The notes under the pieces were generated by a model, which saw only the letters and a list, made by a program, of their open reading frames with translations, was not told where the DNA came from and ran no database searches. The translations under genes were made by a program, and so were the position numbers. From positions 1 to 60,323 of the forward strand of contig DAOURK010000010.1 of NCBI GenBank assembly GCA_030625085.1: 60,323 nt of DNA, read 5' to 3'. This document shows, one piece after another, positions 1 through 60,323 of the stretch. This stretch comes from Pseudomonadota bacterium. GTDB taxonomy: Bacteria > SZUA-182 > DTGQ01. Numbering within the stretch: the first letter of the stretch is position 1; each line of letters starts with the position of its first letter.

Positions 1-489
1 TGCCATTAAAAAACAATGAGTTGCAAAACATAGGCTAACTTATTAAATTTAAAGGAGCTATGAAAAATATTTCGCCTTTCTGGGACTACATTTACTAAGG
101 CTTTACAAATTTAAAAAATCCCTTATATCGAAAACCCAGGGTAACTTAATAAAAAGGTAGATTTTTTTACAAAAAGGTGATAATAAGATATATACGAGAC
201 ACGGCATTATAGGGAAGGTATTCAAAACCATCTATGGCGCATGAATTTTAGTTGCTGTCATATCAAGGGCTGGCAGGCAGTCTGTAAAAAAATTTTCGCA
301 AACTTTTTAATCATAAGTCATTGAGGCTCAATATTTCAGAGGTAAAGATGTACGTCAGGGCTGATTCAAAACTAGGTTATTACTTGGCAATTAATTTTTA
401 GGCATATAGTTTTTAAGATAACAAATAATTTGAATATAAAGGCTTTTCAATAAGTTAGATAGTAAGATTAAATATGGGATGATCAGATT
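1..489. other. Intergenic region, no gene recognised
   Basis: No open frame of useful length, tRNA or clear hairpin terminator was found in the 489 bases before nrdR. The stretch is A+T-rich with several poly-A and poly-T runs. It may hold the end of a transcription unit lying outside the window, but nothing identifiable remains. Confidence 0.5.
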
Positions 490-960
490 ATGAAATGCCC
501 TTATTGTAAATTTTCAGAAAATAAGGTTTTAGACTCTAGGGATAGTGAAGGAGGTTTGTCTGTAAGAAGGAGGCGTGAATGTCTTGGTTGTAATCGAAGA
601 TTTACAACCTATGAGCGGCTGGAGGAAATTTGCTCCATGGTGATCAAGAAAGACAACAGCCGAGAATCCTTTGATCGGAATAAGTTATTAAACGGATTAA
701 TTAAAGCAGGTGAAAAAAGACCCATTAGTCTGTATGTATTAGAAAAATTTGTTGATCAGGTGGAGGAAAAAATTCAAGATTCCTTTGGCAAAGAGATTAA
801 AAGTAGTGCGATTGGAGAATTAGTCCTGGATTGGTTATATGATCTTGATGAGATTGCTTATGTTCGTTTTGCTTCAGTCTATCGAGAATTTAGCGATATT
901 AATCAGTTCATAAATGAACTTCAAAGACTTTTACGTAATCAGGTTGTTAAGGTCAAATAA
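490..960 (+). CDS. nrdR: Transcriptional repressor NrdR
   Basis: NrdR is a zinc-ribbon/ATP-cone repressor that senses ATP/dATP and shuts down ribonucleotide reductase genes. The 156-aa protein has the family's usual length. Seen: the N-terminus MKCPYC followed by a second Cys pair (CLGC) makes the four-Cys zinc ribbon, with the basic VRRRRECLGC and RRFTTYER segments typical of the family. Residues about 49-139 form the ATP-cone. A probable target lies in this same window: a paired NrdR box overlaps the promoter of nrdD near 19.6 kb. The gene stands alone; a MITE-like repeat begins 23 bp after its stop codon. Confidence 0.96.
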   Translation: MKCPYCKFSENKVLDSRDSEGGLSVRRRRECLGCNRRFTTYERLEEICSMVIKKDNSRESFDRNKLLNGLIKAGEKRPISLYVLEKFVDQVEEKIQDSFGKEIKSSAIGELVLDWLYDLDEIAYVRFASVYREFSDINQFINELQRLLRNQVVKVK

Positions 961-982
961 TTTTTTTTAATGGGATTCATAG

Positions 983-1106
983 ATGACTCTGTTTGATTTA
1001 GTCCAAAATTGAGTGTTTTTTGCGAAAAGAGCACTCATAACATTTTGTTTTTATTAAAGTACAATTTTGGCAATTTTATAAAATCATAGTAAATCAACGG
1101 AGTCAT
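983..1106 (+). repeat. MITE-like element, copy 1
   Basis: A 124-bp non-coding element bounded by imperfect terminal inverted repeats (left end ATGACTCTG(T)TTGATTTA, right end TAAATCAACGGAGTCAT). Inside is a hairpin with arms TGAGTG and CACTCA around a T-run, GCG and A-run core. Two further copies lie at 6429-6551 (same orientation) and 15941-16063 (inverted), differing at only a few positions. It has no transposase. Copies 2 and 3 are flanked by TA dinucleotides, which suggests mobilisation in trans by an IS630/Tc1-type transposase (inference). Copy 1 lies between nrdR and the acylphosphatase gene. Confidence 0.85.
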
Positions 1107-1213
1107 ATATATAGGGGCTCAATTGATATATATATAAAGAGAAAGGGAAACCAGGAAGTTGTTTAAAGCTTATTGAGCGAATGTAATGGTCCCTGGTATA
1201 AGGAATAGTAAAC

Positions 1214-1489
1214 ATGAAATCTCGAGCTCATCTATTTATTTCGGGGATGGTGCAAGGGGTATTTTTTCGGTATACAACCAAATCTGAGGCTGATAGGCTG
1301 GGGTTAAAGGGATGGGTTAAAAATTTGATGGATGCTGGGGTGGAGGTTATAATTGAAGGAGAGAAGGGTGATGTTGAAAAGTTGGTAGCGTGGTGTCACG
1401 TTGGTCCTCCTGGGGCAATAGTAAGAAGTGTCGATTGTGAATGGGGGGATTTTACAGGGGAATATTCCTTCTTTTCGATCAAATATTAA
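1214..1489 (+). CDS. acyP: Acylphosphatase
   Basis: A small cytoplasmic enzyme that hydrolyses carboxyl-phosphate bonds such as acetyl phosphate. At 91 aa it has the family's normal size. Seen: the signature segment ISGMVQGVFFRYTTKSEA near residues 9-26, with the phosphate-binding loop GxVQGVxFR and its catalytic Arg (FFR), then GLKGWVKNL containing the second active-site residue, Asn. The following VEVIIEGEKGDVEKLVAW segment fits the remaining fold. It appears to be monocistronic. The MITE-like copy 1 ends about 107 bp before the start codon and may lie in or near its promoter region. Confidence 0.95.
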   Translation: MKSRAHLFISGMVQGVFFRYTTKSEADRLGLKGWVKNLMDAGVEVIIEGEKGDVEKLVAWCHVGPPGAIVRSVDCEWGDFTGEYSFFSIKY

Positions 1490-1604
1490 ATATTATAATC
1501 ATTAAAATCCCCTTTTTTATAATGCCGGTATATCGAGAGGCTTATAAAGTCCCGTTCAAAGAATAGTGATTTCTTTATCATTTAATTAATCAACAGTCTT
1601 TTTC

Positions 1605-1632
1605 TTGACAATATTTTTACATTTTATATAAT
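1605..1632 (+). promoter_or_regulatory. Sigma-70-type promoter for the exported cyclophilin gene
   Basis: TTGACA at 1605-1610 and TATAAT at 1627-1632 are separated by 16 bp; both hexamers match consensus. Transcription would begin near 1639, about 75 nt before the cyclophilin start codon at 1715. Confidence 0.75.
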
Positions 1633-1714
1633 TTTTATTTTGAAAATCAGGGGTTAATAATATTTAAGCGTTATTTTTAATAACTATTCATTTTTTATCG
1701 AAAAGCGAGGGTAT

Positions 1715-2398
1715 ATGAACATGTTTTTAAAGGGAGTAATACTGGTTTTTTTCAACTGTTTTTTGGCCTTGACGATTATTACCTCATCAGTGCATGCCGG
1801 GGCTGAAGACCAGGCCAAAAAACCCGCAGAAACAAAAACGATCGTTCAAGAAGAGACGAAAACCGAAATCAAACAAAAAGATGTTGAGCAGAGTAAAAAC
1901 CCTATTGTTTTAATGGAAACTTCTATGGGAAAGATTAAAATTGAACTTTTTCAAAAAGAAGCGCCGGTCACGGTAAAAAATTTTTTGGATTATACTAAAG
2001 AAAAATTTTTCACCGGGACTATTTTTCACCGGGTTGTACCAAAATTCGTAATCCAGGCAGGAGGATTTACCCCTGACATGGGAAAAAAGCCAACTCGCCA
2101 GCCGATTAAAAACGAAGCAACGAACAAAATAAGTAATACTATTGGTACGTTGGCCATGGCCAGGACTGGAGTTATTGATAGCGCCACTTCTCAATTTTTT
2201 ATCAACTTAAAAGACAATCATTTTCTTGACCACAGGAACGAAACGAAACAAGGATATGGGTATTGTGTATTTGGGAAAGTAATCGAAGGAATGGATGTGG
2301 TTACCAAAATTGGACAGGTTTCCACGGCTATGAAAACTCAGCATAGAGATGTGCCGGTCGATCCTGTAATAATTAAATCTGTGCGCCTTATCCCATGA
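1715..2398 (+). CDS. Exported cyclophilin-type peptidyl-prolyl cis-trans isomerase
   Basis: This enzyme catalyses proline isomerisation and probably helps fold exported proteins. Seen: residues 1-30 are a signal peptide (short charged start, hydrophobic core, AGA-like cleavage region near 'VHAGAED'), followed by a charged Lys/Glu/Thr linker to about residue 62. The cyclophilin domain covers about residues 63-225, with FHRVVPKFVIQAGG carrying the catalytic Arg and the Q-A-G-G motif, then LAMARTG and SQFFINL. The length is 227 aa. It follows a consensus sigma-70 promoter and appears to be a single-gene unit. An alternative view as a lipoprotein is not supported, because no lipobox Cys is present. 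Confidence 0.93.
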   Translation: MNMFLKGVILVFFNCFLALTIITSSVHAGAEDQAKKPAETKTIVQEETKTEIKQKDVEQSKNPIVLMETSMGKIKIELFQKEAPVTVKNFLDYTKEKFFTGTIFHRVVPKFVIQAGGFTPDMGKKPTRQPIKNEATNKISNTIGTLAMARTGVIDSATSQFFINLKDNHFLDHRNETKQGYGYCVFGKVIEGMDVVTKIGQVSTAMKTQHRDVPVDPVIIKSVRLIP

Positions 2399-2651
2399 GT
2401 GGTTGAGTTTTGAGGTATGAGTTTTTCTATAGTAAACGCTCATGAACAAGATGTTCACCCCCGAGGATGAAAAAATCTTATTTTTTCAGTAAAGTATATT
2501 TTTCGAAATGCGTTTTCATGGTAAATGTTTTAATTACCACGCAGTGTACGTACGCAAAGGGTAAGATGGGCAGAAAAAAATATTTTTATTTGCGGTAAAT
2601 AGTACTGTTTAGCTCCGGTTTGTGTTGGTTAGGTAAGTAAAATATAAGTAT

Positions 2652-3740
2652 ATGGAAGAAAGAGAATGCTTGATTGCACTCAATGCTATTGGTGGCATGA
2701 GTGCAAGTCAAAAAATACAGATAATTAAGCAGTTTGGTTCGGCACAAGATATTTTTCAGAGTAAAGAAAGGTTAGCCTCTTGGCCGGCAGCTTCTCCTTC
2801 ATTTATTCGAAATTTAAAAAGCACTGATCCGGGGAAAATTTTTACCCAAGAAGAGAAAAAGGCAAAATTAAGCGGTATACGTATTATCACCCAGCTTAAT
2901 AGGGAATTTCCACGTTTATTAAAGGAAATTTCTGATCCTCCCTTGGCCTTATATATTAAAGGCACCCTTCCTGAGGATACCAGCAAAAGCTTAGCTATAG
3001 TAGGATCGAGGAAGATAAGCCATTATGGGCAAGTGGTTAGCGAGAGAATTGTTAACGAATTGATAGCTTATGGATTTTGGATAGTCAGCGGAATGGCTCG
3101 TGGAGTTGATAGCATGGCCCACCAAACGGCAATCAAAGGGGGAGGGAAAACTATAGCGGTACTTGGAAGCGGTCTGGATGTGATATATCCACCGGAAAAT
3201 AAAAATTTAATGAAACATATTACCGAAAATGGTGCGGTGATCTCTGAATTTCCTTTTGGTACTGAACCACATAAGAGGAATTTCCCAATTCGTAATCGAA
3301 TTATTAGTGGTCTTTGTCCGGGTTTGTTGGTAATTGAGGCTAGAGAAAAAAGCGGTGCCTTGATTTCGGCAAACTGTGCTTTAGATGAGGGGAGGGAAGT
3401 TCTGGCCGTTCCCGGAAATATCACCTCTCCGAATAGCAAGGGAACCAATCAATTAATTAAACAAGGGGCACGATTGGTTGAAGACAGCGAAGATATTTTT
3501 GAAGAATTAGGTTTTCACGTTTATAAAGAAGAAAAAGCACACTCCACAAGATCCATTTTTCCGGAGATGAATGAAGAAGAAGTTAAAATTATCTCTTTTT
3601 TATCTTATGATCCCATACCAATTGATCTTATCATTCAAAAAAGCGGAGCATCTCCTGCTCATGTTCATAACATTTTATTGACATTAGAAATGAAAGGGGT
3701 TATAAAACAGTTGCCAGGCAAGTTATTTTTTAGATTATAG
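2652..3740 (+). CDS. dprA: DNA-processing protein DprA (Smf)
   Basis: DprA binds incoming single-stranded DNA and loads RecA during natural transformation; many non-competent bacteria keep it too. Length is 362 aa, typical of the family. Seen: an N-terminal helix-hairpin-helix-like segment (residues 1-60); the extended Rossmann fold with AIVGSRKISHYG, SGMARGVDSMAHQTA, AVLGSGLDVIYPPEN and the ISEFPFGTEPHKRNFPIRNRIISGL block (one continuous DprA signature, about residues 115-235); and a C-terminal winged-helix domain (about 300-362). It is followed after only 21 bp by topA, a dprA-topA order common in bacteria, so the two are probably co-transcribed. No other competence genes are in the window. 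Confidence 0.96.
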   Translation: MEERECLIALNAIGGMSASQKIQIIKQFGSAQDIFQSKERLASWPAASPSFIRNLKSTDPGKIFTQEEKKAKLSGIRIITQLNREFPRLLKEISDPPLALYIKGTLPEDTSKSLAIVGSRKISHYGQVVSERIVNELIAYGFWIVSGMARGVDSMAHQTAIKGGGKTIAVLGSGLDVIYPPENKNLMKHITENGAVISEFPFGTEPHKRNFPIRNRIISGLCPGLLVIEAREKSGALISANCALDEGREVLAVPGNITSPNSKGTNQLIKQGARLVEDSEDIFEELGFHVYKEEKAHSTRSIFPEMNEEEVKIISFLSYDPIPIDLIIQKSGASPAHVHNILLTLEMKGVIKQLPGKLFFRL

Positions 3741-3761
3741 AGAAAAATAGAGGACATAAGA

Positions 3762-6170
3762 ATGGCTGATACTTTGATTATTGTTGAGTCTCCAACCAAG
3801 GTAAAAACATTGTCTAAATTTTTAGGCTCCAAATATGCGGTAAAAGCCTCGGTGGGGCATGTAAAAGATCTTCCTTCCAATCGATTGGGAGTAGATGTTG
3901 CCCATGATTTTGCCCCGGAATATATTACTATTGAGGGTAAAGAAAAAGTCTTATCGGAAATCAAAAAAGAGGCTAAAAAGGTAAAAACGATTTACTTAGC
4001 GCCTGACCCGGATCGGGAGGGCGAGGCGATTAGCTGGCATATTGCGAATGAGCTGAAGAGGGGTAAGAATAACTATCAGATTTACAGAGTGCTTTTTAAT
4101 GAGATTACAAAAAAAGCAGTTCTCCAAGCTTTGGCCAATCCAGGACAAATTGATGAATATAAGGTGAGCGCTCAACAGGCACGTAGAATTTTAGATCGGT
4201 TAGTAGGATATAAAATCAGCCCCATTTTATGGCGTAAGGTTCGTTGGGGATTAAGCGCAGGACGGGTGCAATCCGTTGCCGTAAGGATTGTTTGTGAAAG
4301 GGAAAGGGAAATCAAAGAATTTGTATCAGAGGAGTACTGGACTCTTACAGCTCATTTGAAAGGGAATACCCCTCCCCCCTTTACAGCAAAAATTTTTCGT
4401 ATAGGAGACCAAAAAGCTAAACTGGGAACCGAGGCTGAAACTCAGAAAGTGGTGGATGAAGTTCAAGATCAAGAATTTCGCGTTGTTAAAATTGATAGAA
4501 AAAAGAAAAAGAGATCGCCGGTTGCCGCCTTTACTACGAGTAAAATGCAACAAGAAGCCTTTCGAAAATTTCGATTTCCGGTAAAAAAAACCATGTTGTT
4601 TGCCCAGAGACTTTATGAAGGGATTGAGCTGGGAAGCGAGGGGAGTGTGGGGTTAATCACCTATATGAGGACGGATTCTACCCGAATTGCTGATGAATCT
4701 TTGGCTGAAGCCAGAGAATATATACGTGATTGTTTTGGAATTGATTATTTGCCTAATAAGCCACGAATATATAAGAATAAAAATCGTGTTCAGGATGCGC
4801 ACGAAGCCATTCGTCCAACTTCTGTAATGCGGGAGCCGGAAAAAATTAAATCCTTTTTAAAAAATGATGAATTTCGGTTGTATCAGCTCATTTGGAATCG
4901 TTTTATTGCCAGTCAAATGAAAGATGCCTTGATAGATTTAACTACCATTGATTTGCAGGCCGCAAAATATCTTTTCCGGGCTACCGGCTCAATTGTAACT
5001 TTTAAAGGATATACAAAGCTTTATCAAGAGGGAATTGATGATGATCCTGCAAAGATAAACCAAGAGACCGAACCTGCGTCTGACAAACAAAAACAATTAC
5101 CGAACTTGAACACAGGAGAAACTACGGTATTACAAAAATTAGAACCACTGCAGCACTTTACACAGCCACGTCCCCGTTTTTCTGATGCTACATTAGTCAA
5201 GGAGTTGGAAGAAAGGGGTATTGGGCGTCCCAGTACCTATGCAACCATTTTGAGTACTATTGTAAATAGGCAGTATGTTGATAAAAAAGATGGGAAGGGA
5301 AAATTTTTTCCTACCGAGCTCGGAATATTAGTAAACGATTTATTGGTAGATTGTTTCCCTGAGGTTTTGGATATAAAATTTACTGCTCAGATGGAGACCA
5401 GTCTTGATGAGATTGAAGAAGGCAAAAGAGAGTGGGTCAAAGCACTTCATTCTTTTTACGACTCATTCGTCAAGTATGTTAAAAAAGCCGAAAGCAGTAT
5501 GAAGGACGTGAAAAGAGAGGGAGTTCTTACAGATATCGTTTGCGAAAAATGCGGGAAAAAAATGGCTATTAAATGGGGAAAAAATGGAAAATTTTTATCC
5601 TGTACAGGATATCCGGAATGTAAAAACGCCAAGGAATTCGAAAGAGGAGAAGATGGTAAAATCTTAATTAAGGAAAGTGAACACCAAGATCAAAAATGTG
5701 ATAAATGCGGTAGCCCTATGGTTTTAAAACGTAGTCGGTTTGGTAGTTTTTTAGCTTGTTCAGCTTATCCATCATGTAAACATACAGTTTCAGTTGATAA
5801 GCCTGCGCAGCAAAGCATTGAATTGGTGAAAAATGAAAAATGTGAAAAATGCGGGGCTGCCATGCAGATTAAGGCAGGTCCCTATGGACGATTTTTATCT
5901 TGTGTTGAATACCCCAAATGCAAATTTATTAAACCTATCAGTATTGGGATCTCTTGTCCCGAGCCCGACTGTAAAGGATACTTGACAGAGCGAAAAACAA
6001 AGCGGGGGAGGATTTTTTATAGCTGCAGTAAATATCCGAAGTGTACTTTCTCCACTTGGCAAAAACCAATTCCTGAAAAATGTCCTCAATGCGGGTTCTC
6101 TTTTCTGGTTCAGGAAAAAAATAAAATGGTATGCGGAAGTAAGAAATGTGATTATATAAAGGAAAAGTAA
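3762..6170 (+). CDS. topA: DNA topoisomerase I, type IA, with five C-terminal zinc-ribbon repeats
   Basis: TopA relaxes negative supercoils by nicking one strand and passing the other through. Seen in the 802-aa protein: the Toprim domain at the N-terminus (IVESPTKVKTLSKFL, and the metal-binding DPDREGEA), the catalytic tyrosine in GLITYMRTDS, and the later DAHEAIRPT and ERGIGRPSTYA blocks. From about residue 590 come five Cys-rich modules. Four are CxxC...CxxxxYPxC-like (the fourth with CPEPDC), and the fifth, shorter, starts CPQCGF and ends CGSKKC. E. coli-type enzymes usually have fewer canonical zinc modules. The gene is 21 bp downstream of dprA with a near-certain shared transcript. Confidence 0.97.
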   Translation: MADTLIIVESPTKVKTLSKFLGSKYAVKASVGHVKDLPSNRLGVDVAHDFAPEYITIEGKEKVLSEIKKEAKKVKTIYLAPDPDREGEAISWHIANELKRGKNNYQIYRVLFNEITKKAVLQALANPGQIDEYKVSAQQARRILDRLVGYKISPILWRKVRWGLSAGRVQSVAVRIVCEREREIKEFVSEEYWTLTAHLKGNTPPPFTAKIFRIGDQKAKLGTEAETQKVVDEVQDQEFRVVKIDRKKKKRSPVAAFTTSKMQQEAFRKFRFPVKKTMLFAQRLYEGIELGSEGSVGLITYMRTDSTRIADESLAEAREYIRDCFGIDYLPNKPRIYKNKNRVQDAHEAIRPTSVMREPEKIKSFLKNDEFRLYQLIWNRFIASQMKDALIDLTTIDLQAAKYLFRATGSIVTFKGYTKLYQEGIDDDPAKINQETEPASDKQKQLPNLNTGETTVLQKLEPLQHFTQPRPRFSDATLVKELEERGIGRPSTYATILSTIVNRQYVDKKDGKGKFFPTELGILVNDLLVDCFPEVLDIKFTAQMETSLDEIEEGKREWVKALHSFYDSFVKYVKKAESSMKDVKREGVLTDIVCEKCGKKMAIKWGKNGKFLSCTGYPECKNAKEFERGEDGKILIKESEHQDQKCDKCGSPMVLKRSRFGSFLACSAYPSCKHTVSVDKPAQQSIELVKNEKCEKCGAAMQIKAGPYGRFLSCVEYPKCKFIKPISIGISCPEPDCKGYLTERKTKRGRIFYSCSKYPKCTFSTWQKPIPEKCPQCGFSFLVQEKNKMVCGSKKCDYIKEK

Positions 6171-6190
6171 AGCGGTTGTGAGATTCATAA

Positions 6191-6218
6191 AATACCGTCT
6201 ATATTTTTAGACAGTATT
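6191..6218. other. Inverted repeat downstream of topA
   Basis: Arms AATACcGTCTA and TAGACaGTATT (one mismatch) flank a 6-base loop. There is no T-run after it, so it is a poor intrinsic terminator. It lies about 155 bp upstream of the sigma-54-type promoter at 6360. A second perfect inverted repeat, AATTAAC/GTTAATT with a 10-base loop, lies at 6247-6270. Either could be an activator site; this is inference. Confidence 0.4.
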
Positions 6219-6359
6219 ACCCATTGATTTTATTAACAATAAATAAAATTAACGGATTTTTTAGTTAATTGTAGTATTTTTTTTACAAAAAAAAGAAGCC
6301 CTTTTTGCTGACGAGGTGAAAGGTATTGATTTATAAGCGAAAAAAATTGATTGGTAATA

Positions 6360-6375
6360 TGGCATATAAATTGCT
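6360..6375 (+). promoter_or_regulatory. Sigma-54-type (-24/-12) promoter upstream of lpxC
   Basis: The sequence TGGCATATAAATTGCT matches the sigma-54 consensus (TGGCAYR-N4-TTGCW) exactly, with GG and GC separated by 10 bases. Transcription would begin near 6386. No gene starts before lpxC at 6604, and the MITE-like copy 2 lies between them. The inverted repeats at 6191-6218 and 6247-6270 are at distances typical of upstream activator sites. Confidence 0.5.
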
Positions 6376-6428
6376 AAACACAAAAGAATACCTTAAAAAA
6401 ATAGTTTAAAAATATTTAAAAGCAATTA

Positions 6429-6551
6429 ATGACGCTGTTGATTTAGTACAAAACTGAGTATTTTTTGCGAAAAGAGCACTCATAACATTTTGTTTTTATT
6501 AAACTACAATTTTGGTAATTTTATAAAATCATAGTAAATCAACTGAGTCAT
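6429..6551 (+). repeat. MITE-like element, copy 2
   Basis: A 123-bp copy of the element at 983-1106, with ends ATGACGCTGTTGATTTA and TAAATCAACTGAGTCAT and the same internal hairpin. TA flanks both ends, so the outermost symmetry extends to TTAATGAC/GTCATTAA. It ends 52 bp before the lpxC start codon and would be part of any transcript from the promoter at 6360. Confidence 0.85.
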
Positions 6552-6603
6552 TAATAGCGCGAAAATTGAATGAGAATTATAAAATAAATAATAGGATAAA
6601 GGG

Positions 6604-7533
6604 ATGATTTATTATCAAAGGACTATTAGAAAAGTCATTAATTGTGCCGGCATTGGTCTTCACTCGGGGAAAAAAGCTCGAATAAGGTTTGTCCCTGCTG
6701 GACCAAATAGTGGAATCAAGTTTAAACGCACTGATGTTCAAGCCGATAATTTGCTTATCGAAGCATCATATCAAAATTTATCAACAGTGAATTATGCAAC
6801 AACTCTTTCCAAGGACGGATATGATATTCAAACAGTGGAACATTTGTTGGCTGCCTTAGCTGGATTGGGTGTTGATAACCTCCTTATTGAGATTGATTCC
6901 GCAGAAGTGCCCATTATGGATGGCAGCTCTGCTCCTTTTGTATTCCTTTTACAAGAAGCAGGAATATTAGAACAACCTGTGCCAAAAAAATATCTAAAAA
7001 TTCGAAGACCTATCCGGGTGGGTACAAATGAAAAATTTATCAAGATTGTCCCCTCAGAGGAATTGGAGATTACTTATGCCATTGATTTTAAGCACCCTTT
7101 GATCAATAAGCAACAAACGCATTATTCACTTTCCGAAGCTAATTTTATTAAAAAAATTTCCCGTGCCCGAACCTTTGGATTTTTAAATGAAGTAAAAGAA
7201 CTAAGAAAGGCGGGATTGATAAAAGGGGGTTCTCTGGATAATGCAATTGTGATTGGTGACTACCATATTTTAAATGGGGGTTTGAGGTTCGAAGACGAAT
7301 TTGTTTGTCATAAAATAATAGATTTTATAGGCGATCTTTATCTTCTTGGGCGACCAATTATTGGTCATGTGATTGCGCATAAGGCTGGCCATGGCCTCCA
7401 TTCTCTCCTGGTCAAAAAACTTGAAAAATACCATTCAAAATGGGAATTTGTACCGAGGATTGAAAAGACGACTTCCTCCAGAAAAACCCTTTATCCCTGT
7501 CCGAATCAAAATTTGGCAGTTACAGCTTCTTAA
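6604..7533 (+). CDS. lpxC: UDP-3-O-acyl-N-acetylglucosamine deacetylase LpxC
   Basis: LpxC carries out the committed, zinc-dependent deacetylation of lipid A synthesis, so this organism should have a lipopolysaccharide-containing outer membrane. The length, 309 aa, is close to the family norm. Seen: zinc ligands His80 (VEHLLAAL), His236 and Asp240 (HKIIDFIGDL), and the catalytic His263 in HKAGHGLH; the MDGSSAPF loop is also present. No other lpx genes are adjacent, unlike the usual lpxC-fabZ-lpxA or division-cluster contexts. The upstream 430 bp hold a sigma-54-type promoter and a MITE-like repeat, so expression may be unusual. The next gene (agmatinase) is convergent. Confidence 0.97.
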   Translation: MIYYQRTIRKVINCAGIGLHSGKKARIRFVPAGPNSGIKFKRTDVQADNLLIEASYQNLSTVNYATTLSKDGYDIQTVEHLLAALAGLGVDNLLIEIDSAEVPIMDGSSAPFVFLLQEAGILEQPVPKKYLKIRRPIRVGTNEKFIKIVPSEELEITYAIDFKHPLINKQQTHYSLSEANFIKKISRARTFGFLNEVKELRKAGLIKGGSLDNAIVIGDYHILNGGLRFEDEFVCHKIIDFIGDLYLLGRPIIGHVIAHKAGHGLHSLLVKKLEKYHSKWEFVPRIEKTTSSRKTLYPCPNQNLAVTAS

Positions 7534-7599
7534 TATTAGATTAAGTGATCAGTGGTTTAATGAGCAGTTATGACAAAAAGGTGTCCGAGAAGAGTTTTT

Positions 7600-8463
7600 T
7601 TAAGATCCTGTAAAATAGAGCAGGAGAGATTCTTTCAAAATTGTAGCTGCTGCAATGCAACTAATTTGGTGAGGGGTTTGATAAGGAAGTAATTCCACAA
7701 TATCCATACCCACCACATTTCCCGTCTTAAAAACCGACAGAACTTCAATCAGGTGCCTGAAACTATAGCCTCCCGGCTCTGGATTGCCTGTCCCGGGGAG
7801 TATTGAAGGGTCGAGGATATCCAAATCCAGGCTAATGTAAATATTTTTACCTTTAATTTTTTGTTGTAAAGTGGATAAATCCTGTTGGTTTTTGGTGTTA
7901 TATTGACAACCAATCCGGCTGGCGAAAGCAAATTCTTCCTGAGTTCCAGACCGAATGCCTACTTGAATCAAATTTTCGTTTCCGATTAATTCTATTACTC
8001 TTCGCATAACGGTAGCATGAGATAGTTTTTCCCCTAAATATTCATCCCGCAAATCTGTATGCGCGTCTAAATGGACCAGTATAAGATCGGGATAGGGTTC
8101 CCTAAAGGCTGATATAATGGGAAGAGTGATCAAATGTTCTCCTCCCAGGACAATGGGGATTTTTTCATCGCTGAGAAGCCGGGTGATGGCTTGCTCAATC
8201 AAATTGAGGATGCGAGGAGTATTTCCAAAGGGAAGTTCCAAATCTCCGAGATCGCAGAGGCTGATCTGTGAAAGGTCTTTTTTTTGAATGGGGCTATAGC
8301 TTTCCAAAGACTGGGAGGCTTCTCTGATAGCGGTGGGGGCAAATCGAGACCCCGGCTGATACGTCGTCGTCCCGTCAAAAGGGCAACCTAAAAGAATTAA
8401 CTGGGCTGCAGCATATTCTGTATCGGCATCTAAAAAACGCAAGTGATTAAAGTTTATTTCCAT
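7600..8463 (-). CDS. speB: Agmatinase (ureohydrolase family)
   Basis: Agmatinase hydrolyses agmatine to putrescine and urea in polyamine synthesis. The 287-aa protein shows the binuclear manganese ligands of the family: GGEHLI, HLDAHTDLR (with the D-A-H-x-D motif) and SLDLDILDP. The N-terminal CPFDGTTTYQPGSRFAP block is also typical of the SpeB branch. Other ureohydrolases (arginase, guanidinobutyrase, formimidoylglutamase) share these metal sites, so substrate is inferred from overall resemblance. No arginine decarboxylase or spermidine synthase gene is adjacent. It is convergent with lpxC across a 66-bp gap. Confidence 0.88.
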   Translation of the reverse strand: MEINFNHLRFLDADTEYAAAQLILLGCPFDGTTTYQPGSRFAPTAIREASQSLESYSPIQKKDLSQISLCDLGDLELPFGNTPRILNLIEQAITRLLSDEKIPIVLGGEHLITLPIISAFREPYPDLILVHLDAHTDLRDEYLGEKLSHATVMRRVIELIGNENLIQVGIRSGTQEEFAFASRIGCQYNTKNQQDLSTLQQKIKGKNIYISLDLDILDPSILPGTGNPEPGGYSFRHLIEVLSVFKTGNVVGMDIVELLPYQTPHQISCIAAATILKESLLLYFTGS

Positions 8464-8860
8464 TTGACAGTAAGTCTCTTACAAAATGAGGTAAACTAAA
8501 TGAGGCTTTTAATAAGCTTAGGATTATTTAAAATATTCTCGTCGCAATTATAGTAATCCGCAACTATTTGTCGGCCTAAAGCTTTCAAAAAGCCATCCTC
8601 TTTTTTTTATTATATCTTTTTGATTTTGTTCAGCATTTTGTTAAAAATAAATGCATTATTTTACATTATTCGTCTTGTAATGTAAAGAATTAAAAATACT
8701 ACATTCAGCAATTCTTAGCGTTCATCTCCGCTCAGAAGTTTTACAAAAAGCCTGCCTATATCTCTTCAGCGAATATATTGTCAGCTTTACTACAAGCTTT
8801 ACTACAAATAGAGTGCAAAATGAGAATTATTGCGCCTCATTTTTTTATTTTTTTGCGGAC
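8464..8860. other. Intergenic region between agmatinase and rluD
   Basis: About 400 A+T-rich bases without a coding signal. Near the rluD end is an inverted repeat, AAAATGAG (8819-8826) and CTCATTTT (8838-8845) with an 11-base loop and T-runs, which may end rluD transcription. The 15-mer GCAAAATGAGAATTA here recurs in inverted form at 10250-10264. Confidence 0.45.
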
Positions 8861-9847
8861 CTACCGCTTTATTAGCTCTTTGATTTTTCGTAATAAATCC
8901 ACTAAATGAGCAACCTTGTCTGGTAATGGAGCACTGAACTCCAGATATTTTTTTTGTTCAGGATGCACCAAACCCAATACTTGGGCATGGAGAGCCTGCC
9001 TTTTTAATTGAGTAATAGCTTGGTGCACTTGAGGATAGTTTTTCGTATATGGCGGGGGATGACGATATCCATAGACAGAATCCCCTACCACGGGATGGTT
9101 AATAGAGCTTAAATGTACGCGAATTTGGTGGGTACGGCCGGTTTTAAGACAAATTTTAAGGAGGGCATAATCAGAAAAATATTCTTCTACATTAAAATGA
9201 GTAATAGCTAACCTACCTTTTTTTGTCTTGGTGGACATTTTTTTTCGATCAGTAATATGACGTCCAATTTGACTTTTTATTTCTCCTTCAGTCGGTGTGG
9301 GTATCCCATAGACTAAAGCCTTATAGATTCGTTTTACCGTCCGGGCTTTGATTTGTTCACTCAAACTCAGATGGGCCATGTCAGTTTTAGCTACAACGAG
9401 TAATCCTGAAGTATTTTTATCCAGCCGATGGACTATGCCCGGCCTGGTAACCCCACCTATGCCGGAAAGAAATCGACAATGGTATAAAAGAGCATTTACC
9501 ATTGTTCCAGTATAATTTCCTACCGCTGGATGAACTACCATACCAGCCGGTTTATTGACAACAATAATCGATTCATCCTCATATACTATATCAAGGGGAA
9601 TATTTTCGGGTAAAATGTTTGATTCCACCGGCTCCGGCAGAGTAATTATAACAACGTCTTGTGGGCGAAGCACATAACTGGCTTTGCTTATGGGGAGGCC
9701 GTTAACAGTTATGTGTTGTGTTTGCAGGAGTTTCTGAATTCGTGATCGTGATAAATCCAAGTTTTGGCGGCTAAGAAAATAATCAATACGCTGATGGGGC
9801 TGCTCAGGTAATATGGTAAATGAACGTGATTTTTGTTTATATATCAT
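8861..9847 (-). CDS. rluD: Large-subunit rRNA pseudouridine synthase, RluD type
   Basis: This family converts specific uridines in 23S rRNA helix 69 to pseudouridine. Seen in 328 aa: an N-terminal S4-like RNA-binding domain (residues about 15-75, SRSRIQKLLQTQHITVNG), then the catalytic domain with NKPAGMVVHPA and the RLDKNTSGLLVVAKT motif holding the catalytic Asp, and GRTHQIRVHL near the C-terminus. RluC-type relatives share this layout; the S4 domain and length favour RluD. The gene stands alone. A weak bidirectional hairpin follows its stop codon. Confidence 0.93.
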   Translation of the reverse strand: MIYKQKSRSFTILPEQPHQRIDYFLSRQNLDLSRSRIQKLLQTQHITVNGLPISKASYVLRPQDVVIITLPEPVESNILPENIPLDIVYEDESIIVVNKPAGMVVHPAVGNYTGTMVNALLYHCRFLSGIGGVTRPGIVHRLDKNTSGLLVVAKTDMAHLSLSEQIKARTVKRIYKALVYGIPTPTEGEIKSQIGRHITDRKKMSTKTKKGRLAITHFNVEEYFSDYALLKICLKTGRTHQIRVHLSSINHPVVGDSVYGYRHPPPYTKNYPQVHQAITQLKRQALHAQVLGLVHPEQKKYLEFSAPLPDKVAHLVDLLRKIKELIKR

Positions 9848-9997
9848 CTTTTAAGATATGGTTAGGGTCTCAATTTTGATTTGTTTATTTCTTGTTTTTC
9901 AGACAGGCTCATTATAAATGAATGTATAGCGAAAAGTATATCCTTAAGCATTAATGCTGTCAATATGATTTATAAATCATATTCTTATCTTGACTAG

Positions 9998-10183
9998 ACT
10001 TCAGGAGTAAAAAATGGCAATAATTTAGCTTTAAGCCGTCTATTTGTTGATCCGAATTGTGGAGATTACCGACTTCAAAACGAATCTCTCTGCCGACATA
10101 GCGCGGACCCTGAACCCATTTATAATAACCCTGACGGCTCCCGGAATACTATGGGGGCTTATGGCGGTCCCGACCCGCTTTAA
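9998..10183 (+). pseudogene. Remnant: C-terminal end of a beta-helix surface protein
   Basis: A 61-residue open stretch without a start codon, opened just after an in-frame TAG at 9995 and closed by TAA at 10181. It reads NNLALSRLFVDPNCGDYRLQ, then NPDGSRNTMGAYGGPDPL. These closely match the end of right-handed parallel beta-helix surface proteins, which normally finish FVDPxNGDYxLQxxSPCIDxGDPxxxYNDPDGSRNDMGAYGG. Here the SPCID segment has decayed to SLCRH. The rest of such a gene, usually hundreds of codons, is missing. A 60-codon ORF in another frame (10044-10226) is a shadow of this remnant. Confidence 0.75.
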
Positions 10184-10253
10184 TATTTCAAAGAGAACCT
10201 TTTTAGAAGCCAACTGGTTTATCTAAGTTCCTCTTTTGTTTTTCGATCAGTAA

Positions 10254-10291
10254 TTCTCATTTTGCCGACTTACACCCATTCAAAATGAGAA
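10254..10291. other. 11-bp perfect inverted repeat
   Basis: TTCTCATTTTG (10254-10264) and CAAAATGAGAA (10281-10291) flank a 16-base loop. It lies just upstream of the histidine kinase promoter. The right half of the sequence resembles the GCAAAATGAGAATTA site at 8817. It could be a protein-binding site or a weak hairpin; there is no T-run. Confidence 0.4.
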
Positions 10292-10315
10292 GTGCCGGCC
10301 TTTTGATTGATTGGG

Positions 10316-10344
10316 TTGATAAATATGTTAAATTATGTTATATT
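10316..10344 (+). promoter_or_regulatory. Sigma-70-type promoter for the membrane histidine kinase
   Basis: TTGATA (10316-10321) and TATATT (10339-10344) with a 17-bp spacer. The predicted start near 10351 gives a leader of about 60 nt to the gene at 10413. Confidence 0.6.
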
Positions 10345-10412
10345 TAAATAATATAAAGTTAATTATTCATTAACAATTATTAATTTTTAGGCTGGATTTT
10401 TTTAAACTTCTC

Positions 10413-12719
10413 ATGGAAAAATCCCATTCCATAGTTTGGTGTAAGAAAATTAAAAAAAAACTTATTATATCTATAAATCTCATCTTTATAATCTCTTTCA
10501 TTTTTTTTTCTTTTATTTGTTCATTTTGTTTTAAAGCCTATATAATTCAAGAAATAACCAATAAAAACATAGAATTATCAACGAATATTAAAGAAAAAAA
10601 TGAGCTTTTCCTTTCCTCAATTATCAATGATCTTTTTTCCTTGGCCGACCATTTAGCAGAGAGAGAAAATTGGGAATATCAACAAGAGAATTTATTTGAT
10701 CGTTATTTAAAAAAAATGCCTGATGTTGGTCGCTTAACACTTTTTGATAATATGGGGAAAAAGCGTCTGACCGTTTTTAAAAATCCCCCTGACCTTATCA
10801 ATAATGATTGGGCATCTAAAGGGTACCCTAAGGAAGATAAAATCTCTGTTCTAAAAAAAATATTTATTAGCCCGGTATATCCGTCTTCTCATGTATTACC
10901 AATGATTGATATTTCTATTCCTATCAAAAATTATTCCAACAATAAAATTAATGGTGTGATCAAGGCTGCCGTATCATTCCAAGGACTTTGGGAAAATTTT
11001 TTAGACGTTAGATTGGGAGATGGAAAAACAGCTTATGTGATTGACAAAAACGGGAAATTAATTGCCCATTCTAACCTTGAGCCGCATTTTGCTGCCATCG
11101 ATTTTAGCCATATTGAAATGGTAAAACAATTTCTTGTCGGAATTCATGAAAAGGGTCTAAAAAGTCCGGAAATCTATTATAATCATAAAAATATTAAGGT
11201 TATTGGTACATTGAGCCTTATTGAGAAAACCGATTGGGGTATTATAATAGAAGAGCCGCTAACTTTAGCCCTGTCTCCCTATTATCATTTACAAAAAGCA
11301 CTTTTTTTTATTTTGGCGGGGATCATTTTAATAGTGTGTCTTGTTATTTTCTTTTTTATAAGCTGTATTACACGATCAATAGATAAGAATAGCAGGCAAG
11401 CGGGAGTGGGGGGGAGCTTAATTAAAGATACCTCTGAGAAAATTGGACTCAATCAACAAGATGAAATCAATCAGGAGGCTAAAATTGATGATCACTTGCC
11501 AAAGCAATCAAATAAGAAGGATGAGCATCTAAAATTTTATTATGATAATAAACAAGTCAGAGAAAAATTGGAAAAATCACAACCTCAACTAGATGAAAAA
11601 AGAGAAATTGAAAAGCAATTTATTGAAACAGCGGATGTTTTGATTTTAGTATTAAACCAGGAAGGAGAAATAATCCTTTTTAATAAAAAGTGTGAACAAT
11701 TGATTGGGTATAAAAAAGCTGATGCTATTGGAAGTAACTGGCTTCAATTGATGATTCCCCCTGAAAATAGAAAAAAATGCCTTGAGCATTTTAAAAGGGC
11801 TTTTCCCCAAAAAACTGTTTTTTCTTTTGAATGTCCGATTGTAACTAAGGAAGGAATATACAGAACAATTTTTTGGCGTAGTACTTTTATAGTGGATGAG
11901 AAACAGAATATCATGAGCATCAATATAGGAGAAGATATCACTGAGAAAAAAAGTTTTCAACAGGAATTAGAGAGAAAAATTAAGGACGTGGAAGAAAAGA
12001 ATGAAGAGCTGCAAAATTTTGTTTCCATTGTTTCCCATGATTTGAAATCCCCCCTCCATATCCTTCAGGACTTTACTTATATTCTTTTAAATGATCATAA
12101 AGCTGAATTTGGTGATGATGTGATCTATTATCTTGAACGAATCAAAAAAAATGCAGAAAATATGGAGAAATTAATTATCGATATTTTAGAGTTTTCTAAA
12201 ATTGGAACTATTGAAGAGGATTTTCTCGTTTATCCAATAGTTCAAATCGTTCAAAGAGCTGTTGAAGAACTAAATCCTAAAATCAAAGAAAATAATATAC
12301 AATTAATTTATCCGGATAATTTCCCAACTGTTTTTTGTAGTCCTAATAGAATTCTTCAAGTATTCATGAACCTTATCTCAAACTCTATTAAATTCATGGG
12401 GCTGGAGAGTGCGGGGTTAATAGAAATTGGCTATTTTGAAAGAAAGACAGAATATGAATTTTTTGTTAAAGACAATGGGATTGGGATTGAAAAAGAATAT
12501 CATGATAAAATTTTTAAAATCTTTCAAAGGTTAAGTGAATCGAAGAATGTTGAGGGAAATGGAGTTGGCCTGGCTATTGTAAAAAGAATTGTTGAAAGTC
12601 ATGGTGGAAAAATTTGGCTTGATTCACAAAAAGGAGAGGGATCAACTTTTTTCTTCACCTTGCCCATCTCAAAAAATATAAAACAAAATAGTATTCCAAT
12701 AGTGAATAAAACGAACTAG
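10413..12719 (+). CDS. Membrane-bound sensor histidine kinase with Cache-like and PAS domains
   Basis: A two-component sensor of 768 aa. Seen: TM1 at about 15-43; an extracytoplasmic Cache-like sensor at about 44-290, with VIDKNGKLIAHSN and the TDWGIIIEEPL ending typical of dCache domains; TM2 at about 293-320; a charged, Lys/Asp-rich linker to about 390; a PAS domain at about 400-520; a coiled-coil segment; HisKA with phosphoacceptor His542 in SHDLKSPLH; then the HATPase domain with NLISNSIKF (N box), DNGIGI (G1) and GNGVGLAIV (G2). No HAMP domain is clear. No response regulator gene is adjacent, so it is an orphan kinase. No obvious Shine-Dalgarno sequence precedes the ATG. Confidence 0.92.
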   Translation: MEKSHSIVWCKKIKKKLIISINLIFIISFIFFSFICSFCFKAYIIQEITNKNIELSTNIKEKNELFLSSIINDLFSLADHLAERENWEYQQENLFDRYLKKMPDVGRLTLFDNMGKKRLTVFKNPPDLINNDWASKGYPKEDKISVLKKIFISPVYPSSHVLPMIDISIPIKNYSNNKINGVIKAAVSFQGLWENFLDVRLGDGKTAYVIDKNGKLIAHSNLEPHFAAIDFSHIEMVKQFLVGIHEKGLKSPEIYYNHKNIKVIGTLSLIEKTDWGIIIEEPLTLALSPYYHLQKALFFILAGIILIVCLVIFFFISCITRSIDKNSRQAGVGGSLIKDTSEKIGLNQQDEINQEAKIDDHLPKQSNKKDEHLKFYYDNKQVREKLEKSQPQLDEKREIEKQFIETADVLILVLNQEGEIILFNKKCEQLIGYKKADAIGSNWLQLMIPPENRKKCLEHFKRAFPQKTVFSFECPIVTKEGIYRTIFWRSTFIVDEKQNIMSINIGEDITEKKSFQQELERKIKDVEEKNEELQNFVSIVSHDLKSPLHILQDFTYILLNDHKAEFGDDVIYYLERIKKNAENMEKLIIDILEFSKIGTIEEDFLVYPIVQIVQRAVEELNPKIKENNIQLIYPDNFPTVFCSPNRILQVFMNLISNSIKFMGLESAGLIEIGYFERKTEYEFFVKDNGIGIEKEYHDKIFKIFQRLSESKNVEGNGVGLAIVKRIVESHGGKIWLDSQKGEGSTFFFTLPISKNIKQNSIPIVNKTN

Positions 12720-12734
12720 AAAGCATAGGGATTT

Positions 12735-12761
12735 TTATTTTATTTATGTGGCTTCCCAGCC
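12735..12761 (+). repeat. 27-bp dispersed repeat, copy 1
   Basis: TTATTTTATTTATGTG followed by GCTTCCCAGCC. The same 27 bp with one change (T to C) occurs at 59400-59426. Both copies lie in gene gaps. It is too short for a known element. Confidence 0.5.
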
Positions 12762-12791
12762 GATCATTAATTCGTAATTCGTAATTTAATT

Positions 12792-15700
12792 TTAATCCTT
12801 ACTATACAATAAATATCCTTCCCCTTTTTTAATAACAAAATTCTGACCGCACTGCTGGTCAAAAAAATCGTAAACAGATTCCCATTTTCCTGAAAACTTG
12901 TTCAGTTTTTGCATTTTACTCAGATTGTTTACGCCGGGGAGTTTTTTTAATTTTCCAAGGATTTTAAATGAAGAAGATTGTTCCTCATCCTTTACAGGAA
13001 AAGAAATCCAGTGAACAGCCCCTTCCTTTAATTCATAGCCAAGTTGATGTAATATTACCTCCAAGGGGAAATAGTAAGATGTTCTAAAATCTACACAGAG
13101 TTTATCTTCCTGTAAATATAATAAATAGCCTCGATTATCTGCTATGGTAAAAGGGTCAATTACCATATCTGATTGCCAATAAGATATTTGGGTGGGGTTT
13201 TCCTGCCTGAGAGAATGGACTTTTCCCGTAGAATCAATTGCTTTGATTAAATTATCCGACGCTAAATATTCAGGGGGAACCTTCCCTGGGTAACCAAAAA
13301 GGTTTAGCCCTGCTTTTAAATCAATAGTTGTGCATTTTTCAATTTGTAAGGATTTATATTTTTGAATTTTTTTTCTTTCATTACTGAGAAAGGTAAGATC
13401 AAAGAACCCCGAGGGTAATCCTTTTGGAATACGGAACAGGGCAACGTTGGGATCTCGATTCGGATCTTGGAGATCCAAGATTTGATTGGGGTCCGCCGGA
13501 TTGAGAAGAGGAAGGTTTCTAGGGGCGGAATAAATATGGAGCATATCACTTTGTTCCCCAATATAGATCTGGTTTTGAGTAGCTGAAACAGCACTAGTTC
13601 CTCGTGGAATAGCTAAACTGTTTAAAATGATTGGGTATGAAGGGATAGATATATCTATGATCCATATTCCATAACCAGTACCGGCTGCATATAAAAAGTC
13701 ATCCCAAATTGAACACGCTACTAAGTAGTTATCGTTAATAATTTCCATCCTTTCAATAATTTCCGGATCTGTGTTTTCTTCATGTATATTTGTTTTTACT
13801 ACTGTAATGCTGCTATAACTTCCATCTATTAAATAAGCATAATCCCCTTTTACTCCTACATCAACAAAGGTGCGACCAACATTTTTATAAGAATTTTTTA
13901 CTGGAGCTTTAGGCTTGGATACATCGACAATCCCAAAATAGTACGTCCCATCGGCAAGATAGGCGAATACTTTATCTTCGGGATAATGGGGATAATCTTC
14001 TACCCATATATTTTGGTTACTTATTGAGTCCGTAGAGAAGCTTCCAAGCCCATCGGGAAGCTCCAACAGCGATTTAATTCGGAAAATCTCTAGTCCCCGG
14101 GTTCGTCTAAACATATAGAGGCAATTATTATTTATCCTTATTGATTTAATTTTATCAGGAGGAGCATTTGGATCTTTTAGTGGTATTTTGATTTCATTCA
14201 CCCAGGAGGGTTTTTCTTGATTATTGGAATTATCAAATATACATAAAGTGGTCTCATTGGCTAAATATAATCCATTCTCATATAAACAGCAATCCAAAAC
14301 ATTAACAGAATCCTCATAAGGATCCTCTAACATAAGATCTGATTTTTCTAAAGAATAACTAAGGCGAGGGGCCCATGGATCTTGTATATCAACAATTTTT
14401 AACCCTGACTCCCCAGTAGACACATAGGCTTGATTTTCTGAAAGAGTTATGTTCTCAATGTTTCCCTTCAAAGCTAAATGCCCGATAGAGGGATGGTTCA
14501 TCAAGGGTTGAATATCTGCCAAAGCAAAGCCGTTATTGCCATTGGCAATAAAGACATATTTACCCTGGGCAGGTTCAATTTCTATAAACTCCGCCTCTCC
14601 ATTAGTAGAAAGCTGATGCATAAAAGCAGGGGCTGAGGGCAATGAGATATCAATCAAATCCAGGCCATGTTCACCGGCAGCCACCACAGCAAGATTGTTC
14701 CGGATAGTTATTGACTCTCTATCGGCAGCCAAGGGTAGTCGATGTGAAATTGTAGGCACTTGTGGATTTCCCATATCCACCACATAAAGACCATATTGAT
14801 TATCGAGCACATAGAGATATTCATTTTTAACCTTCACGTCACAAATAGAAGAATAATATAAATTATTTGGGTCCTCCTGAAAAAATTTGTTGTTCAAAGG
14901 GCGATTGGGATCGTTCACCCGACTTACTGAATCTCCTTCCCTTTTAAACATAACGACTGAATCACCATTAGCGATATAGAGATATTGTTCTTGAGTAAGA
15001 GGATGAAGCATAATATCCAGATTAAGGGGAGTTGACATACCCGGTATAGGTAATTTAGATTTTTGTTCAAGTTGGCTCCCGTCCCAACTATAAATAAGTA
15101 AACCATCCTCCAAGGAGGTAAGATAAATTGTGTAGATCTCATTCCCCTGAAAATCCGTGTCAGCCTCTACGTAAACTGCCCAAGCTAAGTTCTCAGGTTG
15201 AAGGGCTATATATTCTGGTGATGACGGTTGGGAAATGTTTAATACCCAAAGTCCATTAGGTGTATCAGTAATAAAAAGATAATTGCCTAAGACTTGAATG
15301 TCACGTAGAGTGATTGATTTAATTTCTTGTGTGCTGCTTTGGAATGAATCGAATATGCCGGTTATTTGGGGATTGTTGGGGTCACTTATGTTGATAATTG
15401 AAATTTTGGAGTCATCCGTTATGGCATATACGTATGGATCTTGAAAATCGAGGGCTGTCACTACAGAGTTATTTTCTGTTAATAAGGTACTTTTTATATA
15501 AGGAAGAGACTGGGAAAGAATGATTCGAGAAATCTGATCAAGATTTTCACCTCTCACTTCGATTAAATGATCATCGGTGTTGACTAACTGATTGGGATGC
15601 ACGGTTTGTATGTTAGGTGTAAAATTTTGTGCTTGAACATTTTGACCCCAAAAGGAACAAAAAACAAAAGGGGATAAAGGGGATAATAGAAAGAACAAAA

Positions 15701-15809
15701 AGATAAAAGAGATAAATGGAATCAGTTTAAACGAGATAGTGACTGCGCGTTTTTTTTCAATTTGAGGTGATACCCCATTATAGGATGATACATTAGGCCA
15801 TAATTCCAT
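12792..15809 (-). CDS. Large exported LVIVD-repeat (beta-propeller-like) protein
   Basis: A 1005-aa protein of unknown exact role, probably at the cell surface or secreted. Seen: a long N-terminal region with a hydrophobic segment at about 28-55 (signal peptide or anchor); an IPT/TIG-like opening (HPNQLVNTDDHLIEVRGENL); then many degenerate blades of the LVIVD type, in which short units read xYAYVADGxxGLxIVDIS followed by a proline-rich PxxPxxxxxL (for example SGLKIVDIQDPWAPRLSYSL and GIWIIDISIPSYPIILNSL). From about residue 840 a different C-terminal domain follows, starting IDLKAGLNLFGYPGKVP and ending at a short Gly-rich ENFVIKKGEGYLLYSK-like block. A sigma-54-type promoter lies about 95 bp upstream. 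A scrap of a related gene lies at 16.2 kb. No Shine-Dalgarno is evident before the ATG chosen. Confidence 0.8.
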   Translation of the reverse strand: MELWPNVSSYNGVSPQIEKKRAVTISFKLIPFISFIFLFFLLSPLSPFVFCSFWGQNVQAQNFTPNIQTVHPNQLVNTDDHLIEVRGENLDQISRIILSQSLPYIKSTLLTENNSVVTALDFQDPYVYAITDDSKISIINISDPNNPQITGIFDSFQSSTQEIKSITLRDIQVLGNYLFITDTPNGLWVLNISQPSSPEYIALQPENLAWAVYVEADTDFQGNEIYTIYLTSLEDGLLIYSWDGSQLEQKSKLPIPGMSTPLNLDIMLHPLTQEQYLYIANGDSVVMFKREGDSVSRVNDPNRPLNNKFFQEDPNNLYYSSICDVKVKNEYLYVLDNQYGLYVVDMGNPQVPTISHRLPLAADRESITIRNNLAVVAAGEHGLDLIDISLPSAPAFMHQLSTNGEAEFIEIEPAQGKYVFIANGNNGFALADIQPLMNHPSIGHLALKGNIENITLSENQAYVSTGESGLKIVDIQDPWAPRLSYSLEKSDLMLEDPYEDSVNVLDCCLYENGLYLANETTLCIFDNSNNQEKPSWVNEIKIPLKDPNAPPDKIKSIRINNNCLYMFRRTRGLEIFRIKSLLELPDGLGSFSTDSISNQNIWVEDYPHYPEDKVFAYLADGTYYFGIVDVSKPKAPVKNSYKNVGRTFVDVGVKGDYAYLIDGSYSSITVVKTNIHEENTDPEIIERMEIINDNYLVACSIWDDFLYAAGTGYGIWIIDISIPSYPIILNSLAIPRGTSAVSATQNQIYIGEQSDMLHIYSAPRNLPLLNPADPNQILDLQDPNRDPNVALFRIPKGLPSGFFDLTFLSNERKKIQKYKSLQIEKCTTIDLKAGLNLFGYPGKVPPEYLASDNLIKAIDSTGKVHSLRQENPTQISYWQSDMVIDPFTIADNRGYLLYLQEDKLCVDFRTSYYFPLEVILHQLGYELKEGAVHWISFPVKDEEQSSSFKILGKLKKLPGVNNLSKMQKLNKFSGKWESVYDFFDQQCGQNFVIKKGEGYLLYSKD

Positions 15810-15902
15810 TTTTTAATAAGAACAAACATCATCAGCTTAAAATAAATTAATAAAATTATATAGCTTGTTGATTTTCTGTACTTCTTTTACTTAGATAAAC
15901 GT

Positions 15903-15918
15903 ATGCAAAATAAATGCC
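15903..15918 (-). promoter_or_regulatory. Sigma-54-type promoter for the LVIVD-repeat gene
   Basis: On the minus strand the sequence reads AGGCATTTATTTTGCATA, with GG (15918-15917) and GC (15906-15905) exactly 10 bases apart. The GGCATTTATTTTGCAT core is identical, base for base, to the promoter at 35244-35259. The first consensus base (T of TGGCA) is A here. Transcription would start near 15893, about 85 nt before the gene. Confidence 0.6.
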
Positions 15919-15940
15919 TAATGAATACATATGCCTATAT

Positions 15941-16063
15941 ATGACTCCGTTGATTTACTATGATTTTATAAAATTGCCAAAATTGTACTTTAATAAAAAC
16001 ATAATCTTATGAGTGCTCTTTTCGCAAAAAATACACAATTTTGGACTAAATCAACAGAGTCAT
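15941..16063 (-). repeat. MITE-like element, copy 3 (inverted)
   Basis: A 123-bp copy of the element at 983-1106, in the opposite orientation, with ends ATGACTCCGTTGATTTA and TAAATCAACAGAGTCAT. TATA-like bases flank it on both sides. It lies 23 bp upstream of the sigma-54-type promoter of the LVIVD gene, so it separates that promoter from any original upstream activator sites. Confidence 0.85.
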
Positions 16064-16143
16064 ATATGAGATAAAAAAATATATAAAGCTCTAAAATAAC
16101 TAGCCCTTTAGCTTCTCAGCGCAAATACATGCAATGGAATTAG

Positions 16144-16210
16144 CTAAACATTCAGACTCCCTAGCTCCCAAGAGGTAAGATAAATTGTGTAGATCTCATT
16201 CGCCTTAGAA
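16144..16210 (-). pseudogene. Scrap of a second LVIVD-type gene
   Basis: About 40 bases (16165-16205) are nearly identical to 15107-15148 inside the neighbouring LVIVD gene. On the minus strand they encode NEIYTIYLTSWELGSLNV, against NEIYTIYLTSLEDGLLIY in the intact gene. The open frame continues from 16144 to 16416 but its N-terminal 70 residues resemble nothing I recognise. I read it as the debris of a tandem duplicate. It could also be a short ectopic copy from repair. Confidence 0.6.
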
Positions 16211-16428
16211 CATAAAGGTACAAAGAATACCAAGGGATGAAAACTATAGTGATATAAAAAATTAATTCCTTTCTTTATGTTTTTTTGTGCTTTAAAATAT
16301 ATCAATCCCTGATTGATAAGTCGGCATAGGGGCTGAAAGGTTAAGTAATTAGTTAACTCCGAGGGAGGAATGAAAAAGGTATGAATTTTATTTCCTACGT
16401 ATGCAATAAAATACATAAAATTAAAAAG

Positions 16429-17199
16429 TTAGGCCATAACTCTACATTCCCCAACATATTCCTCTAAAATTTTTTTAAATTCCATCATTTGATCATTATC
16501 ATAAGGAGATACGCTCCTCAAATCAGGATCTAAAGTATTTTTGGGGTTAAAAGCTTGCAAAACAAATTTCTGGACTCCCTCTAATTGGATGGCCAGATCC
16601 TTAATATCTTTTTCTTTAATCAATGTGGGGCACACCGTCATCCTCAATTCATACCCAATTTCTGATTGAGCTAAAATGGCCAGACTTCTTTTGATATGAG
16701 ATACAGAAACAGGTATTCCCACACAGCGGCTGTAACGAATATCATCTAAGGGGGCTTTCACATCCATGGCTACATAATCAATAAGACCATCATCGAGAAG
16801 TGAGGCGAGCATATCAGGTTTGGTGCCGTTGGTGTCTAATTTTACAAGAAAAGACAATTTTCGAAAAAATTTTATTAAATCAGGCAATTGTGAATAAAGA
16901 CAGGGCTCTCCTCCTGAAATAACTATTCCGTCAATCCACCCGACAAATTCCTGTAAGCGGCTTTCTATCATTTGTTGAGGGATTGTAGGAAAAGAATGCG
17001 GCTTCAATACCAGTCCATGATTATGGCAGTAAGGACAGCGAAGATTACATCCCGATAAAAAAAATACTGACGAAATTTTGCCGAACCAGTCAAGAAAGGA
17101 AGTTTCATAAAATCCTTTGATTTGTCCGACGGAACAAGAATCAATTGTTTTCATAGTGTCGCTTTGTTTCATCGACTGCAGCGCTTCGAGCTTCATCAA
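16429..17199 (-). CDS. nrdG: Anaerobic ribonucleotide reductase activating protein (radical SAM)
   Basis: NrdG uses S-adenosylmethionine and a [4Fe-4S] cluster to install the glycyl radical on NrdD. Seen: the radical-SAM motif LSGCNLRCPYCHNHGLV (Cys triad CxxxCxxC), then the VISGGEPCLY motif, the KLDTNGTKPD strand and the later VAMDVKAP block typical of this subfamily. Length is 256 aa from the first ATG; translation could begin at either of two in-frame downstream ATG codons, the last being residue 16 (MKTIDSC, 17154), since no strong Shine-Dalgarno decides it. Its start overlaps the upstream thioredoxin-like gene, so nrdD, that gene and nrdG form one operon. Confidence 0.93.
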   Translation of the reverse strand: MMKLEALQSMKQSDTMKTIDSCSVGQIKGFYETSFLDWFGKISSVFFLSGCNLRCPYCHNHGLVLKPHSFPTIPQQMIESRLQEFVGWIDGIVISGGEPCLYSQLPDLIKFFRKLSFLVKLDTNGTKPDMLASLLDDGLIDYVAMDVKAPLDDIRYSRCVGIPVSVSHIKRSLAILAQSEIGYELRMTVCPTLIKEKDIKDLAIQLEGVQKFVLQAFNPKNTLDPDLRSVSPYDNDQMMEFKKILEEYVGECRVMA

Positions 17200-17428
17200 T
17201 AGTGGGGATATGATCTCTCCATTCTGCGACTAAATTTTCTTTTTCATCAGTTAAAAGGATACTCGGGGTTGATAAAATGCTATAAAAGGCTGCCTCAGCT
17301 AATCCTTCCGAGGTTTCCAGGTTATGTTCCATAGTATGGAATCCGTCTAATTTTAATTGTCGGATAACATTTTTGGCTGCCGGGCATTTTGGGCAATCTT
17401 CTTTCCAAAATAATTTAAATCTATTCAT
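17141..17428 (-). CDS. Thioredoxin/glutaredoxin-like protein in the nrdD-nrdG operon
   Basis: A 95-aa thioredoxin-fold protein. Seen: KLFWKEDCPKCPAAK with a CPKC redox motif close to the N-terminus, and the cis-proline segment STPSILLTDE. An NrdH-like electron donor to the reductase is the natural guess, because some class III reductases take electrons from thioredoxin systems rather than formate (family knowledge). I chose ATG at 17428 because GAGGAG stands 6 bases before it; an upstream in-frame start gives 5 more residues. It overlaps the end of nrdD by 8 bp and also overlaps the nrdG start, a layout that suggests translational coupling. Confidence 0.82.
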   Translation of the reverse strand: MNRFKLFWKEDCPKCPAAKNVIRQLKLDGFHTMEHNLETSEGLAEAAFYSILSTPSILLTDEKENLVAEWRDHIPTIDEARSAAVDETKRHYENN

Positions 17429-19511
17429 AACTGATCTCCTCATTTTGTAAATACCTTTCGTTCCGAAATCGATCTTTCAATTCTCCTTTCTTGCCCTTAT
17501 TCCAACTGGAAATTTTCGTAAAATAACCGGTAATTCGAGTAATCCCATCAACGTTGGTGGAACCACAATGGGGGCAGGAATCTTTTAACCCCCTGCTCGT
17601 GCGGCTGCAATTATTGCAACTGGTAAATTCCGGTGAAAAGGCAATTTGGTCATTGAGGGTCTTTTGAAAGGTTTTGATAACAAAACTAGCTAGGGATTCT
17701 TTAAAGGGTTTAGCCTCTCCCAACCAGATGTGTGTTAAGGCGCCGGCCTCAATCAAGGGATGAAAGAGACCTTCCTGTCTAACTCGTTCTATGGGGTTGA
17801 TAGGAGCCTGAACATCAAAATAACTGGAATTGGTGTAGTAGATTTCTCCCTGAGTCTTGTCTCCTTTAACAATTTGTTCAGCTTGCTGACCATAATCTTT
17901 TAAATCTAACTTAGCAAATCGATAACTAGTGCTTTCAGCAGGGGTTTGCTCAAGCACAAATTTCATTTTATGCTTCTTGGATAGTCGGTCAGCCAGAAGT
18001 TTTATATGAGAGATGATTTTGAGACCTAACATGAAAGCCTCTTTAGATTCATGCATTTCCTGGCCATGTTGGATCTTTACCAATTCATTTAATCCCACCA
18101 TGCCTATCAGATGAGAAGCACGCTCCAGCTTCAGATATGACCGGCCATCCTGATTCATAGTGAGCAAAGAAAGTGGGCCGGTTTCCCCTAAGGCCAATAA
18201 TTTTTCAATAAAGACTCGTTTTTGCATATGCGCTTCTGCAGAGATCTCCATCAAATCCGTTAATCGCTCAAAAAGTTTAGCGTTATCTCCCTTTACTTGA
18301 TAGCCAATTCGGGGAAGGTTGAGCGTAATATTTTGAAGCGCACAATATCTCATTTTCCAGGGCTTTTTGGCGTCCTCTAAATCTTGGTCCTCCAGTTTAA
18401 AGCTTAAACGGCAGCACTCGGAAATTTTGGCCGTATCTCCCCGATCAAAGACAAAATATGTATTACCTTTATCTGCCGCTACTTGACAAATATGATGGAG
18501 GAATTCTTGATGCCCGGGGGTACGGAAAAATTTTTCCGTAATATGAACCAAAGGCTTGGGAAAGAAAAAGGGCCTTCCTGCACCATCACCTTCCATATAG
18601 ACATCGAAAAGAGCCCAAACAAATTTTTGCGCTTCCTCCCTGTATTCTCCATAGGTTTTTCCTGTATAAGTTCCACCGGGCCCAATAGCCGGAACCTTTT
18701 CAAAATGATTTGGAACTTCCCAATAGAGGTTGATATCACTAAAGATAGCTTGCCCCCCTCGGGCTACAGCTTGCTGGGAAAATTCAAAAATCATGATCTG
18801 GGCCAATTGCTTCATCTCTCGCTCAGACATTCCCACCAGATAAGGCGCAAAAAAGAGATTGACTGCATCCCAGCCAATGGCTCCGGCGAAATGTCCTTGC
18901 AGGGCAGCAGCAAATTTTACCATATGAGCTAATAAAACCTCGGGATGTTTGGCTGGCTTAGCCATGGATAAAGCATTGGGAAGATTCAGACCAAATTTTT
19001 TGACATACTCTAATGATTGGCCTGAGCAATATGGGCGATCACAAAAACCTAAATCGTGAATATGAATATCCCCCCTCATATGAGCATCGGCCACTTCCTG
19101 TGAAAAAAGAGCTAATAAAGCATATTCTTTTTTAATATTTTCTGCCAAGGTCAGATTAGTTGCTTCAGGCCCATGGGGCACATTGGCATTCTCTTTATTT
19201 GGGTGTAAAATTAATTGATTAACATCATACAGCGGCATACCCAAACGAGTATGCATCCAGCGTGCTTTTTCCAGTCCTTGCTCTATAAGTTTGGCATCAA
19301 CCAATTCTCGAATTAAGGGAGCGGTAATAGTTTTAAGATTTGAGGAAATAATTTGACTTTCTACTTCTTTACTGATTCGGATGGCCGTATTTTCATCTAT
19401 ATCCGTTTCGAGTACAAGAGCGTCTACAATTTTTTTTCTATCCCAATTGCTTAAATCTTCTGCGGAAGTCCGAACAAAAAGGGCCATATCAGTCGTTTCT
19501 AAAACATTCAT
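17421..19511 (-). CDS. nrdD: Anaerobic (class III) ribonucleoside-triphosphate reductase
   Basis: NrdD makes deoxynucleotides under anoxia by a glycyl-radical mechanism. Seen in 696 aa: an N-terminal ATP-cone (residues about 8-90), allosteric site for ATP/dATP; the barrel domain; a C-terminal zinc site CNNC...CPHC; and the glycyl-radical segment RITGYF, Gly662. The start at 19511 (MNVLETTD) is chosen because GGAGAGG lies 7 bases upstream; an 11-residue longer start is less likely. It is the first gene of nrdD-thioredoxin-like-nrdG. A paired NrdR box overlaps its promoter. It is the only reductase in the window. Confidence 0.96.
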   Translation of the reverse strand: MNVLETTDMALFVRTSAEDLSNWDRKKIVDALVLETDIDENTAIRISKEVESQIISSNLKTITAPLIRELVDAKLIEQGLEKARWMHTRLGMPLYDVNQLILHPNKENANVPHGPEATNLTLAENIKKEYALLALFSQEVADAHMRGDIHIHDLGFCDRPYCSGQSLEYVKKFGLNLPNALSMAKPAKHPEVLLAHMVKFAAALQGHFAGAIGWDAVNLFFAPYLVGMSEREMKQLAQIMIFEFSQQAVARGGQAIFSDINLYWEVPNHFEKVPAIGPGGTYTGKTYGEYREEAQKFVWALFDVYMEGDGAGRPFFFPKPLVHITEKFFRTPGHQEFLHHICQVAADKGNTYFVFDRGDTAKISECCRLSFKLEDQDLEDAKKPWKMRYCALQNITLNLPRIGYQVKGDNAKLFERLTDLMEISAEAHMQKRVFIEKLLALGETGPLSLLTMNQDGRSYLKLERASHLIGMVGLNELVKIQHGQEMHESKEAFMLGLKIISHIKLLADRLSKKHKMKFVLEQTPAESTSYRFAKLDLKDYGQQAEQIVKGDKTQGEIYYTNSSYFDVQAPINPIERVRQEGLFHPLIEAGALTHIWLGEAKPFKESLASFVIKTFQKTLNDQIAFSPEFTSCNNCSRTSRGLKDSCPHCGSTNVDGITRITGYFTKISSWNKGKKGELKDRFRNERYLQNEEISYE

Positions 19512-21494
<1,983 letters not shown>

Positions 21495-21578
21495 ACGATG
21501 GCCTATTTAACTGTCTGTTTTGTATATGGATTTTGAACTCCTTTTTATTATTTTATTTTTTTCTCCAGGTTTACAAGA

Positions 21579-21920
21579 ATGTCTTTAAAATTCTTTACTT
21601 GTATCTGGAAATGGGTTTTGCCGGCATTTATCTTGCTGGTACTATTATCCTCTTTTGGGGGTCCCCATAGTTTAATACGCATTTATTCCCTTCGAAAATA
21701 CCGAGATCATATTAAAGAGGATATTTTAGATCTGGCGAAAAAAAATAATTTTTTGCGCCAAAAAATCCAACGGTTACGAAATGATCCCGAATCAATATAT
21801 CGGATAGCCCGGGAAGAGTTGGGATTGGTAAAACCGGGTGAAATAATTTATCGATATTACAAAATGCAAAGTCTTGAAAAACCGGGAAGGATCGAGGAGA
21901 AAAAATGCCCAAAATATTGA
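21579..21920 (+). CDS. FtsB/DivIC-type septum formation protein
   Basis: A small membrane protein of 113 aa, probably part of the FtsB-FtsL-FtsQ cell-division complex. Seen: a short cytoplasmic N-terminus, one membrane span at about residues 10-28, a coiled-coil heptad stretch about 36-68 ([21 protein letters not shown]), and the diagnostic [23 protein letters not shown] block. Enolase next to ftsB is a recurring order in bacteria. Its end overlaps the following gene by 16 bp, indicating a shared transcript. Confidence 0.87.
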
Positions 21921-22846
21921 TTACAGGTGGAGCAGGCTTTCTTGGCTCCCATCTTTGCGACCATTTTCTTCAAAAGGGGTTTGAGGTCATTTGTATAGAT
22001 AATCTTCTCACTGGAGATATTTCCAATATTGCCCATCTTCATTCGGAAAAATTTTTTTTTATCAAACATGATGTGACCAATTATATTTATATTGATGGCC
22101 CATTAGATTATATCTTACACTTTGCCAGTCCGGCCAGCCCACTTGATTATCAACAACTCCCTATCCAAACCCTTAAAGTTGGATCTTTGGGCACACATAA
22201 AGCACTTGGCCTGGCTAAAGAAAAAAAAGCAGTATTTCTTTTGGCTTCGACCTCCGAGGTTTACGGCGACCCATTAGTCCATCCTCAAACAGAGGATTAC
22301 TGGGGGAACGTTAATCCCATTGGGCCCAGAGGTGTCTATGATGAGGCGAAAAGGTTTGCTGAAGCTTTGACTATGGCTTATAATCGCTATCATGGGGTGG
22401 ATACTCGAATCGTTCGAATTTTTAATACCTTCGGCCCAAGAATGAGGATTGGTGATGGAAGAGTTGTGCCGACTATGCTATTTCAGGCCATTCAAAATAA
22501 AGATATGACCATATTTGGTGATGGAACACAAACCCGGAGTTTTTGTTATGTTGACGATTTGGCTGAAGGAATTTATCGGTTGCTATTATCAGATTGCCAA
22601 ACTCCTGTTAATATTGGTAATCCCAAAGAGATGACCATTCTTCAGTTTGCAGAAATAGTACGCAAAATAGCAGAATCGAAAAGTCAACTGGTTTTTCATC
22701 CTCTCCCTGTAGATGATCCTAAGGTTCGACAACCCGATATCCAAAAAGCTCAGAAACTGTTGGATTGGACTCCCCAGTGCAGCCTGGAAGAAGGACTTAC
22801 CGAAACTCTAAAATGGATGAAAAAGAAGATCAGCCAACAAATATAG
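21905..22846 (+). CDS. UDP-glucuronate decarboxylase-like SDR (UDP-xylose synthase type)
   Basis: An extended short-chain dehydrogenase of 313 aa that probably converts UDP-glucuronate to UDP-xylose for surface glycans. Seen: NAD-binding [14 protein letters not shown], the [11 protein letters not shown] and STSEVYGDP blocks, and the active-site YDEAKRF (YxxxK); the [13 protein letters not shown] segment is characteristic of the UXS subgroup. It is followed after 9 bp by a second SDR, so the two probably act in nucleotide-sugar supply. No glycosyltransferases are adjacent. dTDP-glucose dehydratases are similar, but the ASPASP loop favours UXS. Confidence 0.88.
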
Positions 22847-22855
22847 GGGAATGAT

Positions 22856-23773
22856 ATGAAAATTTTCGTTACCGGAGGAGCGGGATTCATTGGGTCGCAT
22901 ATCACGGATAGTTTGATTGAAGACGGACATAAGGTGAGTGTTATTGATGATCTTTCTACAGGGAAGCGATCTCATATCCATCCAAAGGCCAAATTCTATC
23001 ATTTGGATATTCGTGACAAGCGGCTTAATGAGGTATTTTCGCAAGAAAGACCAAGTATTCTTTGTCATCACGCAGCCCAGATCAATGTGAGAAAATCTGT
23101 AGAAGACCCCATTTTTGATGCCAATATCAATATCCTTGGTACTCTTCATCTATTGAAGTTATCTTTGACCCATGGACTAAGAAAGATTATTTTTGCTTCC
23201 ACTGGAGGCGCTATTTATGGTGAACAGGACTATTTCCCTGCTGATGAAAATCATCCTACCCGTCCCTTAAGCCCATATGGGGTGACTAAGTTAGCTGTGG
23301 AAAATTATCTTTATTATTATCAGCAAGTTTATGGCCTTGACTATGTAATTTTGCGATATGCTAATGTTTATGGCCCAAGACAAGATCCCTATGGTGAAGC
23401 TGGTGTTGTAGCCATATTTGCCGAGTCCATGCTTTCCGGGAAAACTCCAATTATTAATGGAGATGGAAAACAAACGAGGGATTTTATCAATGTAAGTGAT
23501 GTTGCCGCTGCCAATGTAGCTGCTCTAAATTTTACAGGCAGTAATATTTTTAATATTGGAACAGGTATCGAAACTTCCATAAATGAACTTTTCCAACAGA
23601 TCAAGAAATTCACAAAAGCAAAAATAAAAGAGAACCACGGATCAGCCAAAAAGGGGGAGCAAATAAGAAGTGTCATCACTCCCCAAAAAGCAATCAATGC
23701 CCTGAACTGGGCCCCCAAAATTTCTTTGGCTGATGGGCTTAAAAAAACCGTTGAATATTTTTCCTCAGTATAA
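22856..23773 (+). CDS. UDP-glucose 4-epimerase-like NAD-dependent epimerase
   Basis: An extended SDR of 305 aa. Seen: GGAGFIGSHITDSL for NAD binding, the HHAAQINVRKSVEDP block typical of GalE-like epimerases, ASTGGAIYGE, and the catalytic YGVTKLAVE (YxxxK), followed by RYANVYGPRQDPYGEAGVV. It belongs to the short GalE type common in bacteria and archaea; the true substrate may be UDP-glucose, UDP-N-acetylglucosamine or UDP-glucuronate. It follows the UXS-like gene by 9 bp and is likely co-transcribed with it. Confidence 0.85.
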   Translation: MKIFVTGGAGFIGSHITDSLIEDGHKVSVIDDLSTGKRSHIHPKAKFYHLDIRDKRLNEVFSQERPSILCHHAAQINVRKSVEDPIFDANINILGTLHLLKLSLTHGLRKIIFASTGGAIYGEQDYFPADENHPTRPLSPYGVTKLAVENYLYYYQQVYGLDYVILRYANVYGPRQDPYGEAGVVAIFAESMLSGKTPIINGDGKQTRDFINVSDVAAANVAALNFTGSNIFNIGTGIETSINELFQQIKKFTKAKIKENHGSAKKGEQIRSVITPQKAINALNWAPKISLADGLKKTVEYFSSV

Positions 23774-23820
23774 ATCCTAAGCTGGACAATTGATAAAAAA
23801 ATAAAAATAGTTTATTTATT

Positions 23821-24378
23821 ATGGAAAAAAAAGTAAAAGTAATCATGACCAAGGCAGATATCCAGAATGCCTTACTAAAAATGGCCCGACAAATCATTGC
23901 TGAAAATTCTCCCCTTAATAATCTGGCCCTTATAGGAATACGCTCTAGAGGTATAGATCTGGCGAAAAGGATTAATAATTATATTCAAAATCTTTCTCAA
24001 ACTTCGCTCCCAATCGGTATTATCGATACTACACTCTACCGCGATGATATTAGCAGCTTTTCCTATAAGCCGGTGTTGAAAAAAACAGAAATAAATTTTT
24101 CGGTTGATAATAAAAATATTGTCTTGATAGACGATGTCCTTTATACAGGGAGAACTATTCGAGCGGCTTTAGATGCCTTGACGGATCTGGGGCGACCTAA
24201 AACCATTAAATTGGCTGTACTGGTTGACAGAGGGAACAGGGAATTACCTATAAGTGCCGATTACATTGGCTTGACCTTTAACAGCAGTCAGGACGAATCA
24301 GTCAAGGTTACTTTGGAGGAAGCGGGAGATGAAGATAAAGTTTTTATTCTTCCCTTTCCGGAAAAAACCAGATGGTAA
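23821..24378 (+). CDS. pyrR: PyrR bifunctional pyrimidine regulator / uracil phosphoribosyltransferase
   Basis: PyrR makes UMP from uracil and PRPP and, in many bacteria, binds pyr mRNA to control attenuation. Length is 185 aa. Seen: IGIRSRGIDLAKRI near residue 39, the PRPP motif VLIDDVLYTGRTIRAALDAL (about 101-120), and the acidic YRDDIS segment. It heads pyrR-pyrB-pyrC, the standard arrangement. The 47 bp before it are too short for a leader with the PyrR-binding hairpin and attenuator, so attenuation at this spot is not visible; any such site would have to lie elsewhere. No clear Shine-Dalgarno precedes the ATG. Confidence 0.94.
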   Translation: MEKKVKVIMTKADIQNALLKMARQIIAENSPLNNLALIGIRSRGIDLAKRINNYIQNLSQTSLPIGIIDTTLYRDDISSFSYKPVLKKTEINFSVDNKNIVLIDDVLYTGRTIRAALDALTDLGRPKTIKLAVLVDRGNRELPISADYIGLTFNSSQDESVKVTLEEAGDEDKVFILPFPEKTRW

Positions 24379-24410
24379 ATAATAAACAATGAAAGTGGGA
24401 AAAAATAAGA

Positions 24411-25331
24411 TTGTTTAAAAGAAAAGATTTGTTAGGTATTCAAGATTTACAAAGAGAAGAAATCAGCACCATTCTTGATACAGCCGAATCTTTTAAAGAG
24501 ATACTTACTCGCCCAATCAAGAAAGTTCCCACCCTTCGTGGAAAAACTGTTATTAATTTTTTTCATGAACCGAGTACGAGAACCCGAATATCTTTTGAAA
24601 TTGCTGCAAAACGGCTCAGTGCTGATACTATCAATATTTCTCCATCTACCAGTAGTTTGATCAAGGGTGAAAGCTTGAAAGATATGGCCAAAACATTGGA
24701 AGCAATGAATCCGGATATTATTGTTATCAGGCATTCTGCTCCCGGGGCACCCCATCTTTTAGCTCAAGTAGCAAAATTTTCAGTTATTAATGCCGGTGAT
24801 GGAGCGCATGAGCACCCAACTCAGGCTTTAGTTGATTTGCTTACTATTAAAGAGCATAAAGGGAAAATTAAGGGATTGCAGATAGCTATTGTAGGGGATA
24901 TCTTGCACAGCCGAGTTGCCAGATCCAATATTTTTGCCCTTGGCAAGATGGGGGCCAAGGTGCGATTGATTGGGCCACCTACCCTTATACCTCCCTTTAT
25001 TGAACAGTTGGATGTAAGTATAGAACATTCATTGGAAAAGGGAATACGGGATTGTGACGTAATCATGCTTTTGCGGATTCAATTGGAGAGACAAAAAAGA
25101 GTCTTTTTCCCATCAATACGTGAGTATGCAAGGCTTTATGGCTTGACCCCGGATAAATTGATCAAGGCGCAGGAGGGCGTATTAATCATGCATCCAGGGC
25201 CAATCAATCGGGGGGTTGAAATCGATCCAAGGGTGGCGGATGCCCCTTTCTCGCTTATTTTGGATCAGGTGACTAATGGCATAGCTGTTCGTATGGCCTT
25301 ACTTTATCTCATTCTTGGGGGGAAAAGGTGA
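24411..25331 (+). CDS. pyrB: Aspartate carbamoyltransferase catalytic chain
   Basis: PyrB joins carbamoyl phosphate and aspartate in pyrimidine synthesis. The 306-aa length is normal. Seen: the carbamoyl-phosphate motif [11 protein letters not shown], the [12 protein letters not shown] block, the [14 protein letters not shown] segment, the LRIQLERQ motif and [11 protein letters not shown] near the C-terminus. I use a TTG start at 24411, because no ATG or GTG fits the family's N-terminus better. The last four bases are shared with the pyrC start (GTGA overlap), indicating coupled translation. No pyrI regulatory chain is present here. Confidence 0.97.
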
Positions 25332-26650
25332 AAATCATCATTCAAGGAGCTAGAGTTATAGATCCTGCCAATAAGGTTGATGGTCGTTTTGATCTGTTAA
25401 TTGAGGGTACAAAAATCAAGGCCATGGAAAAGGATATTTCTCCCACCAAAGATACCCATCTGATCAATGCTCAGGGGAAATTGGTGGTGCCTGGATTAGT
25501 AGATATGCATGTTCACCTTCGTGAGCCGGGTAGAGAAGATAAAGAAACTATTGCTACCGGCTGTAGGGCCGCTGTGGCCGGGGGAGTAACCTCTTTGGCC
25601 TGTATGCCGAATACTACGCCGGTCAATGATAACAAATCCATTACAAATTTTATCAAACGTCGAGCACAAGAGGTTAATTTGGCCAATGTATATCCCATTG
25701 GCGCTATCTCAAGAGGATCAATGGGAGAAGAATTATCGGAGATGGCTGAGCTTCACGAGGAAGGAGTGGTGGCTTATTCTGATGACGGAAAACCGGTGAT
25801 GAACCCTCTTTTAATGCGCCGAGCTTTGGAATATGCTCAGCTTTTCCACTTACCTATGATTTCTCACTGTGAAGACATCCATTTAAGCGCTGATGGATTA
25901 GTAAATGAAGGACTTATTTCTACCCTGACTGGTCTTAAGGGGATTCCCAGGGAAGCTGAGGAAATTATGGTCTCCCGAGACATTATTTTAGCTAAAATGA
26001 CTGGAGGTCCTATTCATATTGCCCATGTCAGCAGCGCCGGCAGCGTGTCTTTAATCCGGCAGGCGAAAAAAGAAGGGGCCCCCATTACGGCTGAGGTAAC
26101 CCCCCATCATTTTAGCCTCACTGAAGAGATGGTTTTACGTTTCGATACCAATACCAAAGTAAATCCTCCTTTACGTACTAAAAGGGATGTAGAAGCCTTG
26201 ATTGAAGGCTTAAGAGATGGTACTATAGATGCCATTGCCAGTGATCATGCACCGCATACCCTGGCCGAAAAGGAACAGGAATATAATTTGGCTCCCTTTG
26301 GGATTGTAGGATTAGAAACACTGTTGGCCGTTTCTTTAACTAATCTTTACCATACAAAAAAATTAGACCTAGATACATTAATTGCCAAGCTTTCCTATAA
26401 TCCGGCTCAAATTTTAAAGATCCCGGCAGGAACTTTATCCATTGGAGCAAAGGCAGACATTTGTATTATAGATCCTGAAAAAAAATTTGTGGTTATCGGC
26501 AGCCAATTTTATTCAAAAGGGGAAAATACTCCTTTTCAAGGGCAAGAACTTATTGGAGCTCCTATTATGACCCTCCGGGCGGGTAAAATTGTCTATCCCC
26601 TGGATGAAGCTGCCGGCAGTTTCAACAATCTTTCTAACTCTCTTAGATGA
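25328..26650 (+). CDS. pyrC: Dihydroorotase
   Basis: PyrC closes carbamoyl-aspartate to dihydroorotate, the step after PyrB. The 440-aa protein is of the class I type. Seen: [15 protein letters not shown] with the zinc-binding Hx[24 protein letters not shown] and the SDHAPHT metal site. The GTG start overlaps the pyrB stop. The next gene begins 4 bp after the stop, so the pyr genes and the peptide-binding lipoprotein may share a transcript. Confidence 0.97.
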
Positions 26651-26654
26651 TTAT

Positions 26655-28265
26655 ATGACCATTTCGAAATATTTCCTAATAAATAAAAATTTTCCCGGCA
26701 GGGTATTTCTCTGTTTTCTTTTTATGCTGTACTTGCTCCCAAGTTTTTTTATTTTTTCCTGTACTTCAAAACATTTTGATTCTTCAGATTCCCTTAGAAT
26801 TGGATTAGAAGGGAGTCCGACTAATTTGGACCCTCGGCTTTCCACTGATGCCTATTCTGCGCGGGTAATTCAAATAGTTTATAATGGATTATTAAAAAAG
26901 ACACCCGAATCTATCCTGGCCGGGGACTTGGCAGAGCGATGGGAAATGCCAAATGACACTTCCTATATCTTTTATCTTCGACAGGGCGTTAAGTTTCATG
27001 ATGGGACAGATTTTACAGCGGAAGATGTTCGGTATACCTTTGAAAGTCTGCTCAATCCCAATTTCCCCTCTCCCTTGAAGGAATCTTATACAAAGATAGC
27101 TCATATAGAAATTCTTTCACCTTATAGTATCAAATTTCAATTAAAGAAAGTATTTGCTCCCTTCCTGGTAAATATGACTATGGGTATTGTTCCTAAGCCG
27201 TCAGGGGAAAAATCGAATTATAACCTTTCTTCTCAACCTATAGGGACCGGCCCCTTTCGTCTTATGAGATGGGAGCTTGATGAGTCATTGACATTTCAAT
27301 CAGTTAGTGGATATTTTGGAGGGCCACCACCTTTATCTACGATTATCTATCGAATTATCCCCGATGAAACTATCCGGTTGTTAGAATTAAAAAAGGGGAA
27401 TTTAGATTTTTTGCAAAATGCCTTATCTCCTGATGCACTTGATTCTTTGGAAGGCCATCCTGAAATTAAAATTGTCCAAAAGATGGGTACCAATTATACG
27501 TATCTGGGATTCAATCTTGAAGATCCCATTTTACAAAACAGGTCAGTGAGAGAGGCCGTCGCTTTGTCCATTAATAGGGGAGCGATAATCCAGCATTTGT
27601 TGGGAAATTTCGCTAAACCTGCTACCGGAGTCCTTGCCCCTGATAATTGGGCCTATGATCCACAGGTGGCCACTTATAATTATAATCCAAAAAAAGCCAA
27701 AAAACTTTTGGATGAGGCAGGTTTCATTGATCCCGATGGCCGGGGTCCCGAGCAACGATTTTCTTTGCTTTATAAAACCTCACAAAATGAATTGAGTAAA
27801 TGTGTGGCCGAAGTAATTCAACAAAATTTTAATGAAATAGGCATTGGCCTTGAAATACGCAGTTATGAATGGGGCACTTTTTTTTCTGACATCAAGTCAG
27901 GCAATTTCCAACTTTACTCATTACAATGGGTAGGCGTGACAGAACCGGATATTTATTATTATCTATTCCATTCTTCTAGTGTACCACCTAATGGTGCTAA
28001 CCGAGGCCGGTATATTAATCCGGACCTTGATGATCTTTTAGAAGAAGGGAGAAAAACCCTAAATCTTAAAAAAAGGAAAAAAGTTTATAGCCTGGTGCAA
28101 AAAATTATTGCCTATGACCTGCCCTATGTCAGTTTATGGTACCAAACGAATGTCGTAGCCATGGACAGCCGGGTCAAGGGATTTGTGCTTTATCCATCCG
28201 GAGATTTCACCTCTTTGAGTAAAGTACGTAAAGAGGATGAAGATAACCCCCTCTTTAGCAATTAA
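26655..28265 (+). CDS. ABC-type peptide/solute-binding lipoprotein (SBP_bac_5 family)
   Basis: A substrate-binding protein of the DppA/OppA family, 536 aa from the ATG at 26655. Seen: a hydrophobic signal segment (FLCFLFMLYLLPSFFIF) ending in a lipobox FSC at about residue 34, so it is probably a lipoprotein; then LRIGLEGSPTNLDPRLSTDA, ERWEMPNDTSYIFYLRQGVKFHDG and the FTAEDVRYTFESLLN motif, all family hallmarks; later GTGPFRLMRWE. A longer start overlaps pyrC and is unlikely. No permease or ATPase genes follow, so it is an orphan binding protein; transport partners must be elsewhere. Confidence 0.9.
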   Translation: MTISKYFLINKNFPGRVFLCFLFMLYLLPSFFIFSCTSKHFDSSDSLRIGLEGSPTNLDPRLSTDAYSARVIQIVYNGLLKKTPESILAGDLAERWEMPNDTSYIFYLRQGVKFHDGTDFTAEDVRYTFESLLNPNFPSPLKESYTKIAHIEILSPYSIKFQLKKVFAPFLVNMTMGIVPKPSGEKSNYNLSSQPIGTGPFRLMRWELDESLTFQSVSGYFGGPPPLSTIIYRIIPDETIRLLELKKGNLDFLQNALSPDALDSLEGHPEIKIVQKMGTNYTYLGFNLEDPILQNRSVREAVALSINRGAIIQHLLGNFAKPATGVLAPDNWAYDPQVATYNYNPKKAKKLLDEAGFIDPDGRGPEQRFSLLYKTSQNELSKCVAEVIQQNFNEIGIGLEIRSYEWGTFFSDIKSGNFQLYSLQWVGVTEPDIYYYLFHSSSVPPNGANRGRYINPDLDDLLEEGRKTLNLKKRKKVYSLVQKIIAYDLPYVSLWYQTNVVAMDSRVKGFVLYPSGDFTSLSKVRKEDEDNPLFSN

Positions 28266-28307
28266 TCTTCACTCACACCTGATCCGGCTTCTTAGAGGCC
28301 TTTTGGC

Positions 28308-29702
28308 CTATAGATGACCTGTACCAACTAATAATGAAGACTGATTATTAAAGTCAGGATTTTTTGCGGTTTCATAACCTTTGCGCTGATTATAACGCAA
28401 GGAATTAGGACGTACCGGGCACTCCTCGGCAATTTTAAATCCATCAATGATTTTTTTATCCCGCAACTCATATAATCTGGGTACCATAATATCCCGCAAA
28501 TCGTTCAGTCCAATAGGATTGATATAAATTTTGGTTCCGCCCTCAAATCCAGCCGGTGTATTCACACGCCATTTAATTGAAATGTGCCAGGGCATGGGAA
28601 TGACCGCATCCCGTGGACTGTAATACCATTCCTCATTACAGGAAATCTGTTTTCCCATAGCGCAATGGCAGGCATGAACCAGATCGCTGAATCCCCTCAG
28701 TTCCTCATCAGTATGCTCATTGGGACGTAAGTGTTCACTTTTGGAATAAATAACCAGGGTCGGATGCACATGTCCAAGGTCTACAAAAGCCATGGCATAA
28801 TCATTTTCAGCAATAACCAAATTATTGTATGAGGCAAAATTAGCTCCCATGTCATTATAAATATTGGGATGGGATTGCACCAGCGATAATTCTCGCTCAA
28901 CTGATGTGCCCCATTCATCCAAGGCCACTAGTTGCTTGTGTAAATGATCAAATGAAGCGCCCGCATCTTTGAGCCAATTTTGAAAGATGCTTATATACCG
29001 GACATATCGGTTATGAGCATAAATGTCTTCCATGGCCTCAATAGTAAATTTAAAATAGTGAAAATGCTCTTCTTGGGTAAGTTCCCCGGAAGAGCAAAGA
29101 TCAGTATCATATTTAGCCCCTGGTTTTAAATGCTTTTGGGCCACAATAAGCTCATGACCACCGCAAAAAAAAGCATCGGCCAGCTTTAATTTTTTCTCTT
29201 TGGGCTTGTCGGCAATTTTTTCAGCAGTTAAGCCCGATAGCTTCAATTTAAGATCAATAATGCCTAAGACATGTTGTAACCCTTCATCACTGGAAATATA
29301 GCGCTGCTTCCATTCCTTGTTCACCCCATCCAGCTTGTAGTTATAATTTTTTTCCCAGTAGTCCTTGGTCACTATCTCAAAAAGGTTGGGAATTCGACGA
29401 AACGCAGGCGCTTGGCTAAAAACTTGGTCTGCATTAAGACGGGTAAGCAATTCATAGCCCTTGGCGGTTTTTACTAATCGGGCCTTTTCCGGTGGGGTGT
29501 TTTTATAGTTGGTAGCACAAAAATTACAATAGCCTTCGGGGTTTTGGATCTCGATTTCTTTGGGCTTGGATTTGAAGCTGTTATAGACTGGTTTATTGTT
29601 CCGACCGGGAATAGTCCATACTTCTCTTCCAGTGAAAGGGTTAATCTGTTTTCCTGTTCCATCGGGCATTACTCGGTAAATCATCTTGTGTAAACGATAC
29701 AT
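28308..29702 (-). CDS. DUF4921 family protein, galactose-1-phosphate uridylyltransferase-like
   Basis: A 464-aa protein of the DUF4921 type. Seen: MYRLHKMIYRVMPDGTGKQI with NPFTGREVWTIPGR near the N-terminus; a Cys pair (CNFC, about residues 59-62) that could bind metal; and a histidine-triad-like region FDHLHKQLVALDEWG, reminiscent of the HIT/GalT superfamily, where the HxHxQ core carries the nucleotidyl group. The motif order suggests a nucleotidyl-transferase or phosphorylase fold, but no substrate can be inferred. It is a single gene divergent from the two-partner secretion operon. Function unknown; the enzymatic suggestion is inference. Confidence 0.72.
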   Translation of the reverse strand: MYRLHKMIYRVMPDGTGKQINPFTGREVWTIPGRNNKPVYNSFKSKPKEIEIQNPEGYCNFCATNYKNTPPEKARLVKTAKGYELLTRLNADQVFSQAPAFRRIPNLFEIVTKDYWEKNYNYKLDGVNKEWKQRYISSDEGLQHVLGIIDLKLKLSGLTAEKIADKPKEKKLKLADAFFCGGHELIVAQKHLKPGAKYDTDLCSSGELTQEEHFHYFKFTIEAMEDIYAHNRYVRYISIFQNWLKDAGASFDHLHKQLVALDEWGTSVERELSLVQSHPNIYNDMGANFASYNNLVIAENDYAMAFVDLGHVHPTLVIYSKSEHLRPNEHTDEELRGFSDLVHACHCAMGKQISCNEEWYYSPRDAVIPMPWHISIKWRVNTPAGFEGGTKIYINPIGLNDLRDIMVPRLYELRDKKIIDGFKIAEECPVRPNSLRYNQRKGYETAKNPDFNNQSSLLVGTGHL

Positions 29703-29951
29703 TTTTGCTCACCTCATTTTGTTTATATTCCACTGCTCTGAAGTTATTATCGACAAAATATCCTCATTAATCTGGGAAAGATTTTGAAAAAAATAAATAT
29801 CCGGACACTTGTTTTTTTTATTATCTATTACAACTATATCTAATTAATCTACTATGTTAATTTATAAATAAATATAGTATACTATAGCAATAAATTTGAT
29901 TAAATTAATAAAAGATAGTGATTTGTGAGTTATTGATGGAACGGTGTAAGA

Positions 29952-31697
29952 ATGTATCATCGAAGAATGAAGAATAAGGTTGATATCTTTTTGTTATGTA
30001 TTATTTTTTGCCTATTTCTTATTCATTATTTTCCGGTATGTGGACAGGCAGAGAATTATCCATCTGATTTCTACGAATCATTGAGAATTGATACTAAGAT
30101 CCAAATGATAGAGAGAAGAAGAGGTTCACTTAAATTTAACCTTAACACCAATATAAGCTCTATTTTACCAGATTTGTTTTTGCCTTTAGGGCATTCACCA
30201 GAGATGTTATCTTCAATGGACACTGTATTTGTCCAAAAATTCATCTTAATAGGCAATACTGTATTTTCCTCTCAAGAACTGGCCAAGGTCACCAGGCCTT
30301 ATGAAAATAGAGAAATCAGCTTTGAGGAGTTGCAGGACCTTAGGCGCACGTTAACCCTTTATTACGTAAATAAAGGGTATATTAATTCAGGTGTCATTAT
30401 TCCGGATCAAACCGTGGTCAATGGAGTTATTAGCCTTCGTATAATTGAGGGACGATTGACTCAAATAGAGATCGAAGGTACCAGACATTTTCGTCTGAAC
30501 TATATAAACAGAAGACTGGCCTTGGCTGCAGGCCCCCCGATTAATATCATGAGCTTAAGCCAGGTACTGCAGCGATTACAAAATGATCCTCGCATTAAAC
30601 GACTTAATGCGGAATTCAAGCCGGGGTTTAGTCTGGGTGAAAGTATGCTAAAAGTCAGGATTGAAGAAAACAATCCTTATGAGATTTGGTTGAAGGTCGG
30701 CAACGGGCAGTCACCCAGCGTTGGGGCTATAAAAGGAGAATTACAGTTAGCCCACCAGAATTTGACGAGAAATGGTGACAGCTTGCAAACTAAATTTGGA
30801 ATAACCGAGGGACTGAATGATATTGATATCAGTTATTCATTTCCTGTTACTGCACGTGATGCATCCTTAAAATTAGACTTCAGGGAAAATAACAGTACCG
30901 TCATTGAAGATATTTTTAAATCCTTGGATATTGAAAGTAAGTCAAGAACTTATGCGGTTACCCTGAGTCGTCCTTTCTACCGAAACTCTGGGCAGGCATT
31001 TTTTTTAGCGATTACTGCTGAGCTCAGTCACAGCGAAACTTATTTGTTGGGACGCCCCTTCGCCTTTTCTTCCGGATCGGAGGATGGCCGAACTGATGGG
31101 ACTGTCTTGAGTTTTTCCCAGCAGTGGCTCGATCGTAGTCAAATAAAGGTAATGGCAGTAAATTCCAATTTCAAGGTGGGCATTGATGCCCTTGGCGCAA
31201 CAATAAATGAATCGGGCGTGGACGGTAAATTTTTTTCCTGGCTGGGGCAAATCCAGTATGTGAGGCGGTTAAAGTTTATACATAGTCAAATAGTATTTCG
31301 GACAGATATACAATTAACCAACGATCTACTTTTGCCCCTTGAGAAATTAGCCATTGGAGGAATGAACAGTGTGCGGGGTTATCGCCAAAACTTATTTGTA
31401 AGAGACAATGGTATAGTGACTTCTCTAGAGTTTCGAATGCCTTTGATTGGTAATAATCTCAAGGAGGATTTTTTTCAACTGGCTCCGTTTGTTGATTTTG
31501 GCAGATCGTGGAATACAAACAACAATACCCCTGAGCCCAAATCCATTTCAAGTATAGGATTAGGTCTTTTGTGGGCAATCACTAAAAAGATTAATCTTCA
31601 GGTATATGGCGGTCTTTCCTTGCGAAACGTGGAAACTATAGGTAAAGACCTCCAGGATCAAGGATTTCATTTTCAATTAATAGGCCGTTTATTGTGA
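29952..31697 (+). CDS. Two-partner secretion transporter TpsB (ShlB/FhaC type)
   Basis: An outer-membrane beta-barrel that exports its partner TpsA. Seen in 581 aa: a signal peptide (about 1-32, ending CGQAEN); two POTRA-like domains (about 95-250: VQKFILIGNTVFSSQEL, and RIIEGRLTQIEIEGTRHFR); then the barrel (about 260-581), with the VRGYRQN loop motif (the conserved VRGY of Omp85/TpsB proteins) and a final beta strand ending in a short hydrophobic QLIGRLL. The gene is 15 bp upstream of the matching exoprotein gene, the classical tpsB-tpsA order. Confidence 0.93.
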   Translation: MYHRRMKNKVDIFLLCIIFCLFLIHYFPVCGQAENYPSDFYESLRIDTKIQMIERRRGSLKFNLNTNISSILPDLFLPLGHSPEMLSSMDTVFVQKFILIGNTVFSSQELAKVTRPYENREISFEELQDLRRTLTLYYVNKGYINSGVIIPDQTVVNGVISLRIIEGRLTQIEIEGTRHFRLNYINRRLALAAGPPINIMSLSQVLQRLQNDPRIKRLNAEFKPGFSLGESMLKVRIEENNPYEIWLKVGNGQSPSVGAIKGELQLAHQNLTRNGDSLQTKFGITEGLNDIDISYSFPVTARDASLKLDFRENNSTVIEDIFKSLDIESKSRTYAVTLSRPFYRNSGQAFFLAITAELSHSETYLLGRPFAFSSGSEDGRTDGTVLSFSQQWLDRSQIKVMAVNSNFKVGIDALGATINESGVDGKFFSWLGQIQYVRRLKFIHSQIVFRTDIQLTNDLLLPLEKLAIGGMNSVRGYRQNLFVRDNGIVTSLEFRMPLIGNNLKEDFFQLAPFVDFGRSWNTNNNTPEPKSISSIGLGLLWAITKKINLQVYGGLSLRNVETIGKDLQDQGFHFQLIGRLL

Positions 31698-31712
31698 GAA
31701 AGGACGAAAAAG

Positions 31713-34325
31713 ATGTCCATTAAACATTATCATACACTTTATCAATATCTTATTATTGTCTTTGGAGTAATATTGCTTCAAAGTATCTTTTTTTCATTTA
31801 GCCAAGGGGAGATAACCCTTGATGGTACATTAGGCGAAAGGGGCTCACTTGTCGGGCCTCATTATGGTATATCTGCTGATATGGGACATCAAGAGGGGAA
31901 TAATTTATTTCATAGCTTTGGTCAATTTACCCTTAATAGGTATGAAAGTGCCACCTTTACCGGCCCCGCTATGGTGGAAAATATTATCGGGCGAGTAACG
32001 GGGGGAACAGCCTCCTGGATTGATGGTGTTTTACGTTCAAATATCCAAGGGGCCAATTTATACCTACTCAATCCCAGTGGAATCATATTTGGTCCAAATG
32101 CCTGTCTTGATTTAACCGGGTCGTTTCATGTAAGTACGTCAGATTATATTAATCTTGGCCATAGCGGTCGATTTGATGCCACCCAGCCAAATAATAGTTT
32201 ATTGACTGCAGATTCTCCCTCTGCCTTTGGGTTTTTGGGAGACAATCCATCTGACATTTCTATCCAAGGAAGCTTTCTCCAGTCCCCCGATGGAGAGACA
32301 ATATCCATAGTGGGAGGCAATTTAGAGTTAAAGGAGGAAAGTGTTCTTTTGTCGCCCAATGGCCGAATAAATATTGTCAGTGTTGAGTCTGCCGGCGAAG
32401 CTGTTTTTACAGGCGGGAGTGTAGAGGTAGATTCTTTTGACCTACTGGGAGATATTAGTGTTTCGGGAGAGTCATACATCTCTAGTAGCGGTGAAGGTGG
32501 AGGGGCAGTATTCATCCGGGGCGGCCGTTTCGTGCTCGATCATTCGTATATATGGGCTGACACCTTGGGAGATATCGATGGAGGAGCTATTGATATTTAT
32601 TTGAAGAAGGATTTAGTTGTTACTGGGGGAATATCTGCATCTACCTACAAAGGGGGATGTGGAGGAGATATTATCTTAAAGGTGGAGGGTTTAGATATAA
32701 TAGATGGTGGAGTAATTGAAGCTTCCACTTTTAGCACAGGTCAAGGCGGGGATTTGAAGATCACGGCAAAAGATTCTCTCTTGATTTCCGGCCCCGGCAG
32801 TAAGATTTACAGCTTAGTAAGTGATAGCGGAAATGCCGGCAACATCGATTTAACGGCCCAAACCTTGACTATTAGTAATGAAGGTATGATGTCTGGCGCT
32901 ACCAATGGAGAAGGGCGAGGAGCAGGTATTATTTTAAAGGTGGAAAGCTTGGAATTAACTAATGGAGGGATGATTGACACTTCTACTTTTGCCGCTGGAC
33001 AGGGAGGAAAGGTTATGATTTCGGCCGCGGAGTCGGTATTAATTTCCAACCAGGCCGGGAAACAAGATGATGATCTTATCACAGGGATTACCAGTATTGC
33101 TTCCGGCACCTCTAAGTCTGGAAGTATAGAAATTTCAACCCCTAGCCTGACGGTCGCTAATGACGGATTAATAAGTGTTGAAACGCGTGGTGAGGGAGAG
33201 GGAGGAGAAATCGAGTTGAAGGTGGGAGATTTATTCCTAACAGATGGTTATATCTTAGCTAGTAGCAGCGGGATGGGCCATGGAGGAACGGTGACGGTTG
33301 AGGCAACAGGATCAGTGTCCATCTCAGGATCTAAGGCGGCTCTTTCCAGTTGTGCTTTTCGTGAAGGTGATGGAGGTTTTATTTCTCTTTCCACACCAAT
33401 TTTAAAAGTGAGTGATGGGGGAGGGATAAGGGCGGCTACTTTGGAGGAGGGAGCGGCAGGAGACATTATCTTGAGAGTAGGCAATTTAACTTTGGCAGAT
33501 AAAGGCTATATCACTACAAATAGTATTGGTAAAGGTGCCGGGGGCAAATTGACGGTCAGCGCCACAGAAACAGTATCTATTTTTGGCCAAAAAAACGATG
33601 GTTTTGGCAGCGGCTTTTTTAGTGAGGCGACCAGCGGCGGAGCTGCGGGAAGTATATTACTTAAAACATGTGTCCTTAAAATAACTGATGGAGGACAAAT
33701 AAATGCTTCCACGTTGGCAGAAGGAGTGGGGGGCGATATAGAAGTAGAAGCTGATCAAATTTACTTAAGTAATGAAGCCCGGATTGAGGCGGCTAGTACC
33801 GGTAATGGTGATGCAGGGGATATTGTTATTAAGGCAGGTGACATGATTTATGGTGATCATGCCTCAGTGGCCACCGAGGCTATAAAGGCAGATGGAGGTA
33901 ATATTCGAATTGATACGCAAAACCTGAGCTGTCTAACCGATAGCGATATTACCGCCACGGTTAAGGGAGCAATGGGTGACGGCGGCAATATTGAAATGAA
34001 TAGCAAGTTTGTCGTTTTAAATAGAAGCAATATTATAGCAAAGGCAGAGGGAGGTAATGGGGGAAGAATTGTTATTGTTTCGGATGTTTTTCTGTCCACG
34101 CCGGATAGTATTGTCAGCGCCTCCTCGCGTCTTGGTATAGACGGCACTGTAGAAATTTTTTCTCCTATGGTAGATGTTAGCAGTGGTTTGGTTTCTTTGC
34201 CTGAATCATTTCTGAAAGCTGATGATCTTCTTCCGAAACGCTGTGCAGAAAAAGATGAGGCAAGCAGTTTTCATATTATCGAGCATGAAGGATCGGCTCC
34301 AGACCCGGACAGTCTATTATATTAA
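31713..34325 (+). CDS. Two-partner secretion exoprotein TpsA (filamentous hemagglutinin-type)
   Basis: A secreted beta-helix protein of 870 aa, exported by the adjacent TpsB. Seen: a signal peptide (1-31), the TPS domain (about 35-160) with NLFHSFGQF and NPSGIIFGPNA, the recognition motifs of this family; then a long beta-helix of about 100-residue, Gly/Ser-rich repeats (motif GxGGxIxLKVxxLxLTDGGxIxAST) spanning about 260-790; and a Cys-containing C-terminal tail (RCAEKDEASSF) with the SSF signature common at the end of such proteins. No toxin module is visible, so it is more likely an adhesin or surface structure than a contact-inhibition toxin. Confidence 0.9.
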   Translation: MSIKHYHTLYQYLIIVFGVILLQSIFFSFSQGEITLDGTLGERGSLVGPHYGISADMGHQEGNNLFHSFGQFTLNRYESATFTGPAMVENIIGRVTGGTASWIDGVLRSNIQGANLYLLNPSGIIFGPNACLDLTGSFHVSTSDYINLGHSGRFDATQPNNSLLTADSPSAFGFLGDNPSDISIQGSFLQSPDGETISIVGGNLELKEESVLLSPNGRINIVSVESAGEAVFTGGSVEVDSFDLLGDISVSGESYISSSGEGGGAVFIRGGRFVLDHSYIWADTLGDIDGGAIDIYLKKDLVVTGGISASTYKGGCGGDIILKVEGLDIIDGGVIEASTFSTGQGGDLKITAKDSLLISGPGSKIYSLVSDSGNAGNIDLTAQTLTISNEGMMSGATNGEGRGAGIILKVESLELTNGGMIDTSTFAAGQGGKVMISAAESVLISNQAGKQDDDLITGITSIASGTSKSGSIEISTPSLTVANDGLISVETRGEGEGGEIELKVGDLFLTDGYILASSSGMGHGGTVTVEATGSVSISGSKAALSSCAFREGDGGFISLSTPILKVSDGGGIRAATLEEGAAGDIILRVGNLTLADKGYITTNSIGKGAGGKLTVSATETVSIFGQKNDGFGSGFFSEATSGGAAGSILLKTCVLKITDGGQINASTLAEGVGGDIEVEADQIYLSNEARIEAASTGNGDAGDIVIKAGDMIYGDHASVATEAIKADGGNIRIDTQNLSCLTDSDITATVKGAMGDGGNIEMNSKFVVLNRSNIIAKAEGGNGGRIVIVSDVFLSTPDSIVSASSRLGIDGTVEIFSPMVDVSSGLVSLPESFLKADDLLPKRCAEKDEASSFHIIEHEGSAPDPDSLLY

Positions 34326-34507
34326 AGAGCTAATCTGAATAATGCTTCGCATTGTGATATAAAAGCACATTTCGGTTCGCTACTTGCTGATCATAGAAGA
34401 AGAAAAAAACTAAGGAGTAAAAATAACGAGATTTACGAAAAATACAATCTTTATTTTTTTATTATGGGAAGAAAAATAAACCGGAGATTTAATCTAAATG
34501 AAGTATT

Positions 34508-35137
34508 TTAATTCATGATTGAACAATAGATGGTGTTGTTCTCACTGCCCTTAGAACAATTCAACATGTGGGCAGCATTTTTGATTAATTCATCAATTAC
34601 GCGCGCATCTGTAGGGTAAGAGGTGATTCCAATACTGACCGAGTTGCCTTTTTCGATATTATTTATTTCACCACTGGAAAAAGCAAATAATATTTGATCC
34701 TTTAATCGTTCAGATAAACAGACAGCACCTTCAACACTTGTTTCCGGCAAAATTAAAGCTAAAACATCTTGGTTATATAAAGAAAGTATATCCGTATCGC
34801 GAAGATTAGCCTTGATAAATTCACCCAATTTTTTTATAAGTACATTTTTTCTTTCATCGGGAATATCAGTCATATCATTTTCCATCACCTTATCTTCTGC
34901 AAAAGTATCTACATTGAGTAAAACCAATGAAAGAAATTGGTTATACCGTTTAGCTCTTTTCATTTCCTCATCAAGGCGGATGTTCAGATATCGAGTGTTA
35001 TAGAGTCGTATGTTTTCATCGAAGAAGACGTCATTCGGTGGATTATCATCCGGTTTTTTTAAAGAATTGTTGGTGATATTATTAAGTTTTAATTTCAATT
35101 TTGCGTTCTCTTTTTTCAAGAGATCAAATTCGCTCAT
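34508..35137 (-). CDS. Degenerate GGDEF-domain protein
   Basis: A 209-aa protein with a GGDEF fold but a broken active site. Seen: residues 1-20 form a coiled-coil start; the domain runs from about 43 to 205, with the conserved DENIRLYNTRYLNIRLDEEMKRA opening and VSIGITSYPTDA near the end. The signature YGGDEF position reads YNQDVL (residues 121-126), so guanylate-cyclase activity should be lost; the metal-site Asp of the LLNVDTF strand (D77) is kept. It could bind c-di-GMP or a protein partner instead. A sigma-54-type promoter with upstream palindromes stands in front of it. Confidence 0.85.
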   Translation of the reverse strand: MSEFDLLKKENAKLKLKLNNITNNSLKKPDDNPPNDVFFDENIRLYNTRYLNIRLDEEMKRAKRYNQFLSLVLLNVDTFAEDKVMENDMTDIPDERKNVLIKKLGEFIKANLRDTDILSLYNQDVLALILPETSVEGAVCLSERLKDQILFAFSSGEINNIEKGNSVSIGITSYPTDARVIDELIKNAAHMLNCSKGSENNTIYCSIMN

Positions 35138-35243
35138 ATTTATTTTATGCCCCCCTAACCCTTAAATATTTAGATTTAATAGTTATCAAAGTTGAAATAG
35201 CTAAATCTTTTATTAGAGTAATATGCGTTATTTTTAATATTCA

Positions 35244-35259
35244 TGCAAAATAAATGCCA
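35244..35259 (-). promoter_or_regulatory. Sigma-54-type (-24/-12) promoter for the degenerate GGDEF gene
   Basis: On the minus strand TGGCATTTATTTTGCA fits the TGGCA-N6-TTGC pattern with the GG/GC elements exactly 10 bases apart. Transcription would begin near 35233, about 95 nt before the GGDEF gene. The 16 bases GGCATTTATTTTGCAT recur in front of the LVIVD gene at 15.9 kb. Confidence 0.7.
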
Positions 35260-35376
35260 TTTTTTTTCTATTAATTCTTTTTTTTTAAAAACTATAGCAA
35301 CTTTTTGATTTAACGCAAAAAAAAGAAGATGTTTTTTTTTTCTACTTTGAGATGAGAAAAATAGAAATTATTTAAA

Positions 35377-35412
35377 ATGAAGGTTCCTTCATAATTATGA
35401 AAGTAATTTCAT
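35377..35412. promoter_or_regulatory. Tandem 16-bp palindromes, probable activator-binding sites
   Basis: ATGAAGGTTCCTTCAT (35377-35392) and ATGAAAGTAATTTCAT (35397-35412). Both are inverted repeats of ATGAAR...YTTCAT; their centres are 20 bp apart, two turns of DNA, on the same face. They lie about 120-155 bp upstream of the sigma-54 promoter at 35244 and directly after the stop codon of the NtrC-type activator gene. Binding by that activator is the natural inference. Confidence 0.65.
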
Positions 35413-35414
35413 AG

Positions 35415-36788
35415 TTATTCTCGAATCTGATATTCTTTAATCTTGCTTAATAAAGATCGATAACTTACCTGAAGTAATTTGGCAGCCTGGATTCGATTCC
35501 AATTGGTCTTACCCAAAACACTTTTGATAGTGGCTTTTTCCGCTTTTTGAACAGCCAGGCGGCTAACTTCTTTTAAGGGAACAATTTTGGTATTTTTATA
35601 AACTACTTTTCCCCCTACAACATCATGGGGGATAACAGTATAGACAATTTCCTCATTTCCAAGGACGATAATTTTTTTTATGAGATTTTCCAACTCACGA
35701 ATATTTCCGGGCCAATCATAATTCATAAAAAGATTAATGGTCTGAGGAGAAATTGAGGTAACGTTTTTCCCATACAAATTGGTATACTTTTTTAAAAAAA
35801 ATTCATTTAAAAGAAAGATATCTTCTTTATGTTCCCGTAAAGGGGGTACGAAGATGGTTACTTCATTTAATCGATAAAATAGATCTTCCCGGAAGCTGCC
35901 ATTACGAATTCCTTCTTCCAGATCTCGGTTAGTGGCTACAATAATACGCACATCAACCTTTACACTTTTTTTCCCGCCAAGACGGTTGAATTCTTTTTCT
36001 TCTAAAACCTGCAATAATTTGGCTTGCAGGGAAGGCGGCATCTCGCCGATTTCGTCTAAAAAAATGGTCCCTTCATTAGCAAATTCAAAACGTCCTGGCT
36101 TTGCCCTTTGGGCGCCGGTAAAAGCTCCTCTTTCATACCCAAAGAGTTCGGACTCAAGAAGATTTTCGGGCAAGGTAGCACAATTGACCTTTATGAACGG
36201 TTTATCTTTTCGATCGGCCAGGTTGTGGATAGCTCGAGTAACCAGTTCTTTTCCCGTACCACTTTCTCCCCGCACTAAAATTGTTAGTTCTGTACCGGCC
36301 ACTTGCTCTATCATTTTTTTTATATTGAGAATCTGGTTGCTGTCTCCTATAAAATTTCCAAATTCGAGTTTAGCCTTTAGTTTTTTCTTGAGTGGCATAT
36401 TGTCAGAGGTAATAGCCATACGTTCCAGATTTTTCTTGATAGTGGCTTTTAATTCTTCTTTATCAAATGGCTTGGTAACAAAGTCATCAGCTCCGGCTCG
36501 CATAGCATTAACTATTGTTTGGGTTTCACCATGAGCAGAAAGCATAATAATGCCTATTCGTTTTGAGATGACCTTCATTCTTCCTAATAGATCGATTCCA
36601 TTGATGTCAGGCATACCAATATCCAGCAATATTAAATCAGGATGGTCATTTTTTAATATTTCTACGGCTGTTTTTCCATCCTCAGCTGAAAAGACACTAT
36701 ACCCGGCGTCAGATATTGTCTCGGTTAGTATCCAAGATAATTCCGGATCATCATCAACCAACAAAATTTTTATTTTATTCCCCTTCAT
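35415..36788 (-). CDS. NtrC-family sigma-54-dependent response regulator
   Basis: A 457-aa enhancer-binding transcription activator. Seen: receiver domain 1-120 with the phospho-acceptor Asp56 (LLDIGMP) and the acidic pocket VDDDPE; sigma-54-interaction AAA+ domain about 145-380, with Walker A GESGTGKE (174-181), the GAFTGA sigma-54 contact loop (221-226) and Walker B TIFLDEIG; and a Fis-type helix-turn-helix at the C-terminus (NWNRIQAAKLLQVSYRSL). The kinase gene lies 71 bp upstream on the same strand. Palindromes that fit its dimer follow the stop codon, so it probably controls the adjacent GGDEF gene. Confidence 0.95.
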   Translation of the reverse strand: MKGNKIKILLVDDDPELSWILTETISDAGYSVFSAEDGKTAVEILKNDHPDLILLDIGMPDINGIDLLGRMKVISKRIGIIMLSAHGETQTIVNAMRAGADDFVTKPFDKEELKATIKKNLERMAITSDNMPLKKKLKAKLEFGNFIGDSNQILNIKKMIEQVAGTELTILVRGESGTGKELVTRAIHNLADRKDKPFIKVNCATLPENLLESELFGYERGAFTGAQRAKPGRFEFANEGTIFLDEIGEMPPSLQAKLLQVLEEKEFNRLGGKKSVKVDVRIIVATNRDLEEGIRNGSFREDLFYRLNEVTIFVPPLREHKEDIFLLNEFFLKKYTNLYGKNVTSISPQTINLFMNYDWPGNIRELENLIKKIIVLGNEEIVYTVIPHDVVGGKVVYKNTKIVPLKEVSRLAVQKAEKATIKSVLGKTNWNRIQAAKLLQVSYRSLLSKIKEYQIRE

Positions 36789-36859
36789 AGATTTAAATCA
36801 CCTATATACTTTCCTTAGAAATCCTTATTTTAACAAAATATTCTTAATTCATTATTTTT

Positions 36860-38140
36860 TTACTGAACAGGAATATATAATTCAAAAGTAGTCCCTTTAT
36901 TTACTTCACCATGAATCTTGATACGGCCGTTATGAGATTGAATTATTCTCTTAACAGTGGCTAATCCTAGACCTGTCCCGGATTTTTTAGTGGTATAAAA
37001 ATGTTCGAACATCTTTTTTTTGACCTTTGTAGAGATACCAATTCCCGTATCACAAAATTTTATTAGTATATAATCTTTTTTCGTATCTTTTGGAGAAGAA
37101 AAATTTTTCGTTAAAATTTTTAGTTCTCCTCCCTGGGGCATGGACTCAATAGCATTGGTAATAATATTTAAAAAGACCTCTTCGATTCGTTTTTCGTTAA
37201 TATAAACAGGTGTCAGATCCTGGGCCAATTCACAAATTAAAGAAATATTATTCTGGTATAGATCATTTTTTAAAAATGTTAATGCCTGATCCAAGATGTT
37301 GTTTACACCAACTATTTTATTTTGGGATCCAATTGGATTAGAGAAACTTAATAGTTCTTCCATCCGAAAAATTAACCGAGAGACGTTGTTGTTTAAGATT
37401 TCAAGAGACCTTTTTCGAGAATTATCTTTATCCCAATTGTCTTCCAGATATTGTAAGGATCCTTTGATGTTGGTGATCGGATTTCGAAAACTATGGGTAA
37501 TTTCAGAAATCATTTTGCCCATGGTGATTAATTGAGTAGCTTTGGAGAGACAAGAAGTCTTTTCATATAAAGAGATTATCTCTGAGGCAAGAGTTGATAG
37601 AAATTGCCATTTTTCTTGAAAAATATTTTTGATGCCACTTCCAAAACAAAAAATTCCAAATAATTCATTTTCCATAATTATAGGTATAGATTGGAATGAT
37701 TCACAAGCGAGATCGCCAAATTCATTGCCTTTGAAATAGGTAAGCAGGAACTTGGTAAAATAACCCCTTATTTTTTTTTCGGTAGCTTCCTTGATAAACT
37801 CATTGTTGGTGTCTTCGAGAGAAATATTACATAAATTAAGCTTTTTTAGTGTCTTGTGGGTAACCCCTTGAGCAAATTCCAGGTGTAGTTCTCGAACTTC
37901 ACTATGAAAGGATAAATACAAGAAATAATCGATAGGAACACCCTGTTTTATGAAGCGTAAAGCTTCATTCAGTGCTTCATCCACATCAATCTGTGAACCA
38001 AAAATTCGGGCAATTTTATATAAAACCGATAGTTCTTTGGCTTTAGACTGCAGTTCTTCGTTTTTTTGCTGTAATTCCGGAATATAGTGTTTATTTATAC
38101 TACCCGGGTTTTTTTGTTCGGTGGTTTTTTTTAACGCCAA
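36860..38140 (-). CDS. Soluble GAF-domain sensor histidine kinase
   Basis: The cognate kinase of the downstream NtrC-type regulator. Seen in 426 aa: an N-terminal coiled coil (PELQQKNEELQSKAKEL), a GAF domain at about 45-190, HisKA with His216 in ITHSFRNPITN, and a HATPase domain with DTGIGIS and GTGLGLATV. There is no membrane segment, so the signal is cytoplasmic. I chose the TTG start at 38140 because GGAGGAAGG stands 8 bases before it; a TTG five codons upstream lies inside that Shine-Dalgarno. Confidence 0.9.
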   Translation of the reverse strand: MALKKTTEQKNPGSINKHYIPELQQKNEELQSKAKELSVLYKIARIFGSQIDVDEALNEALRFIKQGVPIDYFLYLSFHSEVRELHLEFAQGVTHKTLKKLNLCNISLEDTNNEFIKEATEKKIRGYFTKFLLTYFKGNEFGDLACESFQSIPIIMENELFGIFCFGSGIKNIFQEKWQFLSTLASEIISLYEKTSCLSKATQLITMGKMISEITHSFRNPITNIKGSLQYLEDNWDKDNSRKRSLEILNNNVSRLIFRMEELLSFSNPIGSQNKIVGVNNILDQALTFLKNDLYQNNISLICELAQDLTPVYINEKRIEEVFLNIITNAIESMPQGGELKILTKNFSSPKDTKKDYILIKFCDTGIGISTKVKKKMFEHFYTTKKSGTGLGLATVKRIIQSHNGRIKIHGEVNKGTTFELYIPVQ

Positions 38141-38568
38141 ACGGCCTTCCTCCAATGGCTAATATTTTGTCAACATGCAATTACTCGAAAAATTTGAAAG
38201 CATGATGAACTGAACTTAAAAAAGCAACTAATACCTATTTAACCTTCTTTAGAGTTTATTGAGGCGATTTTTTTAAATGACTAGTAGATTTCTGTTTGCT
38301 GCTGATTATGAGAATATTTTCCATTCTCTCTTCTTTATGTATGCGAATGTGACAAAATTTACCTACCTGCAAAAATATACAAACTTTTTTCTATTCTAAT
38401 CAAAACTTTGCTTTTTGTCAAGGTCTTATAACTCTTTATCTTTTCTATCGGTAAAAATCGTTGAGAGAATCAGTGTATTCATGCAATAATTTAAAGCTAA
38501 AGAGGCTTTTCTTCAATTGCTTGGGCAGGGAAGAGTATACAAAATGAATGTTTTTAACTAGGATATTA
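38141..38568. other. Intergenic region between kinase and PBP4 genes
   Basis: About 430 bases holding the sigma-70 promoter at 38393-38421 and its long leader. A small hairpin GAGAAT/ATTCTC lies near 38310-38328. No coding region, tRNA or RNA structure is recognised in the rest. Confidence 0.45.
38393..38421 (-). promoter_or_regulatory. Sigma-70-type promoter for the kinase-regulator operon
   Basis: On the minus strand TTGACA (38421-38416) and TAGAAT (38398-38393) are 17 bp apart. The start would be near 38386, giving a leader of about 245 nt before the kinase gene. The kinase and regulator are therefore probably made constitutively while their target uses sigma-54. Confidence 0.65.
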
Positions 38569-40044
38569 TTATCCTGAATCCAGTAAAATGGTAACTATTT
38601 CATCTTGAATTTTTTTGCACATCTGTTGTTGATCTTTTTTTCCATTCATTAAGATTGAAAAGGCAATTATTTCCTCATTGGAAGAATATACATAACCGGA
38701 CAGACAGGAAACTCCCTTTAAAAGGCCTGTTTTAGCTCGAACCTTGCGATACATTTTCAAATTCGGCAGCCTTTCCTTCAATGTACCATCAATACCGGCT
38801 ACGGCTAGTGAAGAAAGGTATTCCGGCTGGTATTCAAATTGTCGCTGAGTATAGGTTAATAGATCAACTATTGTTTTGGGGGCAGTTAAATTTTTCCTTG
38901 ATAGTCCGCATCCATCTACAGCCAAAAAATTTTTTGTGTCCAATCCCGATTCCTTGAGAAAATCTTTAATCACCGCGATCCCCTTGGCCGTAGTCCCAGC
39001 TCCCCCCTTTATCTCGGCCCCCATTGTTTTAAGTATCTGTTGGGCTATGAAATTATTGCTGATTTTATTTAAGCTGGCAATAATAGTTGACAGGGGTCTT
39101 GATTGATGTTGATAAATCACCACAGCCTTTGAAGGAATAGAGCCTTGGCATATGGTGCCGGAAATATTGATTCCCAATTGAATTAATATTTCCGATAGTA
39201 CTTTGGCTGTATATTGAGAGGGGTATTTCAGGGCTCGATAAATAGTAACCGGGGGGTGATCAATGGGGATTTTGTCAGAGATAATAAAAATGTTTTTATC
39301 TTTTTGACGGGTTACAGACAATGTTTTAGAAGAAGATGCAGGGGATGTGAGGCCCCGATTAATTACCTGAATGAAGCTGGTGGATGGATTACAGTGTACA
39401 GATGGGTTTTGGCCCATCTCAGATGAGGGTTGAATTAAAAAGGCCATTGTATTGAAATTGATTGACAGGGCCCCGCTTTCTGCAGAATACCAGAAAGGAG
39501 GATTATCGTCAGGGAGGTCCTTTTCTTGGGCAAAATAAGAATCGTCAAAAATAAGGTCCCCGGTAATTTTTCTCACTCCAGCTAATTTGATTTGACGAGC
39601 CAGCTCCCATAATTCTTCGTTAACCAGGAAGGGGTCTCCATAACCTTTGAGGTAGAGATGCCCGGTGATAAGGCCATCTTTGGGTAGATGGTTAGCATAG
39701 ATAATAGTGGGGAAAGAGAAATCCGGCCCTAATTTAGCTAAGGCCGCAGCAGTAGTAAATAGTTTTTGATTAGATGCCGGGATAAATAGTTTATCTCCAT
39801 GGAAATCAACTAATATTTTGCCGGTTTTTAAAGAAACTGCATAGACACCGGTTTTTATTTCATGCATAGCGGGATAAGAATTTATGATAGAAATAATTTG
39901 CTCCTGGAGGGGAAATAGTTGCTTATTTGTTTTCCGGGATAAGATTTCTTCGGCTTGGATAAAGACATGAAAAGAAAAAAGTATATAAATAAAAATAAAC
40001 AAAAAAAATGTAAAAAGCAATGTAGTTGTTTTTGTGTTTTTCAT
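38569..40044 (-). CDS. dacB: D-alanyl-D-alanine carboxypeptidase/endopeptidase, PBP4 (DacB) type
   Basis: A periplasmic peptidoglycan-trimming enzyme of class C low-molecular-weight penicillin-binding proteins. Seen in 491 aa: a signal peptide (about 1-31), the catalytic SxxK motif in PASNQKLFTTAA, the SxN motif in ISNNFIAQQ, and KTG in RAKTGLLKGVSCLSGY; the domain inserted between SxxK and SxN, typical of PBP4, explains the length. It is a single gene. Its leader carries a possible sigma-70 promoter (40233-40262) and a near-palindrome at 40170-40197. Confidence 0.95.
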   Translation of the reverse strand: MKNTKTTTLLFTFFLFIFIYILFSFHVFIQAEEILSRKTNKQLFPLQEQIISIINSYPAMHEIKTGVYAVSLKTGKILVDFHGDKLFIPASNQKLFTTAAALAKLGPDFSFPTIIYANHLPKDGLITGHLYLKGYGDPFLVNEELWELARQIKLAGVRKITGDLIFDDSYFAQEKDLPDDNPPFWYSAESGALSINFNTMAFLIQPSSEMGQNPSVHCNPSTSFIQVINRGLTSPASSSKTLSVTRQKDKNIFIISDKIPIDHPPVTIYRALKYPSQYTAKVLSEILIQLGINISGTICQGSIPSKAVVIYQHQSRPLSTIIASLNKISNNFIAQQILKTMGAEIKGGAGTTAKGIAVIKDFLKESGLDTKNFLAVDGCGLSRKNLTAPKTIVDLLTYTQRQFEYQPEYLSSLAVAGIDGTLKERLPNLKMYRKVRAKTGLLKGVSCLSGYVYSSNEEIIAFSILMNGKKDQQQMCKKIQDEIVTILLDSG

Positions 40045-40169
40045 GTGTTTCCTGAGAAAAAGTTTATGGGCAATTATTGTTTTTTGGTAGCATAATTATT
40101 CCTTACAAGCCAAAATAGATCAACGGCCCACGAATATTTTGCCAATCTGTTCTGAAAATAACCATATAA

Positions 40170-40197
40170 CACTATGAAAAATAAGATTTTTATAGTG
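40170..40197. other. Near-perfect 28-bp palindrome in the dacB leader
   Basis: The arms CACTATGAAAAAT and ATTTTTATAGTG are separated by two or three bases with one unmatched position. It would form a hairpin in the dacB leader RNA. There is no T-run after it in either direction. It could also be a binding site; no assignment is possible. Confidence 0.35.
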
Positions 40198-40232
40198 CGT
40201 AGCGCCTCAAAGAGATATGAGAGTTTGATTCG

Positions 40233-40262
40233 AATATAGTCCATAATGAGAATTGCTGTCAA
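40233..40262 (-). promoter_or_regulatory. Possible sigma-70-type promoter for dacB
   Basis: On the minus strand TTGACA (40262-40257) and TATATT (40238-40233) with an 18-bp spacer. The leader to dacB would be about 180 nt and would contain the palindrome at 40170-40197. Confidence 0.45.
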
Positions 40263-40434
40263 TAGATTTTTATGCCCAAATCCGCATGTTCATGCATAAT
40301 CAGTCAATTGACATGTTTAACGCTTTTGCTTCTCTAAGAAGCTTTTTAAAAAAACCTCCGTATATCATTTTGCTAGATTTTGCCATTCTTTTTAATTGTA
40401 GCCTAAAATTTAGAATGGCTGGTTTTCATAGTCA

Positions 40435-40463
40435 TTGACAAGAAGTATTCTTTTCAATAGAAT
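40435..40463 (+). promoter_or_regulatory. Sigma-70-type promoter for the shikimate-entry operon
   Basis: TTGACA (40435-40440) and TAGAAT (40458-40463) with a 17-bp spacer. The start near 40470 lies about 28 nt before the first gene, which has the Shine-Dalgarno AGAGGAGGG. Confidence 0.7.
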
Positions 40464-40497
40464 ACTAAATTAAATATTTCTAAAGAGGAGGGATATT

Positions 40498-41295
40498 ATG
40501 ATAGGAAAACAAATTCGTATGGAACGGATCATGAATCGGAAATCTAAAAAGACCGTTATTGTTCCCATGGATCATGGTATAACCTTGGGCCCGATTCGAG
40601 GCCTGATAGATATAAAAAAATCTGTGAATGCTGTGGCTGCCGGCGGGGCTAATGCCATTATCATTCATAAGGGGGTGGTAGAATCAGGCCATCGAGGAGG
40701 GGGTATAGATGTTGGATTAATTGTTCATCTTTCAGCTAGTACTGTTCTGTCTCCAGATCCTAATGCTAAGGTTTTGGTTTGTACTGTAGAAGAGGCTATT
40801 CGTTTTGGGGCCGATGCCATATCCATCCATATTAATATTGGTTCAGACGATGAAAAATCCATGCTGAGGGACCTGGGGAATATTGCTAAAAAGACCCGAG
40901 ATTGGGGAATGCCCTTAATAGCTATGATGTATACCAGAGGCCTAAAAGTAAAAAATGAATACGCCCCGGAGGTAGTGAAACATGCTGCTCGAATTGGGGC
41001 TGAGCTGGGAGCCGATATTGTTAAGGTAGCTTACACCGGCAGTGCAGAGACTTTTCGTGATGTGGTTGATGGATGTTTTGTCCCTGTAGTCATTGCCGGA
41101 GGAGAGAAAATGGAAACTGATCGACAGGTACTGGAAATGGTTCAAGGTTCTCTGGACGCGGGGGGGGCAGGAGTATCCATTGGAAGAAATGCCTTTCAAC
41201 ATCATAAACCCGAAATGATTGTTAGGGCCATCAGCAATATGGTTCATAATGGCTGCTCTATAGAAGAAGGGCTTAAATTATTGGAGGCAGATTGA
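40498..41295 (+). CDS. 2-amino-3,7-dideoxy-D-threo-hept-6-ulosonate synthase (ADH synthase), archaeal type
   Basis: This class I aldolase (like MJ0400 of Methanocaldococcus) makes the amino-sugar precursor that feeds DHQ synthase II in a shikimate route that bypasses DAHP synthase. Seen in 265 aa: [18 protein letters not shown] near the N-terminus, [11 protein letters not shown] and the Schiff-base Lys in DIVKVAYTG, and VIAGGEK with GASIGRN-like VSIGRNAFQ for phosphate binding. LsrF-type aldolases are similar, but the adjacent DHQ synthase II gene, overlapping by 4 bp, decides the function. Confidence 0.92.
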
Positions 41296-42287
41296 TGAAA
41301 AAGGTTTGGGTCAAGGCTATTCCCTGGAATAAATCGGTGGTGACCACTGCTCTTGAAAATGGTGCTGAGGCGGTCATGGTGGCCCCGGAAGATACGGAAA
41401 AAGTCAAGCAGTTGGGATTGATTAAAACCATCAGTCCCAATGGGGACCTTAGATTGGGTAAAGATGTAGTAGAGCATGAAATTAAGGGGAAAAAGGATGA
41501 GCAGGAAATTGTCAAACTTTCCCGAAACAAAATGGTGATCGTCCGAACACAGGATTGGACAATTATTCCCTTGGAGAATTTAATCGCTCAAACTGAAGGA
41601 TTAATTGCTGAGGTTACCAATAGCCGGGAAGCTGAAACCGCTTTAGGCATTTTAGAAAAAGGAGTAGATGGGGTTTTGATTAATTCCCCAGATCCACTCG
41701 AGGTAAAGAGAGTCATTGAGGTAACCAGGAATATTCGCCAAAGGGTATCCTTAAAAACCGCTAAGATTTTAAAGGTTGAGGCTACCGGTATGGGGGACCG
41801 GGTTTGTATTGATACATGTACACACATGACTCAGGGGCAGGGAATGTTAGTGGGTAACAGCAGCAGTGCTCTATTTCTTGTTCATGCGGAAACCGTTGTT
41901 AACCCTTATGTAGCACCTCGTCCTTTCCGTGTAAACGCCGGGCCCATTCATGCATATACCCTTCTTCCGGACGGAAAGACAAAATACCTTTCAGAGCTTA
42001 GGTCCGGAGATCCTGTTTTACTTATTGATTACCGGGGAAATTCGGAGAAGGCTATTGTGGGAAGAGTTAAGGTTGAAAAACGTCCTCTTTTATATATAGA
42101 AGCTAAGTTGGGTGAAAAGGTTTTAACCACTATTTTACAAAATGCTGAAACAGTTCGACTCACCCAGCCCAAGGGAAGCCCCATATCTGTGGTGGCTTTG
42201 CACCCCGGGTCAGAGGTTTTAGTTTATATTGAAGAGGCAGGTCGTCATTTTGGCATGAAAATCGAAGAAACTATAGTTGAAAAATAG
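41292..42287 (+). CDS. 3-dehydroquinate synthase II, archaeal type
   Basis: DHQ synthase II (like MJ1249) converts ADH to 3-dehydroquinate with NAD. Seen in 331 aa: the [20 protein letters not shown] opening, [15 protein letters not shown], and [15 protein letters not shown], all typical of this family, with the [13 protein letters not shown] block in the middle. The gene starts within the end of the ADH synthase gene. Aromatic amino acids therefore appear to be made from aspartate-semialdehyde and a ketose phosphate. No other aro gene is in the window. Confidence 0.95.
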
Positions 42288-42290
42288 ATT

Positions 42291-42533
42291 TTGGAAATTA
42301 TTTTAAAACAAAAGATGGTAGATTGCCTGAGAATTGAGGCATTGATAGATCCTCGAGATATATGTTTTTTGAATGGAATACTTGAAGGATATGATAATAT
42401 GGCTGTTCTGAGGACCTTAGATAGTTCTCGGGGATTAGTGGAAATCCTTGCCTCTCCCTGTTATCAAGATGAAATTTATGAATTGCTAAACTCCCTCCAA
42501 ACTGAAATGACTATTAAATTTATTCGCCGGTAA
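42291..42533 (+). CDS. DUF4911 family small protein
   Basis: An 80-aa soluble protein of unknown function. It resembles DUF4911 proteins: IEALIDPRDICFLNGILEGYDNMAVLRTLD, then a second strand-rich half EILASPCYQDEIYELL. I use a TTG start at 42291; no clear Shine-Dalgarno decides between this and later starts. It follows DHQ synthase II after 3 bp, so it probably belongs to that operon. A ferredoxin-like small regulatory fold is possible but unproven. It overlaps the end of the opposite-strand TRL gene by 14 bp. Confidence 0.7.
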   Translation: MEIILKQKMVDCLRIEALIDPRDICFLNGILEGYDNMAVLRTLDSSRGLVEILASPCYQDEIYELLNSLQTEMTIKFIRR

Positions 42534-42846
42534 CAATAGTAGTAAATCTCGCAAAAACTCCTAAAATATTATAAGATTTATATTTTACAGTCATAATTTT
42601 AGTGATTCCGCCATTTATGGCTGCTTTCTCTATACTGGCATCTCCATTGGCTATCAATCCCAAAAGGGTGTCTGCTGTAGCCTCACCGGTTTTTGAACCA
42701 GCCGTTTTAGATGTTTCGGCAATAGGGCTTTTTACATTAGTAATCATAAGGCCCATAACAGGAAAATAGGTGGGCGTATATCCTAAAAATGAAGCCCCCA
42801 GAATAAATAATGCTATAAAAAGGGTTAATGTTTTTTCCCGATTCAT
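42520..42846 (-). CDS. TRL-like family exported protein
   Basis: A 108-aa protein of the TRL-like family, function unknown. Seen: a signal peptide (about 1-28), then TPTYFPVMGLMITNVKSPIAETS and the diagnostic SKTGEATADTLLGLIANGDASIEKAAINGGITKI block. There is no lipobox Cys. The start at 42846 is chosen because AAAGGAG stands 8 bases upstream; the upstream ATG at 42867 gives seven more residues. It is tail-to-tail with DUF4911. Confidence 0.75.
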   Translation of the reverse strand: MNREKTLTLFIALFILGASFLGYTPTYFPVMGLMITNVKSPIAETSKTAGSKTGEATADTLLGLIANGDASIEKAAINGGITKIMTVKYKSYNILGVFARFTTIVTGE

Positions 42847-43026
42847 GTAACTTTCTCCTTTATTCATATATTTACAATTTTTAAAATTTCTAAGTAATAC
42901 AGTATAAATATCGGCAATAATATCTTTTATACCTTAGGAGAAAATAATGGGGTGTAAATTTTTAGCCGCACTATGTAATTCCTTTTTTTTCAATATGTTC
43001 CAATAATTCCTTATTTTTTTAATACC

Positions 43027-43055
43027 TTGACTTTTATTTAGAGGTATTTTATATT
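43027..43055 (+). promoter_or_regulatory. Promoter that would make a leaderless TPR-protein mRNA
   Basis: TTGACT (43027-43032) and TATATT (43050-43055) with a 17-bp spacer. The expected start, 7-8 bases on, falls at the ATG 43063 itself. That would give a leaderless message and rule out the TTG start at 43054. Confidence 0.45.
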
Positions 43056-43062
43056 GAAGGCT

Positions 43063-44364
43063 ATGAATCAGCTTATTAAAAAACTTTCATTTCTACGAAA
43101 GAACAGCACATATGATCAGGCCCTTGAATATTATCATCGAGGGAATTTTGAAAAGGCTATAAAGATATTTCAGAAGATTATTGCTAATCCTAAAAAGGCT
43201 GGTGTCTACTATAACCTTTCTTTATTTCATATTAAGGAGTCTTACCTAAATCTGGGATTTGCTTACGAACATATGGGGATGTACGAGGAAGCAGTTAAAA
43301 ATTTCGCATCTGCCGCTCAAATTTGCAATTATCCGGATATTCATTATCAACTGGGGTTATGCCATTGTTTTCTTGAAGAATTTGAAAAAGCTGAACAGGA
43401 GCTTAGGCAAGCCCTTGAGATCAATCCAAAATATACATCAGCCCTTTTTCTTCTGGGATTTACCTATGTGAGACTTCATCAATTGAGTAAGGCAGTAGAT
43501 TGCTTTCAAGGCTCCCTTAAAATCAATCCCCATTATCCCGATTATCACTATTTGCTCGGCTCTGTTTATGCCCTTCAACACAAATATGATTTGGCCAAGA
43601 AACAATTTCAACAAGCTCTAAAGATTAATCCACAATATCTGGAAGCCGAAGCTAAAATTGCTCTTATTGAAGAGAATCAAAAGAGAAAAGAAAAGGGGGT
43701 TGATAATGCAGGATTTGATCAAAAATTAATTGATGAATTTTACAAGTCCTTTGCTCATATCCCTGTTACCGGAATTTTTAGCAAAACAATTCACGTGCCT
43801 CAAGGAGAAAATATTATTTCTGATATTATTCTTTTTTATGAGAAGGCGACCCAGGTTAACCCTAACTATGCAGATTTGCACCATAAGTTGGGTGTATATT
43901 ATGCTAAAAAAGGCGATTATTTTCGGGCCAAAGAAGCCTTTTTACAGGCCCTTAAGCTCAATCCTCACTTTATTCAGGCTATGGTTAATCTGGCTTTAAC
44001 ATATCAGCAGATGGGTGAAACAGACAAAAGTATCCGCACATTTTTAGAGGCAGTTGCTTTGCGACCCCATTATCCTGATCTTCATTATTATCTGGGTACT
44101 CTCCATGCTGAAAAAAACGATTTTTCAGCGGCTTTAAAAGAATTTGAAAAAGCACTGGCACTTAATGCTCATTATCCGGAGTGTCATATTGCCTTAGCCA
44201 TACTTCATGAAAAACAGGGTCAGAAAAAAGAAGCCCTTTATTACTGGAATCTTTATCTTAAAAATTGTTCAAATCAGGAATGGGAAAAGGAGATTAAATC
44301 TTATCTCAGGAACAATTTTTCTTCTCCCGACCAAGAATCTTCTAGTGGCGAGAGGTTGATTTAG
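43063..44364 (+). CDS. Tetratricopeptide-repeat protein
   Basis: A soluble protein of 433 aa made largely of TPR helical hairpins, a protein-interaction scaffold. Seen: at least eight degenerate 34-residue units, in two blocks (about residues 15-200 and 260-400), separated by a 60-residue linker; examples are FEKAEQELRQALEINPKYTSAL and FRAKEAFLQALKLNPHFIQAM. No catalytic domain and no signal peptide. The partner is unknown. An alternative TTG start lies at 43054, but see the promoter note at 43027. Its last base is shared with the next gene (TAGTG overlap). Confidence 0.85.
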   Translation: MNQLIKKLSFLRKNSTYDQALEYYHRGNFEKAIKIFQKIIANPKKAGVYYNLSLFHIKESYLNLGFAYEHMGMYEEAVKNFASAAQICNYPDIHYQLGLCHCFLEEFEKAEQELRQALEINPKYTSALFLLGFTYVRLHQLSKAVDCFQGSLKINPHYPDYHYLLGSVYALQHKYDLAKKQFQQALKINPQYLEAEAKIALIEENQKRKEKGVDNAGFDQKLIDEFYKSFAHIPVTGIFSKTIHVPQGENIISDIILFYEKATQVNPNYADLHHKLGVYYAKKGDYFRAKEAFLQALKLNPHFIQAMVNLALTYQQMGETDKSIRTFLEAVALRPHYPDLHYYLGTLHAEKNDFSAALKEFEKALALNAHYPECHIALAILHEKQGQKKEALYYWNLYLKNCSNQEWEKEIKSYLRNNFSSPDQESSSGERLI

Positions 44365-44699
44365 TGGAGAACCCTTTCGGTTTACGGCTTTTAAACCCAT
44401 TACATCTTATACGACTTTTATGGCATTTGCCCGATTTTATAAAACTCTTCTATCGTCTTTTCCTGGATTCGCGTGTTTCACTATACTTAAAGCTTTTGTT
44501 GATAGGAAGCATTTTATATGTAGTCAGTCCTGTTGATTTTTTACCGGAGTTTCTCCTCCCATTTATTGGCAGTTTGGATGATGTGATTATCCTGATTGTG
44601 GGCTGTAAACTCTTTTTTTCCTGTTCACCAAAGCAAGTAGTAATGGAACATGTAGCAAGAATTGATAGGGAAAAACAACTGAAGAGAGAAATGAAGTAA
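44364..44699 (+). CDS. DUF1232 (YkvA-like) membrane protein
   Basis: A 111-aa small membrane protein. Seen: the DUF1232 motif YLKLLLIGSILYVVSPVDFLPEFLLPFIGSLDDVIILIVG, which spans two predicted membrane helices joined by the DFLPE turn. The GTG start overlaps the TPR stop codon. Family function is not established. The TPR, DUF1232 and patatin genes are tightly packed and probably form one transcript. Confidence 0.85.
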   Translation: MENPFGLRLLNPLHLIRLLWHLPDFIKLFYRLFLDSRVSLYLKLLLIGSILYVVSPVDFLPEFLLPFIGSLDDVIILIVGCKLFFSCSPKQVVMEHVARIDREKQLKREMK

Positions 44700-44725
44700 A
44701 CCATTTTTTCATACAACCGGAGAAT

Positions 44726-45634
44726 ATGAAAATAGCCTTAGTTTTAGGTGGGGGAGCCGCCCGAGGATTAGCCCATATCGGGGTGCTCAAAGTATTGGAA
44801 GAAGAAAAATTCCCAATACATCTCATCGTTGGTACCAGTATCGGTTCTTTAATTGGTGCACTTTATGCCCTCAACCCTAACGCAAAGGAACTAGAAAAGC
44901 GCTTGCTTGAATATATTGAGAGTGAACCCTTTAAAAAGCTTCGGATGAATTTTTTTCAGCAAGAGACTGAAAAAAGAGAAAAGCCTCGAAGACGATTTTT
45001 ATTTCCCATACCCAGTTTATTGGAAAGAGGTATTTTCATCGGTCGGTCCTTAACTCGTTTATCTTTTATTTCTCCTGAAGTTATTCAAGAGAATAGTCGT
45101 TATCTTTTTGGGGAATCACGTTTAGAAGAAGGCCGCATCCCTATAAATATTACAACTACAGACCTGGCTTCCGGTACGGAAAGGATTTTAAGCCGAGGGC
45201 TTATGCGGGATGCTGTGGCCGCTTCTTGTGCTATTCCTTCTATTTCGCCTCCGGTTTATATTGAAGGGAGCCCAATGGTTGATGGTGGGTGTATTAGTCT
45301 GGTGCCTATTAGTGCTGCTCGTCGATTGGGGGCTAATATGATTATCGCCTGTAATGTAGGTAGCAACAAATTAAACCCCAATTATCATTTAAGGCATAGC
45401 CTTGATGTTGCCGCTCGTGCGTATGAAATAACCTTATTTTTTTTGCGACGTCGTCAAATATGCAAGGCGGATGTGCTCATTTCTCCGAAGGTTAGCGATA
45501 TTAATTGGGCGGATTTTAGCAAAGCGAGAGAATATATTCTAAAAGGAGAACAAGCCACTAGAGGTGTTTTAAAGGGACTTTGGAAGAAAAGACTGGTAAA
45601 ACGAATTCAGCGATTTTTCTTTTTAAGTTCATAA
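44726..45634 (+). CDS. Patatin-like phospholipase
   Basis: A probable lipid acyl hydrolase of 302 aa in the RssA/YlbK-like branch. Seen: GGGAARGLAHIGVLKVLEE (oxyanion loop), the nucleophile in GTSIGSLIGALYAL (GxSxG), and the catalytic Asp in VDGGCISLVP (DGG/A). There is no signal peptide. The lipid substrate cannot be told from sequence. It closes the TPR-DUF1232-patatin run. Confidence 0.92.
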   Translation: MKIALVLGGGAARGLAHIGVLKVLEEEKFPIHLIVGTSIGSLIGALYALNPNAKELEKRLLEYIESEPFKKLRMNFFQQETEKREKPRRRFLFPIPSLLERGIFIGRSLTRLSFISPEVIQENSRYLFGESRLEEGRIPINITTTDLASGTERILSRGLMRDAVAASCAIPSISPPVYIEGSPMVDGGCISLVPISAARRLGANMIIACNVGSNKLNPNYHLRHSLDVAARAYEITLFFLRRRQICKADVLISPKVSDINWADFSKAREYILKGEQATRGVLKGLWKKRLVKRIQRFFFLSS

Positions 45635-45686
45635 AGGGAAATTTTTTCAACCACGGTCTATAGCAGCCTTAAGCGCAAGTTTATCA

Positions 45687-45715
45687 TTGACAAAAGGGAT
45701 AAAATTTGTTATATA
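45687..45715 (+). promoter_or_regulatory. Sigma-70-type promoter for the tRNA-Gly/tRNA-Cys genes
   Basis: TTGACA (45687-45692) and TATATA (45710-45715), 17-bp spacer. Transcription would begin near 45722, about 12 nt before tRNA-Gly. Confidence 0.75.
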
Positions 45716-45733
45716 CACTGTACAGAGAAAAAT

Positions 45734-45808
45734 GCGGGAATAGCTCAGTGGTAGAGCATCGCCTTGCCAAGGCGAGGGTCGCGGGTTCAAATCCCGTTTC
45801 CCGCTCCA
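45734..45808 (+). tRNA. tRNA-Gly (GCC anticodon)
   Basis: A 75-nt cloverleaf: acceptor stem GCGGGAA paired with TTCCCGC, D arm TAGCTCAGTGGTAGAGCA, anticodon loop TTGCCAA with GCC, T arm GCGGGTTCAAATCCCGT. The 3' CCA is encoded. It is 20 bp upstream of tRNA-Cys and shares its promoter. Confidence 0.97.
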
Positions 45809-45828
45809 ACCTTATATATAATAAAGAA

Positions 45829-45881
<53 letters not shown>

Positions 45882-45903
<22 letters not shown>

Positions 45904-46430
45904 GTCTTTTGTTTTTTACCAATTATTTTTTCAATTTTTTCGAGAATATCTTCAAGAGTAATATCTGCAAAGCACTGTTTTGTTTGGCAATAAAACTGAC
46001 TTTGATATGAGCATGGCGAGCAATTAAGTTTTTTGTTGATAATGGTTACTTTTCCTGTTGAATTTGATGTGGGCCATCCGGATGGTTGCGTCGGACCGAA
46101 AAGTACGATAGTTGGTATGCCAAGGGAAGCGGCAAGTCTGGTAGTTCCGGTGTCTACGCCAATAAACAGGCCGCAGGATTTTAAAATCATTACCAATTTA
46201 TCTAATTTTAACAATTCAATGATTCTAGGCTTTTGCTCCCCGATATACCCCATTATCTGCCTTATATAATCTTGATCAGATGAGCCGGCTATTAGCCATA
46301 TTTCGAAATGATAATTTTTTTGGCATTGTTTAAGCAACTTGGTTAATCGAGATGCCGGCCAAAAATTTTCTCTTCGCCCCATTCTCGGATTAATTATTAA
46401 TTTTGGTTTAATGAATAAATTTGTTGACAT
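45882..46430 (-). CDS. N-terminally truncated glycosyltransferase family 9 remnant
   Basis: An open frame of 182 aa holding only the C-terminal half of a GT9 (heptosyltransferase-like) enzyme, normally about 330-360 aa. Seen: FIGVDTGTTRLAASLGIPTI and VLFGPTQPSGWPT, the donor-sugar site, and the Cys-rich CSPCSYQSQFYC...CFADI ending. The acceptor domain is missing. The ATG at 46430 lies in what looks like the -35 box (TTGACA) of the tRNA-Leu promoter, and the last residues run antisense into tRNA-Cys. It is probably a dead remnant caught between tRNA genes. A short functional protein cannot be excluded. Confidence 0.8.
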
Positions 46431-46484
46431 ATCTTTGTAATAATGGTAGTTTTCTAAAATATTTTATGTGAAAAGTGATGCTAA

Positions 46485-46570
46485 GCCGGGGTGGCGGAAT
46501 TGGTAGACGCAAGGGACTTAAAATCCCTCGGAGGTCATCCCCCGTGCCGGTTCGAGTCCGGCCCTCGGCA
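46485..46570 (+). tRNA. tRNA-Leu (TAA anticodon)
   Basis: An 86-nt class II tRNA: acceptor GCCGGGG/CCTCGGC, anticodon loop CTTAAAA (TAA), long variable arm, T arm CCGGTTCGAGTCCGG. The 3' CCA is not encoded, unlike the two neighbours. TTGACA at 46424-46429 could be its -35; no good -10 follows. Confidence 0.96.
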
Positions 46571-46839
46571 TAGCAAATTGAATATCATATTCCACGAAAT
46601 TAATCTTTTTCTCTTTTGGTTTGATTTTTTCCCCCATCATATAAGTCTCATTTTAAAAACCATACCATATTTTACTCTATTTTGAAAATTTTGTCTGATG
46701 AAATTTAGTTTAACGACTAATCAGCCTTAACCAAATTCATGATAAAGAGAACATCTTGATTTTTTTAATCAATGCGCCAACATTAACAGGGCCAAAATCA
46801 AAATGGTCTTTTCATGATAAGTACTTTATTGAGGAAATA

Positions 46840-47802
46840 TCAGGGATGCCATAAATACCAAAATTGGGGGGATAGATTTTCTAAAATAGGAAAAGAAGAT
46901 GTAGGAGAGCCTGATGAAGATTGTGCATAGATATTGTTTTTATACTGAGAAGGTCTTTGGTAGGTGATAATTTTGGCTTGTGTTAAGCCGGCTTCTTTTT
47001 TAGCAAGCTCGATGCTATCTTCAATATAACCGATACCATCAATCAACTTTAATTTTAAAGCTTGCTGGGCGCTGTATATTCTGCCGTCGGCGATTTTTTT
47101 AATTTCTTCCCGGGATATATCAGGCCTGGATTCGGCTATGGTATCGATAAATCGTAAATAGAGTGTGTCGATGATATTTTGTAAAATGGCCTGGTTTTCG
47201 GGGGTCAATTCGGCAAAGATAGAGAGGATATCCTTTTTATCTGCGGATTTGATAGTCACCTCCTCCACTCCAAGCTTATCCATTAATCCTCGCACAGAAA
47301 ATTTCATCATCAAAACCCCTATATTCCCTGTAGTGGTAGTGGGATGAGCCATAATTTTATCACCTGCCAGGGCAATATAATATCCTCCGGAGGTAGCTAA
47401 ATCCATCATGGTGACTATAATAGGGATGCCTGTTTCTTTTTTAAAGGTTTTTAATTCGTGGTAAATAATGTCACTTGCTGTTACTGTCCCTCCCGGGCTG
47501 TTGATCTTCAATAAAATGGCCTTAATTTTTTTATCCTGACGAGCCTTTTCCAGTACTTCACGGATTCGGGCAACAGGATTAATTTCCTTAACTATTCCTA
47601 AGGCATTCCTTTGATCTTTGGCTGAAATCGTCCCTGAAATATCCACCATAAGGATTTTGTTTTTTCCCTCTCCCTCAAGGGTATATTCTTTTAATTGAGA
47701 AATGGAAGGGAACACAGAAGGAAGGTTTATAAAGGCACATCCGGAGCAATAGAGAAGAAAAAAAATAAGCCAGACATATTTCATAATTTTTAGCCTCATC
47801 AT
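46840..47802 (-). CDS. sppA: Signal peptide peptidase SppA, lipoprotein form
   Basis: A membrane-attached serine protease of the SppA family, 320 aa (the short, single-domain type). Seen: N-terminal hydrophobic segment followed by the lipobox CSGC, so the enzyme is probably a lipoprotein; NSPGGTVTASD; the nucleophile Ser in DLATSGGYYIALAGD; and the expected Lys general base in the KSADKKD stretch. It digests signal peptides left in the membrane. It is a single gene. Confidence 0.92.
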   Translation of the reverse strand: MMRLKIMKYVWLIFFLLYCSGCAFINLPSVFPSISQLKEYTLEGEGKNKILMVDISGTISAKDQRNALGIVKEINPVARIREVLEKARQDKKIKAILLKINSPGGTVTASDIIYHELKTFKKETGIPIIVTMMDLATSGGYYIALAGDKIMAHPTTTTGNIGVLMMKFSVRGLMDKLGVEEVTIKSADKKDILSIFAELTPENQAILQNIIDTLYLRFIDTIAESRPDISREEIKKIADGRIYSAQQALKLKLIDGIGYIEDSIELAKKEAGLTQAKIITYQRPSQYKNNIYAQSSSGSPTSSFPILENLSPQFWYLWHP

Positions 47803-47928
47803 TTTTACCCCTTTTTATTTGTTGTGGAAATATGTTTAATGGTTATATTTTTTTAGTTTTTTTGGTTACTATTCATGATGAAAAAGAAGAAAAGGATTTT
47901 TAGTGATTAATAATGATTAAGTAATTAG

Positions 47929-48612
47929 TTATAGTATAGGGTCCGCCTGCCCGATTTCTTGAAATCCTTTTTTTCGAATTTGACAACTATCACACTTGCC
48001 GCACGCTTTTCCGGAAGGAGCCGGGTCATAACAACTGGAGGTTAACTGATAATCCACCCCAAGTTCTAATCCCTTTTGCAGGATTTGTTTTTTACCTAAA
48101 TCCATCAAAGGGGTATGAATTACTATCTGACTATTCCCTTCCACTCCAAGGCGAGTACCCAGGTTGGCTGTTTGCTCAAAAGAGCGGATAAAAGCCTGCC
48201 TGCAATCAGGGTAGCCTGAAAAATCTACAGCATTAACGCCAATAAAGATATCGGTTATATTTTTTGATTCTGCCCACGCTACGGCCACGGAAAGAAAAAT
48301 TAAATTACGAGCTGGGACATAGGTAACTGGGATGGCGGAGGCAAAATCATGTTTAGCGCGGTTCCGTGGTACCGGGATATTATCCGTTAGGGCAGATCCC
48401 CCTATTTGGCGTAAATTCAAGGAGATAATCAAGTGTTTTCGAACATGAAAGAAGGAAGCCACCTTTTGGGCACATTCCAGTTCATATTGATTTTTTTGTC
48501 CATAATCAAAGCTGAGGGAATAAATCTCAAATCCTTGATCTTGGGCTATAGCCATAGTTGTGGTGGAATCCACTCCACCACTGGATAGGACAACGGCAGA
48601 TTTTTTTGACAT
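47929..48612 (-). CDS. queC: 7-cyano-7-deazaguanine (preQ0) synthase
   Basis: QueC converts carboxy-deazaguanine to preQ0 using ATP and ammonia, on the queuosine pathway. Length is 227 aa from the ATG at 48612. Seen: the PP-loop SSGGVDSTT (ATP pyrophosphatase), FIGVNAVDFSGYPDCR, and the zinc site CYDP...CGKCDSCQIR. The start codon overlaps the queE stop (TAATG), and AGAGG lies 6 bases before it; an upstream start inside queE is less likely. Confidence 0.96.
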   Translation of the reverse strand: MSKKSAVVLSSGGVDSTTTMAIAQDQGFEIYSLSFDYGQKNQYELECAQKVASFFHVRKHLIISLNLRQIGGSALTDNIPVPRNRAKHDFASAIPVTYVPARNLIFLSVAVAWAESKNITDIFIGVNAVDFSGYPDCRQAFIRSFEQTANLGTRLGVEGNSQIVIHTPLMDLGKKQILQKGLELGVDYQLTSSCYDPAPSGKACGKCDSCQIRKKGFQEIGQADPIL

Positions 48613-49250
48613 TATTTGCCTCTTACCCCTTCTCCCCAAATCAATTTGTGTATTTGTAAATGTAATCGGACCGGCAAATTTTTTTGTAAGATCCTGTCAG
48701 CTAAAATTGAAGGATCGATAGAGTCATATACCGGAGAAAAAAGTACTTTAGCTGTTTTTCCCAAGTGATATTCATGAATTATGTTGGTAGCCCATTCTAA
48801 GTCTGCTTGATTTGAAATCACAAATTTTATCTCGTCAGAGGGCAATAATTTTTTTAGATTACCCCAATGCATTTGGTGGGACTCTCCACTCCCAGGGCAT
48901 TTTACGTCCAAAATTTTAATAACCCCTAAGGGTACTCGTTCAATACTCTGGCTTCCATTGGTTTCCAGCAATACTGTATATTCCTTTTTCAGCAATCGCT
49001 TCATGAGCTCATAGCTCTCTTCCTGCAAAAGAGGCTCTCCTCCTGTTAAAAGAATCACTGAGGTTTTATATTGATCTATCTGGCTACAAATTTTTTCTAT
49101 AGTGGAGGGGAAAAATTCATCATAGGCATATTGGGTATCACAGTATCTGCATCGAAGATTACATCCGCTGAGGCGAATTATTCCACAGATGCTTCCTGCA
49201 TAGGTTGATTCTCCTAATATGCTTTTGAAAATTTCATTTACTCGCAACAT
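48612..49250 (-). CDS. queE: 7-carboxy-7-deazaguanine synthase (radical SAM)
   Basis: QueE rearranges carboxy-tetrahydropterin to carboxy-deazaguanine. Seen in 212 aa: FKSILGESTYAGSICGIIRL, the radical-SAM motif SGCNLRCRYCDTQYAY (CxxxCxxC), LTGGEPLLQ and LLETNGSQS, all family marks. It is coupled to queC; the pathway's first enzyme, queD, lies 8.6 kb away at 57.9 kb. purF is 42 bp upstream. Confidence 0.95.
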   Translation of the reverse strand: MLRVNEIFKSILGESTYAGSICGIIRLSGCNLRCRYCDTQYAYDEFFPSTIEKICSQIDQYKTSVILLTGGEPLLQEESYELMKRLLKKEYTVLLETNGSQSIERVPLGVIKILDVKCPGSGESHQMHWGNLKKLLPSDEIKFVISNQADLEWATNIIHEYHLGKTAKVLFSPVYDSIDPSILADRILQKNLPVRLHLQIHKLIWGEGVRGK

Positions 49251-49292
49251 GGTTGGAATAGATTTGCCCCAAAAGGTGCTATAATTTTACTT

Positions 49293-50699
49293 TTATCGGA
49301 ATTGATCAAAAAGCCGCAATTGAGTTACCTTCTCTGTTGGAAAATCAACCGGATAATCCCCGGTAAAGCAGGCATGGCAAATATCATCCCCATCTGAGCC
49401 CACGGCTTTATTCATGCCCGGGATACTTAAATATCCCAGGGTGTCGGAAGTAACATAATGCCGTATCTCTTCCAAACTGTGGGTTGAGGCTACCAGTTCT
49501 TTGCGGGTGGGGGTATCAATACCATAAAAACACGGCCACATGACTGGCGGAGAAGCAATGCGCATATGGATCTCTTTGGCGCCGATATCTCGTATCATTT
49601 TCACAATTTTGCGACTGGTGGTAGCTCGAACAATTGAATCGTCAATGACCACCACACGTTTATCCCGAAGTACATCCTGAATTGCATTTAATTTCACCTT
49701 AACCCCAAAATGCCGAATGGATTGCTTAGGTTCAATAAAGGTCCTTCCAACATAGCGATTTCGTATCAATCCCAAATCAAAAGGCAATTTAGACTCTTCG
49801 GCATATCCTAAAGCAGCGCTGGTTCCGGAAGCCGGAACAGCAATAACCAAATCTGCCTCGATCTTGGTTTCTCTGGCTAATTGTCGGCCGAATTCCTTTC
49901 GCACGTTATGAACATTTTTTCCATTAAGGATGCTATCGGGCCGCGCAAAGTAAATATATTCAAAAACACAGAATCTTTTGGGCTTGGGAATAAAAGGCTT
50001 TTGGCTAATTAGGTCGCTTTCACTAATAATGAGCATCTCCCCTGGTTCAATCTCTCGAATAAATCGAGCCTCAATTAAATCAAGTACACATGTCTCTGAT
50101 ACTACTACATAAGTAGACTCCCCTATAACTCCTAGAGACAAGGGACGAAAGCCATAGGGATCACGTACGGCAATCAGTTTTTTATCTTTTAAAAAGAGCA
50201 GCGAATAGGCGCCCTTTATTTTATTCAAAGAATCGATTATTCGATCAACGAAAGTGTTTTCACGGGATCGGGAAATAAGATGTACGATTACTTCACTGTC
50301 TGTGGTTGACTGAAAAATGGAACCATCTTCCACCAACTGATCTCGAATCTGTTCGGCATTTACCAGGTTTCCATTATGCGCAACCGCCATTTCACCCTCG
50401 CTGTATCTGACCACAAGTGGGTGTATCTCCTTGACATCGCTATCTCCGGCAGTGGAATAACGTACATGACCGATGGCAAGTTTTCCAGGTAATCTTTGCA
50501 ACCGCTCCTCGGAAAAAACGTCCGCCACACGGCCCATACCTTTTTCCACTTGTAATGTCCCCTTATGTTGCGAGACAATACCGGCGCTTTCCTGCCCACG
50601 ATGCTGGAGCGCATAAAGCCCTAAATAAGCAAGGTTTGCTGCCTCCGGATGCCCATAGATACCTACCAGCCCACAATATTCGTGAAGTTTTCTGTCCAT
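49293..50699 (-). CDS. purF: Amidophosphoribosyltransferase
   Basis: PurF makes phosphoribosylamine from PRPP and glutamine, the first step of purine synthesis. Seen in 468 aa: the N-terminal nucleophile Cys in [10 protein letters not shown] (Cys9, after a short propeptide), the [10 protein letters not shown] and HNGNLVN blocks, the PRPP motif [14 protein letters not shown], and C-terminal Cys residues (CHACF) that suggest the [4Fe-4S] type. The ATG at 50699 follows GGGGAG by 13 bases; a TTG start at 50720 adds seven residues. Next gene purB is 220 bp upstream and on the same strand. Confidence 0.96.
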
Positions 50700-50920
50700 G
50701 TTGGTATTTAATCTCCCCAAGTTTTTTTTCTTTATTCTCTTTCGATTTTATCCATAACGTATCCCATCCCCTTAAATGACACTAAATTAAAGTTTTTTTA
50801 TACCTTTCATTTCGAGCAGCCTTTACAACGAGAAATTTTTCAACGGAGAGCAAGAAAGCGATTTCTTGCTCTGCTTGAAATGATAAAAAGGCGAAATGGG
50901 AAAGAAGCATTGATTGGAGC

Positions 50921-52249
50921 TTAATCTAATGACTTGCTCATCCCCCTGGTTTCATCATTTTGAAACACCCTATGGAAGAGCGTGTCAACATGTTTAAGGT
51001 GATAGTTTAAATCAAAACAAGCAGCTAAATCTTTTTCAGAAAGATACTGAGTTATTTCCGGGTCCTTGCTCAAGAATTCTCGAAAGGTGCCTTCTCCCCG
51101 CCAGGTCTTCATAGCATGGCGCTGGACCAAACGATAAGCCTCTTCGCGTGATATTCCCTTTTGCACTAATTCGAGCAAAACACGCTGTGAAAAAATGAGC
51201 CCTTGAGTCAATTCAAGATTTTTTTTCATATTTTCCGGGTAAACCAAGAGGTTTTTGATTAATGAAGTCATTTTATTGAGCATATAGTCTAGTAAAATTG
51301 TACTGTCAGGAGCGATAATTCGTTCCACTGAAGAGTGGCTGATATCTCTTTCATGCCAAAGGGCTACATTTTCCAGAGAAGCCATAGCATTGGATCGTAA
51401 GAGGCGTGCCAGGCCGCACATTTGCTCGGAAACTATAGGGTTTCTTTTGTGTGGCATAGCAGAAGAGCCTTTTTGTCCTTTAGTGAAAACCTCTTCTGCC
51501 TCCAGCACTTCTGTTCGCTGAAGGTGACGAATTTCAAGGGCAATTTTTTCTATACTTGCCCCGATAATAGCCAGAGTGGTGAAATATTCAGCATGCCGGT
51601 CTCTCTGCAGAATCTGGGTTGAAATAGGCGCTGGTTTTAATCCTGCCTTTCGGCAAACATAGGCTTCAATCTCTGGAGGAATATGGGCAAAAGTGCCTAC
51701 GGCCCCGGAAATTTTACCAACAGCAATGGTTTGCTTTGCTTGGCGCAGTCGGTGCAGATTTCTTTTCATTTCTGCATACCAAAGGGCTAATTTTAGTCCA
51801 AAGGTAATTGGTTCAGCATGGATACCATGAGAGCGGCCAATCATGACCACTGATTTATAGTGTTGAGCTTTTTCTTTTAAAGCAGACAAGAAATTTTCTA
51901 AATCCTGAATGAGCAAGTCTGAAGACTCAACCAATAACATGGCCAATGAAGTATCCAGTACATCAGAAGAGGTAAGCCCCATGTGCAAATAATGTGATCC
52001 TTCGCCCACATTTTCCGCCACAGCCGTTACAAAGGCGATGACATCATGTTTAACCTCTTGTTCAATTTCATTAATCCGGGCAATATCAAAACGAGCTCTT
52101 TCCTTAATTTCCTTTACCGTTTGTTGTGGTATTTTGCCTAATTGTGCCCAAGCCTCACAGCAAAGAAGCTCAATTTTCAGCCAGGACTGGAAGCGGTTCT
52201 CCGCCTGCCAAATTTTTCCCATTTCAGGAAGAGTATATCGTTCTATCAC
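50921..52249 (-). CDS. purB: Adenylosuccinate lyase
   Basis: PurB splits fumarate from two intermediates of purine synthesis. I start it at GTG 52249 (IERYTLPEMGKIW), because GAGGGG stands 6 bases before it and homologues begin there; the longest frame adds 15 residues. Seen in 442 aa: GLTSSDVLDTSLAM, and the fumarase/aspartase signature KGSSAMPHKRNP; the catalytic His block GRSHGIHAEPITFG. It is probably in one unit with purF. Confidence 0.96.
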   Translation of the reverse strand: MIERYTLPEMGKIWQAENRFQSWLKIELLCCEAWAQLGKIPQQTVKEIKERARFDIARINEIEQEVKHDVIAFVTAVAENVGEGSHYLHMGLTSSDVLDTSLAMLLVESSDLLIQDLENFLSALKEKAQHYKSVVMIGRSHGIHAEPITFGLKLALWYAEMKRNLHRLRQAKQTIAVGKISGAVGTFAHIPPEIEAYVCRKAGLKPAPISTQILQRDRHAEYFTTLAIIGASIEKIALEIRHLQRTEVLEAEEVFTKGQKGSSAMPHKRNPIVSEQMCGLARLLRSNAMASLENVALWHERDISHSSVERIIAPDSTILLDYMLNKMTSLIKNLLVYPENMKKNLELTQGLIFSQRVLLELVQKGISREEAYRLVQRHAMKTWRGEGTFREFLSKDPEITQYLSEKDLAACFDLNYHLKHVDTLFHRVFQNDETRGMSKSLD

Positions 52250-52579
52250 CTTTTTCCCCTCGCTTAATTGGTCAGAATACTTCCTTCTGTGCAATTAATT
52301 ATTTTTAGGCAGGATAACAGGATTGACAAGATAATATTTAAATTAAGTATCAAGGCTATTAGTTTCCCTGTTGCCACAAGCTAATGAATTAATTGTACTT
52401 TGTGGGCTTTAATAATTTATCCTACCGAATTTAATTCCAAAATAATCTAATTATTATTTACAACAATGCAGGGAATCTAGGTCAAGTCGTGACAATTTTT
52501 GATTAACTTTATTTATATCATGTATATCCTGACAAATATTTTTTATATAGTGAGTCTAAAATTTTCATAACACAGGTCG
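52250..52579. other. Intergenic region upstream of purB
   Basis: A 330-bp A+T-rich gap. It contains GCAGGATAACAGGATT (52309-52324), one member of a loose family of GACAGGAT repeats also seen at 59434-59495. No purine riboswitch, PurR-like box or coding region was seen. Confidence 0.45.
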
Positions 52580-53359
52580 TTAAATTTCGATCATGTCCCC
52601 AACCTGGTGTTGACCAGCAATACTCAAGTCTGCTATTACATCATCTCTTTCCTGCAAGACTTGTGTGGCTGTCTGCCGGGCCAGTTCGGCGTGGTTATTT
52701 TTTTCACTGAGGTGGGCCAGCACTATGTTTTTCAGATCTTGGTGGAGCAAATCCCGAAGTAAAGATTGAGAGTCTTCATTTGACAGATGTCCGAATTTTC
52801 CCCGTATTCTTTGCTTTAACCACCAAGGATATGGGCCGCTCAAGAGCATTTCAGGATCGTGATTGGATTCCAAAATCAAGGCATGAGATTGTTTAAGCAT
52901 TTGTCGTACCAATGAAGTAGGCTTTCCAAGATCAGTAGCAATTCCTAACTTTCGATCTTTCAGATAAAAACAAAATCCAACCGGATCAGCCGCATCATGT
53001 AATATGGAAAAGGGTTCGATGAGTAAATCCTGTAACTTAAATCCATGATTGGATTCAAAAATTTCCACCTGTTTTAATTTTCCAATTTTACCTTGTGTCG
53101 CTACATATGTGGCTGCATTGAAATAAAGCGGTATGTTATACCGTCGTGATAATACTCCGGCCGAGCGAATATGGTCGCTATGTTCATGGGAAATCAAAAT
53201 CCCATTCAGCTCGAGAGGATCTACGCCCACTTGTTCCAGTCGGCCTTCAATCTCCTTAGTAGCTAACCCCGCATCAATTAATAGTTTACTCCTTGTTGAA
53301 CAAACCAAGATTGAATTGCCGGCACTCCCACTCCCCAACACACAAACCTGAAATCTAAT
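52580..53359 (-). CDS. Metallo-beta-lactamase-fold hydrolase (YycJ/WalJ type)
   Basis: A metal-dependent hydrolase of 259 aa, probably acting on nucleic acids as in the YycJ/WalJ branch. Seen: VLGSGSAGNSILV, metal-binding HEHSDHI (HxHxDH), then LHDAADPVG and TDLGKPTS. The usual start calls give GTG at 53341, but the family begins MRFxVLGSGSxGN; an in-frame ATT at 53359, 9 bases after AAGGAA, restores it. The ATT start is inferred; sequence error is possible. Confidence 0.85.
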   Translation of the reverse strand: MRFQVCVLGSGSAGNSILVCSTRSKLLIDAGLATKEIEGRLEQVGVDPLELNGILISHEHSDHIRSAGVLSRRYNIPLYFNAATYVATQGKIGKLKQVEIFESNHGFKLQDLLIEPFSILHDAADPVGFCFYLKDRKLGIATDLGKPTSLVRQMLKQSHALILESNHDPEMLLSGPYPWWLKQRIRGKFGHLSNEDSQSLLRDLLHQDLKNIVLAHLSEKNNHAELARQTATQVLQERDDVIADLSIAGQHQVGDMIEI

Positions 53360-53484
53360 TATTTTTCCGTTCCTTTTTTTTGGCAGGATTTAATCGTATT
53401 TTATTTGCTGACGTGTGTCAAAATCAGGATTGCTAACCTGATCCCTTTTTTTAATGTAACGTATATATTTGTACTAACAGCGAG

Positions 53485-53934
53485 TTAAACGCCTGTATGG
53501 CCGAATCCTCCGTCTGCTCGTTCGGTTTCTGATAAATCTTCAACCACTTCAAAGCAGCCGGTATAAACTCTTTGAATTGACATCTGGGCAATACGGTCTC
53601 CCCGGTTAATAATAAAGGTTTCTTTGCCGTGGTTGACCACAATTACCCGTACCTCCCCACGATAATCCGCATCAATTGTTCCCGGGCTGTTCATGAGACT
53701 GATGCCGCAGTGAAGGGATAATCCACTGCGTGGCCGGATTTGGGCCTCGAAACCGGGGGGCAGGGCCATGGAAAAACCAGTTGATACAGCAACCCAATCT
53801 CCAGGTAACAGTTTCACCGACTCCTTCACGGCAGCAAACAGGTCCATCCCGGCAGCACACTTGCTCATATAGGTAGGCAGAGAAATATCTTCGCAGTTCG
53901 GGAGTCTTTTTATCTTGATTTGCACATTATCCAT
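53485..53934 (-). CDS. dut: Deoxyuridine triphosphatase
   Basis: Dut hydrolyses dUTP to dUMP, limiting uracil in DNA and supplying thymidylate synthesis. The 149-aa protein shows the trimeric family motifs in order: AGMDLFAAV (1), PRSGLSLHCGI (3), GTIDADYRGE with the catalytic Asp (3-4), RIAQMSIQRV (4) and the C-terminal RADGGFGHTG (5). It starts 3 bp after the M16 peptidase stop, so rpsO-pnp-M16-dut form one run, a common order. Confidence 0.96.
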   Translation of the reverse strand: MDNVQIKIKRLPNCEDISLPTYMSKCAAGMDLFAAVKESVKLLPGDWVAVSTGFSMALPPGFEAQIRPRSGLSLHCGISLMNSPGTIDADYRGEVRVIVVNHGKETFIINRGDRIAQMSIQRVYTGCFEVVEDLSETERADGGFGHTGV

Positions 53935-53937
53935 TTT

Positions 53938-55212
53938 TTAGCACCACAATGTTTCAAGAGACATTTTGGGCTCTTTAACATCGCCAAGGACCGTTAAACT
54001 TAATTTTTCCGTATCGAATAATAAATTAGCCAATTCCAAAATGTCTTCTGTGGTTACTTCTTCAATCTGTGAAAGGATTTTAGCGAGTGAAAAGTTTTGG
54101 CCAAAATAGATTTCTTGACGAGCTAATTTACTCATTCGGTTGGCTGTGCTTTCCAATCCGAGCATAAGGACGCCCTTTAATTGATTTTTAGTCCTTTGCA
54201 ATTCTTCTTCAGACACCCTTTGTTTTTTGAAAATTTTCAATTCTTCTAATATCAATTGAACTGTATTAAAAAAGGAATCAGGGCTAGTGGCTGCATAAAT
54301 AGATACAAGTCCGGTGTTTTGATAAGAATGCCATGATGAAAATACCGAGTACGCCAGTGCTTGTTGTTCCCGAATTTTTTGAAATAACCGGGAACTCATT
54401 CCCCCACCCAAGATAGCGTTCAAAATGTATCCGGCAAAACGCAAACGATGGCTTTGGGAAATTCCCTCCATCATCAGGCATATATGAATTTGTTCTAATT
54501 TTTTCGGAAAGAAGGCAATTTGTTTATGGGCGCTTGAAGGTTCAAAGGAGTACAGTTTATTGTTATTCGGAAGGTTGGGAAAAAGATTTTTTTGTTGAAT
54601 TAAATCTTGAAAATATTCATGGTTAATATTCCCCGCTGCTGCAATGATAATTTGGCCGGGGAGAAAATTTTGCTGAAAATAATCCACCAGATTGTCGCGG
54701 ATAAAGTTTTGAATATTTTTCCGATAACCAATAACGGAGCGTCCTAAGGCCTGATGGGGCCAAAAATTCCGGATGCATAAATCGTATACATATTCGTCAG
54801 GAGTATCTTCAATCATTTTGATTTCTTCTAGGATGACTTTTCTCTCTCGATCAATTTCCTGTTCATGAAAGAGAGAATTTTTTAAAAGGTCCGTCAGAAT
54901 ATCAATCGCTTGGGGAAGGTGGTCATCCAAAATAGTAGCCAGAAGGCAACTATATTCACGACTGGTAAAGGCATCCAGTTGTCCGCCCAGGGAATCAATT
55001 TCTCGCGCAATATCATAAGCGTTTCTGGTTGGCGTACCCTTAAAGAGCATATGTTCAATGAAATGGGTAATTCCATTCTGCTCGGGCATCTCTATTCGAG
55101 AGCCGCCGATGATCCAAAAACCAATAGACACTGATCGTACTGAGGGGATATGTTCTGTAGTTAACCGAAGACCGTTCTCTAAGCTAGTTTTCCTGATCGA
55201 CTCCAATTTCAT
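53938..55212 (-). CDS. M16 family zinc peptidase (processing-peptidase type)
   Basis: A pitrilysin/processing-peptidase-like metalloprotease, 424 aa. Seen: the inverted zinc motif HFIEHMLFKGT (HxxEH) at about residues 46-50, the downstream Glu in ERKVILEEIKMIEDTPDE, the R/Y pair in the C-terminal half (SSRLFQKIREQQALAYSV), and GVLMLGLESTANRMSKLA. Single-chain members of this type (pnp-adjacent) act in the cytoplasm or envelope; the substrate is unknown. GAGG before the ATG supports the start. It follows pnp by 9 bp. Confidence 0.92.
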   Translation of the reverse strand: MKLESIRKTSLENGLRLTTEHIPSVRSVSIGFWIIGGSRIEMPEQNGITHFIEHMLFKGTPTRNAYDIAREIDSLGGQLDAFTSREYSCLLATILDDHLPQAIDILTDLLKNSLFHEQEIDRERKVILEEIKMIEDTPDEYVYDLCIRNFWPHQALGRSVIGYRKNIQNFIRDNLVDYFQQNFLPGQIIIAAAGNINHEYFQDLIQQKNLFPNLPNNNKLYSFEPSSAHKQIAFFPKKLEQIHICLMMEGISQSHRLRFAGYILNAILGGGMSSRLFQKIREQQALAYSVFSSWHSYQNTGLVSIYAATSPDSFFNTVQLILEELKIFKKQRVSEEELQRTKNQLKGVLMLGLESTANRMSKLARQEIYFGQNFSLAKILSQIEEVTTEDILELANLLFDTEKLSLTVLGDVKEPKMSLETLWC

Positions 55213-55221
55213 CGCCGCGCC

Positions 55222-57327
55222 TCAACTGTCCCGTTCATTCCCTTCCCTTTCATCTTTTAATAAGGCTTTGCGACTTAATTTCACTTTTCCCTGTCGGTCG
55301 ACTTCGATAACTTTAACTTCTACCTCATCCCCTTCTTTTAAAACATCTTCTACTCTGCGGATTCGCTGATTAGAAATCTGAGAAATGTGTAAAAGGCCAT
55401 CTGTGCCGGGGATGATTTCCACAAAAGCACCAAAATCCATAATTCGTTTAACTTTGCCCTGATAAATTTTGTCGACTTCAGGTTCTTCCACCAAATTTTG
55501 GATGAGTTGTATGGCTTTTTTGGCTGAGGTCTCATCAATTGAAGCTATTTTAATTGTACCGTCATCCTCGATATCAATCTTAACTCCTGTCTGATCAATA
55601 ATACTGCGGATCATTTTCCCCCCGGGGCCAATCACTGCTCCAACCTTATCAGTTTTAACGTGAATAGAAAAAATCCTTGGTGCGTAACTTGAAATATCTT
55701 CCCGCGGACTGGATATGACTTCAGCTATTTTTTTTAATATATAGAGGCGCCCTTCACGTGCCTGAGCCAGGGCTTTCCCCATGATTTCTTCACTGATGCC
55801 TTTAATCTTGACATCCATCTGAAAAGCAGTAATCCCTTTTTCTGTACCGGCTACTTTAAAATCCATATCTCCGTAATGGTCTTCCATCCCTAGAATATCG
55901 GTCAATATAGCCACCTGCTCTTCCTCTTTGACCAATCCCATAGCGATTCCGGCTACCGCGGCTTTGATGGGCACGCCTGCATCCATCATGGCGAGCGTTC
56001 CACCACAAACCGAGGCCATGGAAGAGGAACCGTTAGATTCTAAAATATCGGAGACAATGCGAATGGTATAAGGGAAATCATCCGCCTGGGGCAAGACGGC
56101 TTTTAGTGACCGCTCGGCCAACAAACCGTGTCCGATCTCTCGTCTGCCCGGGCCCCTTAGAAAACTGACCTCACCAACGCTAAATGGAGGAAAATTATAG
56201 TGAAGCATAAACTTTTTAGAGGTTTCTCCCTCAAGCTCATCCATTCGCTGTTCGTCTTCGGCGGTTCCCAGGGTAACAATGCCTAAAGATTGAGTTTCTC
56301 CTCGGGTGAATAGTGCAGATCCATGTGTTCGAGGGAGCACTGAGACTTGACAATCGATAGGACGAATTTCGGTTAGACTTCTCTTATCAACTCGAATCCC
56401 TTCTTCAATGATCAGTCTTCTTACCTCTTCCTGTTCCAAAGATTCTAAGGTCTTTTTGATATATTTTTCTTTGAGTTCATCTTCTTGGCCTAATTCGGCT
56501 AGGGCTTCTTCTTGAATTTTATTTAATTTTTTTTGTCGGTCTTCCTTCCCTTGCGTCATGAGTGCTTCTTTAATTTTGTCACAGTAACGTTGCCGAATGT
56601 TAGTTGTTAGTTCTTCATCAACCTCCTTTACAGGAGTCTCTATTTTTGGCTTTCCGGCTTGTTTTTGTAATTCTTCCTGTAAATCCAATACCGGGTGCAT
56701 GGCCTGATGGGCAAATGAAATAGCCTTTTTCATGGTTTCTTCCGAGATTTCATTGGCCTGCCCTTCAACCATGACTACAGCATCTTTCGTCCCGGCCACC
56801 ACGAGATTTAGGTCGCTATTATCCAACTCCGTATAGGTTGGATTAAGAATAAACTCATCGTTGATTAAACCCACCCGTACTGCAGCTATAGGCTGGGTAA
56901 AGGGTATGTCCGATATGCTTAAGGCTGTGGAAGCACCAATAATTGAAAGAATATCCGGATCATTTTCCAGGTCTGCTGATAACACCATAGCAATTATTTG
57001 AACTTCGTTGCGAAATCCATCCGGAAATAATGGCCGAATGGGTCTATCAATTAGTCGGCAGGTAAGGGTTTCTTTTTCTGTCGGTCGGCCTTCTCGTTTA
57101 AAAAATCCTCCTGGTATTTTCCCGGCTGCGTAAGATTTTTCTAAATAATTAACGGTGAGGGGGAAAAAGTCGATTCCCACTCGTTCTTTGGGAGCACATA
57201 CAGCAGTAACTAGTACTACCGTATCCCCATATTGAACCATCACGGACCCGTTGGCTTGTTTGGCCATCAATCCGGTAGTAAGGGTAAGGTTTTTTTTTGC
57301 CCACTCCCCCTTTAAGGATTTAATCAT
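55222..57327 (-). CDS. pnp: Polyribonucleotide nucleotidyltransferase
   Basis: PNPase degrades RNA 3'-to-5' by phosphorolysis. The 701-aa length is normal. Seen: two RNase PH domains (about 1-230, 320-540), with [22 protein letters not shown] in the first and [20 protein letters not shown] in the second; an alpha-helical linker; a KH domain ([11 protein letters not shown], about 550-610); and a C-terminal S1 domain ([20 protein letters not shown]). It is 115 bp downstream of rpsO, the conserved order. Confidence 0.98.
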
Positions 57328-57442
57328 TTACCCGCGCCTCCACTTTTTAGCAATCTTTTTATCTGCTTTCTCATTTACTCAGGACATACTCTTACAGATA
57401 GCATAAGACTTGGTTAAGATTTTGTTCGGTATAGTGTCGTAT

Positions 57443-57712
57443 CTATTTTCTAATCCCAAGTCGGCTAATCACTTCTTTATAACGATTTTCATTTTTTTTC
57501 TTTAAATAGTTTAATAATTTTCTCCTCTGGCCAACCATTTTAAGCAGCCCTCGCCGAGAGTGATGATCGCTTTTATGGATTTTAAAATGTTCTGTTAGAT
57601 AGCGAATCCTCTCGCTTAATAGGGCAATTTGCACTTCAGTAGAACCTGTATCCTCCTCATGCTGACGAAATGAGTTAATGATTTCATGTTTTTTTTCTTT
57701 AGCAAGTGGCAT
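57443..57712 (-). CDS. rpsO: 30S ribosomal protein S15
   Basis: S15 binds 16S rRNA early in small-subunit assembly. Length is 89 aa from the ATG at 57712, chosen because GGAGG is 7 bases upstream (a GTG two codons earlier overlaps it). Seen: [47 protein letters not shown]. The leader contains an A-run/T-run hairpin; S15 in other bacteria represses its own mRNA, so this may be part of a control structure. Confidence 0.98.
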
Positions 57713-57807
57713 TTTCACCCCTCCGCGTTACTGTTAAAATAAAAAGGGCCTTTTTTCGGCAGTAAAAAATTTAGCAATGACTTTGTTTACCTAAATAATT
57801 CCAAATT

Positions 57808-57836
57808 ATTTTAACACAGGAATACTATATTGTAAA
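57808..57836 (-). promoter_or_regulatory. Sigma-70-type promoter for rpsO-pnp
   Basis: On the minus strand TTTACA (57836-57831) and TAAAAT (57813-57808), 17-bp spacer. The leader to rpsO would be about 88 nt. Confidence 0.6.
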
Positions 57837-57869
57837 GACGTATATATTCGGCAATTTTGATTTTAAAAT

Positions 57870-58238
57870 TTAATGGTAATATTCTGCGTAAGCATTTTCA
57901 GATTCCCAGACCCGAATCGAATCAACCTGTACCTTTTTTTCTTTTAATCCCGTGGTAGCTCGCTGGAATATATATCGGGCAATATTTTCCGAAGAGGGGT
58001 TGGTGGTTTGAAAGGGGGCCAATTCATTTAAGTTTGTATGATCCAAAGTCTCTAAGATAGTGTGCAAGCATTTTTTTAATTCTGTAAAATCAATAGCTAA
58101 CCCTATGTCATTTATTTTTTCTGCAGTGACATAAAGTTGAACCTTCCAATTATGCCCATGCAAGGCCTCACATTTTCCGGCATATCCTTTCAACTGATGT
58201 GCCGCTGCAAAATTTGCGTTTACCATGAGCTTATACAT
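57870..58238 (-). CDS. queD: 6-carboxy-tetrahydropterin synthase
   Basis: QueD makes 6-carboxy-tetrahydropterin, the substrate of QueE, from dihydroneopterin triphosphate. Length is 122 aa from the ATG at 58238 (MYKLMVNANF), since GGAGG is six bases before it. Seen: the zinc ligands in FAAAHQLKG and ALHGHNW (HGHNW), and the catalytic Cys in YAGKCEALHGH. It is 18 bp from ispG and probably shares its transcript; queC/queE lie 8.6 kb away. Confidence 0.95.
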   Translation of the reverse strand: MYKLMVNANFAAAHQLKGYAGKCEALHGHNWKVQLYVTAEKINDIGLAIDFTELKKCLHTILETLDHTNLNELAPFQTTNPSSENIARYIFQRATTGLKEKKVQVDSIRVWESENAYAEYYH

Positions 58239-58256
58239 TGTATCCTCCATTTGTGT

Positions 58257-59336
58257 TTATTTGTTTTGGTCTTGCGGCGGAATCATCTCTTCGATCATTT
58301 TTATCAGAACCGGAAACAGCTCTTCTTCTTTACATTTTTTAATAATATTCCCTTTCCGAAAAACCACCCCCATTCCCTTTCCACCGGCAATACCAAGGTC
58401 AGCTTCCTTTGCTTCTCCCGGACCATTCACCACACAGCCCATAATTGCTATTTTTAAAGGGTGAGAAAGGTGAGCAATTTTTTCCCGCACTTGTTTAACC
58501 AAGCCCATAATATCAATTTCACAGCGTCCACAGGTAGGGCAAGAAATGATTTCCGGCCCCCGGTTTCGAATTCCTAAGGCGCGTAAAATTTCATAGCCTG
58601 CCTGAACCTCTAAAACCGGATCTGCTGTTAAGGAGACTCGCAGGGTATCTCCAATGCCCTCGGCCAATAAAATACCTAATCCTATGGCTGATTTAATCCC
58701 ACCACAAAAGGCATCTCCAGTTTCAGTAATACCTAAATGGAGAGGATAATTCATCTTCTCAGCCATTAATCGATATGCTTTGATTGTATCTGGAACTGAC
58801 GAGGATTTTAAGGAAATTTTTATTTGAGAAAATCCCATATCTTCCAATAATTCAACCTTGCGCCGGGCGCTTTCTACCATTGCTTCTGCGGTAGCGCCTC
58901 CATATAGTTGATATAGGTCTTTTTCCAGAGAGCCGCCATTGACGCCGATGCGAATAACTACTCCGCAATCTTTGGCTGCCTTTACTATTTCCTGTAATTT
59001 TTTCAGTGAACCAATGTTTCCCGGATTAATTCGCAGGCCGTCAACTCCTGCTTCCAAAGCCTTTAAGGCCAATCGGTGATTAAAATGAATATCAGCGATA
59101 ACAGGGATTGGACTGTTTCGGACTATAGATGAAAGAGCTTCTGCTGCTTCTCCATCCGGCACGGCCACCCGCACGATCTCACAACCGGACCAAGCCAAAC
59201 GATTTATTTGGGCAGTGGTAGCCTGTATATCCCGGGTATCGGTTTTAGTCATAGACTGAACGGAAATAGGTGCCCCGTCACCAATTTTTATATCTTTTAT
59301 CCATACTCCTTTAGATAGCTTACGTTGAATGTTCAT
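58257..59336 (-). CDS. ispG: 4-hydroxy-3-methylbut-2-enyl diphosphate synthase
   Basis: IspG is the iron-sulfur enzyme near the end of the MEP route to isoprenoids. Seen in 359 aa: the N-terminal barrel with PISVQSMTKTDTRD and RINPGNIGS, and a C-terminal part with the cluster-binding CPTCGRCEID and CVVNGPGEAKEADLGIAGG. This is the shorter bacterial form, without the inserted domain. AGAGGA precedes the ATG. Confidence 0.97.
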   Translation of the reverse strand: MNIQRKLSKGVWIKDIKIGDGAPISVQSMTKTDTRDIQATTAQINRLAWSGCEIVRVAVPDGEAAEALSSIVRNSPIPVIADIHFNHRLALKALEAGVDGLRINPGNIGSLKKLQEIVKAAKDCGVVIRIGVNGGSLEKDLYQLYGGATAEAMVESARRKVELLEDMGFSQIKISLKSSSVPDTIKAYRLMAEKMNYPLHLGITETGDAFCGGIKSAIGLGILLAEGIGDTLRVSLTADPVLEVQAGYEILRALGIRNRGPEIISCPTCGRCEIDIMGLVKQVREKIAHLSHPLKIAIMGCVVNGPGEAKEADLGIAGGKGMGVVFRKGNIIKKCKEEELFPVLIKMIEEMIPPQDQNK

Positions 59337-59399
59337 AGTTTCCTCTGAAACTCCCCCTACTTTTTTTGCGACGAGATAAATAAGAATAAAATAAGATAT

Positions 59400-59426
59400 T
59401 TATTTTATTTATGCGGCTTCCCAGCC
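59400..59426 (+). repeat. 27-bp dispersed repeat, copy 2
   Basis: TTATTTTATTTATGCG followed by GCTTCCCAGCC; the same stretch with one base changed is at 12735-12761. Confidence 0.5.
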
Positions 59427-59433
59427 ATTTTTA

Positions 59434-59495
59434 GACAGGATAAACAGATTGGATAGGATAAAAAAAAGAATTTAGTAAATCCTGTTAATCCTGTC
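59434..59495. repeat. GACAGGAT inverted-repeat element
   Basis: GACAGGATAAACAGATT (59434 on) and, inverted, AATCCTGTTAATCCTGTC ending at 59495, with about 25 bases between them. A related single copy is at 52309-52324. Such GACAGGATTAACAGGATT-like sequences recur in gene gaps of many bacteria (general knowledge); here the pair could form a hairpin after tsaE. Confidence 0.5.
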
Positions 59496-59498
59496 AAT

Positions 59499-60008
59499 TT
59501 AATTAAAGGGATATTTTATGAAAAAAAATTGAGTACGAAAACGACCTAAAATCCTTTCCGCCTTTGCTCCTTTAGCTTCTAATGATAATTTGCGGATTTC
59601 AGCCCCTTGATGCTCAAGGAGTATTTTTATATGATTTTTAGGGAGCAGGGGCTTTATTTTTTCCGCCCATTCTACGACCGTTACTCCTGTTCCGTAAAAA
59701 TATTCCTCATATCCTAATTCCTCAAGTTCTTCCGGACCTGATAGGCGATAAACATCAAAGTGATAAACCGGCATCAATCCTTTATATTCATTCAAAATAG
59801 TAAAGGTTGGGCTGGTAATATAGTGATCTTGAACGTGAAGTCCTTTGGCTATCCCTTGAACCAATCGAGTCTTGCCGCTTCCCAGTTCGCCAGAAAGGCC
59901 TACTACCAAGCCTGGAGATAAAAATCGGCCAAATTGTTCACCCAAGGAAAGAGTCTCTTGGGGACTTAGACTGAATAAAATTAATCGAGAGATTTTTTGG
60001 GATTTCAT
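59499..60008 (-). CDS. tsaE: tRNA threonylcarbamoyladenosine ATPase TsaE
   Basis: TsaE is the ATPase partner of TsaB/TsaD in making t6A37 of tRNA. Seen in 169 aa: the Walker A GELGSGKTRL, the SPTFTILNEY block, YHFDVYRLS and VTVVEWAEKI. I use the ATG at 60008, since GAGAGGA is 7 bases before it; an upstream in-frame start gives eight more residues. The next gene, outside the window, lies upstream on the same strand. Confidence 0.95.
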   Translation of the reverse strand: MKSQKISRLILFSLSPQETLSLGEQFGRFLSPGLVVGLSGELGSGKTRLVQGIAKGLHVQDHYITSPTFTILNEYKGLMPVYHFDVYRLSGPEELEELGYEEYFYGTGVTVVEWAEKIKPLLPKNHIKILLEHQGAEIRKLSLEAKGAKAERILGRFRTQFFFIKYPFN

Positions 60009-60215
60009 ATAAAAGTCCTCTCTCCCAGCCATCTAATTTTTCCCATAATGATCCCAAAATTATCATTGCAGAGGTTGAATTGTTTTAGCAAGGCTAAGGC
60101 CCTGGGCTAAATAAAAATAATAAAAATTTTCGGCAACCTTCACTTGGCGGTTTACACTTTTTTTTTAAAAAAATCACCACAGACCAGACTTCTTTAAATC
60201 CTGTTCAAACAGGCC

Positions 60216-60323
60216 TTAATTTTTGGACATTTTGCGGTTAGGGCATTCTCCCACATCATAGAGAAGACGCTTTCCATTTTTAAGCCTAATCTGTTTTTCA
60301 TTCAAAGCTCTGCATAGCTGTAT
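60216..60323 (-). CDS. C-terminal end of an unknown gene, cut by the window edge
   Basis: From the edge, the minus strand is open for 35 codons, ending LKNGKRLLYDVGECPNRKM-SKN before a TAA at 60216. The composition (Lys/Arg-rich with LLYDVGECP) looks like a real protein tail, but no family can be recognised from so little. Just after the stop is a perfect CCTGTT/AACAGG hairpin without a T-run. Confidence 0.4.
   Translation of the reverse strand: MQLCRALNEKQIRLKNGKRLLYDVGECPNRKMSKN

Follow-up and report, generated by a model that had tools for sequence, protein, structure and literature searches.

The genes for a large exported LVIVD-repeat protein and for a GGDEF-like protein, both located in the 60,323-nucleotide stretch of DNA analyzed here (the window), are likely read from enhancer-dependent sigma-54 promoters that share one family of enhancers, which would also serve several other exported proteins of the genome. 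In the proposed mechanism, RNA polymerase with RpoN would wait at the promoter core, and an NtrC-type activator seated on tandem 18-bp dyads would loop to the core and fire the promoter by ATP hydrolysis; we infer both the occupancy of the enhancers and the activation. In this uncultured bacterium, a set of exported proteins is probably turned on by one activator family.

Sigma-54 cores, tandem-dyad enhancers and the genes behind them

The initial annotation noted an identical 16-bp sigma-54 core, GGCATTTATTTTGCAT, at 15.9 kb and 35.25 kb of the window. The genome-wide search that it proposed recovered both copies, the second at the position given, and these were the sole two exact copies in the genome of 4,941,573 bases (Table 1). 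Two more genomic sites matched with one mismatch (none in the reversed control), and loose matching with up to 3 mismatches gave 5 sites against 2.28 expected, an unremarkable count for bare sequence. A strict core pattern, TGGCAYN5TTGCW, had 47 matches in the genome versus one for the control, the same pattern read backwards. The core ends 93 bp before the ATG of the 1005-aa LVIVD ORF at the first site and 105 bp before the 209-aa GGDEF-family ORF at the second.

Table 1. Positions in the window of the two promoters, their genes and neighboring features
Feature	Position	Strand	Basis
Predicted sigma-54 core, LVIVD promoter, AGGCATTTATTTTGCAT	15903..15918	-	Exact-match search; -24/-12 retained by the orthologues of G001 and G003
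Predicted sigma-54 core, GGDEF-family promoter, TGGCATTTATTTTGCAT	35243..35258	-	Exact-match and strict-core search; conserved in G001, G002 and G003
Putative tandem-dyad enhancer, LVIVD promoter	16380..16417		Second-best in window, 21/24; conserved in G003 and G001
Putative tandem-dyad enhancer, GGDEF-family promoter	35376..35413		Best in window, 23/24; conserved in four genomes
1005-aa protein, LVIVD repeats, N-terminal signal-like segment	12792..15809	-	Pfam PF08309, 125.6 bits; translation
209-aa GGDEF-family protein, degenerate active-site motif YNQDV	34508..35137	-	PF00990, 60.1 bits; four-orthologue alignment
NtrC-type response regulator, GAFTGA motif, Fis HTH	35415..36788	-	Profile search; leading candidate activator
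Histidine kinase gene, upstream of regulator, same strand	36860..38155	-	HisKA and HATPase_c; probable partner
121-bp MITE between enhancer and core	15942..16062		Flanked by TATA target duplications (15938-15941, 16063-16066)
46-bp copy of internal LVIVD ORF piece (15108-15153)	16165..16210		89% identical
Second GGCAT half-core without GC element, GGCATATGTATTCAT	15921..15935	-	Sequence

Alignment of the GGDEF promoters from four genomes, our own and its relatives G001, G002 and G003, which together form one family of a small, probably uncultured lineage, revealed a conserved block, TATGAAAnnnnTTTCATAATTATGAAnnnnnnTTCATA, directly after the end of an NtrC-type regulator gene. The unit consists of two 18-bp dyads resembling TATGAA-N6-TTCATA and set at a 20-bp step; at the GGDEF promoters the dyads are centered 125–164 bp upstream of the core, and G002 retains one full dyad. 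Similarly, local alignment of the LVIVD upstream region with those of G003 and G001 gave a distal block, TATGAATTTTATTTCCTA-CG-TATGCAATAAAATACATA, which again contains two dyads at a 20-bp step. These two blocks were the top tandem dyads in a scan of the 60 kb, the next (score 19) being inside the LVIVD ORF, and in G003 and G001 the LVIVD block was likewise the best tandem dyad of its locus (11.4 kb and 7 kb, respectively). Inverted repeats upstream of the core, often in tandem, are typical of NtrC-type enhancers (UAS), and both promoters have them.

Tandem dyads scoring at least 19 were found in the 550 bp upstream of 9 of the 60 cores of G001 and of only 5 of the 48 cores of our own genome, and most cores of the latter therefore presumably answer to other activators. 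None occurred in matching downstream segments or in shuffles for either genome. The scan used a motif that had been recognized at the GGDEF promoter, and the only motif-free check was a count of 6-bp inverted repeats, among which TATGAA-N6-TTCATA was the commonest upstream of cores in both our own genome and G001. Exact dyads numbered 11 in our genome, 14 in G001, 5 in G002 and 13 in G003, versus 0, 0, 0 and 1 in the reversed controls. Of these, four in our genome, eight in G001 and seven in G003 had a strict core no more than 250 bp downstream, against an expectation of well under one (binomial P of about 1e-8 or less, with the caveat that tandem copies are not independent). Copies of the motif recur 120–300 bp ahead of sigma-54 cores, for the most part in front of genes for exported proteins. 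Beyond the family the motif was almost missing: in five genomes from the same order or class, 0–1 dyads each were counted, and a close orthologue of the GGDEF gene was found in none of the five. At the level of sequence, these data establish that the enhancer motif exists, that it is conserved and that it is linked to the cores. A shared activator context, one of the two readings proposed for the identical cores, is supported, but by the conserved tandem-dyad enhancers and not by the core.

In our own genome, tandem dyads precede, among others, the GGDEF-like gene, the LVIVD gene and several genes for proteins with signal-peptide-like starts. Six promoter pairs of our genome and G001 appeared orthologous as judged from N-termini (GGDEF, LVIVD, L008/L161, L009/L162, L033/L153 and L128/L177). 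Two further tandem dyads preceded slightly weaker cores: the product of one gene (L224) ends with VPEPTTLFLLSLSLLGLAVLRKRH, a PEP-CTERM, and the other gene codes for an exported protein and shares its contig with one of the two exosortases. The initial annotation had also called for a comparison of core-driven genes with regard to exported functions, and this revealed an excess. With a simple, crude heuristic, signal-like products were called behind cores in 17 of 35 cases in our genome and 18 of 35 in G001 (35/70), versus 7 of 37 window ORFs (P=0.007 for our genome, P=0.001 for both genomes).

Several groups of products were observed besides. Small secreted Tyr/Gly-rich (YGGLYGG) or similar proteins recurred behind sigma-54 cores or the dyad (L015, L030, L032, L128, L137, L139 and L223, and in G001 L176, L177 and L179). 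Exported proteins in L213, L215 and L219 had similar C-termini (HFPGxYxIxITAYDxRGG...VxPWWS), which possibly represent an uncharacterized C-terminal domain; two are encoded directly behind dyad-bearing promoters and one by the second gene after such a promoter. Residues about 790–1005 of the LVIVD protein are also common to other exported proteins of the genome, one of which is the 886-aa protein in L215, behind another tandem dyad.

The candidate activator

The regulator encoded next to the GGDEF enhancer is composed of a receiver, an AAA+ domain with the GAFTGA motif, and a Fis HTH. We consider it the leading candidate because in four genomes its gene ends right next to the enhancer and its recognition helix (VSYRSLLSKIKEYQI) is identical in all four. 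On the strength of this position it may well be the activator, a proposal to which we give slightly less than even confidence. Its assignment as an AtoC, PrsR or NtrC equivalog was rejected, as its scores fell below the NCBIfam cut-offs (471 versus 714, 411 versus 502.6 and 410 versus 558.6 bits, respectively). A true PrsR equivalog is present on contig C174 (571.8 bits), and its recognition helix is different. Next to LVIVD, no gene for an activator was seen.

The same promoters could also be served by different activators, with a paralogue of this regulator or the true PrsR binding the LVIVD enhancer, in which case the two genes would not be co-regulated. We regard this as a serious possibility. 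The LVIVD dyads deviate from those of GGDEF at conserved positions (TATGCA...TACATA), and a paralogous activator could therefore bind there. The genome is also rich in sigma-54 activator genes (PF00158 in 38 places, about 30 of them strong), and the PrsR equivalog, the two exosortases and the PEP-CTERM gene behind tandem dyads all fit a role of another regulator. However, the dyad architecture is the same at both promoters (18 bp, 20-bp step), it is the regulator in the window that abuts such an enhancer in four genomes, and a PrsR-type site, TGTAAA-N5-TTTACA, was absent upstream of any core. Returning to a common activator, we tentatively envisage, with some doubt, a single two-component regulator other than PrsR, which would drive a regulon through tandem TATGAA-N6-TTCATA enhancers in an uncultured lineage; the targets would include exported propeller, Ig-like and PEP-CTERM proteins as well as a catalytically dead GGDEF protein, and one target enhancer would have been re-spaced by a MITE.

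With regard to the GGDEF-family protein, the GG(D/E)EF signature of active diguanylate cyclases was not present, and its four orthologues have YN-x-x-V. Because the motif is degenerate in all four, the protein is probably not a diguanylate cyclase, though it is otherwise strongly conserved.

The re-spaced LVIVD promoter and the origin of the repeated core

The gap between enhancer and core of the LVIVD promoter is 461 bp in our genome versus about 153 bp in G001 and G003. It contains a MITE, a short non-coding element with 21-bp inverted ends and target duplications that is present in about 40 copies genome-wide; the MITE and the 46-bp gene fragment together account for about 170 bases of a difference of roughly 306. 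The MITE and other inserted DNA would have stretched the distance, a change that sigma-54 enhancers usually tolerate. Four promoters of D. vulgaris are separated from their UAS by over 300 bp, and for an NtrC enhancer action at 15 kb is described (PMC4641369). Since sigma-54 enhancers act over long distances, the re-spaced promoter is probably still active. It is unlikely that the insertions silenced it by parting enhancer from core: the wide gap relative to that of the relatives and the second, broken GGCAT half-core could be taken as signs of silencing, but the ORF is intact over 1005 aa, core and enhancer are both intact, and the D. vulgaris and NtrC examples cover such distances. The possibility that the MITE carried the promoter or enhancer was rejected, as both are located outside it.

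Family members of this MITE were found at three places in the window (977-1111, 6429-6557 and 15942-16062) with 4-bp TNNA target duplications, and the copy at 6429-6557 is located between a sigma-54 core (6360-6375) and lpxC. Three cores had a MITE within about 60 bp, which is too few to claim an association, and no paper on MITEs in sigma-54 promoters was found. The half-core GGCATATGTATTCAT lies directly beside the MITE and resembles the LVIVD core of G001 minus one base. An AlphaFold model of the LVIVD protein had a mean pLDDT of 49, which is too poor for use, and it suggests only an all-beta repeat body at about 117–761.

The initial annotation would have been refuted by a motif that is common in A+T-rich gaps of the genome without bias toward gene starts, and this did not prove to be the case. 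We found that 43 of the 47 strict cores were outside ORFs of at least 120 aa and 4 were inside, whereas 83% of background positions were inside; a same-strand ORF start was present within 300 bp of 28 of the 47, versus 18% of all positions and 37% of intergenic positions. At both sites of the repeated 16-mer, the GG and GC elements are 10 nt apart in TGGCAY/TTGCW context, except that A, not T, precedes GG in the LVIVD core of our genome. Both cores are intergenic, upstream of a gene and conserved in orthologues (in four genomes for the GGDEF promoter and three for the LVIVD promoter), and the genome has one rpoN (PF04552, 203 bits). Judged from these features, both 16-mers are real -24/-12 sigma-54 promoter cores, and the proposed tie of a large exported protein to the sigma-54 system is upheld. 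It is very improbable that the LVIVD core is a chance match and that another sigma factor transcribes the gene. The gap is A+T-rich, A replaces T ahead of GG, and the count of loose matches is near chance, all of which would fit such a match, but the orthologues retain -24/-12 and the enhancer is conserved. In addition, a sigma-70 promoter was rejected, since no sigma-70-like site was found upstream of LVIVD in 15790-16440, where shuffles gave 4.0. Similarly, no riboswitch or other RNA was detected in the LVIVD upstream gap, the only Rfam matches in the window being three tRNAs.

The identity of the spacer, which had been taken as informative, did not stand as such. Given how the 47 cores use the four bases, chance should produce 1.4 pairs with identity over 15 bases, or 0.5 with identity over 16, in a set of 48 cores; a single base separates 21 pairs of the listed cores, and three identical pairs occur in G001. 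The GGDEF orthologues, whose proteins are 71–74% identical, have TGGCATTTATTTTGCA in G001 and G003 and TGGCATTTAATTTGCA in G002, and the spacer TTTATTT is kept in G001 and G003. The LVIVD orthologues (41–43% identical) retain the core but with different spacers, TGGCACCTGTATTGCAT and TGGCATATATATTGCAT. These orthologous cores and spacers suggest that each promoter has separate ancestry. Recent copying of the core from one gene to the other, although an exact 16-bp identity within 20 kb that is unique in the genome might suggest it, is so improbable that we rejected it, as the identity ends at the core, the GGDEF spacer is old, each LVIVD orthologue has a core of its own with a different spacer and chance alone can account for identical pairs. 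Convergence within a fixed, A+T-rich motif is the best reading of the match, and the orthologue spacers and pair expectation show the exact core identity to be coincidental. Thus, an exact promoter repeat can be a coincidence, and the informative shared element may be hundreds of bases away.

Comparison with known systems

The closest comparison is the PEP-CTERM box and PrsK-PrsR-RpoN system (PMC1569441, Haft et al. 2006; Aquincola pepA, PMC9850573). Both systems combine an enhancer with a sigma-54 core in long upstream gaps, an NtrC-type response regulator with a kinase, and exported, mostly single genes as targets. The genome itself has two exosortases and PrsR, and one tandem-dyad gene (L224) codes for a PEP-CTERM protein. 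However, the dyad described here is TATGAA-N6-TTCATA, whereas the PEP-CTERM box is a 17-nt motif ending with TTTACA, and the distance from motif to core is longer here than the proteobacterial mean of 63 nt for that box. A search for TGTAAA-N5-TTTACA, our own symmetric reading of the 17-nt motif, gave no match of at least 11/12 upstream of any core of our genome or G001, and a PrsR box was therefore rejected; TTTACA was also absent from the LVIVD enhancer. The LVIVD protein ends with KKGEGYLLYSKD and has no PEP-CTERM, and the regulator in the window scores below the PrsR cut-off. Because of the different enhancer and the lack of a PEP-CTERM on the LVIVD protein, we did not assign the system to the PEP-CTERM box/PrsR group.

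The regulator shares with NtrC/AtoC-type response regulators the receiver, the AAA+ domain with GAFTGA, the Fis HTH and tandem dyad enhancers upstream of the core, and differs in that it does not reach the NCBIfam equivalog cut-offs and that the dyad was not found in the literature searched; no report of TATGAA enhancers was found. Control of the bacterial exterior by sigma-54 is an established general trend (Francke et al. 2011, PMC3162934), and the preference of sigma-54 promoters for exported and envelope genes observed here agrees with it. The kind of control is known, and the specific enhancer and regulon were absent from the literature searched. Unlike the general trend, the present analysis defines a specific enhancer motif and its targets in an uncultured lineage. 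The lineage thereby gains a sigma-54 enhancer motif that can be tested, together with a list of exported-protein targets, and the known tie of sigma-54 to the bacterial exterior is extended by an example outside the PrsR box.

Follow-up and report, generated by a model that had tools for sequence, protein, structure and literature searches.

A predicted sigma-54 regulon for the exterior of the cell, resembling those of AtoC and PrsR, and its probable local target, a degenerate GGDEF gene

Introduction

A locus at which a sensor kinase, an NtrC-type activator, a pair of palindromes, a sigma-54 promoter and a gene for a degenerate GGDEF protein follow one another raises the question whether these parts constitute a private circuit, as implied by an earlier note on this DNA which had called them "self-contained", or whether they belong to a wider regulatory system. 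In the current work this question is addressed for a stretch of 60,323 nucleotides (the window) from the 4.94 Mb genome of a Pseudomonadota bacterium (G000), which was compared with three relatives of the same family (G001, G002 and G003), genome-wide statements being based on pattern searches and on retrieved stretches of the genomes. The reading that we consider likely is that of a sigma-54 regulon which resembles the AtoC and PrsR systems and serves the exterior of the cell, the GGDEF gene being its local target. Such a system is ordinary in kind and interesting in extent, and for a lineage that is uncultured it provides a regulon of surface proteins that can be tested and whose operator is defined.

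Layout and conservation of the locus

All parts of the locus are read from the minus strand, in the order sigma-70 promoter, kinase gene, activator gene, two palindromes, -24/-12 promoter and GGDEF gene, and the coordinates that the earlier note had given for them were found to be correct when re-checked in the sequence. The sigma-70 type promoter of kinase and activator (TTGACA-17-TAGAAT, 38393..38421; top scan match, 11/12) is followed by the open reading frame of a soluble sensor histidine kinase (36860..38140; Pfam HisKA 6e-9 and HATPase_c 1.5e-23), which starts with a TTG codon at 38140 preceded by GGAGG, and by the gene of an NtrC-family activator (35415..36788; Pfam Response_reg 6e-33, Sigma54_activat 3.8e-72 and HTH_8 2.2e-8). 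The activator combines a receiver, an AAA+ domain with GAFTGA and Walker A, and a Fis-type HTH, these being the domains of a sigma-54-dependent NtrC-family activator (bEBP). The tandem operator (35376..35413) consists of the palindromes ATGAAGGTTCCTTCAT (35377-35392) and ATGAAAGTAATTTCAT (35397-35412), whose centres are 20 bp apart, and the conserved dyad, refined to 18 bp, has the general sequence TATGMA-N6-TKCATA. The sigma-54 -24/-12 element TGGCATTTATTTTGCA (35244..35259; 15.7 bits of a maximum of 20.1) lies at a distance of 136 bp to the midpoint of the palindrome pair and is followed by the gene of the degenerate GGDEF protein (34508..35137), which encodes 209 aa with an N-terminal coil (Pfam GGDEF 2.9e-16).

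Within the window the pattern ATGAAR-N4-YTTCAT has two matches, as compared to 0.05 expected, and two matches were obtained in 0 of 100 shuffles; the tandem operator pattern was likewise found in none of 100 shuffles. The -24/-12 promoter is not significant by pattern alone (three matches in the window versus 2.0 expected, with one mismatch allowed), and is considered credible because it is conserved across the four genomes. In an alignment of the four intergenic regions, invariant columns account for 27/38 positions of the operator and 15/16 of the sigma-54 promoter, as opposed to 39/211 in the rest of the spacer. Activator and GGDEF gene follow each other in the same way in G001-G003, where the activator orthologues are 82-84% identical and those of the GGDEF protein 71-74% identical. 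The earlier note had named the retention of the palindromes near activator orthologues and the presence of a sigma-54 gene as checks on its proposal: the palindromes are kept in 4/4 genomes, and one copy of rpoN (Sigma54_DBD 6e-60) was found in the window genome. The enhancer-type operator pair and the -24/-12 promoter ahead of the GGDEF gene, as originally described, are therefore present and kept in all four genomes, and the same applies to the sigma-70 promoter attributed to kinase and activator as their own, which in G002 now stands directly ahead of the activator gene.

The operator across the genomes

Searches for the tandem operator were performed with a pattern in which three mismatches were allowed, with the reversed pattern as control. 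The four activator-bearing genomes yielded 10, 9, 3 and 6 operator places, respectively (28 in total; control 0), and at 24 of these 28 a correctly oriented sigma-54 element scoring 13 bits or more lies 68-299 bp downstream, the background in the same stretches being 8 elements in 298 kb. At this local background rate the association of operator and promoter has a binomial P of ~1e-47, a value that is uncorrected for orthology between places, although the effect itself holds irrespective of such a correction. In the looser single-dyad set, only 12 of 40 loci carry a strong sigma-54 element downstream, as compared to 4 found elsewhere in 118 kb. Five of the 20 strict sigma-54 promoters of G000 are accompanied by an operator (scores of 30-33), and because the other 15 score below 8, the operator is taken to mark one regulator and not all sigma-54 promoters.

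An export-type hydrophobic segment, called by a simple hydrophobicity rule at the protein start and not by SignalP, is present in 11 of the 12 distinct tandem-operator targets versus 8 of 42 window genes (P 8e-6), the sole non-exported target being the product of the local GGDEF gene, and in 9 of the 10 members of the second (single-dyad) target set. The targets comprise PEP-CTERM, cohesin-dockerin, LVIVD, CarboxypepD_reg, NHL and multihaem cytochrome genes, and the second set includes a Poly_export/SLBB polysaccharide export protein; five target-gene groups are common to different genera, with protein identities of 32-73%. Because the same operator precedes dozens of further genes, nearly all of them for exported proteins, we favour an exterior regulon over a one-gene circuit, and the control site probably governs the cell exterior rather than one neighbouring gene.

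One further tandem operator is located in the window itself (16380..16417, minus strand; two mismatches, 0/100 shuffles), upstream of the gene of an exported LVIVD-repeat protein of 1005 aa (12792..15809, minus strand; LVIVD 4.4e-37), a predicted member of the regulon that shares 40-41% identity with two of its targets, G001:C162 and G003:C24. Its probable -24/-12 element AGGCATTTATTTTGCA (15904..15919, minus strand), which has one mismatch to TGGCAYN5TTGCA, lies ~480 bp from the centre of the operator; the orthologues of this gene in G001 and G003 have the operator 175-181 bp ahead of perfect -24/-12 elements. Between operator and promoter, at 15937-16067, a 21-nt inverted repeat is found (95% complementary, 89 nt between the arms), and this looks like a small inserted element which widens the spacing to ~480 bp.

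Two narrower readings of the locus can be weighed against these data. The first of them, in which kinase and activator control the GGDEF gene only, draws on gene order and spacing and has become very unlikely, given that the operator also stands ahead of many unlinked sigma-54 promoters and that the kinase is missing in G002. To take the palindromes as a repressor site, or as the terminator at which transcription of the activator gene ends, would accord with their being inverted repeats directly 3' of its stop codon; however, they are A+T-rich, have no G+C stem and receive no terminator call, while unlinked genes show the same pair with the same 20-bp phase and spacing to -24/-12 elements, and this explanation is accordingly left with a negligible probability. 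Of the interpretation given in the earlier note, the layout of operator and promoter is thus retained, and the private one-gene circuit is corrected to a regulon.

Some sigma-54 promoters and dyad-like sequences fall outside this set. Four strict sigma-54 promoters of G000 that have no tandem operator (C98:53328, C101:9682, C207:45190 and C209:5519, corresponding to L133, L134, L142 and L143) precede exported Gly/Tyr-rich repeat proteins, the one on C98 having a single dyad, which suggests further activators with exterior targets. An identical dyad-like sequence, TATGAATACGGCTGCACA, is found near three contig ends of the same genome (C18:72, C68:72 and C105:47) and is probably a repeat element at assembly breaks.

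Which activator reads the operator

As judged from conservation and distribution, the local activator is the likely owner of the operator. In 4/4 genomes the operator immediately follows the gene of this activator, which is where the own target of an activator is usually situated. Single dyads have 47, 62, 25 and 53 matches in the four activator-bearing genomes (controls 3, 1, 1 and 2), as compared to 4, 0, 0, 3 and 0 in G004-G008 (controls 0, 1, 2, 1 and 0), five genomes from which an activator orthologue is absent according to the orthologue search; this restriction of the enrichment to genomes that have the local activator counts for its ownership of the operator. An assignment by likeness to the HTH of AtoC was rejected: the local HTH is not especially near that of AtoC, being no nearer to it than are those of several paralogues. 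As to the number of candidates, the full-length activator used as query gave 127 matches, a figure inflated by receiver-only proteins, and Pfam PF00158 gave 38, of which ~29 are bona fide activators by inspection.

A rather improbable alternative is that the operator belongs to a receiver-less activator, here named bEBP-2 (G000:C17, about 18962-20014; locus L246, also L244, L245 and L247), which would drive the genes of the exported proteins as well as its own, with the GGDEF gene as one of its targets and the neighbouring activator acting elsewhere. Before the bEBP-2 gene, the dyads are present between -185 and -265, and a sigma-54 element between -48 and -75, in 4/4 genomes; moreover, G004, which is without the local activator, contains bEBP-2 (69%) with one dyad ahead of its gene, and has one tandem match (L123, G004:C26:5173) that is followed at 143 bp by a sigma-54-like element. 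Yet with the same recognition helix (GIDRRNLGYF) G004 has only those 4 single dyads versus 25-62 elsewhere, and the constant position of the operator behind the local activator gene also speaks against this alternative. From sequence, bEBP-2 is best read as a downstream target, and as the probable second tier of a cascade. Less probable still is a reading of the operator by another family-restricted activator, or by several jointly. Six other sigma-54 activators of G000 (L144, L154, L161, L165, L167 and L168) share the phyletic pattern of the local activator, having recognisable counterparts in G001 and G002 but none in G004, and the L165 orthologue adjoins one operator-bearing gene in G001 and G003; however, L165 is without an adjoining operator in G000 and G002, and among the bEBP regions scanned in G000, G001, G002 and G004 a tandem operator was found beside the local activator only, the best score of the other regions being 10.4 bits versus 27-42 for real operators. 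Ownership by the local activator is considered likely. The protein encoded behind L123 in G004 is exported-looking.

Loss of the kinase

In G001 and G003 the kinase is a protein of ~540 aa, in which a receiver-like N-terminal region is followed by a GAF-like-kinase part, and these orthologues are 51-54% identical to the kinase of the window. The latter is a shortened form from which the N-terminal receiver domain has been lost; a tblastn search with the receiver region of G003 as query retrieved a vestige of this domain in the present 5' leader (38271..38342, minus strand; 24 aa, 41.7%, E 7e-4), in whose alignment the ATG and the first codons are the same. At the G002 locus no kinase is present, the carboxypeptidase gene being separated from the activator gene by 484 bp of non-coding DNA. 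Across the G002 genome the best match to the kinase is 30% identical, in the catalytic part only. Full, truncated and absent forms make up a graded series that points to erosion of the kinase in this lineage. Despite the loss, G002 keeps the activator, the operators, the promoter and the GGDEF gene, and because the kinase is gone while the other parts stay, the circuit is not self-contained: on this point the earlier claim fails, the kinase being cut down in G000 and absent in G002, and the operator being found at many unlinked sigma-54 promoters as well. The kinase-loss series, beside a kept activator and target, represents a natural case for studying how NtrC-type regulators outlive their partners.

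The degenerate GGDEF protein

Degenerate GGDEF proteins that act as c-di-GMP receptors form a class in which the catalytic motif has been lost and the RxxD motif kept. In the alignment of the four orthologues the catalytic GGDEF motif is replaced by N-x-x-V-L in 4/4, and the first metal-binding Asp position, by comparison with diguanylate cyclases of known structure, is not conserved; the local protein therefore lacks both the GGDEF/GGEEF motif and the metal-binding Asp by which a diguanylate cyclase is recognised, and its product is predicted to be unable to make c-di-GMP. An RxxD motif (RDTD, residues 113-116), invariant in 4/4 and situated five residues before the GGDEF position, aligns to the RxxD of PDB 6d9m and has the sequence of an I-site. 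Since the product keeps this inhibitory-site motif it may read c-di-GMP, and the protein is a possible c-di-GMP receptor. The Foldseek matches of its structure model are GGDEF domains; the model is of low confidence (mean pLDDT 59) and was used for the fold only. The local protein resembles the receptor class in its lost catalytic motif and kept RxxD, and differs from it in being a stand-alone protein of 209 aa with a short coil, for which c-di-GMP binding is a prediction.

Comparison with known systems

The order kinase, activator, operator pair, sigma-54 promoter and target is that of the AtoS-AtoC system of E. coli (atoS-atoC-sites-sigma-54 element-atoD), where the verified AtoC sites are the two dyads TATGCA-N6-TGCACA and TGCGCA-N6-TGCATA (PMC3118216), and a tandem operator of this verified type lies between activator and target at the local locus. 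When the matrix derived from the present genomes was applied to E. coli atoC-atoD, the verified AtoC sites were the top two matches (15.9 and 11.4 bits), the next scoring 2.4, a likeness which suggests that operator predictions may be transferred between distant activators. The local activator is 42% identical to AtoC, which is its best NCBIfam match, but its score with NF008469 (471.5 of 714 bits) is below the cut-off; the same is true of the local kinase with the AtoS model NF008468 (206 of 646 bits), and this kinase is without a membrane part. Unlike the atoDAEB operon, the local target is a degenerate GGDEF gene and not one for acetoacetate CoA-transferase (atoDA), and the local regulon is a large one of exported proteins, not of short-chain fatty acid genes.

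For the NtrC-like regulator of the PrsK-PrsR system, an upstream motif and a sigma-54 element have been described before many exported, exopolysaccharide-linked genes with long intergenic regions (PMC1569441), and here too a single activator is associated with a common motif and a sigma-54 element ahead of many exported-protein genes, likewise with long intergenic regions. Membership was rejected for PrsR (TIGR02915, 411.3 of 502.6 bits) as well as PrsK (TIGR02916, 91.3 of 300 bits); in addition, PEP-CTERM was found in only one Pfam-tested target, and the PrsR motif is described around TTTACA, whereas the local motif is TATGMA. By analogy, the local system would work like the AtoC/PrsR systems, although membership in either fails at the curated cut-offs. 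It also resembles the sigma-54 regulomes of Desulfovibrio vulgaris, with many activators each having its own dyad and regulon (PMC4641369), and the link that sigma-54 has in general to the exterior of bacteria (PMC3162934), as exterior functions are dominant. The pairing of this dyad with this regulon, and the local lineage, were not found described in the literature searched.

Proposed mechanism

From the observed sequence elements, their conservation, the association of operator with promoter and the nature of the targets, the following course of events can be proposed, the mechanistic steps being deduced from the families involved. The sigma-70 promoter would express kinase and activator, and the activator would be phosphorylated by the local kinase where this survives, or else by another donor. 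The phosphorylated activator would then bind the tandem 18-bp dyads on the same face of the helix, reach, by looping, the sigma-54 polymerase on -24/-12 promoters at distances of 70-300 bp, and open these by ATP hydrolysis. One target would be the adjacent degenerate GGDEF gene, whose product may bind c-di-GMP, while the unlinked targets would provide exported and surface proteins and the polysaccharide export protein. A broader evolutionary scenario, which taken as a whole we regard as doubtful, is that very distant bacteria have retained a DNA box of the AtoC type together with the locus layout, whereas the regulon, once concerned with the catabolism of short-chain fatty acids, now serves the cell exterior; if the kinase is being lost in this lineage while activator, operators and regulon persist, the signal of the activator must come from elsewhere, possibly via the GGDEF protein under its own control, as a reader of c-di-GMP.

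Neighbouring genes

Convergent with the GGDEF gene, a two-partner secretion pair (an Omp85/TpsB-like protein and a protein with a filamentous-haemagglutinin N-terminal domain) occupies 29952-34325; it was rejected as a part of the system, as the relatives examined do not have it next to the circuit. At 40498-42287, two genes look, by eye, like an archaeal-type early shikimate pathway, with an aldolase-type synthase and a dehydroquinate synthase II.
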